This document shows, one piece after another, positions 1 to 35,297 of a stretch of DNA of 35,297 nt. Within the stretch, counting starts at the first letter, position 1. Each line of letters starts with the position of its first letter. Made by a program: the position numbers and the translations under genes. This DNA is from Bacteroidota bacterium (lineage in GTDB: Bacteria; Bacteroidota; Bacteroidia; Chitinophagales; LD1): positions 1 through 35,297 of the forward strand of contig CANJRM010000024.1 in assembly GCA_947476645.1 (NCBI GenBank). The letters are read 5' to 3'. The notes below the pieces were generated by a model, which saw nothing but the letters and a program-made list of their open reading frames with translations, did no database searches and was not told the DNA's origin.

Positions 1-786
1 ATATATCCGCGCATTTTTGAAAATCCTAAATATGGGACGGAGGCGAAAAAGCTTTTTGATGATGCGCAAGCGTTGCTGAAAAAAGTAATTGCTGAAAAAT
101 GGATTACTGCAAAAGCAGTACTTGGAATTTTCCCTGCTTCATCGCAAGATGAATTCATCAATGTGTTTAATGAGCACGGAAAGCAACTCACTACTTTCCA
201 TCAAATGCGTCAGCAAACTAAAAAGCAAAACGGCCCATCCAATTTATGTTTGGCAGATTTTGTTGCTCCGCAGAATGATTACATTGGAACGTTTGCCGTT
301 ACAACCGGTTTGGGAATTGAAAAGTGGATTGAGAAATTTGAAAAGGACCATGACGATTACAACAGCATTATGCTGAAGGCTCTTGCAGATAGATTAGCCG
401 AAGCGTTTGCAGAACGTATGCACGAAAGAGTTCGTAAAGAATTTTGGGGTTATGCAACTGATGAAAAATTGTCGAACGAAGATTTAGTGCAAGAAAAGTA
501 TCAAGGCATTCGCCCGGCACCGGGTTATCCCGCATGTCCTGACCATACTGAGAAACCGATTATTTGGAACTTGCTTGATGTAGAAAAGAATACAGGAATT
601 ACACTGACAGAAAGCAACGCCATGTATCCAACCGCTTCGGTTAGCGGATTCTATTTCGCATCTCCTCATTCAAAATATTTTGGCGTAGGAAAAATTCAAA
701 AAGACCAGGTAGAGTCTTTAGCAAAAGCGAAAGGATTGGATGTTGAAGAAATGGAGAAATGGCTATCGCCTAACATAGCTTACTGA
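1..786 (+). CDS. metH: Methionine synthase (B12-dependent), C-terminal activation domain, 5' partial
   Basis: The frame is open from base 1 to a TGA ending at 786, so the window holds the last 261 residues. MetH transfers a methyl group from methyltetrahydrofolate to homocysteine through cobalamin; this C-terminal part is the AdoMet-binding activation domain, which reductively remethylates oxidised cobalamin. The motif RPAPGYPACPDHTEK is the family's R-x-x-x-G-Y AdoMet-contact segment, and the tail SPHSKYF...QIEKDQV-like stretch followed by EMEKWLSPNIAY matches the usual MetH C-terminus. The catalytic and cobalamin-binding domains lie upstream, outside the window. The stop codon overlaps the next ATG by one base (TGATG), so the downstream gene is probably translationally coupled. 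The family call is very secure; whether the rest of the gene is intact cannot be seen. Confidence 0.96.
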   Translation: MYPRIFENPKYGTEAKKLFDDAQALLKKVIAEKWITAKAVLGIFPASSQDEFINVFNEHGKQLTTFHQMRQQTKKQNGPSNLCLADFVAPQNDYIGTFAVTTGLGIEKWIEKFEKDHDDYNSIMLKALADRLAEAFAERMHERVRKEFWGYATDEKLSNEDLVQEKYQGIRPAPGYPACPDHTEKPIIWNLLDVEKNTGITLTESNAMYPTASVSGFYFASPHSKYFGVGKIQKDQVESLAKAKGLDVEEMEKWLSPNIAY

Positions 787-1250
787 TGAGGGACTTCACT
801 TTCACCATCGAATCAGAAATAAACTCCACCAAAGAAATATTGTGGCAGCACATTACGCAGATGAAAAGCATCAATGCGGAGTTGTTTCCATACATGCGTA
901 TGACTTACCCTGTCGATATGAGTGAAATAGGCGAGCGCGAGATTCCATTGCAACAAACACTTTTCAAAAGCGTAATTCTTCTTTTCGGTTTTGTTCCAAT
1001 TGACCTTCACAACTTGCGGTTAGATAAAATTGATATTGGCACAGCCTTCTACGAAAATTCATTTTCGCTACACATGCGTTATTGGAAACATACGCGAACA
1101 ATTTCTGAACGCAACGGAAAGACTTTTGTAAAAGATGAAATTCATTTTGCTCCGCGCATTTCTTTTGCGGGCAATTTACTGTTGCTGCTTTTTAAAATGA
1201 TTTTCAGAAACCGTCACAAGAATTTATTGAAGTATTTCGGGAAGAAATAG
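786..1250 (+). CDS. SRPBCC-like (START/Bet v 1 fold) small protein
   Basis: A 154-residue protein whose ATG at 786 shares its A with the metH stop codon. The N-terminus (FTFTIESEINSTKEILWQHI) has the form of SRPBCC ligand-binding proteins, with a first strand followed by an x-x-x-x-V/L-W-x-x-I helix. The middle has W-x-H-T-R-T-I and F-V-K-D-E-I-H-F, matching the family's typical 'H-x-x-x-x ... D-x-x-x-x-x-P' strands. The C-terminus is a hydrophobic and basic helix ending in RNRHKNLLKYFGKK. No catalytic residues are evident, and such proteins usually bind hydrophobic ligands. It ends 6 bp from the convergent EamA gene with no visible terminator. The fold is inferred from pattern only; a specific function cannot be given. 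Confidence 0.7.
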   Translation: MRDFTFTIESEINSTKEILWQHITQMKSINAELFPYMRMTYPVDMSEIGEREIPLQQTLFKSVILLFGFVPIDLHNLRLDKIDIGTAFYENSFSLHMRYWKHTRTISERNGKTFVKDEIHFAPRISFAGNLLLLLFKMIFRNRHKNLLKYFGKK

Positions 1251-1256
1251 CTGGTG

Positions 1257-2189
1257 CTATTCCATCAGCATATCATCTGTATCAGGCTCTTCTTTTGGCT
1301 TGTTGAAGAATTTTATTCCTTCTGAAAACGATACGAGATAAACTCCGCTAAAAATTAAAACAGCAGAAATAATTTTTTCAAAACTCAATTCATCTTTTCC
1401 TACCACTATTGAAATAACAGTTGAAAGAATCGGTTGCAGATAAATATATGCGCCTACTACACTCGAATGCACTTCGCGAAGCGCAAGCATGTTGAGCAGG
1501 TATGCAAGAAAGGTAGTGCAGACAACAATGAAGGCAACAGCTAACCATACCTGCACAGTAAATGTGTGCCATTGCACCGATGCAAATTGTTGAAAGCCGA
1601 AAACTGTAACGGGAAATAAACCAAAGAAGAACACCCACTTTACTACTGTTAGCGGGTGATATTTTTTCATGAGGGGACGAACAATAACCAGATACACGGC
1701 ATACGAAGTGGCATTGATAAGAATAAACAAATCGCCCATTACTGTATTGCCCGAAAAATTAAATCCTTTTCCGCTAATGATGACAAACGCACCAAGCGCA
1801 CCTAACACAATACCCAGTATTTTTTGCCAGGTTACTTTCTCGTGCGCCAGAAAAAATGAAATCACAAAAACAAGAATGGGCGTCATAATCATGATGAGCG
1901 AAGCATTGATAGGAGTAGTAATACTTAAGCCCAGAAAAAACATTTCCTGATTTATAACTACTCCAAAGAGCCCGCAAATTGCCAACAGAAAAAAATCATT
2001 GCGCTCCACTTTTTCTCTCTGCCAGAAATAATGCAGCAGAAAAAATAAAGTGGTGACCGTTGATACGCGAATAAAAATAAAGCCGAAAGGTTTTATGAAT
2101 TCGGGCATTACCATTTTACTCACCGTAAAGCCCGCTCCGTAAAAAAGGTTGACTATAAAAAGAAAAATGTGTGCTCGAAAATTTTTCAT
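1257..2189 (-). CDS. EamA/DMT-family membrane transporter
   Basis: A 310-residue protein with about ten hydrophobic segments arranged as two five-helix halves, the standard layout of the drug/metabolite transporter (EamA, RhaT-like) family. The N-terminus (HIFLFIVNLFYGAGFTVSKM) contains the family's first helix with an aromatic/glycine kink. The second half contains ATSYAVYLVIVRPLMKKYHP and ends with a hydrophobic helix and an acidic tail. It presumably exports or imports a small metabolite across the inner membrane; the substrate cannot be read from sequence. It lies 18 bp downstream of the DUF4340 gene on the same strand and may be the last gene of the gldF-gldG operon, although nothing functional links it to gliding. 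It converges with the SRPBCC-like gene at a gap of only 6 bp. Confidence 0.9.
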   Translation of the reverse strand: MKNFRAHIFLFIVNLFYGAGFTVSKMVMPEFIKPFGFIFIRVSTVTTLFFLLHYFWQREKVERNDFFLLAICGLFGVVINQEMFFLGLSITTPINASLIMIMTPILVFVISFFLAHEKVTWQKILGIVLGALGAFVIISGKGFNFSGNTVMGDLFILINATSYAVYLVIVRPLMKKYHPLTVVKWVFFFGLFPVTVFGFQQFASVQWHTFTVQVWLAVAFIVVCTTFLAYLLNMLALREVHSSVVGAYIYLQPILSTVISIVVGKDELSFEKIISAVLIFSGVYLVSFSEGIKFFNKPKEEPDTDDMLME

Positions 2190-2207
2190 CGGAACGAAGA
2201 TGAAAAA

Positions 2208-3248
2208 TTACTTGGTGGCAGTTGGCTTGAAGAAAAAATCTTTGTAGTTGCGTAACAGCGTTCCGCAGGTATAATACTGCACCAGTGCTAAATCTTTGTC
2301 GTCATGAATGGAGGCAAAGAAGTGGTCAATATCATAAGCCATTGGATTTCCGTTAGCATCATACTGCATCTTGCTTCGCTTGTTCACAGGCATGCGATAC
2401 AACTTCACCTTATTCACAGAACTGTCAGTTTCCGTTATAGTAATTGTGCTGAAGTGAATTGACTTAATGATAGAGTCCTTGTTATCTAAATCATTCATAA
2501 ACGCTTCTACATAAATAGAAGAATAGAAACTCAAATACTGATGGATATATTTTTGCTGGTACGAATCGTTGATGCGAAATTTTTCATTGGTAGGAGAAAC
2601 GGCAAATGAGTCGGCAGTAATTTTTGTGAGCGTAAAAGAATTTTTCTCATCGCTCGTATATTCAACACGCAACGATTTTATTTCTTCTTCCTTGTAATTG
2701 AACAATGCGCGTGTTCTCCATGTTTCTACATCCGTTTCGAAGCGAGGAGAGAGATATCCTTTGAAACCCGGAATGTAAGTCATATGCGGTCGGCTTGCAG
2801 GTTGTCCTTCATCTTCCAGTAGCATAAAAGTATTTTGACCATCGGTAGTTGGTCCACCCACCCAATAAGATTTTAGTGGTTTGTTGTTCTTATCAAAAAT
2901 CTCAACGCGCACATGATGAGTCATCAACGAGCGGATAACATTATCGTGTGCTGCCGAAGGAACAGGACAGAGCGAGGTAACACGCACGGCTACATCGAGC
3001 AAATTTTCAATCATGTCTTCGCGCGCGGCATACTTACCGTTCACCATCCACAAACCATTAGCGTTTGAAATTTCAATGGATTGCTTATCTGTTTCGGTAA
3101 GAATGATTTTCGAAATTTCGTTTTTATCCTTCACCGAAAAATTTCCTTCGCGCTCATTAATAGTTCCCTTCGATTGATTTTTTATAAACCAAGCTGCTGC
3201 AACTGCAAGCGCAATAATGACAACGATGTATGAGAAGTATTTTTTCAT
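2208..3248 (-). CDS. DUF4340 domain protein, membrane-anchored, linked to gldG
   Basis: A 346-residue protein from the ATG at 3248 (MKKYFSYIVVIIALAVAAAW). An in-frame ATG at 3290 would add 14 residues (MIAENSSSS...) and put polar sequence ahead of the membrane anchor, so the inner start is preferred. Residues 4-22 form one transmembrane segment; the rest is periplasmic. The GKYAAREDMIENLLDVAVRV stretch is the characteristic DUF4340 segment (a bound-substrate-like beta domain that also occurs after GldG-type ABC auxiliary proteins). It lies 61 bp downstream of gldG on the same strand; in Bacteroidota a DUF4340 gene commonly follows gldF-gldG, so it is probably an accessory subunit of that transporter. 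Its exact role is unknown. Confidence 0.85.
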   Translation of the reverse strand: MKKYFSYIVVIIALAVAAAWFIKNQSKGTINEREGNFSVKDKNEISKIILTETDKQSIEISNANGLWMVNGKYAAREDMIENLLDVAVRVTSLCPVPSAAHDNVIRSLMTHHVRVEIFDKNNKPLKSYWVGGPTTDGQNTFMLLEDEGQPASRPHMTYIPGFKGYLSPRFETDVETWRTRALFNYKEEEIKSLRVEYTSDEKNSFTLTKITADSFAVSPTNEKFRINDSYQQKYIHQYLSFYSSIYVEAFMNDLDNKDSIIKSIHFSTITITETDSSVNKVKLYRMPVNKRSKMQYDANGNPMAYDIDHFFASIHDDKDLALVQYYTCGTLLRNYKDFFFKPTATK

Positions 3249-3309
3249 AAGTATAATCTGCAACGAAGAAGAAGAATTTTCTGCAATCAATTGTCACAGA
3301 ATTGTCATT

Positions 3310-5034
3310 TTACGAAGCGTATTTTTTTCTGCGATAGAAACCGAATGCGACACCGAGCAGAATGATGATAGAGATAGGAAGCGCAATATTGATAAGCTGC
3401 CATTTTAGTTTTTCATCTTCCACTTTCACACTGTTAAGTAACCGCAACTTCACTTCCTTGTTTCTGGTTTCAAGAATGCCGCTGTCATCAATCAGGTATT
3501 CGATGCAATTCAAAATGAAATCTTTGTTGGCGAAAGTTTGCTTCGTGTACATGTAATAACCGAGCGGATATGCACTGCTATCGTTGCGCACTTCACCACG
3601 AATGATATCGCCATCGCCTATCACAATCATTTTGCTCGGCTTACTTTTATCTACAAACTTTAGATTTTCAATCGTATCACTTGCCGCTAAAAACTCTGGC
3701 GACAAACGATTTCTATAAACGCTTTCAAATTCGCCTTCGAGCAAAACGGCTACAGGTAGTTTTGGTTGATTGTAATAAGCAGGATTCGGTTTGCTCTGTA
3801 AAATTCCGAAGTGAACTCGTGTAGGTGCGAGTTGCGCTTTTGCATTTTCTGTAGTGCGCAGCAAAATTGTTTTGCGCACACCATCATTGCCAACCGTATC
3901 AATTGAACTTGCAAAGAATGCGGCAACAGGGTCTAAGTTTTTTCCTATTGGATGCGAGTTTTCAGAAACCAGCAACGGGAAATAATACCAAGGAAACATT
4001 TGCGTTTGTGGGGCGTTGCCCATTTGCCCCACCACCAACGGAATCGGATTGTTGAGATTAATATCCTGCACCACATCATTGTTTACACGCACGCCATACT
4101 TAAACAACATGTCATCCAAGTTGAGCTCGTTTGAATTAATGGATTGAATTCCTCTGTTCACTTTTAAACTATCCATTTCGGCATTCGTTCCATCAACGAG
4201 CCACAACACTTTACCACCGTGCATGATGTATTGGTCAATCTTAAACTTATCTTTTTCGTCAAATACCAAACGCGGTTTCGCAATTACTATGGCATCAATT
4301 TCCGAAGCAATGTGATAGCTGTTTTGCAAAATCACTTCGCTCACTTCATACTGCAAACCTTTGAGAGTTGCTTCAATATCTGCTAGCTCCACCGAACTTA
4401 ATTCTCTGTTACCTTTAATAAAAGCAACCCGAGGCGCGCGATACTGAATCAGTTTTTTTATTGCATTCGCAAATTTGTATTCGAGTGAAATAACTGAGTT
4501 GTTCAAAATTTCTTGTGGCGAGTAACCCATTTGGTTTTCGAGTAACTGCACAGGCATTTCTCTTCCGGCATAAGTCACAATAGCTCCGGGGAAAATAAGT
4601 TGCTGCTTGCTTTCGGTTTTACTTTTGGTAGTAAGGTTAGTAGGCGAAAGTCCGCGCTGCATTAGATCGCTCATTACAGCTTTGCGCTCATCCAAATTTT
4701 CAATTGCCATCGGGTCAATAAATTCATACTCGATGTTTTTACCGCCATACGCACGAAATTCTCCCAGTAAATTTTTAGTTGCTTCTTTTAATCGCGTGAA
4801 GCCCGCATTCAAATCTCCACCGAGATAAACTTTCACGGTAACTACATCTTTCAAATTCTTCACCATGTTTTTGGTGGGCGAAGAAATGGAGTATCGCTTT
4901 TCAGCCGTTAAATCGAACCGTAGATAATACAAGCGGCTCACCACGTTCACCAAAAGAATAATAGCCACCATCAGCACTAAGCGTATGGCAGAATCTCTTC
5001 GATTCAACGAACTCTTTTTCAACTTCTTTACCAT
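3310..5034 (-). CDS. gldG: Gliding-motility ABC transporter auxiliary protein GldG
   Basis: A 574-residue protein with one N-terminal transmembrane helix (about residues 18-34, LVLMVAIILLVNVVSRLYYL), a long periplasmic ABC-auxiliary domain and a C-terminal transmembrane helix (about 545-565, IALPISIIILLGVAFGF) with a basic RRKK tail. The FDLTAEKRYSISSPTKNMVK segment just after the first helix is typical of GldG. In Flavobacterium johnsoniae GldA, GldF and GldG form an ABC transporter needed for gliding. The start codon overlaps the end of gldF by 7 bases, so the two are translationally coupled. The ATPase gldA is not in this window, as is usual because it is often unlinked. The stop is 61 bp before the DUF4340 start. 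Confidence 0.95.
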   Translation of the reverse strand: MVKKLKKSSLNRRDSAIRLVLMVAIILLVNVVSRLYYLRFDLTAEKRYSISSPTKNMVKNLKDVVTVKVYLGGDLNAGFTRLKEATKNLLGEFRAYGGKNIEYEFIDPMAIENLDERKAVMSDLMQRGLSPTNLTTKSKTESKQQLIFPGAIVTYAGREMPVQLLENQMGYSPQEILNNSVISLEYKFANAIKKLIQYRAPRVAFIKGNRELSSVELADIEATLKGLQYEVSEVILQNSYHIASEIDAIVIAKPRLVFDEKDKFKIDQYIMHGGKVLWLVDGTNAEMDSLKVNRGIQSINSNELNLDDMLFKYGVRVNNDVVQDINLNNPIPLVVGQMGNAPQTQMFPWYYFPLLVSENSHPIGKNLDPVAAFFASSIDTVGNDGVRKTILLRTTENAKAQLAPTRVHFGILQSKPNPAYYNQPKLPVAVLLEGEFESVYRNRLSPEFLAASDTIENLKFVDKSKPSKMIVIGDGDIIRGEVRNDSSAYPLGYYMYTKQTFANKDFILNCIEYLIDDSGILETRNKEVKLRLLNSVKVEDEKLKWQLINIALPISIIILLGVAFGFYRRKKYAS

Positions 5035-5759
5035 CTTCTGCTGGCTAATGCGGTTCGGGTGAAAACAATAAATACAGAAATAACACTGAGAAAATAAACC
5101 ACATCGCGCGTGTCAATTACTCCTTTGCCCATGGCATCAAAGTGTGCGCTTAATCCAAGCGATTCAACCAGGTAATCGTTTTTGCCAATGAAAATTCCGA
5201 ATTGCGCGATGTAACCAAAAGCGAGATAAATGAAGAAGCACAAAAACACGCCAACAATAAACGCCACAATTTGATTAGATGTAACTGATGAACAAAAAAT
5301 TCCTATGGCTATGAAAACAGCTCCAAGAAAAAATAATCCGAAGTAAGAACCGAGGATTCCACCTGTGTCAACATTGCCAACCGGTGAAGCGAGCAAATAA
5401 ACGGTAACGAAATAAATGAAGGTTGGAAGGATGGCGATGAACACTAGCAGCAACGCAGCAAAATATTTTCCGAGTATGATTTGCATTTCGGTAACAGGTC
5501 GGGTAGAAAGCAATTCAATAGTTCCTGAATTTATTTCCTCGGCAAACGAGCGCATGGTAATAGCAGGAATAAGGAAGATGAAAATGTATGGCGCGATATT
5601 GAAAAACGAATCAAGCGTAGCGTAACCGAAATCAAAAATATTAGTATCAGGAAACACCCAAATGAAAAGACCGAGCACTAATAGAAAAACAATGATGGCG
5701 ATATAGCCAATCAATGAACTAAAAAACTGCTGAACTTCTTTTCTGAAAATTGCAAACAT
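5028..5759 (-). CDS. gldF: Gliding-motility ABC transporter permease GldF
   Basis: A 243-residue inner-membrane protein with six hydrophobic segments, starting MFAIFRKEVQQFFSSLIGYI. This matches ABC-2 type permeases of the GldF/NosY group, where a short cytoplasmic KE-x-x-x-F-x-S helix precedes TM1. The loop IPAITMRSFAEEINSGTIEL is the conserved ABC-2 coupling segment (R-S-x-A-E-E-x-x-x-G-T-x-E-L). It partners GldG and an off-window GldA ATPase. It is the first gene of the minus-strand cluster; a promoter-like pair of boxes lies directly upstream at 5768-5797, leaving almost no 5' leader. Length is normal for the family. Confidence 0.95.
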   Translation of the reverse strand: MFAIFRKEVQQFFSSLIGYIAIIVFLLVLGLFIWVFPDTNIFDFGYATLDSFFNIAPYIFIFLIPAITMRSFAEEINSGTIELLSTRPVTEMQIILGKYFAALLLVFIAILPTFIYFVTVYLLASPVGNVDTGGILGSYFGLFFLGAVFIAIGIFCSSVTSNQIVAFIVGVFLCFFIYLAFGYIAQFGIFIGKNDYLVESLGLSAHFDAMGKGVIDTRDVVYFLSVISVFIVFTRTALASRRW

Positions 5760-5767
5760 GACAGCGT

Positions 5768-5797
5768 CAAAAATAATCGAATAGCTGACGAAGAGAA
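5768..5797 (-). promoter_or_regulatory. Bacteroidota-type promoter for gldF
   Basis: On the minus strand TTC (5795-5797), a 19-nt spacer and TATTTTTG (5768-5775) match the consensus TTG-N19-TAnnTTTG except for one base in the -33 box. The -7 box ends 8 bases before the gldF ATG, so transcription would start at or very near the start codon (leaderless or near-leaderless). Confidence 0.5.
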
Positions 5798-5846
5798 GTC
5801 ATAGAAATATCATTTACACTTTTTACCGCTGAGTAGCTGCAAAAAA

Positions 5847-5872
5847 AATCCCCCTGAAAATTCAGAGGGATT
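5847..5872 (-). terminator. Rho-independent terminator of the PKD/T9SS gene
   Basis: A 12-bp stem (AATCCCCCTGAA against TTCAGAGGGATT, one mismatch) with a two-base loop. On the minus strand it is followed by GATTTTTTTT, and it lies 22 bp beyond the stop of the 5895-8405 gene. Confidence 0.85.
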
Positions 5873-5894
5873 CTTTCTTGTAAGAAGCGAAATA

Positions 5895-8405
5895 CTATTT
5901 CTGCTCAATAGTGAGATGTTTCACTGCTGTGCCTTCATTGCCTTGTATTTTAACTAAGTATAAACCACTTGCAGCGTTTGTAAGATTCAACTCTACATTA
6001 GTAGTTCCTGCTTTGTATTTTGAAGAACTTACTACAGTTTCTCCAAGTACATTGTAAACAGTAACCGTAAATTCAGGTGAACTATTTCCGTTTACTGTCA
6101 GCATTACTTTACCAGTTGAAGGATTCGGGAACATGGTTATGTTTTGTTCAAATGCAATTGTATTTATTCCTGTAGATGTAATTAGGATATCATGACAAAC
6201 CGTTTGAGAAGTTCCGAAGCCGTTAGTTACAGTTAAGCATACATGATAAGTACCTGCTGTGGCAAATATGTGTTGCGGATTTTGAAGATTTGAACCTGAA
6301 CCATCTCCAAAATTCCAAACCCATGAAGTAGGAATATTGGTTGATTGGTCTTGGAACTGAACCTTATTCGGCTGTGGACCCGGGAAGCTCCAGGTAAACT
6401 CAGCAGTAGGAATAGCCCCTACAATTACAGTTCTTGAATCAGCAGCATAAATGTTTCCATTATCATCTTCAGCGTAATAGTAAATGATATAAGTTCCTGC
6501 AGCATTTGTGTTAAGGTTGCCGGTATCAATTACTAAATGCAATAACCCGCTGTGGTAACAAGTAGTATCAAGATAAGTAAGATTAGCACCGTCTTCGGTA
6601 TAACCATTTCCTGCATTAATAGTAACTGGCGACAATCCGTTAATTTCTACATCAGCAGCAAGACCTTCGGTGAAAGAACCTTTTTCAAAATTGATATTGT
6701 TGATATACCAAAAAGCAGCAGGTTGGTCAGAACTTCCTAAACCTTGTGTAAGGTCGAAGTTGTAATCAATCTGAGTTAATACTACCGGCACATTATATGT
6801 GTCGCCATTTACTAAAGCTACTGGAGAAGCAGTTCCGTATTTAGCTCCACCGAATGCACCACCAGATGTATTTGAGGTTTCGCCACCCCAAAGTGAATCG
6901 CCTTCGGTAAAGTTTACAGTTTTAGTAAACAAATAGTGTTCAGGATCTACTCCTTTTCCAAAAAGGTTTGGCAACACGTTATCGTTAGAACCAACCCAAG
7001 CTGCGTCAGATTCTGTCCAGAAGAAGAACAATCTTTTTCCATCAGCAGTAGCTGAAGCCATAGGACGATTTGATTCTGTGTATGCAGGATTATCGCTGGT
7101 CATATCACCCTGAAGCGTGTGAAGGCTATCTAAATATAAACCATGCCATCCATGCCATCCACCCTGGCAAACAGGATTGTTTGCATTGAACGTAATGTCC
7201 CACATATCAAAACCTGCAAACTCAATTCCGTAACCTGTACCTGAACCTACTAATGTCAAGAAGTGAGGATTTCCCCAAGCATCTACCACTAAGTCACCAT
7301 CATCGCCCCATCCAGTTGGAACACCAGAAGAAGGGTCACCGCTTACTTCATTAATCTGACCCAATTGAGCCATTACCTCAGGCAAACTATCTAAATCAAC
7401 TCTGATAGGTCCGCTCCATGTAGCACCAAAGTCAGTTGACTTCCAGAAAATAGGATCAAGAACGCTATCTAAATCAGGAGTAATGTCTGCTAAAGCCGAA
7501 ATCCAACCGTATTGACCGGTAGGGTCGAATGCGATGTTGGTGCTATAAACAACTGTAAAATCTGTTGTTCCTGATAATGCATGGACAAAAGTTTGCGGAA
7601 TAGTTTGTTGTGTCCAATCAACATCTTTTGTACCTGTATTCCAAACTCCTTTTTCTACAATTAGTCCGGTTGTAACTTGCGGATCGCCTGTAACAAAACC
7701 ACCATTGTACTCACGGTTCAAATTCCAAAACACTCCCGGTGCTCCATGGCAAAATCCACTAGCAATAGCTACATAGCTAGCACTTGTGATTGGATTAAGA
7801 TTAACGTTGAAAGTCGATGTATCGCCAGAAATTTTTCCTCTTCCTCGCGCTTGACCAATCCAATGATCGTCATTATGATAAGTTCCTGAGTAAATTAGAT
7901 AAGCACTATCTGGAATTGTATTTCCAGAAGGATTAAAAATTCCTGCCTGAGGGAAACGTGCTTTAGGTGCACCTGCTGTAGTATTGTCAAGTACTGGGTT
8001 ATTCGTAATAGTACCCAAGTCAGAAGTCCAGTTATTTCCTCTGTCATGCGAAACATCAAAACGATATTGAGCAAGACTTCCTCCAAAAACGCTGTTGTCG
8101 TTACGATGAATGAAAGTGACAAGATTCAACTGGTCATTCACATCAATTTGGTTACAGGTTCCTTCCAAAACAGTAAGCAGATTTCCTGCGCTACCCACTC
8201 TTTCAGAGTGAAGTTTAGTAAAAGACACCTCTCCACGTGAAGAACGATGCTGATGAGTTACCGGTGAGTAAGATTGAGTGTGTGTAAGAACAACCGGTTG
8301 TTCTTTGTAACCTTCTTTATGTGGATTTGGAGCCATGTGCTTTCCCTGCGCACTTGCTGCCAAAACCAATACAGTTACCATCAAACTAAGTAAAAACTTT
8401 TTCAT
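5895..8405 (-). CDS. Large secreted protein with PKD domain and T9SS type A sorting domain
   Basis: An 836-residue exported protein. Residues 1-19 are a Sec signal peptide (MKKFLLSLMVTVLVLAASAQ). The long central part (about 60-560) has a sialidase/BNR-like look, with S-x-D-x-G-x-x-W-type turns (SHDRGNNWTSDLG, KSTDFGATWSGPI), suggesting a beta-propeller; this is inference. Residues 666-745 form a PKD domain with the diagnostic WNFGDG and H-x-F-x-x-x-G-T-Y-x-V. Residues 746-836 are a T9SS type A sorting domain (MFPNPSTGKVMLTV, VYNVLGE, GLYLVKI). It is therefore probably exported and attached to or released from the cell surface. It is monocistronic, with its own promoter-like boxes and a strong terminator. 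No catalytic site is recognised. Confidence 0.92.
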   Translation of the reverse strand: MKKFLLSLMVTVLVLAASAQGKHMAPNPHKEGYKEQPVVLTHTQSYSPVTHQHRSSRGEVSFTKLHSERVGSAGNLLTVLEGTCNQIDVNDQLNLVTFIHRNDNSVFGGSLAQYRFDVSHDRGNNWTSDLGTITNNPVLDNTTAGAPKARFPQAGIFNPSGNTIPDSAYLIYSGTYHNDDHWIGQARGRGKISGDTSTFNVNLNPITSASYVAIASGFCHGAPGVFWNLNREYNGGFVTGDPQVTTGLIVEKGVWNTGTKDVDWTQQTIPQTFVHALSGTTDFTVVYSTNIAFDPTGQYGWISALADITPDLDSVLDPIFWKSTDFGATWSGPIRVDLDSLPEVMAQLGQINEVSGDPSSGVPTGWGDDGDLVVDAWGNPHFLTLVGSGTGYGIEFAGFDMWDITFNANNPVCQGGWHGWHGLYLDSLHTLQGDMTSDNPAYTESNRPMASATADGKRLFFFWTESDAAWVGSNDNVLPNLFGKGVDPEHYLFTKTVNFTEGDSLWGGETSNTSGGAFGGAKYGTASPVALVNGDTYNVPVVLTQIDYNFDLTQGLGSSDQPAAFWYINNINFEKGSFTEGLAADVEINGLSPVTINAGNGYTEDGANLTYLDTTCYHSGLLHLVIDTGNLNTNAAGTYIIYYYAEDDNGNIYAADSRTVIVGAIPTAEFTWSFPGPQPNKVQFQDQSTNIPTSWVWNFGDGSGSNLQNPQHIFATAGTYHVCLTVTNGFGTSQTVCHDILITSTGINTIAFEQNITMFPNPSTGKVMLTVNGNSSPEFTVTVYNVLGETVVSSSKYKAGTTNVELNLTNAASGLYLVKIQGNEGTAVKHLTIEQK

Positions 8406-8447
8406 TTTGTTAGCGGTTTATATTTGTGTGATAAAATTTAAGGATGG

Positions 8448-8477
8448 CAAAAGTAACCGATTTTTTAACTCAACCGA
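8448..8477 (-). promoter_or_regulatory. Bacteroidota-type promoter for the PKD/T9SS gene
   Basis: On the minus strand TCG (8475-8477), a 19-nt spacer and TACTTTTG (8448-8455) match the consensus with one base off in the -33 box. The predicted leader is about 35 nt. Confidence 0.5.
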
Positions 8478-8490
8478 TAGGTCACAAAAA

Positions 8491-8985
8491 TTAATTGTCA
8501 CAGAATTGTAAAAATTTCGAAGTTGTTAAAGAATCAATTTTTCTCTCTAACAGAAGCAGTTTTTTAGGTGTCTTCCAATGATGGTCTGTTATCGTTTTTT
8601 CCTGGTTGCCGCTTTTGAAAAAGATGATGCACGATGGAAGGTCTACCGGAGCTCTTTCATTTTCGGGATAACTGTCTGCCATTTCAAAAAAACCAACATT
8701 GGAAAATGCCTGTTTCAAACTCGCCAATTCTTGTTTTGAAATTTTGCGATAGTGGCAACCTGTATCTGCTACGTTTCTTTTACCTTGATACAAAAGTAAG
8801 CCGTCTTCATAAATCTTCATTACATACACCGGACATCTTCCAAAGCACGGAGTTCTTTCTAAGCTAAGTATAACATCCCCTTTTGCTCCTTGAGCATTCA
8901 CTTTAGTTGTTTTGCAGGAATGCATCTCAAATAGCAACGATAAAATCAGGTATGATTGAAGAAATAAAAACGCTTTGTGCTTCAT
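8491..8985 (-). CDS. DUF6438 domain protein, probable lipoprotein
   Basis: A 164-residue protein. Residues 1-24 are a hydrophobic export signal ending at a cysteine (LLFEMHSC), consistent with a lipoprotein although the residues before the Cys are not the classic lipobox. The core (about 38-155) matches DUF6438: RTPCFGRCPVY near its start, an Y-x-G-x-x-x-V-x-x-x-G strand, F-F-x-M-x-D-x-Y, the D-L-P-S motif and a P-K-x-L-x-x-L-x-x-x-I-D end. Two cysteines in CFGRC are conserved in the family; their function is unknown. It lies upstream of the PKD/T9SS gene on the same strand but with separate promoter-like boxes, so it is probably transcribed on its own. The domain call is secure, but no biochemical role is known to me. 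Confidence 0.85.
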   Translation of the reverse strand: MKHKAFLFLQSYLILSLLFEMHSCKTTKVNAQGAKGDVILSLERTPCFGRCPVYVMKIYEDGLLLYQGKRNVADTGCHYRKISKQELASLKQAFSNVGFFEMADSYPENERAPVDLPSCIIFFKSGNQEKTITDHHWKTPKKLLLLERKIDSLTTSKFLQFCDN

Positions 8986-9013
8986 AATTTATTCGCCATT
9001 GAAAAATTTGAGC

Positions 9014-9021
9014 CAAAGATA
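9014..9021 (-). promoter_or_regulatory. Possible -7 box for the DUF6438 gene
   Basis: TATCTTTG on the minus strand is a full match to TAnnTTTG and would give a leader of about 20 nt. No convincing TTG is found 19 nt upstream, so the call is weak. Confidence 0.3.
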
Positions 9022-9148
9022 ATAACTGCTTTTGGTAAAGTGCAGAAGTTATTTTTCTGCGCTCCCAAATTTTCCTGTCTTATATGTATCACTTCGTAAA
9101 GCAAATGAGTAAGCTGTAAAAAAACGTTAAAGGTAGGTGGGGTACGTA

Positions 9149-9178
9149 TTGTCGGAATGATAAAAGGCATTACATTTG
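9149..9178 (+). promoter_or_regulatory. Bacteroidota consensus promoter for the DUF1573 gene
   Basis: TTG (9149-9151), exactly 19 nt, then TACATTTG (9171-9178): a perfect match to TTG-N19-TAnnTTTG. Transcription should begin around 9185, about 40 nt before the ATG at 9225. Confidence 0.85.
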
Positions 9179-9224
9179 AGTTGTATCAAACGACAACAAA
9201 TTTTTAAAACTTAAAACAACAACG

Positions 9225-9734
9225 ATGAAAAAATTATTTCTGATGTTATGTTTTGGTGGAACAGCAATGTTAGCTGTGGCACAGGAAAAGAAGGAGGCAA
9301 CTCCCGCTGCTGCGCAACCACAAACCACTACAACGGCACCGGCACCGGATCCAAACGCTGCTGATTTCAAATGGGATAACACCACCATTGATTATGGTAC
9401 GGTTACCAAGGCTGACGAATCCAATTCAAAGCGCGAATTCAAATTCACGAACATTGGTAAGTCACCACTTATTATTTCTAGCTGCCGCGGAAGTTGTGGT
9501 TGCACGGTTCCTACTTGTCCTACCGAGCCAATCCTTCCAGGCAAAAGCGGAAGTATTTCGGTTCACTACGACATCAACCGTGTAGGTCCTTTTACAAAAA
9601 CTGTAACCGTTACTTCTAACGCAAAGAATCCAAACGAAACTTTGAAAATTACAGGAACTGTAAACGACCCTAATCCAGCTCCGGCTCCGACCACAACTCC
9701 TACAGTTGCACCAACACAAAATCAACCTCACTAG
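9225..9734 (+). CDS. DUF1573 domain secreted protein
   Basis: A 169-residue protein. Residues 1-19 form a Sec signal peptide (MKKLFLMLCFGGTAMLAVAQ), followed by an Ala/Pro/Thr-rich linker. Residues 47-147 are a DUF1573 beta-sandwich (ASH/MSP-like Ig fold): F-x-F-x-N-x-G-x-x-P-L-I-I-x-S, the conserved CGCTVP stretch, P-I-L-P-G-x-x-G-x-I-x-V-x-Y and a final T-V-x-S-N-A-x-x-P. The tail is again Pro/Thr-rich and ends NQPH, so both flanks look like flexible linkers. It is probably periplasmic or surface exposed; the family is abundant in Bacteroidota and has no settled function. It has a perfect consensus promoter and a very strong terminator, which suggests high expression. Confidence 0.93.
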   Translation: MKKLFLMLCFGGTAMLAVAQEKKEATPAAAQPQTTTTAPAPDPNAADFKWDNTTIDYGTVTKADESNSKREFKFTNIGKSPLIISSCRGSCGCTVPTCPTEPILPGKSGSISVHYDINRVGPFTKTVTVTSNAKNPNETLKITGTVNDPNPAPAPTTTPTVAPTQNQPH

Positions 9735-9745
9735 TATTTAGTGAG
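9727..9745 (+). other. Small hairpin across the DUF1573 stop codon
   Basis: CTCACTA (9727-9733) pairs perfectly with TAGTGAG (9739-9745) around a 5-nt loop. The TAG stop (9732-9734) lies in the stem and loop. It directly precedes the terminator hairpin. Confidence 0.5.
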
Positions 9746-9756
9746 TTAAATTGCAT

Positions 9757-9796
9757 AAACGGGTTCCGAAAATTTTCGGAACCCGTTTTGTTTTTT
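9757..9796 (+). terminator. Strong rho-independent terminator of the DUF1573 gene
   Basis: AAACGGGTTCCGAAAA (9757-9772) is followed at once by its exact reverse complement (9773-9788), a perfect 32-nt palindrome with GC-rich core, and then by TGTTTTTT. It insulates the downstream rlmN gene. Confidence 0.93.
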
Positions 9797-9832
9797 AAGA
9801 ACCCGAAGCCTTTATTTTACATTCGCACCTCA

Positions 9833-10873
9833 ATGAATTTGAAACCCGACATACGAAAATTTTCTTCGGAAGAAATGATTGCTGAATTTGAAAAATTGAG
9901 CGAACCGAAGTTTCGCGCTAAGCAGGTGCATGAATGGCTATGGAAAAAATCGGCAAGAAATTTTGAAGAGATGACCAATCTTTCAAAAGACCTTCGAACA
10001 AAACTTTCAGAACAATTTTCTTTCTATTCTGTTACCGAAAACATTGTTCAGAAAAGTTCGGACGGAACGGTGAAACTCGGGATGAAATTACACGATGACC
10101 GTTTAGTGGAAGGAGTAATGATTCCCGATGATGAACGGAATACCGCTTGTGTTTCTTCACAGGTTGGCTGTACACTGAGTTGCACTTTTTGCGCTACCGG
10201 TTTTTTAAAGCGCGAACGAAATTTAGAAGCGGGAGAAATTTATGACCAAGTTGTTTTGCTCAACAAACACGCCATTGAACACAGCGGAAAACAACTCACC
10301 AATATTGTTTACATGGGTATGGGCGAACCTTTGCTCAATTACGATAACGTGATGCAAAGCATTCGTTATATCACTTCGCCTGATGGATTGAACATGGCGC
10401 AAAAGCGAATTACTGTTTCTACTTCAGGAATTGTTCGTGGTATAAAACGGTTGGCTGATGAAGGAATGAAATTCAATCTCGCGCTTTCGCTTCATGCGCC
10501 TACAAATGAAAAGCGAAATAAAATTATGGACATCAATCAGTCGAATCCATTGGAGGAGGTAATGGATGCGCTCAATTATTTCTATGAAAAAACAGGGAAC
10601 AAAATCACCTTCGAATATATTTTGTTCGACAAGTTCAATGATTCCATTGAAGACGCTGACCGTCTATATTATCTCACCGACCAGGTTCCTTCTTTTGTAA
10701 ACATCATCGAGTTCAATAACGTAACGGGTGTTGATTTGCGAAAAGCGAAGCGCGAAAACAGAGATACGTTTGTTGAATATTTGCGCAACAAAGAGGTGAA
10801 TGTTGCCATTCGCAGAAGTCGCGGAAAAGATATTGACGCTGCCTGCGGTCAGTTAGCGAATAAAAACGACTGA
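9833..10873 (+). CDS. rlmN: 23S rRNA (A2503-C2)/tRNA (A37-C2) methyltransferase RlmN
   Basis: A 346-residue radical-SAM enzyme that methylates C2 of A2503 in 23S rRNA and of A37 in some tRNAs, which supports translational accuracy. The ATG at 9833 (MNLKPDIRKFSSEEM) is chosen because the longer frame opens with a TTG inside the preceding terminator. The [4Fe-4S] motif C-x-x-x-C-x-x-C is at Cys113, Cys117 and Cys120 (CTLSCTFCATGF). The GEP-type SAM segment is MGMGEPLLNYDNV, and the second catalytic cysteine is in DAACGQL near the C-terminus. The N-terminal helical domain (FRAKQVHEWLW) is normal. It converges with asd with only 5 bp between stop codons and no obvious shared terminator. Confidence 0.97.
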   Translation: MNLKPDIRKFSSEEMIAEFEKLSEPKFRAKQVHEWLWKKSARNFEEMTNLSKDLRTKLSEQFSFYSVTENIVQKSSDGTVKLGMKLHDDRLVEGVMIPDDERNTACVSSQVGCTLSCTFCATGFLKRERNLEAGEIYDQVVLLNKHAIEHSGKQLTNIVYMGMGEPLLNYDNVMQSIRYITSPDGLNMAQKRITVSTSGIVRGIKRLADEGMKFNLALSLHAPTNEKRNKIMDINQSNPLEEVMDALNYFYEKTGNKITFEYILFDKFNDSIEDADRLYYLTDQVPSFVNIIEFNNVTGVDLRKAKRENRDTFVEYLRNKEVNVAIRRSRGKDIDAACGQLANKND

Positions 10874-10878
10874 GAAAT

Positions 10879-11868
10879 TTACAGTAATCCTTTCTCTAAT
10901 AGATACTCCGCAATTTGCACTGCATTCGTAGCTGCACCCTTGCGAAGATTATCAGAAACTATCCAGCAGTTGAGTGTATTCGCCTGGCTCTCATCTCTGC
11001 GAATTCTTCCAACAAAAGTATCGTCTTTATCATGCGCATGAATTGGCATTGGATATTTGAGGTTCTTCACATCATCAACTACAACAACACCGGGGGAGTT
11101 AGATAAAAGCGTGCGCACTTCATCTACATCAAAATCCTTTTCGAATTCAATATTCACGCTCTCGCTGTGCCCGCCAATTGTAGGTATGCGCACCGTTGTT
11201 GCAGTAACTCGAATAGAATCATCGCCCATAATCTTCTTGGTTTCGTGCACCATTTTCATTTCTTCCTTGGTGTAACCGTTATCCAAAAACACATCAATAT
11301 GAGGCAGCGCGTTCATGTCAATCTGATACGCGTAAGCCATCTCTCCTTTAATACCTGCCCGCTCGTTCATCATCTGGTCAACAGCTTTCTTACCAGTGCC
11401 CGTCACGCTCTGGTAAGTAGAAACAACTACTCTCTTGATTTTGTACTTATCGTGCAGCGGCTTCAACACCACCACCATTTGTATAGTCGAGCAATTTGGA
11501 TTCGCAATAATTTTATCATTTGCCGTAAGCACATATGCATTTACTTCAGGCACTACGAGCGGAACACCCGGCTCCATTCTCCATGCGCTGGAATTATCAA
11601 TCACCGTGCATCCGATAGCCGCAAACTTTGGCGCGAGTTCTTTTGAAGTGGAACCACCGGCACTGAAAATTGCAACGTTTGGTTTCATATCCAAAGCCGT
11701 TTGAAAACTTACCACAGCAAAATCTTTTCCCTTAAAAGAAACAATCTTGCCCACGCTCTTCTCACTTGCTACAGGAATCAATTCTGTAACAGGAAAACTT
11801 CTTTCTGCCAAAACCTGCAACATTTTTGTGCCTACTAAACCGGTGGCACCTACTACGGCTACTTTCAT
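10879..11868 (-). CDS. asd: Aspartate-semialdehyde dehydrogenase
   Basis: A 329-residue NADP-dependent enzyme converting aspartyl phosphate to aspartate semialdehyde, the branch point to lysine/diaminopimelate, methionine and threonine. The N-terminal Rossmann motif is VVGATGLVGTKML (G-x-x-G-x-x-G). The catalytic cysteine is Cys126 in ANPNCSTIQM. The catalytic histidine lies in RIPTIGGHSESVNIEF, and the SVTGTGKKAVDQM loop is also as expected. Length is normal. It stands alone, without lysC or other pathway genes nearby, divergent from uvrD and convergent with rlmN. Confidence 0.97.
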   Translation of the reverse strand: MKVAVVGATGLVGTKMLQVLAERSFPVTELIPVASEKSVGKIVSFKGKDFAVVSFQTALDMKPNVAIFSAGGSTSKELAPKFAAIGCTVIDNSSAWRMEPGVPLVVPEVNAYVLTANDKIIANPNCSTIQMVVVLKPLHDKYKIKRVVVSTYQSVTGTGKKAVDQMMNERAGIKGEMAYAYQIDMNALPHIDVFLDNGYTKEEMKMVHETKKIMGDDSIRVTATTVRIPTIGGHSESVNIEFEKDFDVDEVRTLLSNSPGVVVVDDVKNLKYPMPIHAHDKDDTFVGRIRRDESQANTLNCWIVSDNLRKGAATNAVQIAEYLLEKGLL

Positions 11869-11931
11869 TTCTGTTTTATTTTTAATGATGAAAACGGATG
11901 CGAATGTAAAAGAGAAACAGAAACATTTCTA

Positions 11932-11961
11932 TTGTTCAAAAATGTTTCTTACAAAGATTTG
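11932..11961 (+). promoter_or_regulatory. Bacteroidota-type promoter for uvrD
   Basis: TTG (11932-11934), exactly 19 nt, then AAGATTTG (11954-11961), which differs from TAnnTTTG only in its first base. The leader to the ATG at 11982 would be about 15 nt. Confidence 0.55.
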
Positions 11962-11981
11962 TCAAGTTCTATTTTCACCGC

Positions 11982-14288
11982 ATGAATTATTTGGAAGAAT
12001 TAAATGATGCCCAGCGCGAAGCGGTGGTTAACAGCGATGGACCCACGCTCATTGTGGCGGGTCCGGGCTCGGGTAAAACTCGTGTGCTTACTTATCGCAT
12101 TGCTCACTTATTAAATAATGATGTTGACCCTTTTGGAATTCTCGCACTTACATTCACCAATAAAGCGGCAGAAGCCATGCGCAGTCGTATCGAAAAAATT
12201 TCGGGCAACAACGCGCGAAGTTTATACATGGGCACTTTTCACTCGGTATTTGCAAGAATTTTACGAGTAGAAGCACCGCGCCTTGGCTTCCCTTCCAACT
12301 TCACCATTTACGATGCCGAAGATTCAAAGTCGTTGATTAAAACAATTATTAAAGAGCAGAATCTTGATGATAAAATCTACAAACCGAATTTAGTTTACAA
12401 TAGAATTTCATCGGCAAAAAATGACCTCATTACTCCACAAGCTTATGTAAATGATGGTGAGCTTTTAGATGAAGACCGCAACGCAAGAAGACCGGCACTC
12501 GGCAAACTCTATCAGATTTATTGCGAGCGTTGTTTCAAAAGTGGGGCGATGGATTTTGATGATTTGCTGTTGCACACACACACCATTCTCGAAAAATTTC
12601 CCGATGCGCTTCATAAGTATCAGCACAAATTTCGTTACGTGCTCATTGATGAGTTTCAGGATACGAACACGCTTCAGTATTCTATTGTAAGAAGAATAGC
12701 CGATGTGTTTCAAAACATAACGGTGGTTGGTGATGATGCGCAAAGTATCTACGCCTTTCGCGGTGCTACCATTGACAATATTCTGAATTTCGAAAAAGAT
12801 TTTCCTGAACTAAAAGTTTACAAACTTGAACAGAATTACCGCAGCACACAAAACATTGTGAAAGCCGCCAACGAGTTAATTCATCGCAATAAGAACCAAC
12901 TCAAAAAAGAAATCTGGACAGAGAACGTAAAAGGCGAAGCGATAAAAATTGTGCGCACACCAAGCGATAACGAAGAAGGAAGATGGGTGGCAGATTCCAT
13001 TCAGGAATTGAAAATGCGCGAGCATTATCACAACAACGACTTCGCTATTTTATATCGCACCAATGCGCAGAGCCGTGCGTTTGAGGAAGCCTTGCGCAGG
13101 TTTAATATTCCGTATAAAATTTACGGAGGCATGAGTTTTTATCAACGCAGAGAAATTAAAGACTTGCTAGCTTACATGAAACTCTCGGTGAATCATTACG
13201 ATGAAGAAGCGCTGAAACGTGTAATCAATTATCCTGCGCGCGGCATTGGTCAAACAACGCTTGATAAAATTTCGATTCAAGCTACTAATGAAAATCGCAG
13301 GGTTTGGGATGTGCTCGAAAATATTTTCATCTACGATTTTCCCGCACGCACCAAAAATGCTATTGAGGAATTTGTGATGATGATAAAGAGCTTTGCTGCG
13401 CAGCAATTAAAAATGACCGCTTACGATTTAGCGGCTCACATTGGCAAAACGACCAAACTGATTGCTGAACTTTACAATGACAAAACGGTTGAAGGCATCA
13501 GTCGCTATGAAAACATTCAGGAGTTGTTGAACTCTATTAAAGAGTTCGTGGAAGATGATGAAGTAAACGAATCCATCAGCGTAGAAGATTCTGCTGGTTT
13601 AGCAAACGACAAATCACTTGGTTCGTTTTTGCAAACAGTAACCTTACTTACAGGTGATGAAAAAAGCACTGAAAATATTGACAGCGTAAAAATGATGACC
13701 ATTCACTCGGCAAAAGGTCTGGAGTTTAAAGCGGTGTATGTGGTGGGTATGGAAGAAAATTTATTTCCTGGCGCGCAATCGCTTTACAGTATGGAAGATT
13801 TGGAAGAAGAACGCAGATTGTTTTATGTAGCCATCACTCGTGCCGAAGCCAGATTATTTTTGACTTACGCAAACACCCGCTATAAATTCGGACAGCTTAA
13901 TTACTGCGAAGCGAGCCGTTTCTTACAAGAAGTTCCTGAAGAGTTGATTTCCTATCATGGTGATTTGAAGAAACCAAAGGTGCATCAACAGCATCAACCC
14001 GTTTCCACTTTTTCAAGAATTGTTTCTCCGCCAAAGTATACGCCAACTGCTTCGGAATCGTCAAACACTTCAAAAGTTCACGACAGTTCTGAGCCGTTTA
14101 TTCCTGATGATGCAAACACGTTGCAAACCGGAATGGAAGTGCTACACGAAAAATTTGGTGAAGGTAAAGTAGTGAGTATAGAAGGTAACGGTGCGAATAA
14201 AATTGCGAGTATTTTTTTCAGTGCTTATGGTGTCAAAAAAATCATGCTCAAATTTGCCAAGGTCAAAATTTTGAGTGGTGGCAATTAA
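11982..14288 (+). CDS. uvrD: UvrD/PcrA-type ATP-dependent 3'-5' DNA helicase
   Basis: A 768-residue superfamily 1A helicase. Motifs in order: Q-motif region LNDAQREAV at the start, Walker A AGPGSGKT (about 26-33), TFTNKAAEAM (Ia), Walker B IDEFQDTN (about 222-229), GDDAQSIYAFRGA (III), QNYRS (IV, about 284), TIHSAKGLEF (V, about 572) and VAITRAEARLFL (VI). The C-terminal 50 residues (EVLHEKFGEGKVVSIEG...VKIL) form the UvrD/PcrA Tudor-like domain that contacts RNA polymerase. It acts in nucleotide excision and mismatch repair and in removing transcription or replication blocks. The insert between motif VI and the Tudor domain is Ser/Pro-rich and probably flexible. PcrA and UvrD cannot be told apart here and the symbol is nominal. 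Confidence 0.95.
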   Translation: MNYLEELNDAQREAVVNSDGPTLIVAGPGSGKTRVLTYRIAHLLNNDVDPFGILALTFTNKAAEAMRSRIEKISGNNARSLYMGTFHSVFARILRVEAPRLGFPSNFTIYDAEDSKSLIKTIIKEQNLDDKIYKPNLVYNRISSAKNDLITPQAYVNDGELLDEDRNARRPALGKLYQIYCERCFKSGAMDFDDLLLHTHTILEKFPDALHKYQHKFRYVLIDEFQDTNTLQYSIVRRIADVFQNITVVGDDAQSIYAFRGATIDNILNFEKDFPELKVYKLEQNYRSTQNIVKAANELIHRNKNQLKKEIWTENVKGEAIKIVRTPSDNEEGRWVADSIQELKMREHYHNNDFAILYRTNAQSRAFEEALRRFNIPYKIYGGMSFYQRREIKDLLAYMKLSVNHYDEEALKRVINYPARGIGQTTLDKISIQATNENRRVWDVLENIFIYDFPARTKNAIEEFVMMIKSFAAQQLKMTAYDLAAHIGKTTKLIAELYNDKTVEGISRYENIQELLNSIKEFVEDDEVNESISVEDSAGLANDKSLGSFLQTVTLLTGDEKSTENIDSVKMMTIHSAKGLEFKAVYVVGMEENLFPGAQSLYSMEDLEEERRLFYVAITRAEARLFLTYANTRYKFGQLNYCEASRFLQEVPEELISYHGDLKKPKVHQQHQPVSTFSRIVSPPKYTPTASESSNTSKVHDSSEPFIPDDANTLQTGMEVLHEKFGEGKVVSIEGNGANKIASIFFSAYGVKKIMLKFAKVKILSGGN

Positions 14289-14461
14289 GCGCAGTTTGGC
14301 AATGCAGAATCTTTTCTTCATGTTTACATCGTCTTCACAAAGCAGTTTTGATTTTTGAGCGTTGATAATCCATCCTTTCAATTCGTTCAGCAATCTTCAA
14401 AAACAGCGATATCGTTTACAGAATTTTTTCTGATAAAATCATTTTATAAAAACCAAAAGCT

Positions 14462-15148
14462 ATGGAGTATAACTCAAGCAGAAGTAAATTAGTATTGAAA
14501 GAATATGGTCGTCACGTGCAGCTCATTGTAGAAAGTTGCATGAGAGAGAAAGACCCTGAAAGAAGAAACCAGTTTGCCAAGGAAATTATTGAACTGATGG
14601 GTCAGTTGAATCCGCACCTGCGCAACATCGAAGATTTTCGCCACAAATTGTGGGACCATCTTTTTATCATGAGCGATTACAAACTCAAAGTAGAATCGCC
14701 ATATCCTATTAAAGACCGCGCTGAAATTGAAGCCAAGCCAAAGCGTTTGCCTTATCCGCAATCGCGTATTCGCTTTAAGCACTACGGAAAAAATGTGGAG
14801 TCGCTGGTGGTGAAAGCAATTGCTACCGAAGACCCTGAAAAGAATGCGCTGTTTACACAATGCATCGGTAACTTTATGAAACTGGCTTACCAGAGTTTCA
14901 GCAACGATAACGTGAACGATGAAACCATTAAAGCCGATATCAAAATTCTTTCTAAAGGCAAATTACAACTCACCGATGACCAGGACATCAACTCGCTTGC
15001 GCGGGCAAACAAAGTGAAAGCCGTTAGAAGTGACGGACGTGGCGAAGGCGGAAGACATAAAGGTGGTGGCGGTGGAAAATTCCGTCACGGTAGTGGTGGC
15101 GGTGGCGGACAAAACCGCAACAAGAATTTTAAGAAGAAAAAGTATTAA
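14462..15148 (+). CDS. DUF4290 domain protein with Gly/Lys-rich tail
   Basis: A 228-residue cytoplasmic protein. Residues 1-180 match DUF4290, a Bacteroidota-specific family: it opens with L-K-E-Y-G-R-H-V-Q-x-x-V-E and has a second copy-like stretch F-K-H-Y-G-K-N-V-E-S-L-V, indicating an internal repeat of the same helical unit. The tail (about 190-228) is low complexity: Gly runs with His, Lys, Arg and Asn, ending KKKKY. Such basic Gly-rich tails often bind RNA, which is inference here. It follows uvrD by 173 bp and has its own terminator. The gene lies just upstream of murA, an arrangement I believe is common in this phylum. No biochemical function is known to me. Confidence 0.88.
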   Translation: MEYNSSRSKLVLKEYGRHVQLIVESCMREKDPERRNQFAKEIIELMGQLNPHLRNIEDFRHKLWDHLFIMSDYKLKVESPYPIKDRAEIEAKPKRLPYPQSRIRFKHYGKNVESLVVKAIATEDPEKNALFTQCIGNFMKLAYQSFSNDNVNDETIKADIKILSKGKLQLTDDQDINSLARANKVKAVRSDGRGEGGRHKGGGGGKFRHGSGGGGGQNRNKNFKKKKY

Positions 15149-15159
15149 GAGAAGTATTG

Positions 15160-15376
15160 AGTAGTTAGTAATTAGAAGTTAGACAATAGAAGAAATCCCT
15201 CGCAAATGTTGCGATGGATTTTTTGTTTGAACAAATTCATTGCTTTCAACAAGTTGTTGTTATTAGCTTTAAGAGGCAAGTTCTTAAAAGCTTGAAACTT
15301 TTTCGAAGTTTTACTGCCAAGTAAAATCACCTTCGCGTTATTGTTGCATTTATCTAATTACTAATTACTAACTACT
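15160..15376. repeat. 217-bp spacer element bounded by a perfect 16-bp inverted repeat
   Basis: AGTAGTTAGTAATTAG at 15160-15175 is repeated as its exact reverse complement at 15361-15376. Inside are the terminator hairpin at 15193-15221 and a perfect 7-bp hairpin TTTTACT/AGTAAAA (15309-15326). No reading frame is present. It could be a small nonautonomous mobile element or chance low-complexity TA-rich sequence. A further hairpin, TCCCGC/GCGGGA (15378-15397), lies just before murA. Confidence 0.5.
15193..15226 (+). terminator. Rho-independent terminator of the DUF4290 gene
   Basis: AAATCC-C-TCGCAA (15193-15205), loop ATG, then TTGCGA-T-GGATTT (15209-15221), with one internal mismatch. It runs into TTTTTG and lies 45 bp past the stop codon. 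Confidence 0.85.
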
Positions 15377-15415
15377 CTCCCGCTGAGAAAGGCGGGATGA
15401 GACAAATACTATTTC

Positions 15416-16723
15416 ATGTCTAACTCTTTCGAAGTAATCGGTGGCAAAAAATTAAAAGGAGAAATAACTCCGCAAGGTGCAAAGAACGAAGCGTTGCAAA
15501 TTCTTTGCGCGGTTTTGTTGACTCCCGAAAAAGTAACCATCAGCAATATTCCGGCAATTCGCGATGTGCTGGCGCTCATTGATATTCTGCAAGACCTTGG
15601 AGTAAAAGTTGAAAAGCTGAGTGAAGACACTTACACTTTTAAGGCAGATAATATTGACCTTGATTTTTTAAAAACAGATACTTACAAAAAGAAAGGAGCA
15701 TCGCTTCGCGGAAGTATTATGATTATGGGTCCGCTGCTTACGCGTTTCAAAAAAGCATACTTACCGAAGCCCGGTGGCGATAAAATTGGCAGAAGAAGAT
15801 TGGATACGCACTTCCTCGGTTTCGAAAAATTGGGAGCCAAATTTAATTACGACAGCAACGAAACTTTTTACAGCGTTGAAGCAAGTAACCTCAAAGGCAC
15901 TTATGTTTTGCTCGATGAACCTTCGGTTACAGGTACTGCAAATATTGTGATGACTGCGGTGATGGCAAAAGGGAAGACAACCATTTTCAACGCAGCTTGC
16001 GAACCTTATTTGCAACAGCTTTGCGAAATGCTCAATCGCATGGGAGCAAAAATTTCGGGTGTTGGTTCCAACTTGCTTTATGTAGAAGGTGTAGATGCGC
16101 TCGGAGGAACAGAGCATCGCATGTTGCCCGACATGATTGAGATTGGAAGTTTCATTGGTCTGGCAGCTATGACTCAAAGCGAAATCACGATTAAGAATTG
16201 CCGCATTGATATGCTTGGAAATATTCTTCCGGTTTTTGAAAAACTAGGAATTGAAATGGAATACCGCGGAGATGATATTCATATTCCTGCGCGCGACCAT
16301 TTCGAAATTCAACGGTTTATTGATGGTTCTATTCTCACTGTTAGCGATGGACCTTGGCCGCTCTTCACACCCGATTTAATTTCAATTGTATTAGTTACAG
16401 CTACACAATCAAAAGGCAGTGTGCTCATTCATCAAAAAATGTTTGAGAGCCGTTTGTTCTTCGTTGATAAACTGATTGACATGGGTGCGCAGATTATTTT
16501 ATGCGACCCGCATCGCGCTACTGTTATCGGCATTGACCGAGCTTATAAACTTCGCGGCATTACTATGAGTTCGCCTGATATACGCGCGGGTGTTGCCTTG
16601 CTCATTGCAGCATTAAGTGCCGAAGGCAAATCAACCATCAACAACAGCGAACAAATTGACCGCGGCTATCAGCGAATTGATGAGCGATTGAATGCTATTG
16701 GTGCGCAGATAAAGAGAGTGTAG
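15416..16723 (+). CDS. murA: UDP-N-acetylglucosamine 1-carboxyvinyltransferase (MurA), Asp-type active site
   Basis: A 435-residue enzyme that adds enolpyruvate from PEP to UDP-GlcNAc, the first committed step of peptidoglycan synthesis, in the cytoplasm. The substrate lysine is in GAKNEAL (about residue 23). The repeated inside-out alpha/beta fold shows as G-x-x-x-x-G-E-I, RGSIMIMGPLLTRF and SSPDIRAGVALLIAAL. The C-terminal RGYQRIDERL carries the conserved arginine. The mobile catalytic loop reads PKPGGDKIGRRRLDTH: Asp122 stands where Escherichia coli has Cys115, the fosfomycin target. The C-to-D form is active in other bacteria and is not alkylated, so intrinsic fosfomycin insensitivity is predicted. 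AroA is ruled out by the loop and the N-terminus. Confidence 0.96.
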   Translation: MSNSFEVIGGKKLKGEITPQGAKNEALQILCAVLLTPEKVTISNIPAIRDVLALIDILQDLGVKVEKLSEDTYTFKADNIDLDFLKTDTYKKKGASLRGSIMIMGPLLTRFKKAYLPKPGGDKIGRRRLDTHFLGFEKLGAKFNYDSNETFYSVEASNLKGTYVLLDEPSVTGTANIVMTAVMAKGKTTIFNAACEPYLQQLCEMLNRMGAKISGVGSNLLYVEGVDALGGTEHRMLPDMIEIGSFIGLAAMTQSEITIKNCRIDMLGNILPVFEKLGIEMEYRGDDIHIPARDHFEIQRFIDGSILTVSDGPWPLFTPDLISIVLVTATQSKGSVLIHQKMFESRLFFVDKLIDMGAQIILCDPHRATVIGIDRAYKLRGITMSSPDIRAGVALLIAALSAEGKSTINNSEQIDRGYQRIDERLNAIGAQIKRV

Positions 16724-16854
16724 CCGTCTGCCATAATTTCAAATCCCTTACATCCCTTGTCCTAAAGTCACTTGACTTTCGCCTCAACTCGCCAATTTGT
16801 CCTCTACTTGCCATCAGGCAAAATAATTGATATTCGCCCCCTTAAATTTATACT

Positions 16855-17538
16855 ATGGAAGGGAACAAAGACAATTTTGACAAAGAAAATCTGAACGAAC
16901 GTGTAGAGCAGATTAAAAATTCGGTAACCGAAAAAGCAACTGAATTTGCTGCCGATGCAAAAGGCAAAGCCGAAAATTTTGCAGGCAAAACTTTAGATGC
17001 TGCCGAAAAAATTCTGAACGATGTTTTCAAAAAAAACAAACCTGAAGACACAGAATTTGAAGAAGAAAAAACTGACCCTAAGGATGTTGAAATAGCCGAA
17101 CTGAAAAAAGAACTTGATGAACTGCGCGATAAATATGTTCGTCTGTATGCCGATTTTGACAATGCAAAAAAACGCATGGCGAAAGAAAGATTGGAGTTAA
17201 TCTTAACTGCTTCAAAAGATATTGTAAAAGATTTATTGCCTGTGTTGGATGATTTTGAGCGCGCACAAAAAGCGGTTGCCAATTCATCGGATGTTAATGC
17301 TGTAAAAGAAGGATTGAACTTGGTTCACACAAAATTGGTGAATACACTTTCTTCAAAGGGATTGAAACCAATGGAGAGCATCGGCAAAGAATTTAATGTA
17401 GAAGAGCACGAAGCTATTACTGAAATTCCTGCACCAACACCTGAACAAGAAGGAAAAGTAATTGACGAAGCAGAGAAAGGATATTTTTTGAACGATAAGA
17501 TTATTCGATTTGCTAAGGTATTTGTAGGAAAAAAGTAA
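16855..17538 (+). CDS. grpE: Nucleotide exchange factor GrpE
   Basis: A 227-residue cytoplasmic co-chaperone that releases ADP from DnaK. Residues 1-75 are a charged, low-complexity N-terminal extension. Residues about 78-130 form the long dimerising coiled coil (EIAELKKELDELRDKYVRLY-type heptads followed by ADFDNAKKRMAKE). The C-terminal beta domain carries L-L-P-V-L-D-D-F-E-R-A, E-F-N-V-E-E-H-E-A-I and the final EKGYFLNDKIIRFAKVFVGK, all diagnostic for GrpE. It is followed after 78 bp by dnaJ on the same strand, the usual chaperone pair. dnaK is not in the window. No heat-shock operator such as CIRCE was seen upstream. The upstream spacer (16724-16854) contains CTTGTCC-type low-complexity sequence only. 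Confidence 0.96.
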   Translation: MEGNKDNFDKENLNERVEQIKNSVTEKATEFAADAKGKAENFAGKTLDAAEKILNDVFKKNKPEDTEFEEEKTDPKDVEIAELKKELDELRDKYVRLYADFDNAKKRMAKERLELILTASKDIVKDLLPVLDDFERAQKAVANSSDVNAVKEGLNLVHTKLVNTLSSKGLKPMESIGKEFNVEEHEAITEIPAPTPEQEGKVIDEAEKGYFLNDKIIRFAKVFVGKK

Positions 17539-17549
17539 ACAGGAAAACC

Positions 17550-17592
17550 GGAAATCAGGAAAACGGCAACTCAGTTTTGTCTGCTGATTTCC
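17550..17592 (+). other. Inverted repeat between grpE and dnaJ
   Basis: GGAAATCAG (17550-17558) pairs with CTGATTTCC (17584-17592), perfect 9 bp with a 25-nt loop. There is no T tract, so it is not a classical terminator. It may be an RNA processing or stability element in the grpE-dnaJ message. Confidence 0.4.
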
Positions 17593-17616
17593 TGACTAAC
17601 GGATTAACAGATTAAC

Positions 17617-18792
17617 ATGGCTTCAAAAAGAGATTACTACGAAATTTTAGGTGTTGCAAAAACTGGTACTGCGGAAGAAATTAAAAAAGCTTATCGCAAA
17701 GTGGCATTGCAATTTCACCCTGATAGAAACCAAGGCGATAAAGCTGCCGAAGAAAAATTTAAAGAAGCGGCAGAAGCTTATGAAGTATTAAGTGACGCGG
17801 AGAAAAAAGCGAAGTATGACCAATATGGACACGCGGGAGTAAATCAAGGCGCGGGTGGTTATCAGGGCGGAAATATGGAAGACATCTTCCGTAACTTCGG
17901 AGATATTTTTGGTGGCGGAGGTGGTGGTGGCGGTTTCGATCCGTTTGAAACTTTTTTTGGCGGAGGCGGTGGAAGAGGTCGTCAGCAAACGCGCGGTAAA
18001 CGCGGAACTAATTTACGCGTGCGTGTAAAATTGAGTTTGATAGAAGTAGCGAATGGTGCGCGCAAAAATCTGAAGGTTAAAAAACATATCGAGTGTCACA
18101 CATGCCATGGCAGTGGTGCAAAGGATGCTTCATCGGTAGGTAAATGTTCGGTGTGCGGAGGAAGTGGCACGGTGCGTAAAGTGCAGAACACTATTCTCGG
18201 GCAAATGCAAACTACTTCTACCTGTTACCAATGTAACGGAAGCGGTCAGCAGATTACAAAGAAGTGTTTAACCTGTAACGGACTTGGAGTTGAATACGGA
18301 GAAGAAACTATTCAGGTAGACATTCCCGCAGGTGTGCAGGACGGTATGCAACTATCTATGGGAGGCAAAGGAAATGCAGGAGAACAAGGTGGTGCAGCCG
18401 GTGATTTAATTATTCAAATAGAAGTTGAACAAAATCCTGAACTGGAAATTGACGGACAGAATGTGATTTACAATCTGCACATCAGTTTTATTGATGCCGT
18501 GCTTGGTTCGCAGGTAGAAGTTCCTACGATTGAAGGCAAGGCGAAATTCAAAATTCCCGCAGGCACACAGGCAGGAAAAATTTTCCGCTTAAGCGGAAAG
18601 GGTTTGCCTTCGGTAAACAGTTACGGAAGAGGCGACCAATTGATTCTCATTCACGTTTATACGCCAAGTGATTTATCGGCTGACGAGAAAAAGCTTTTAG
18701 AAAAACTTCGTGAAAGCCCGAACTTTAAACCAAAACCCGGAGCCAAACAAGAGCGCGGATTTTTTGACCGCGTGAAAGATATGTTTGAGTAA
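17617..18792 (+). CDS. dnaJ: Chaperone DnaJ (type I Hsp40)
   Basis: A 391-residue co-chaperone that delivers clients to DnaK and stimulates its ATPase. The J domain (1-72) has the HPD motif at 34-36. A Gly/Phe-rich linker with two long Gly runs covers about 73-130. The zinc domain has four C-x-x-C-x-G-x-G repeats, with cysteines at 160/163, 177/180, 203/206 and 217/220. The C-terminal substrate-binding domains follow ([40 protein letters not shown]). All elements of a type I DnaJ are intact and the length is normal. It is expected to be cotranscribed with grpE; the 78-bp gap contains an inverted repeat. Confidence 0.97.
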
Positions 18793-18823
18793 ACTTCTTC
18801 ATAAATCATTTTATGTTTGAAAC

Positions 18824-19267
18824 ATGAGAACACTTCTTGTCCTAATTTCCTCTTTTATTTTCTTTCAAAATATTTCTGCCCAAACTGATTCCACTTCTGT
18901 AAAGAAACCGTCACGTGCTTCTACCCGAAATGATTCGCTTTACCTAGCACGATTAAACAACAGTGGCAATCTGATGATTGCGGGGGGAGTTGGACTATTC
19001 GGTGTAAGCGGTTATTTATTTTATCAGGGAGCAAAAGTTTATGGCTACGTAGATAAAGCCAGTACAGACCCTGAAGGCGAAAAACAGCGCAACAATAAAA
19101 TAGGAACCATTTACTATGCCTGCGGAGGAATTGCAGTAGCTGTGGGTGCAGTGCTCATTGGTTTGGGCGCGCGAAATAAAGTTGAGTTCAAAGCACGAAA
19201 GCGTATGCTCGAAGTGCAGTCTGGATTTCTCGATGATGGAAAACTTGGCTTAGCGCTCAATTTTTAA
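18824..19267 (+). CDS. Small exported protein with two hydrophobic segments, unknown function
   Basis: A 147-residue protein I do not recognise. Residues 1-19 form a Sec signal peptide (MRTLLVLISSFIFFQNISAQ). A charged Ser/Arg/Lys-rich stretch follows, then a hydrophobic Gly-rich segment (about 50-70, MIAGGVGLFGVSGYLFYQGA) and a second one (about 95-117, YYACGGIAVAVGAVLIGLGA), and a basic C-terminal tail ending LGLALNF. The two Gly-rich segments could be transmembrane helices or a small hairpin in the envelope. The gene starts 31 bp after dnaJ on the same strand and ends ahead of a gltA promoter, so it may be read through from dnaJ. A TATGTTTG box lies too close to the ATG to be its promoter. 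That it is a real gene is likely because of the clear signal peptide and the tight packing. Confidence 0.75.
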   Translation: MRTLLVLISSFIFFQNISAQTDSTSVKKPSRASTRNDSLYLARLNNSGNLMIAGGVGLFGVSGYLFYQGAKVYGYVDKASTDPEGEKQRNNKIGTIYYACGGIAVAVGAVLIGLGARNKVEFKARKRMLEVQSGFLDDGKLGLALNF

Positions 19268-19277
19268 TTCTGTCTTC

Positions 19278-19307
19278 TTTAAACTTTTCCCCCTTTTATT
19301 ACTTTTG
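19278..19307 (+). promoter_or_regulatory. Bacteroidota-type promoter for gltA
   Basis: TTT (19278-19280), exactly 19 nt, then TACTTTTG (19300-19307), a full -7 match with one base off in the -33 box. The leader is about 35 nt. Confidence 0.5.
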
Positions 19308-19347
19308 GCGCGCCCTGCAAAACGCAGTGTAAAAATCTAACCACACC

Positions 19348-20634
19348 ATGTCTGACAAAGCAACTTTTACTCTCGATGGAAAAAATTATGAGTATCCTGT
19401 TATCACGGGAACTGAAAATGAAAAAGCAGTTGATATATCGAAGTTGCGCGCGCAAAGTGGTTTTGTAACGTTTGATGAAGGATATAAAAACACAGGCTGC
19501 ACAGTCAGCAATATTACTTTCCTTGATGGCGAAAAAGGAATTCTGCGTTACCGCGGATATGGCATTGAAGATTTAGCCGAGAAGGCAACCTTCACTGAGG
19601 TTTCGTATTTGCTTTTGTATGGTGAATTGCCTACAGCAAAACAGTTGAAAGATTTTGAAGACAATCTTACACAGCATACACTCGTTCATGAAAATTTGAT
19701 GAAAGTATTTGAAGTGTTTCCTTCGGGCTCGCATCCAATGGGGCAGTTGATGACACTTATTTCAGGGCTTTCATCTTTTTATCCTGATTCGTTGAATCCG
19801 AATAAAAGTCCTGAGCAGGTGAACCTTACTATCATTCGTTTGTTGGCGAAGATGCCTACTATCTGCGCTATGATTCAGAAGAAAGGCAAAGGACATCCGC
19901 TGGTTTATCCGCAGAACAAACATGATTACGTTACTAATTTCCTGCGCATGACTTTCGGTAATGTAACCGATGATTATGCACCGGACCCTGTGGTGATTGA
20001 TGCCATGAACAAACTTTTAATTCTTCATGCGGACCACGAACAAAACTGTTCTACGGCTACTGTGAGAATTGTTGGTTCATCACATGCTAACCTGTATGCT
20101 TCTATAGGAGCAGGAGTTGCGGCACTTTGGGGACCTCGCCACGGTGGAGCAAATCAGGAAGTGTTGGAAATGCTAGAGCATATTCAAACGATTGACAAAG
20201 GCGATGTGAAAAAAGTTGTAGCAGAAGCAAAAGATAAAAAGCGATTGTTGTTTGGTTTCGGTCACCGCGTTTACAAAAACTTTGACCCACGTGCTACTAT
20301 TATTAAGAAATCGTGCGACAATGTTTTAGCTAAGCTTGGCGTAAATGACCCGTTGCTCGACATTGCTAAACAATTGGAAGAAGTGGCGCTGACTGACCCT
20401 TACTTTATTGAACGCAAACTTTACCCGAACGTAGATTTCTATTCGGGAATTATTTACAAGGCACTTGGTTTCCCTACGCCTATGTTCACCGTGTTGTTTG
20501 CTCTTGGTCGTTTGCCGGGATGGATTTCGCAGTGGAAAGAAATGCGCGAAAAGAACGAAGACATTGGCAGACCGCGCCAGATATACAACGGACCCGGACT
20601 GAGACCGTTTGTAGGAATTACAGACAGAAAATAA
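19348..20634 (+). CDS. gltA: Citrate synthase
   Basis: A 428-residue enzyme that condenses acetyl-CoA and oxaloacetate to citrate, the entry step of the TCA cycle. It has the N-terminal beta extension of the hexameric type II (Gram-negative) citrate synthases (FTLDGKNYEYPVITGTENEK). Catalytic residues are visible in their usual contexts: His in WGPRHGGANQEV, His in FGFGHRVYKNFDPRA, and Asp in YPNVDFYSGI. The family signature continues as FPTPMFTVLFALGRLPGWISQW and the C-terminus has RPRQIYNGP. It has its own promoter-like boxes and a terminator, so it is probably monocistronic. The length is normal for the type II enzyme, which is often inhibited by NADH; that cannot be judged here. Confidence 0.97.
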   Translation: MSDKATFTLDGKNYEYPVITGTENEKAVDISKLRAQSGFVTFDEGYKNTGCTVSNITFLDGEKGILRYRGYGIEDLAEKATFTEVSYLLLYGELPTAKQLKDFEDNLTQHTLVHENLMKVFEVFPSGSHPMGQLMTLISGLSSFYPDSLNPNKSPEQVNLTIIRLLAKMPTICAMIQKKGKGHPLVYPQNKHDYVTNFLRMTFGNVTDDYAPDPVVIDAMNKLLILHADHEQNCSTATVRIVGSSHANLYASIGAGVAALWGPRHGGANQEVLEMLEHIQTIDKGDVKKVVAEAKDKKRLLFGFGHRVYKNFDPRATIIKKSCDNVLAKLGVNDPLLDIAKQLEEVALTDPYFIERKLYPNVDFYSGIIYKALGFPTPMFTVLFALGRLPGWISQWKEMREKNEDIGRPRQIYNGPGLRPFVGITDRK

Positions 20635-20647
20635 AAACCACCCCCAA

Positions 20648-20661
20648 CCCCCTAAAGGGGG
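20648..20661 (+). other. CCCCCTAAAGGGGG hairpin after gltA
   Basis: A 5-bp GC stem with TAAA loop set in a C-rich run (ACCACCCCCAACC before it), 13 bp after the gltA stop. This form of GC palindrome is, to my knowledge, a frequent intergenic motif in Bacteroidota. It may add to termination or block 3' exonucleases. Confidence 0.5.
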
Positions 20662-20685
20662 CTTGAACAGCCGAATACAAAATAC

Positions 20686-20723
20686 AAAAGGCATTCTTCA
20701 AAAATGAGGAGTGCCTTTTCTTA
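20686..20723 (+). terminator. Rho-independent terminator of gltA
   Basis: A 15-bp stem AAAAGGCATTCTTCA (20686-20700) against TGAGGAGTGCCTTTT (20705-20719), with two G-U pairs and an AAAA loop. T-rich sequence follows, and the A-run before it could make it work on both strands. Confidence 0.8.
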
Positions 20724-20772
20724 TTTTAATAGCCAATTTTCCCCTTTCCTATTCCGAGTATTTCTGCTTTAT

Positions 20773-20800
20773 TTGCCGTCCTTTTAAAAAGGCAGATTTG
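20773..20800 (+). promoter_or_regulatory. Weak promoter candidate for ppiD
   Basis: CAGATTTG (20793-20800) matches TAnnTTTG in all but the first base. The TTG at 20773-20775 is only 17 nt upstream instead of 19, so the call is weak. Confidence 0.3.
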
Positions 20801-20834
20801 TTTTTCAATCGTAAATTTTAAATCTTAAATCTCT

Positions 20835-22970
20835 ATGGCAGTTATAGGTAAAATTCGTCAGCGCTCAGGATTGCTGATATTTCTGATTGGTCTTTCTATT
20901 GTGGGTTTCCTTGTTATGGATGCCACGAACTCACAAGGCAGTTTGCTTAAGGGCAGAAAAGATGCTGTGGGCAAAGTGAACGGAGAAAAAATTCCTTACA
21001 CCGAGTTCAGCAAGAAATACGAGGAGAATGTGAAGAACATGGAAGAGCAAATGAAAGGTCAGCCGGTGGCGGAAGACCAACGCAACTACATGCGCACGCA
21101 AACCTGGAACGAGATGGTGAACGAAATTATTTTCAATAAACTTTACGATGCCTTGGGCATTAATGTAACTGCTGAAGAGTTGAATGAACTGGCTACCGGT
21201 GAAAATGCTTCGCAGTATATTAAGAACGACCAGCAGTTTAAGAATCCTCAAACAGGTCAGTTTGACCCTGCGCAGGTTCGTTTGTATATGCAGCGTTTAG
21301 ACCAGGACCCGCAAGGTGTTGAGCCGGGCACTGTGCGCAAGCAATGGATGCGTTTCGAAAATTTGCTCAAGCAAAATCAATATCAGCAGAAGTATAATAA
21401 CCTAATTGCAAAAGCATTGGTAGTGCCAAGCTGGGTGGGCGAAATGAGTTACAATGACCAAGGCCGCACGGTGAGTTTTAAATATGTTCAGTTGCCATAC
21501 AGCGAAGTGAATGATGCCGATGTGAAAGTAACCGATGATGATTTGAAAAAATATTTGAGCGAGCACGAAGCAAAATTCAAGCAGGATGATGAAACGCGTA
21601 AGTTGGAATATGTAACGTTTGATATCGTAGCTTCTGCCGGTGATTCTGCTCGCATTGTAAAAGACTTAGAAGAAAGACGTGCTGATTTTGCCAAAGGCGC
21701 AAAACCATCTGACGACTCGTTGTTCGTGAAACTTTTTTCAGAAACTCCTTTTGATGAAGTGTATTACGACAAGGATAAACTGTTTTCAAGTGTGAAGGAT
21801 TCTTTCTTCTCGTTGCCTGTAAAATCAATTGTAGGACCTTATGCCGATGGCAAAAGTTTCAAGCTTGCAAAAATAAGCGACCGCAAAATGATTTCTGATT
21901 CGGTGCATGTGCGCGATATTAAAATTTCGTTTGAAGGAGTAACTTCTCAGGAAGCTGCTGCGGTGAAATTTAAATTGGTGGACAGCATTATGCGCGATAT
22001 TGATACGTTGAAAAAAGATTTTGGTATGGAAGCGGTAATGCGTTCCGATGACCAGATTAGCAAAATGCGCGGTGGCGATTTGGGCTGGGTGAAACAAGGC
22101 GAGAAAGATAAAGCATACAACGATTTAATTTTCTTTCGCGCAGTGAAAGGCAAAGTTTATAAAGTGCCTGTGCAAAGCGAAAACGCTATTCACTTAGTGC
22201 AAGTGGTGGAAGATAAACCAACAAAGGTTGGTGTGCAGTTATCGTATTTGACGAAAGAAATTATTCCAAGCCCTGAGACAGAAAGAAATATTTACGGCAA
22301 TGCAACAACCTTTGCAGGCGAAAACCAGAAGGCAGAGAAGTTTTTGGAAGCCGGAAAGAAGTTGAACATTAAAACGGTGCAGGCATTGAAGAAGGATGAG
22401 TTTAGTGTGCCGGGTTTAGGCTCTACACGCGAGTTAGTGAAGTGGGCATTCAATGCTAAGAAGGGAGAAGTTTCTCCGCCATTTACTACCAGCGGCAAAC
22501 ACGTTATTGCTTTGCTCGAAAACATTACACCAAAAGGATTGCCCGATTTAGATGCTGTGCGCGACCGCATTACGCCTGAAGCAAAAACAGCTAAGAAGTT
22601 TGAATTGCTGGCTAAGAAAATTGAAGATGCTAAAGCTGCCAACATTGAGGCGCTGGCTACTAAACTTGGAAAAGCGCCAATGGATGCTAACGGAGTTTCG
22701 TTTGGCAACCCTGCTTTCAACAATACGTTTGAGCCAACAGTAACCGCTACTGCACTTAGCACAGCAGCCGGAAAATTATCGGGAGCTATTAAAGGAAACA
22801 GCGGTGTGTTTGTGGTGCAAACGGTTAGCGTAACTGAACCTGCTAAGCAAACTGATTACGGTGTTTACACTTATCAAACTAAACAGCAGTTGCAACAAAA
22901 AGCTGCGCGTGTGCAGGATGTGCAGAAGAAGTTGGCTTCTGTTACTGATGACCGCTCGGAGTTCTTTTGA
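20835..22970 (+). CDS. ppiD: PpiD/SurA-type membrane-anchored peptidyl-prolyl isomerase chaperone
   Basis: A 711-residue periplasmic folding factor anchored in the inner membrane. Residues 1-11 are cytoplasmic and basic, and residues 12-31 form the single transmembrane helix (SGLLIFLIGLSIVGFLVMDA). Next is the SurA/PpiD N-terminal chaperone region beginning VGKVNGEKIPYTEFSKKYEE and WNEMVNEIIFNKLYDALGIN. A parvulin-type PPIase domain lies at about 350-455, seen in MRGGDLGWVKQGEKDKAYND and the final H-L-V-Q-V-V-E-D-K-P. A second, more degenerate parvulin-like region follows (KKGEVSPPFTTSGKHVIALL). It helps fold exported and outer-membrane proteins, which fits a genome rich in T9SS cargo. Length is normal for Bacteroidota PpiD. 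It ends with a strong terminator ahead of the 21-bp array. Confidence 0.92.
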   Translation: MAVIGKIRQRSGLLIFLIGLSIVGFLVMDATNSQGSLLKGRKDAVGKVNGEKIPYTEFSKKYEENVKNMEEQMKGQPVAEDQRNYMRTQTWNEMVNEIIFNKLYDALGINVTAEELNELATGENASQYIKNDQQFKNPQTGQFDPAQVRLYMQRLDQDPQGVEPGTVRKQWMRFENLLKQNQYQQKYNNLIAKALVVPSWVGEMSYNDQGRTVSFKYVQLPYSEVNDADVKVTDDDLKKYLSEHEAKFKQDDETRKLEYVTFDIVASAGDSARIVKDLEERRADFAKGAKPSDDSLFVKLFSETPFDEVYYDKDKLFSSVKDSFFSLPVKSIVGPYADGKSFKLAKISDRKMISDSVHVRDIKISFEGVTSQEAAAVKFKLVDSIMRDIDTLKKDFGMEAVMRSDDQISKMRGGDLGWVKQGEKDKAYNDLIFFRAVKGKVYKVPVQSENAIHLVQVVEDKPTKVGVQLSYLTKEIIPSPETERNIYGNATTFAGENQKAEKFLEAGKKLNIKTVQALKKDEFSVPGLGSTRELVKWAFNAKKGEVSPPFTTSGKHVIALLENITPKGLPDLDAVRDRITPEAKTAKKFELLAKKIEDAKAANIEALATKLGKAPMDANGVSFGNPAFNNTFEPTVTATALSTAAGKLSGAIKGNSGVFVVQTVSVTEPAKQTDYGVYTYQTKQQLQQKAARVQDVQKKLASVTDDRSEFF

Positions 22971-22988
22971 TAAAAAATTTATTCTATT

Positions 22989-23028
22989 AAAAAACCCTCC
23001 TCTGATTATTCGGGGGAGGGTTTTTTGT
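22989..23028 (+). terminator. Rho-independent terminator of ppiD
   Basis: AAAAAACCCTCC (22989-23000) pairs perfectly with GGAGGGTTTTTT (23015-23026), and the stem extends inward by G-U and G-C pairs. It lies 19 bp after the ppiD stop. Confidence 0.9.
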
Positions 23029-23062
23029 TTGGGGAATGAGGTGAAAACTTATGCGCTGAGTG

Positions 23063-23251
23063 GGTTTGTTCGGGAGTTGTTCGGATTTGATTAACTCGAG
23101 TTTTGTTTTATTCAAGTGCTGTTTGGGTTTGGTAGCCAGCTATTCGGGTTTGTTCATGTGCTATTTGGATTTGTTCAACGCCTGTTCGTGTTTGGCAGGT
23201 GGTCGTTCGGGTTTAGCAGATGGTCGTTCGGGTTTGTTTTGGCTTGAAAAC
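23063..23251. repeat. Nine tandem 21-bp units, helically phased (GGTTTGTTC-type)
   Basis: Nine consecutive units start at 23063, 23084, 23105, 23126, 23147, 23168, 23189, 23210 and 23231, with a step of exactly 21 bp and no insertion or deletion. The most conserved part is the (T/C)GGGTTTG core at each junction; the rest is degenerate. Read on the plus strand in one frame (GTG at 23060, stop after 23263) it gives a 68-residue ORF with the heptad G-L-F-x-x-C-S. No promoter or ribosome-binding sequence is apparent, so coding is uncertain. The array lies in the 526-bp spacer between convergent ppiD and atpA. The last unit (23231-23251) is diverged, and a faint tenth unit precedes the first. Confidence 0.8.
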
Positions 23252-23309
23252 ATTTATTTTTTGTAAATTGTTAAAATGGTTACCTCCAACAGAAGGACTG
23301 TTTGTATTC

Positions 23310-23398
23310 GGGTTAGGGATAGAGCGGAAAGCCCGCAGTGAGGAACGAGCGAGGACTTGAAGCGATAGCCCGACCGCCTGCTTTGAGGCGGGAACCCC
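23310..23398 (+). ncRNA. Structured noncoding element, possibly Flavo-1-like RNA
   Basis: The stretch opens GGGTTAGGGATAG and contains GCGATAGCCCGACC, followed by a hairpin CCGCCT/AGGCGG (23374-23379 with 23386-23391). The ends pair as GGGTT (23310-23314) with AACCC (23393-23397). The GGGATAG ... GATAGCCCGACC pair recalls a conserved noncoding RNA/repeat of Flavobacteria and other Bacteroidota; I believe this is the Flavo-1 motif but could not check it. It has no reading frame. The strand is assigned from the orientation of the motif. It could also be a dispersed palindromic repeat. Confidence 0.5.
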
Positions 23399-23416
23399 AT
23401 CCATATTTTTTAAAAC

Positions 23417-23450
23417 ACAAAAGCCCCTCGATAACTCGAAGGGCTTTTGT
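23417..23450 (-). terminator. Terminator of atpA, probably bidirectional
   Basis: ACAAAAGCCCCTCGA (23417-23431) pairs with TCGAAGGGCTTTTGT (23436-23450), one mismatch, loop TAAC. Each arm carries a run of A or T outward, so it could stop transcription from both strands. It is 47 bp past the atpA stop. Confidence 0.85.
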
Positions 23451-23457
23451 ATTTTAT

Positions 23458-23486
23458 CGATGCCATCGCTTAGAGCGATGGCATCG
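23458..23486. other. Perfect 13-bp hairpin next to the atpA stop
   Basis: CGATGCCATCGCT (23458-23470), loop TAG, then its exact complement AGCGATGGCATCG (23474-23486). The inner halves GCCATCGC/GCGATGGC are themselves near-palindromic. There is no T tract on either side. It precedes the terminator on the atpA strand and may be an mRNA 3'-end stabiliser or a protein site. Confidence 0.55.
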
Positions 23487-23496
23487 GTTTTAAATT

Positions 23497-25074
23497 TTAG
23501 TGCGAGTAGTTCAACGAAACCTCGGCAGCTACTTCCTGTAATTTCTTTTCGGTAGCGTCATCCATTGGTTTGTTGAGTCCTTTGAGCAAGTCGGGGAAAC
23601 GGGTTTCGAGTTGCGTGAGGTAATCTTTTTCGAAATCCTTCATTTTGTTTACCGGCACTTTAGAGGCAAGGTTCTTGGTTCCTACATATAATATAGCCAC
23701 CTGACGCTCTACCGAGAACGGTGTAAACTGCGGTTGTTTGAGAATTTCTACGTTGCGCGCTCCTTTGTCGAGAACGGCTTTGGTAGCTGCATCTAAATCT
23801 GAACCGAATTTTGAGAAGGCTTCCAACTCGCGGTATTGCGCCTGGTCGAGTTTCAAGGTTCCCGCCACTTTCTTCATGGATTTGATTTGCGCGTTACCAC
23901 CCACACGGCTCACCGAAATACCTACGTTGATAGCCGGACGAATACCTGAGTTGAAGAGGTTGGACTCCAAAAATATCTGACCATCGGTAATAGAAATTAC
24001 GTTGGTAGGAATATAAGCCGATACGTCACCCGCCTGTGTTTCGATGATTGGAAGCGCGGTTAACGAGCCACCACCCTTTACTAAGTGACGGATAGATTCC
24101 GGCAAGTCGTTCATCTTTTCTGCCACTTCCTGATTGGCATTTATTTTTGCGGCTCTTTCTAATAACCGGCTGTGTAAGTAGAATACATCACCAGGGTAAG
24201 CTTCGCGTCCCGGAGGGCGTTTCAAAAGCAGGGAAACTTCGCGGTAAGCTACGGCTTGTTTCGATAAATCATCATATACAATCAAAGCAGGTTTTCCTAA
24301 ATCGCGGAAATATTCGCCTACTGCGCATCCGGCAAACGGAGCGTAGAACTGCAAAGGAGCAGGGTCGGCAGCCGAAGCAGATACCACCGTGGTGTAAGCC
24401 ATAGCTCCGTTATCCTGCAAAGTTTTTACCACGCGCGCTACGGTAGATGCTTTCTGTCCGCTGGCAACATAAATACAGTAAACCGGTTCGCCACGGTCAA
24501 AAAATTCTTTTTGATTTAAGATAGTGTCAATAGCCACCGCTGTTTTACCTACCTGGCGGTCACCGATAATCAACTCGCGTTGTCCGCGACCGATAGGAAT
24601 CATAGCGTCAATAGCTTTGATACCGGTTTGCAACGGCTCGTTTACCGGCTGACGGTAAATTACTCCCGGTGCTTTTCTTTCCAATGGCATTTCATACAAA
24701 TCGCCCGTAACAGGTCCTTTGCCATCAATAGGTTCGCCCAGTGTATTGATAACGCGACCAATTAAACCGTAACCAACTTTTATAGAAGCGATAACGCCTG
24801 TTCTTTTTACCGTGTCGCCTTCTTTAATTTTTCCGGAAGGTCCCATCAATACCACACCCACGTTATCTTCTTCGAGGTTCAATACGATTGCTTTTACACC
24901 GCTTTCGAACTCTACCAATTCTCCCGCACCGGCTTTAGTTAAGCCATAAACACGGGCAATACCGTCACCTATTTGCAACACGGTTCCTACTTCTTCTAAT
25001 TGAGCTGCGCTTTTAAATCCTGAAAGTTGTTCGCGAAGGATTGTTGAAATCTCATCGGGTTTTACGTCTGCCAT
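23497..25074 (-). CDS. atpA: F1Fo ATP synthase subunit alpha, standing alone
   Basis: A 525-residue subunit of the F1 head that forms the noncatalytic nucleotide sites next to beta. Visible features: the N-terminal beta barrel ([20 protein letters not shown]), the P-loop GDRQVGKT (about 171-178), the [20 protein letters not shown] segment and the C-terminal helical domain. The PS00152-type signature P-x-x-x-x-x-x-S-x-S appears as [14 protein letters not shown]. All of this is intact and of normal length. Oddly, neither atpH upstream nor atpG downstream is present, although these flank atpA in most bacteria. Instead it has its own perfect Bacteroidota promoter at 25129-25158 and its own terminator, so it is a one-gene transcription unit. 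Confidence 0.97.
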
Positions 25075-25128
25075 AATTCTTATTGGTTATTTATGATTGA
25101 TAATTGTTAACGCCTTTTTAAGCGCGCG

Positions 25129-25158
25129 CAAAAATAGAAGAAGAGGTGGTATTTGCAA
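25129..25158 (-). promoter_or_regulatory. Bacteroidota consensus promoter for atpA
   Basis: On the minus strand TTG (25156-25158), exactly 19 nt, then TATTTTTG (25129-25136): a perfect consensus match. The leader to the ATG is about 47 nt. This shows atpA is not read only from an upstream ATP synthase operon. Confidence 0.85.
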
Positions 25159-25211
25159 ATGAAAAACGCGGGGCAATCTGATAGTTAAGGATAACCAAAC
25201 CCAAAAAGATT

Positions 25212-25311
25212 TGTCATTCCGAATTTCGGCTCTGCGAAATGAGGAATCTTGTATTTCTTAATTGAGGAATACAAGATGTTTCGCTTCGCAGAGCCTACGC
25301 TCAACATGACA
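25212..25311. repeat. 100-bp imperfect palindromic element (TGTCATTCCGA type)
   Basis: It begins TGTCATTCCGA and ends ATGACA. Nested arms pair as GGCTCTGCGAA (25228-25238) with TTCGCAGAGCC (25285-25295), and ATCTTGTATT (25246-25255) with AATACAAGAT (25268-25277), giving a long hairpin around a short loop. The TGTCATTCCGA...GAGGAATCT wording is, to my knowledge, a dispersed intergenic repeat in several phyla including Bacteroidota. It carries no frame and sits between the atpA promoter and the M28 stop. It may be a nonautonomous mobile repeat or serve as a transcript end for the M28 gene. Confidence 0.7.
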
Positions 25312-25364
25312 TCGCGCTGTAATTTGTATTGCCCTTTGTCACTTGTCCCTTCGTCCCCTGTTAC

Positions 25365-26585
25365 TTAAAACTGAATGTCTTTAACCACGATTTCACTGCC
25401 GCGTTTCACTTTCACTTTGCTGGCATCGCCTTTTTTGAATTGCGAAAGGGCTTTCATATAGCTCATCATGTCGGCAACTTTGATTTCGCCTAATTGGAGA
25501 ACAATATCGCCATCCTGTAAACCGGCTTTTGATGCGGGCTTGCCATCGGTAACAGCATCAATGCGCATGCCTTCACCTTCGAAAGTATAATCGGGCATTA
25601 CACCGAGAGTAACCGTGAACTTAGGAGCGTTATCGTTGTTGTCGTCCTTTGTTTTTGTAAAAGGAATTTTGGGTTTGGAATTCAGTTCCCCAATCAAAGC
25701 AGCAACATAAACCACAACATCTTCCATTCCTTTGTAGTTGATTTTGTTTTCATCATCACTTGGCTTGTGATAATCTTTGTGCTGTCCGCTGAAAAAATGC
25801 AGCACCGGAATTTTCTTGAGATAAAAAGAAGTGTGGTCTGACGGTCCTACTCCGCTTTCGGTAGTTTTAATATGAAACGAAGAAGTGATTCGCTTCATGG
25901 CTTCGTTCCACGATGGCGAAGTGCCTACACCACTTACAACTAATTTGTTCGAGTCCACTCTGCCCACCATATCTAAGTTGAGCATGTAATCAACTTTGGC
26001 TAAATCAAGTGTTGGATGTTCAACAAACCATTTAGAACCATACAAGCCGAGTTCCTCACCACTGAAAGCAATGAACACATAATTGTAATTTTTGAGCGAA
26101 GAGTTTTTGAGCAATTTTGCCAATTCAATAATCGTTGCCACACCGCTGGCGTTGTCATCAGCTCCGTTATGAATGGCAGGTTCGCCACGGTAAGTGGAAT
26201 GTGCGGGCAATCCCCAACCGAGGTGGTCGTAATGCGCACCAAGAATAATGGTGTTAGCAGCTTTGTTGTCAATAAAAGCTACCACGTTATTGCCGTTCAC
26301 CTTGGTTACAGTGCTATCCATCTTTGGCGAATAATGAAACGCCTGCAAATATTTTTTTGCGTTGTGGTTTCCTTTGGCATTGGTAATGCCTGCACCAACA
26401 AATTGCTTGATGATATAATCAGCCGCTAATTTTTCATCGGGACTGCCGGTCATTCTTCCGTGTAAACTATCAGAAGCGAGATAAGTAATGTGTGCTTTGA
26501 GGTTCGGAATTAACTGACCGAAGACCGAAGACTGAAGACCGAGGAAAAACAAAATGCAAATAGATAAGGGGAGTTTCTTTTTCAT
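25365..26585 (-). CDS. Secreted M28-family zinc aminopeptidase with PDZ domain
   Basis: A 406-residue exported peptidase from the ATG at 26585 (MKKKLPLSICILFFLGLQSS, signal peptide ending VFGQ). The reading frame extends 14 residues further upstream, but that adds basic residues unlike a signal peptide. Zinc ligands are in their family contexts: GAHYDHLG (about 116-123), NGADDNASG, SGEELGLYGS, NLDMVGR and GQHKDYH near 270-275. The C-terminal 90 residues form a PDZ domain (KPASKAGLQDGDIVLQLGEI). Such enzymes remove N-terminal amino acids from peptides in the periplasm or outside the cell, and PDZ may recruit substrates. It is divergent from nuoN. Confidence 0.94.
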   Translation of the reverse strand: MKKKLPLSICILFFLGLQSSVFGQLIPNLKAHITYLASDSLHGRMTGSPDEKLAADYIIKQFVGAGITNAKGNHNAKKYLQAFHYSPKMDSTVTKVNGNNVVAFIDNKAANTIILGAHYDHLGWGLPAHSTYRGEPAIHNGADDNASGVATIIELAKLLKNSSLKNYNYVFIAFSGEELGLYGSKWFVEHPTLDLAKVDYMLNLDMVGRVDSNKLVVSGVGTSPSWNEAMKRITSSFHIKTTESGVGPSDHTSFYLKKIPVLHFFSGQHKDYHKPSDDENKINYKGMEDVVVYVAALIGELNSKPKIPFTKTKDDNNDNAPKFTVTLGVMPDYTFEGEGMRIDAVTDGKPASKAGLQDGDIVLQLGEIKVADMMSYMKALSQFKKGDASKVKVKRGSEIVVKDIQF

Positions 26586-26702
26586 GCGGGCAAACATAAT
26601 TTTCATTTTCCACATTCTAATCTTCATCAGCTTTGTTCAATTCTTTTACATTAGCCACAACAAATTCAAACTACTCACTTGGACTTCAGTTTTCTTTTTG
26701 CC

Positions 26703-28088
26703 ATGAAATTTGAGTTGCTGCTTACGCTGCTCATTTTCATTTTGCTGATTCAGAAAATCAACAGCACTGCCAACTCCGCTTCGGTTCTCACTATTACTTT
26801 TGGTTTACTGCTGCTCAATTTTGTGCTAGGCTTTTTCGGAAATACCGAAAGCTCGTTGTTCGGAGGAATGTTTTATTCCAATCATTTACTCGCGCTGGAA
26901 AAGAACATTCTGAATCTCGCAGTGCTGATTATATCTTTTACTTCATACCACTGGCTGAAGAATCATAAACACCTTGCCGAGTTTTTCATACTCCTCCTTT
27001 CGAGTTTGCTCGGTTTATTTTTTATGCTCAGCAGCGGAAACTTGCTGATGTTTTATTTGGGCTTAGAACTTTCTACTATTCCGCTTGCGGCACTTTGCAA
27101 TTTCGATTTGGAGAAAAAGGTTTCGAGTGAAGCAGCCATGAAAATGATTATGTCTTCTGCTTTTTCATCTGCCATTTTACTCTTCGGTATTTCGATGATG
27201 TATGGAACAACGGGAACTTTGGAGTTCAGCGAAATTCCAAAAACACTTTACGGAAGCCCGTTGCAAATTCTTGCTTTCATTTTACTGTTCACGGGTTTTG
27301 CGTTCAAGCTTTCGGTAGTGCCGTTTCATTTATGGACAGCCGATGTGTATGAAGGCTCACCTATTGCTGTTACAGCTTTTCTATCAGTAGTTTCAAAAGG
27401 CGCGATGAGTTTTGTTTTCATTACTACACTTTACAAAGCATTCGCTCCGTTGGCACAAACATGGTATTTCCTGTTGGCTGGTTCAGCGGTAATCACCATG
27501 ACCATCGGAAATTTATTTGCACTACGTCAACAAAATCTGAAACGCTTCTTCGCTTTTTCTTCGATTGCGCAAGTGGGTTATGTGCTGATTGGAATTTCAT
27601 CGGCATCGCAAGTGGGTGTGGCTTCGGTGGTTTATTTTATTCTCATTTATGTGTTCAGCAATCTCGCAGCATTCGGAGTGTTGAGTATTGTTTCATCTAT
27701 CACGGGAAAAGAAACCATCAGCGACTATAAAGGTTTTTATAAATCGAATCCTACACTTGCACTTATTCTTGCGTTATCACTTTTTTCATTGGCAGGAATT
27801 CCTCCTACTGCAGGATTCTTTGGAAAATTATTTCTACTCACCACAGGTGCCGCTGTAGGAACCTGGTGGGTAATTATCATTGCCGCACTTAACATGGTTA
27901 TTTCACTTTACTATTATCTGCGCATCATACGCGCCATGTTTGTAGATGAAGCGGGTGAGTTGCTTCCAAAAATTTCGTTGGAGAAATCGGAACTTGCTGC
28001 ATTGGTTGTTTGCGTAATCGGAATTTTAGTTATTGGTTTTGCCAGCAGAACATTTGATGTCATTTTTAATCTCTCCGCAAATCTTTAG
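26703..28088 (+). CDS. nuoN: NADH-quinone oxidoreductase subunit N, standing alone
   Basis: A 461-residue antiporter-like membrane subunit of Complex I with about 13-14 hydrophobic segments. The ATG at 26703 (MKFELLLTLLIFILL) is preferred; an in-frame TTG at 26679 would add MDFSFLFA and cannot be excluded. Family landmarks: the glutamate in YLGLELSTIPLAAL, the lysine helix FAFKLSVVPFHLWTADVYEG, the FFAFSSIAQVGYVLIGISSA segment and LFSLAGIPPTAGFFGKLFLL. All of these are intact, so proton-pumping function is expected. None of nuoA to nuoM is present: the upstream neighbour is the divergent M28 gene. The next gene follows after only 3 bp and is probably cotranscribed. Confidence 0.95.
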   Translation: MKFELLLTLLIFILLIQKINSTANSASVLTITFGLLLLNFVLGFFGNTESSLFGGMFYSNHLLALEKNILNLAVLIISFTSYHWLKNHKHLAEFFILLLSSLLGLFFMLSSGNLLMFYLGLELSTIPLAALCNFDLEKKVSSEAAMKMIMSSAFSSAILLFGISMMYGTTGTLEFSEIPKTLYGSPLQILAFILLFTGFAFKLSVVPFHLWTADVYEGSPIAVTAFLSVVSKGAMSFVFITTLYKAFAPLAQTWYFLLAGSAVITMTIGNLFALRQQNLKRFFAFSSIAQVGYVLIGISSASQVGVASVVYFILIYVFSNLAAFGVLSIVSSITGKETISDYKGFYKSNPTLALILALSLFSLAGIPPTAGFFGKLFLLTTGAAVGTWWVIIIAALNMVISLYYYLRIIRAMFVDEAGELLPKISLEKSELAALVVCVIGILVIGFASRTFDVIFNLSANL

Positions 28089-28091
28089 CTC

Positions 28092-28496
28092 ATGGCAATC
28101 AACTCAAATCATCCTTTTGAAGAAATTGACGGAGTGCGCTGTGCAGTGGTAGAAAAAAATTGTTCACCCGCGCGCGTTGAATTTTTGAAGTCGTTGTTAG
28201 AGTATAACCGCTATACCGTTGTAACTGCAGCAACTCCTCCACCAAAAGTTACAGCACCCGTTGCTAAACCTGTAGCCGAAGGAGAAACCGCACCCGTGGT
28301 TGAAACTCCACCTCCGCCACCGCCTCCATCTACATTTAGTGTTTATGTTACACAAAATGAATTCAATGTAACCAACGCCATCTACGGCAGATTACTGTAT
28401 GCTAAAGATGGACATGTAGTAACCATGAAATACTGGAAACAGGAAGAAACTGTTAGCGATGATGTAAAGCCTTACTTCGCGAAGAAGTGGAGATAA
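28092..28496 (+). CDS. Small protein with Pro-rich linker, coupled to nuoN, function unknown
   Basis: A 134-residue protein I do not recognise. It has no signal peptide. Residues 1-44 (FEEIDGVRCAVVEKNCSPAR and a helix LEYNRYTVVTA) form one small domain; residues 45-85 are a Pro/Ala/Val/Glu-rich linker with a run of about nine prolines; residues 86-134 form a second domain (STFSVYVTQNEFNVTNAIYG, then GHVVTMKYWKQEE). The two ends could be halves of one fold, as both look like beta/alpha elements split by the linker. It starts 3 bp after the nuoN stop, so cotranscription and perhaps a link to Complex I are suggested but unproven. A bidirectional terminator follows. Confidence 0.8.
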   Translation: MAINSNHPFEEIDGVRCAVVEKNCSPARVEFLKSLLEYNRYTVVTAATPPPKVTAPVAKPVAEGETAPVVETPPPPPPPSTFSVYVTQNEFNVTNAIYGRLLYAKDGHVVTMKYWKQEETVSDDVKPYFAKKWR

Positions 28497-28516
28497 AACG
28501 AAAAGACAGATAGCAC

Positions 28517-28565
28517 AAAAACACAAAAGCCATTCAAACTTTTTCTGAATGGCTTTTGTGTTTTT
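28517..28565. terminator. Bidirectional rho-independent terminator
   Basis: A perfect 20-bp stem: AAAAACACAAAAGCCATTCA (28517-28536) against its exact complement (28546-28565), loop of 9 nt. A-run and T-run ends serve both the nuoN pair (+) and the DNRLRE gene (-). Confidence 0.93.
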
Positions 28566-28595
28566 GCAAGTATAAGCAACAGCTTAGTTGATTGG

Positions 28596-30035
28596 TTACA
28601 TTTTCACAAAACGCTTGCGCGCGATACCGTCCTTCATTTTTATTTCGGCTATGTAAACACCTTTAGCTAATTGATTAATATCAACGTGCTTGTTTTGAAC
28701 CTGTTTAGTTTGGCTCACTAAGCTGCCATTGGTGTTGTAAATATTTATTTCCATCAACTCCTGTCCGTTTGTTTCAATAAACAATTCATCATTGGCCGGA
28801 TTTGGATACAACATAATTGCCGCTTCCAATTTGTTTTCAACAATAGCCGAAGGTACCGAGTAGCAAATTTTTAGCGATGGATGTTTCGAAAAATCGGCAT
28901 GGTCGCTCGATGCAAAATTCAATCTGCGGTAATGTTGTTCCGTATTCAGCTTCAGTAAAAACCCGTAGTTATCGCTGTTGAGCATATCCTGCACCAATGG
29001 TTTTACATTAATATCAAGATAATTTTCAGTAGCATAATTTGACGCATGAACAGCTACCTGGTTAGCCGCTGCAGCATTGGGCTGATTGTTCCAGGTTACC
29101 GTTTGCTCATTCCAGGGGGCAACAACGCGCTGCAGCCAGGCTTCGTTCGAACCGCTTTGCTGCGAATGGTCGCCACTGCTCGAGCCCGTGTTTTCATATA
29201 AAGAAAGAAGTGCTGAATCAATAATGGCATTACCGGGAATACTTCCGAAATCAAATTTCAATAAACTTCTCACCAGCCCCGGAGTAGGCGTAAAAGTCCA
29301 GGCATTTGCCTGCAAATCGGCAAAGGTTCCGTAATTGGTGTTGGGATAAAGATCAAATATCATAGCATCGTAACCCGATTCACTATCGGTAAGTAAGGTA
29401 ACACAGGTAAGTTCGGGCAGCGTGTAATTAATTTGCATAATAGGGTGCAAAGTAGAGTCGGCATGGTCGCTCGATGCAAAAGTAAGTCTGCGGTAATGTT
29501 GTTCGGTCACCAGTTTCAGCAAAAATCCGTTGTTGGTTCCGCTGGCAATAATATCCTGCACCAAAGCTGTTACATCTATATTCGGATAATTTTCATTGGC
29601 AGAATTTGAAGGATGAACACTCGCCTCATTAGTGGCAGTAGCAGCCGGCTGGTTGTTCCAATTAATCGTATTCTCATCCCAAGCGGCAGTAACACGTTGC
29701 AGCACGGCAGCATTAGAGCCGCTCTGTTGCGAATGGTTTCCGCTGCTTGAAGAATAATTTTGAAATAAAGAAAGATAAGCCGAAGTAATAACGGCCTGTG
29801 GTGGAAGTGCCGAATAATCAAACTTCAAAAAACTTCTAACCACACCCGGTGTAGGCGTAAATGTCCAGGCATTGGCTTCTAAATCTTCTCCGGAACCAAA
29901 ATTAGTGTTGGGTTGAAAATCGAAAACCATAGCATCTTCACCCGAAGCCCCATCGGGTCTAAGGTTTAAACTGTATTGTGCATGAAGCACATCACCTGCC
30001 AGCAAAGTAACAAGAGCGAGGAAAATTCTTTTCAT
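28596..30035 (-). CDS. Secreted protein with two DNRLRE-like domains and T9SS sorting domain
   Basis: A 479-residue exported protein from the ATG at 30035 (MKRIFLALVTLLAGDVLHAQ, signal peptide); the longer frame adds MCFEILKNKKT ahead of it and is less likely. Two tandem copies of a DNRLRE-type beta domain follow (about 20-205 and 206-395). Each has D-A-M-x-F-D-x-x-P-N-T-N-x-G, LEANAWTFTPTPG or LQANAWTFTPTPG, a W-N-N-Q-P turn, and TEQHYRR-x-x-FASSDHAD. The C-terminal 80 residues are a T9SS type A domain (MLYPNPANDELFIE, INIYNTNGSLV, GVYIAEIKM). It is thus expected on the cell surface; a binding or matrix role is inferred. It is monocistronic with its own promoter boxes and terminator. The copy-to-copy similarity indicates a fairly recent internal duplication. 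Confidence 0.93.
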   Translation of the reverse strand: MKRIFLALVTLLAGDVLHAQYSLNLRPDGASGEDAMVFDFQPNTNFGSGEDLEANAWTFTPTPGVVRSFLKFDYSALPPQAVITSAYLSLFQNYSSSSGNHSQQSGSNAAVLQRVTAAWDENTINWNNQPAATATNEASVHPSNSANENYPNIDVTALVQDIIASGTNNGFLLKLVTEQHYRRLTFASSDHADSTLHPIMQINYTLPELTCVTLLTDSESGYDAMIFDLYPNTNYGTFADLQANAWTFTPTPGLVRSLLKFDFGSIPGNAIIDSALLSLYENTGSSSGDHSQQSGSNEAWLQRVVAPWNEQTVTWNNQPNAAAANQVAVHASNYATENYLDINVKPLVQDMLNSDNYGFLLKLNTEQHYRRLNFASSDHADFSKHPSLKICYSVPSAIVENKLEAAIMLYPNPANDELFIETNGQELMEINIYNTNGSLVSQTKQVQNKHVDINQLAKGVYIAEIKMKDGIARKRFVKM

Positions 30036-30065
30036 AGTTTTTTTGTTTTTTAAAATTTCGAAGCA

Positions 30066-30095
30066 CAAAAATAGGCTAAGCAGCCAAATGCCGAA
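30066..30095 (-). promoter_or_regulatory. Bacteroidota-type promoter for the DNRLRE gene
   Basis: On the minus strand TTC (30093-30095), exactly 19 nt, then TATTTTTG (30066-30073): full -7 match and one base off in the -33 box. The leader is about 24 nt. Confidence 0.55.
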
Positions 30096-30269
30096 ACCGT
30101 TTTTTTTAAATAATTGGAAGTTGCAAAAAATGCAATTTAATTTTTACACTTAAATTATAGAGAAGCTATTGCTACATAAGGTTGAATAAAAAAATGCGGA
30201 GAAATAAGCGTATCCGCATCCCTCTTGCGCAGGTTAAAGAGCTAAATCTCTTTTTCTCTAAATGCTTAC
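30096..30269. other. Gene-free AT-rich spacer before the 21-bp array
   Basis: No reading frame is supported. It holds small hairpins only: TTGCA/TGCAA around 30120-30135, and ATGCGGA (30194-30200) with TCCGCAT (30213-30219) over a 12-nt loop. Together with the array and the sequence up to 30842 it makes an 807-bp gap between genes. Confidence 0.6.
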
Positions 30270-30584
30270 ATCATCATATCTGTTCCTGAAATGCTGATGT
30301 CGAATGCAGTTATCATCATCTCCACACCCGACATGATGATATTGGATACTGACATCTTCATCTCCATGCCTGACCTAATGATGTCAGTTGCTGTTGTCAT
30401 CATCTTCGCACTCGACATAACGATGTTGGGTGCTGTTGTCATCATTTCTATCCCTGAAGTGATGATGTTCGATACGGACATCATTATCTCCGTTGCTGAA
30501 ATGCTGATGTTAAGTGCTGTTATCATCATCTCCGCACCCGATATGATGATGTCGGTGGCTGATACCATCATATCCGGTTCAGAT
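30270..30584. repeat. Fifteen tandem 21-bp units alternating ATGATGATG and ATCATCATC blocks
   Basis: The array is 315 bp, exactly 15 x 21, with no indel. Each unit is a 9-bp block plus 12 bp of the form TYN-NNN-NYN-GAN or GTT. The block alternates strictly: ATCATCATA/ATCATCATC types at 30270, 30312, 30354 and so on; ATGATGATG types at 30291, 30333, 30375 and so on, giving a 42-bp double unit. The plus frame from ATG 30291 to TAA 30587 (98 codons) and the minus frame 30571-30266 (101 codons) are both open across it, with heptads [MI][MI][MI]S-x-x-D on the plus strand. The blocks are complementary to their neighbours, so RNA or single strands could fold into serial hairpins. Whether it is coding is undecided. 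Confidence 0.9.
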
Positions 30585-30676
30585 TAAAGCTAATTGCCAT
30601 TTTTTACCAATGAAGCATAATTTTTTCTGTCTCGTTTTCAGGGTTTTAGAAAGCCGGATTTCACTGCGCATATAGG

Positions 30677-30706
30677 TTGCGTTCTGCGCATGCATACTTG
30701 CATTTG
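30677..30706 (+). promoter_or_regulatory. Bacteroidota-type promoter for the FN3 gene
   Basis: TTG (30677-30679), exactly 19 nt, then TGCATTTG (30699-30706), one base off TAnnTTTG. The leader would be about 130 nt and includes the palindrome GTTGCGCAAC (about 30783-30792). The repeated CTGCGCAT words at 30664 and 30683 overlap the spacer. Confidence 0.5.
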
Positions 30707-30842
30707 TAAATACAGCCCGCCTATATATAAAGGCAGGTGAAGCAATAAACAAAGTGCACTTGTTTACTGATGAACCCACCTTGTTGCGCAACAGTAGGCG
30801 GTGTTTACACTATTTATTTTTTCATTTTTAAATCTATCCACT

Positions 30843-31460
30843 ATGAGTCGAGTAAAAATTGATTTCAACAAACCCGTTACCGAACAGGTAGCAAAAAGCC
30901 GTGACCTTCAAACTAAAATCACTGCTAATCCTAATTACGTAACTCCTATACCTTCATTAGCTGAAATAAAAACAGCTACTGATGCATTGGAAAGCGCTTA
31001 CAACGATGCGCTGAATGGCGACAGAGCCAAAAAAGCTACCATGCGCATTACGCGTAAAGCATTAAAAGAGCTGATTGTTAAACTGGCAGATTATGTACAG
31101 ATAACCAGCGATGGTGATGAAACAAAAATTCTGAGCAGCGGATTCGGTGTGCGCAAACAACCCTCTCCGGCTTCGGTACCTTCTACTCCTGTAGATGTAA
31201 AAGTAACTGCTACAGAATTTGATTACGCATTAGACATTACCGCCAAATCGGTAAAAGGTGCTAAGAGTTATGTTTTAGAAATGTGTGCCGACCCTTTGGT
31301 TGAGGCAAATTTTAAACCCGAAGAAATGGGCACCAAGCCATCTATGAGGGTGAAGGATTTAAACCAGGGAACTAAATACTGGTTTCGTTTGCTCGCAATA
31401 AATGCAGCGGGTAAAAGCGGGTGGAGTGTTCCTCAAAGCGGAAGAACTGCACAGTTTTAG
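30843..31460 (+). CDS. Fibronectin type III domain protein, no signal peptide
   Basis: A 205-residue protein from ATG 30843 (MSRVKIDFNKPVTEQVAKSR); the upstream extension in frame is hydrophobic but short and lacks a start better than a non-ATG codon. Residues 1-100 are mostly helical (SLAEIKTATDALESAYNDAL, then TRKALKELIVKLADYVQITS). Residues about 115-205 form one FN3 domain: PSTPVDVKVTATE, strand Y-V-L-E-M-C, then GTKYWFRLLAINAAGKSGWS, the classical FN3 end. It appears cytoplasmic because no export signal is seen, which is unusual for FN3 in bacteria. It has its own promoter candidate and a strong terminator, and so is a single-gene unit. Function unknown. Confidence 0.82.
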   Translation: MSRVKIDFNKPVTEQVAKSRDLQTKITANPNYVTPIPSLAEIKTATDALESAYNDALNGDRAKKATMRITRKALKELIVKLADYVQITSDGDETKILSSGFGVRKQPSPASVPSTPVDVKVTATEFDYALDITAKSVKGAKSYVLEMCADPLVEANFKPEEMGTKPSMRVKDLNQGTKYWFRLLAINAAGKSGWSVPQSGRTAQF

Positions 31461-31488
31461 ATTTTAGACGCTTCGTTTTTTTTACCAA

Positions 31489-31522
31489 TAAGCGTTCTGC
31501 CGCAACTGTGGCAGAACGCTTA
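31489..31522 (+). other. First of two tandem hairpins after the FN3 gene
   Basis: TAAGCGTTCTGCC (31489-31501) pairs perfectly with GGCAGAACGCTTA (31510-31522), 13 bp, loop of 8 nt. There is no T tract. It shares a GTTCTGC/GCAGAAC core with the next hairpin. Confidence 0.7.
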
Positions 31523-31534
31523 ATTGAATCTGTG

Positions 31535-31582
31535 AGAGGTTCTGCTTGCCGCATCAAAGCGCTAAGCAGAACCTCTTTTTTT
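31535..31582 (+). terminator. Rho-independent terminator of the FN3 gene
   Basis: AGAGGTTCTGCTT (31535-31547) pairs perfectly with AAGCAGAACCTCT (31564-31576), loop of 16 nt, followed by a T run. It lies 75 bp after the stop. Confidence 0.9.
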
Positions 31583-31875
31583 ATAAATACATCTGCATAA
31601 AAAACACCCTCTGTTTCAAATAGTTTCAAATTACAAATTTGAGCTTGTTTTTTAGCGCAAAAATGCCGTCCCTTTTTTATCAACAGGCTGTATCTATTTC
31701 TAATCAAAAGACAAGTATTAACTTGTAAAAATCGGCTTTTTACAAAATTATTTTATGCTCAAAATCAAGTAGTTACAACGCAATTGCCAATAAACCTTAA
31801 CAAAGGGCATGGCATTTGACTTAAAACGCCTGCATTGTATTGCAACTTAGTATTGACAAACCGTATAAGAACCGA
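31583..31875. other. Gene-free AT-rich spacer
   Basis: About 290 bp between the FN3 terminator and the promoter of the last gene. No supported frame, tandem repeat or strong hairpin was seen. A minus-strand frame crosses part of it and the terminators and is not credible. Confidence 0.6.
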
Positions 31876-31905
31876 TTAGATTACAGCAGTATTTTATTAT
31901 TTTCG
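31876..31905 (+). promoter_or_regulatory. Bacteroidota-type promoter for the large surface protein
   Basis: TTA (31876-31878), exactly 19 nt, then TATTTTCG (31898-31905); each box is one base off consensus. The leader is about 25 nt. Confidence 0.42.
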
Positions 31906-31935
31906 ATATCCGCATAGAAATATAAAAACAGAATT

Positions 31936-34900
31936 ATGAAGAAATCATTTACGCTCTCCCGCCTGAAAACATTTTTAGCAGCAACAGTTTTAATGTTGCT
32001 TATGTTTTCGAATCAAAAGGCAAATGCACAAACTGAAAGAAAGAAAACGGAGAACCCAAAAGGCTCGCAGCAGGTTTCTTTTAATCCTAATGTAGATGAA
32101 AAGAAGGGTGCGGAATACATACACATATTGGAGCATGTGGGACCTTCGGCATATACTTATGCAACTGTTTATGATAAATATCCCAACGCCAAGGAGTTGA
32201 ACGATCAACGCTCGAAAACCTCCAAGCATTTTAAGAATAACGGTGGAGACGAAACATATAGTGGTGTGTTGGCTATGCCTTTTCACTACAAAGACGCAAA
32301 CGGTAAATGGCAAGACATTGACTATACACTAACACCAAACACCTCATCTAATTCGACAGTTTACCCTTTTTGCAACGCAACTCACGAAATTAAAACATAC
32401 TACCCGGCATCAGCAAATAACTCACCTGGTATTGTTACCCAACTAGAGGGTAGAGAAGTAAAGTTTTGGCAAAAGCCTCAAATGAAAATTATTGATGCTA
32501 GCTCTAATGCAGTATTACAAACGCAAAGCGGCAACAATGCTATTGGGCAAATTTCTGAAAATGCTGTTAGATATAACGACTTTACAGGCATTACCGATGA
32601 ATTCGAAGTAAACTATGGAGGAGTTGAAAATAATATCATTATTAATTCTTTAACCGGAGCACTAACTACCCCAAATGCTAATGCGGCTTTTGTTCAGTTT
32701 ATTCCTTTAAACGGCTACAAAGTGTTGAAAAACGGAGTGGAAATGACAGCCGATTTTACAGCTGAGAAATTTACTCTTCAGTTACCGGGCGATTCTTTGG
32801 GCTTGCATTTTGCCCCTATAACTATTTATGATAACGGTATTGATAAAAAGCGCGCTGTTATGCTTTTGGGTCTGTCGCTCAATCCGCAAACCTTGCAAAA
32901 AATGAAACCGCAGGACATTGCCGATGTAAACGCGCACGTAACCAAGAGCGAATACCAAATCCATTTTGTTACCGGTGGTATTGAGGTTTCTACTATTGCT
33001 CCACTTAGTTGGGTGCAGGAACCTTCCAGAAGTTTTCCGGTAACTATAGATCCTCAGGTGTCTTGGTATCCAAGTACAACGAGTTATGACTGGTATAACT
33101 GTTGGGGTAATTTTTATGGCTATGAGCGTGCCGAAGCAGTATATACCTGGGCAGAATTGGGTTCTGCGCGTAAAATCATAAACCAAACGTTTAATATATT
33201 GGCAACTACTACAGCAGGTGCTGCCCCAAGTATTGAGTATGTAAAAGAAACGGGTTCAACTACCTGCGGTGCAAATCCTTGGTCAACCGAAATAAGCGGG
33301 GCAACTCAAATTGTTAACGGTAATGCAACATGGAGTACTGGTGCAGGTGGTTGGAATGGATGGAATACAACTCTTTATACCTGGGGGTATTACAATGCCG
33401 CTAATAACTTGCTTATACAGCACGAAACAAATTATGGTGGAACTGGTTATAGCACTGCGCTGCAATGGTATTACTACACTTCGACTGCCAATGCCAATGC
33501 TTATCTTTATCAAGATAACTCTGCGCCAACTGGTAATCTTACTTTAAGCGCAAACAGACCGCCTGTATTGCTTACTTATGAATTGGTAGCTGCAGAATCT
33601 ACTCCAACCCTTTCAGCCGCCAGCGGATGTAGTAATGGTTCTTTCAGAGTAGGACCGGGTGCGTATTATGATGTTGCTGTTGCCGCAAATACCTATTATG
33701 ATTTTACATGGGCTAACGGTAATGCGGGTACTGGATTTTCTGCTGCACCTATTGCTGGCACCGGAGCTGCATTCAATTCAGATCAGACTGGATGGAACTC
33801 AGGAACCACAACCACGTTAAGGGTAACCAATATGAGAAATAGGAATGATTTGACCTCTGCTGCACTTTGGACAGCAAACGCTACCTCAGGGGTTATGACT
33901 TATAGAAATACGCAGCCCGGGGCAGGAACAACCACTCAAACTCCTTCTACCGGTAGCCATGTTTGTAATGGTGGAAATGTAAATTATTCGGCATCAGGTA
34001 TTACTAATGGTTCCTTTAGTTATTTTGAATATTCGTGGAATGCTGCAGGTGGACCTTTTAGTGGTTCATGGGGCACTACAAATCCTTACAACTGGACATC
34101 TGGCTTAAACGGTGCATCTGTTCTTTATGTTAGAGATGTGGTTAACAATAACGGTTGCACAACGGCTGGCACAGCAGTTAATGTTACGGTAGACGCTGCT
34201 TCTGCTTTAGGAACACCTTCAGTAGCCGCAAATAATTTTTGTGATGCAAGTGGCAATTTTACAACGGCTACCACCGTTACCGGCAATGTGGGTACAGTTA
34301 CCTGGGATTGGGGAAGCAATAACGGAGTATGGAACCTAAATTGGGTAACAGGCGCATCCGGAGTTTGCTGTTTCCCTAGAAAGACAAGTAATAGTGATGG
34401 CAATGCTGACCGTATGAGATACAGCGTAACAAACGGTGTATGTCCTGCAACAGGCTATTCTGCCACTATTTTAAATACCAATAAATATAACGAAGCGCCT
34501 ACTAATTTAACCACGTCTGTTGCAAGTTATTGTGCTAATGCGGTTCCTGCAACAATTACACTCACAGCAACTTTTCCTGCCAATATTAATAAAAACGGTA
34601 CGGTGGCTTTTTATAGTGGTTCTTGCGGAGGCACTTTAGTAGGCTCAGTAACCGCAGGGGACAATACAACCACTGCGGCAGTAACCATTACTGCCCCAAG
34701 TGCTTCTACTAGTTATTATGTAAGATACGAACCGGGTACAGGAACCAGTTGTTCCAACACTGCATGTTTTGGTCCGGTTTCTGTCACAGTTACACCGAAC
34801 AACACAATTGCCTTAACATCAGCAGCGGGCACAAATGCACAAACAACATGTTTCAATACAGCGATTACGAACATCACGTATGGAACGACCACAGCTACGG

Positions 34901-35297
34901 GTGCTACGGTTACGGGTTTACCGGCCGGAGTAAGCGGCAGCTGGTCAGGGAATGTAGTGACGATTAGCGGCACACCGAGTGTATCGGGTAACTTTACCTA
35001 TACAGTAACGATGACAGGCGGCTGCACAGGCGGAACGAACACAGCTACCGGAACTATTACAATAAACAATCAAACAACAGCTCCTACCTTAAACGTGGCA
35101 ACACCAGCTAGCAATGGGCAGATTTATGTTCAGAATTTTGATGCAACTTTAAGTTCTTCTTCAAACGTAGCATGGACAGATAACTCAACTATTCCGGGAT
35201 GGTATGCGGCTAGCACCAACTTAGGAGCAAATGGTTTAGTGATAGGAACAGGTTCGAGTGCTACAGGTAATTTAAATAACTACGGTTCGAGTTCAGC
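31936..35297 (+). CDS. Very large secreted surface protein with Ig-like modules, 3' partial
   Basis: ATG at 31936, open without a stop to the window end, so at least 1120 residues. Residues 1-32 are a long signal peptide (MKKSFTLSRLKTFLAATVLM, ending ANAQ). Residues 60-550 are a large nonrepetitive part. LAMPFHYKDANGKWQDIDYT resembles the N-terminal part of RHS/DNRLRE-type surface proteins, and the aromatic W/Y/G-rich part after residue 370 (WYNCWGNFYGYERAEAVYTW) resembles a DNRLRE-like domain ending RPPVLLTYE. From about 556 on come Cys-containing Ig/SprB-like modules with conserved C and W positions. Residues 956-1045 are a clear putative-Ig module (ATVTGLPAGVSGSWSGNVVT). Residues from about 1060 start another domain (IYVQNFDATLSSSSNVAWTD). 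A C-terminal T9SS signal is expected beyond the window. Probably an adhesin; its partner and role are unknown. Confidence 0.88.
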   Translation, partial: MKKSFTLSRLKTFLAATVLMLLMFSNQKANAQTERKKTENPKGSQQVSFNPNVDEKKGAEYIHILEHVGPSAYTYATVYDKYPNAKELNDQRSKTSKHFKNNGGDETYSGVLAMPFHYKDANGKWQDIDYTLTPNTSSNSTVYPFCNATHEIKTYYPASANNSPGIVTQLEGREVKFWQKPQMKIIDASSNAVLQTQSGNNAIGQISENAVRYNDFTGITDEFEVNYGGVENNIIINSLTGALTTPNANAAFVQFIPLNGYKVLKNGVEMTADFTAEKFTLQLPGDSLGLHFAPITIYDNGIDKKRAVMLLGLSLNPQTLQKMKPQDIADVNAHVTKSEYQIHFVTGGIEVSTIAPLSWVQEPSRSFPVTIDPQVSWYPSTTSYDWYNCWGNFYGYERAEAVYTWAELGSARKIINQTFNILATTTAGAAPSIEYVKETGSTTCGANPWSTEISGATQIVNGNATWSTGAGGWNGWNTTLYTWGYYNAANNLLIQHETNYGGTGYSTALQWYYYTSTANANAYLYQDNSAPTGNLTLSANRPPVLLTYELVAAESTPTLSAASGCSNGSFRVGPGAYYDVAVAANTYYDFTWANGNAGTGFSAAPIAGTGAAFNSDQTGWNSGTTTTLRVTNMRNRNDLTSAALWTANATSGVMTYRNTQPGAGTTTQTPSTGSHVCNGGNVNYSASGITNGSFSYFEYSWNAAGGPFSGSWGTTNPYNWTSGLNGASVLYVRDVVNNNGCTTAGTAVNVTVDAASALGTPSVAANNFCDASGNFTTATTVTGNVGTVTWDWGSNNGVWNLNWVTGASGVCCFPRKTSNSDGNADRMRYSVTNGVCPATGYSATILNTNKYNEAPTNLTTSVASYCANAVPATITLTATFPANINKNGTVAFYSGSCGGTLVGSVTAGDNTTTAAVTITAPSASTSYYVRYEPGTGTSCSNTACFGPVSVTVTPNNTIALTSAAGTNAQTTCFNTAITNITYGTTTATGATVTGLPAGVSGSWSGNVVTISGTPSVSGNFTYTVTMTGGCTGGTNTATGTITINNQTTAPTLNVATPASNGQIYVQNFDATLSSSSNVAWTDNSTIPGWYAASTNLGANGLVIGTGSSATGNLNNYGSSS

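What the first reader, a model, noticed from the sequence alone, without database searches (positions are those of the whole stretch)
30270..30584. Fifteen-unit 21-bp array with strictly alternating ATGATGATG / ATCATCATC blocks
Seen: 15 units of exactly 21 bp, zero indels over 315 bp, although individual bases vary. The 9-bp block switches between ATG- and ATC-type in every successive unit, so neighbouring blocks are mutually complementary. Both strands hold an open frame across the whole array, each closing just past its edge. Inference: either a small repetitive protein ([MI]3-S-x-x-D heptads), an array of sites in alternating orientation set on one face of the helix (21 bp = two turns), or an RNA that folds into a hairpin series whose loops allow register switching. 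The exact phase argues against a neutral minisatellite, which would usually gain indels.
Basis: partly seen in the sequence, partly recalled or inferred. Interest (0 to 1): 0.8.

Follow-up and report, generated by a model that had tools for sequence, protein, structure and literature searches.

The report
Intergenic 21-bp palindromic repeat arrays
A bacterium carries many intergenic DNA arrays whose repeat length is held near 21 bp (two turns of the helix) while their sequences differ from place to place, and similar arrays often sit upstream of one gene family, in some distant bacteria too; this array is one of them and probably works as DNA, not as a protein.

Summary
Confirmed: 15 in-register 21-bp units at 30270-30584, ATC- and ATG-type alternating in all 15. 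It is one of a class. In 835 kb sampled from the same genome, 23 of 24 noncoding tandem arrays of at least 80 bp have a 21-, 41- or 42-bp period, against 1 of 7 coding arrays. Unit sequences mostly differ between loci; only C57 and C107 share this one. Dyad symmetry is significant (p<=0.01) in 16 of 40 arrays, this one included. Codon-position bias is not significant and pairing columns do not covary overall, so protein and RNA-hairpin readings are weak. The FnIII-like gene family next door carries such arrays upstream in 26 of 59 usable copies, including Methylococcaceae and Pedosphaera; own-genome background is 22 of 562 genes. Two other arrays lie in blocks missing from sister species. Best reading: fast-evolving DNA elements whose spacing, more than sequence, is kept, working like BIMEs as a binding or topology platform. 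Function is inferred; neutral slippage with a ~21-nt step is a serious rival.

The parts
30270..30584 (.). focal array: 15 x 21 bp, alternating ATC-type (A) and ATG-type (B) units, dyad-symmetric 42-bp period
30585..30842 (+). 258-bp leader between array and FnIII-like gene; 30600-30842 aligns with three homologues at 83% mean column identity; holds a promoter-like stretch (Bacteroidetes -33/-7 motif recalled, not tested) and a possible structured 5' UTR
30843..31460 (+). FnIII-like gene (205 aa): N-terminal helices plus fibronectin type III fold; Pfam fn3 E 6e-5, just under Pfam's cut-off; member of the family that often carries such arrays upstream
28596..30068 (-). divergent neighbour: CBM96 / Por_Secre_tail protein (start codon of the listed ORF uncertain)
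23184..23236 (.). second 21-bp array of different sequence (2.5 copies), between convergent genes

Best explanation
Shown: the array belongs to a class of noncoding arrays in this genome built of ~21-bp modules (two helical turns), many of them dyad-symmetric, so that the module alternates in orientation and dyad centres recur every ~21 bp. Unit sequence differs between most loci while module length changes little. Two other arrays are missing from sister species, and arrays are enriched upstream of the FnIII-like gene family. Inferred: the array works as duplex DNA, as a row of dyad-symmetric sites on one face of the helix that a dimeric DNA-binding protein or a topoisomerase can occupy at any copy number. 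Upstream of the FnIII promoter it would buffer supercoiling or tune transcription, much as BIME-2 arrays bind gyrase in E. coli. Copies are added or lost in whole modules, which leaves the helical phase nearly intact.
For: Period class 20-22/40-44/61-64 in 23 of 24 own-genome noncoding arrays of at least 80 bp but 1 of 7 coding ones. Lengths 41 and 62 occur, so the rule is not codon-based. Dyad symmetry p<=0.01 in 16 of 40 arrays and in 8 of 16 further ones. In 38 arrays read in register (381 units, 8001 bp) 1335 differences from their own consensus and no phase jump within +-3 bp (these arrays were chosen because they read in register). FnIII upstream arrays of at least 70 bp in 26 of 59 copies; own genome 4 of 7 against 22 of 562 control genes, Fisher p=1.1e-4. 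The nearest G014 homologue of the gene has a 21-bp array in the same place without a BLAST match to the focal array. Among Methylococcaceae, L217 has a leader close to those of L215 and L216 but a largely different array (by eye).
Against: No binding protein was identified and nothing was tested for binding or expression. 18 of 40 arrays show no dyad symmetry at p<=0.05. Arrays also lie between convergent genes, where no promoter is expected. 33 of 59 FnIII copies have no array of 70 bp within 900 bp upstream, copies are related and not independent, and the association outside Bacteroidota is weak (5 of 22 against 5 of 65, p=0.07). Periods of 40, 41, 44 and 62 drift out of a strict 10.5-bp phase over several units. 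TRF finds some indels in 9 of 24 arrays, and 4% in the G014 array.
Confidence: 0.4

Rival explanations
1. Neutral or nearly neutral minisatellites: a replication or repair process in this lineage duplicates ~21-bp steps, perhaps helped by small hairpins, and intergenic DNA tolerates the result. The arrays do nothing.
For: Sequences mostly different between loci and blocks absent from sister species at two sites; higher-order repeats of 42, 84 and 126 bp show local block duplication; no overall covariation; arrays in every flanking-gene orientation; PMC4679880 (passages) cites work in which heptamers were the most abundant long simple repeats of 5-11 nt in most genomes and polymerase slippage was proposed.
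Against: Coding regions would tolerate a 21-bp step but their arrays have other periods (1 of 7 two-turn in the own genome, 0 of 10 in the other sets). Enrichment upstream of FnIII genes is not expected. Diverged arrays without phase jumps (selected arrays).
Confidence: 0.37
2. RNA hairpin array: transcribed in one or both directions, the ATC/ATG blocks fold into hairpins that can switch partner and act as a regulatory or structural RNA.
For: RNA folding z -4.25 (+) and -3.49 (-), 0 of 100 shuffles as good in each. One array of the family, C107, has more paired cells than expected (z 2.6), and L028 has 18 double changes.
Against: Over all arrays pairing columns do not covary (3155 against 3154.2; 40 arrays given, two of them without countable pairs; G017 fn2 has z -2.6). 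No Rfam match at gathering score in the window. The near-constant length is not needed for hairpins; any dyad-symmetric DNA folds well.
Confidence: 0.12
3. Small repetitive protein of heptads ([MI]3-S-x-x-[DE]), coded on one or both strands.
For: Both strands open; when the three homologous arrays are pooled by unit type, differences fall 42, 31 and 62 on codon positions 1, 2 and 3.
Against: Against column permutation the skew is not significant (p=0.23, 0.36, 0.22 in the three arrays). Lack of stops is expected in the + frame (P=0.53) and both frames are stop-free in 5.9% of neutral runs. Arrays of the same class have stops in all six frames (L053, L027, L021:14153) or periods of 41 and 62.
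Confidence: 0.06

Closest known systems
REP / BIME-2 arrays (repetitive extragenic palindromes in alternating orientation)
   Same: Intergenic, short palindromic modules, regularly spaced in alternating orientation, tandem clusters; BIME-2 is reported to bind DNA gyrase (PMC2817692, abstract and passages). CGTC-tagged REPs are reported from Bacteroidetes among other phyla (PMC3733652, passages).
   Different: No shared REP sequence: 21 of 27 own-genome arrays hit only themselves in the held own-genome stretches. GTAG and CGTC tags are not general: 0.09 and 0.07 per unit over 419 units against ~0.16 by chance, although L034, L157 (first array) and G016 C182 hold about one GTAG per unit. Spacing near 21/42 is what recurs.
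Heptamer repeats (LSSR; STRR of cyanobacteria, recalled; TAACTGA repeats of Beggiatoaceae)
   Same: Intergenic tandem repeats, 21 = 3 x 7; TAACTGA repeats also reported from five Bacteroidetes (PMC4679880, passages).
   Different: No 7-bp sub-period: lag-7 identity is 0.21 in the focal array; unit diverged, dyad-symmetric, alternating.
Promoter-linked tandem repeats of contingency loci (recalled, not looked up)
   Same: Repeat array upstream of members of a multicopy gene family.
   Different: Long diverged units near two helical turns; strain variation in copy number not tested here.

Membership tests
REP / BIME | extragenic location | tested here: met
   focal array lies between two genes; no ORF of 120 aa or more overlaps it
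REP / BIME | palindromic modules in regular alternating orientation | tested here: met
   dyad 0.54 against 0.40, 0 of 300 permutations; A/B alternation 15 of 15
REP / BIME | one sequence family in many copies per genome | tested here: not met
   focal sequence at three loci of the whole genome; 21 of 27 own-genome arrays hit only themselves in the held stretches
REP / BIME | GTAG or CGTC tag | tested here: not met
   0.09 and 0.07 per 21-bp unit over 419 units, chance ~0.16; focal array under 0.5 per unit; three other arrays near one GTAG per unit
REP / BIME | RAYT transposase in the genome | tested here: inconclusive
   one Y1_Tnp match, G000 C70, not examined further
REP / BIME | binding of gyrase or IHF | not testable with these tools
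   needs ChIP or gel shift
Heptamer LSSR / STRR | 7-bp unit | tested here: not met
   lag-7 identity 0.21, lag-21 0.49
Protein-coding heptad repeat | codon-position bias | tested here: not met
   p=0.23 against column permutation
Structured RNA repeat | compensatory changes between units | tested here: not met
   focal array 146 pairs against 146.1 expected; 3155 against 3154.2 over all arrays
Structured RNA repeat | known Rfam family | tested here: not met
   0 matches at gathering score in the window
CRISPR | near-identical repeats separated by unique spacers | tested here: not met
   the whole 21/42-bp unit repeats, no unique spacers; cas genes not searched

The most novel reading that the evidence does not exclude
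A class of intergenic DNA element defined by spacing and symmetry (a ~21-bp module, often in alternating orientation) and not by sequence, which recurs upstream of a multicopy FnIII-like gene family in several bacterial phyla and is rebuilt from new sequence as it evolves.
Probability: 0.28. Interest if true: 0.85.

Novelty: new variant of a known kind. Interest (0 to 1): 0.6.

Why it matters
Most known repeat elements are recognised by sequence. Here length and symmetry recur while sequence differs between loci and between close species, which points either to a protein or topology requirement largely blind to sequence, or to an unrecognised ~21-nt step in how some bacteria duplicate DNA. Either can be tested directly. 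It also gives a handle on an FnIII-like gene family that spans several phyla; the members scanned match no NCBIfam model above its cut-off.

Tried and rejected
DNA searches with the focal and C57 arrays found nothing outside the own genome in 39 relatives, 29 family genomes or 295 phylum genomes (there at most two candidates were scored in the genomes listed), so sequence homology alone does not show the class. The protein search over 298 genomes gave three weak outside hits (G016, G034, G215); G016 and G034 turned out to be 21/42-bp arrays of other sequence, which opened the period survey, and G215 is a 42/51/93-bp repeat that I set aside. Coding, RNA and covariation tests as above. A rule of any whole number of turns was rejected: no own-genome noncoding array and none of the 26 FnIII arrays has a smallest period of 31-32 or 52-53. 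Heptamer origin of the focal unit rejected (lag-7 0.21). Y1 transposase search inconclusive. FnIII genes in viral contigs: 79 pattern hits, no relative; plasmids: no match for the window protein. Pfam, NCBIfam and PHROGs for array neighbours gave fn3 and phage-tail models, besides weak sub-cut-off matches; none for the L170, L159 and L160 genes. The top 50 structure matches listed from solved structures are FN3 domains or proteins that hold one, and those from viral models are largely FN3 or tail proteins. Eight of the 67 unique FnIII genes were dropped from the 59 because less than 450 bp upstream was held; two of them (L179, L223) have 41-bp arrays. Paper searches were seen as listings with the start of each abstract (one search listed none); nothing there looked like this class, and only three papers were opened, for passages.

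Full report
Observation. The array is real and where stated: 15 units of 21 bp in one register, A (ATC-type) and B (ATG-type) alternating in all 15. Self-identity peaks at 42, 84 and 126 bp. Two homologous arrays lie elsewhere in the genome, around C57:1366-1680 and C107:8091-8367 (72-86% identity between the three); they add a third unit type, C, ATGATTAGAATCGTTGCTGTT. The gene after the C57 array was recognised as rpoB by eye from its translation.

It is one of a class. In 41 stretches of the own genome (835,297 of 3,559,474 bases) there are 24 noncoding arrays of at least 80 bp; 23 have a period of 21, 41 or 42 (L035 lists 11 as well as 21) and the exception is a 77-bp array. The 7 coding arrays have smallest periods of 36, 57, 60, 72, 78, 261 and 495; one counts as two-turn because a 42-bp row overlaps it. 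The same count elsewhere (noncoding arrays, of which two-turn): G034 5, 4; 17 genomes of the genus 3, 2; 3 family genomes 0; 16 order genomes 2, 0 in 196 kb; 4 class genomes 1, 1 (lists 14, 21 and 28 and is heptamer-based); E. coli K-12 50 kb, none. In these sets 0 of 10 coding arrays are two-turn. Units mostly differ between loci: of 27 own-genome arrays, 21 hit only themselves in the held own-genome stretches; the others are C24/C57/C107, L036/L158, and L174, which matches a place beside the L035 array.

Symmetry. With column permutation as control, which keeps period and composition, dyad symmetry is significant at p<=0.01 in 16 of 40 arrays and at p<=0.05 in 22 of 40; of 16 further arrays, some with 40-, 41- or 62-bp periods, 8 reach p<=0.01. 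A 42-bp period with dyads amounts to a 21-bp module alternating with its reverse complement; in the focal array this holds for 54% of positions. Arrays of 21-bp repeats without significant symmetry also exist (the four G034 arrays, L035, L036).

Constraint. Thirty-eight arrays read in strict register hold 381 units and 1335 differences from their own consensus over 8001 bp, with no phase jump of up to 3 bp (two arrays with fewer than three rows were left out). These arrays were picked because they read in register, so this overstates the case: in TRF's best alignments 15 of 24 own-genome arrays have 0% indels and 9 have 1-10%. Across loci the unit length itself moves by a base or two (20, 22, 40, 41, 44, 62), so a strict 10.5-bp phase is not kept everywhere.

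Not protein, probably not RNA. Pooled by unit type, differences fall 42, 31 and 62 on codon positions 1, 2 and 3, but against permuted columns the skew is not significant in any of 38 arrays (focal p=0.23, lowest 0.08). Zero stops in both open frames occur in 5.9% of neutral simulations. Some arrays have stops in all six frames. RNA folding is good on both strands (z -4.25, -3.49) and DNA folding moderate (z -2.12, 2 of 100 shuffles as good), as a dyad array would give; pairing columns do not covary over all arrays, with single excesses (C107 z 2.6) and deficits (G017 fn2 z -2.6).

FnIII-like gene. The gene at 30843-31460, 258 bp after the array, belongs to a multicopy family (8 places in the own genome) with N-terminal helices and an FN3 fold (model pLDDT 90.6, pTM 0.56). 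By record titles relatives occur in Bacteroidota, Methylococcaceae and other Methylococcales, Pedosphaera and Prosthecobacter, and one Planctomycetota MAG (43 loci). Of 67 unique copies 59 have at least 450 bp upstream, and 26 of these carry an array of at least 70 bp, all 26 in the two-turn class if L132, whose smallest period is 7 beside 21 and 42, is counted; one of them (L219, 20 bp, 63% matches) is marginal. In 16 of the 26 the near edge lies 209-301 bp before the start codon. In the own genome 4 of 7 usable copies carry one, against 22 of 562 other genes (p=1.1e-4); outside Bacteroidota 5 of 22 against 5 of 65 (p=0.07). The G014 homologue closest to the window gene (80% protein identity) has a 21-bp array at the same place; it does not match the focal array in BLAST but is 72% identical to that of the own C38 paralogue, and the leader between array and gene is conserved. 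G014 and G015 also have copies without an array (L183, L184). G016 has 21-bp arrays of other sequence upstream of rpoB, as C57 does; none of the other 24 rpoB loci has a comparable array in the held stretch, though nine list GCT/CTG triplet runs, three of them with a 21-bp row, and one has two copies of 22 bp.

Gain and loss. At two non-FnIII loci sister species lack the array and its surroundings: 283 bp in the own genome against 18 bp in G014 (L029), and 437 bp against 23 bp in G015 and 35 bp in G014 (L163). The first site could not be compared in G015 and G009, where the two flanking matches are not adjacent, and G009 has about 1.7 kb at the second, not examined. No target-site duplication was seen by eye.

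Identity of relatives. G014 C60 and G015 C27 have the contig lengths of JAPLES010000009.1 and CANJZE010000027.1, both titled Bacteroidetes MAGs; the JAPLES isolate name (LacPavin) suggests a lake. This is inference from matching lengths.

Conclusion. Best supported is a DNA element whose module length, and often symmetry, is kept while its sequence differs. A binding or topology role like that of BIME-2 is inferred; neutral slippage with a ~21-nt step is nearly as likely.

Noticed in passing
window 23184-23236: A second 21-bp array (2.5 copies, 87% matches) of different sequence between convergent genes.
   Followed up: partly
window 30600-30842: Leader of the FnIII-like gene at 83% mean column identity in four homologues, with a possible structured 5' UTR: 47 predicted pairs, 4 with double changes, but the covariation term is unfavourable (+2.81).
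   Followed up: partly
L170:10335-11024, L159:9106-9834, L160:12601-13335: Proteins of 229-244 aa next to 21/42-bp arrays with no Pfam, NCBIfam or PHROGs match at E 0.1; the L170 gene has three paralogues in the genome, one with a short 42-bp array upstream.
   Followed up: partly
L238, L239: Collagen-like 18/45-bp repeats (by eye) downstream of two of the four L170-type genes.
   Followed up: no
L004:994-1961: The rpoB-like gene is preceded by a HEAT-repeat-like gene (by eye) and the array; no rplL-sized ORF was listed between them.
   Followed up: no
G000 C70:5184-5528 (L241): The only Y1_Tnp match of the genome; not checked whether it is a RAYT.
   Followed up: no
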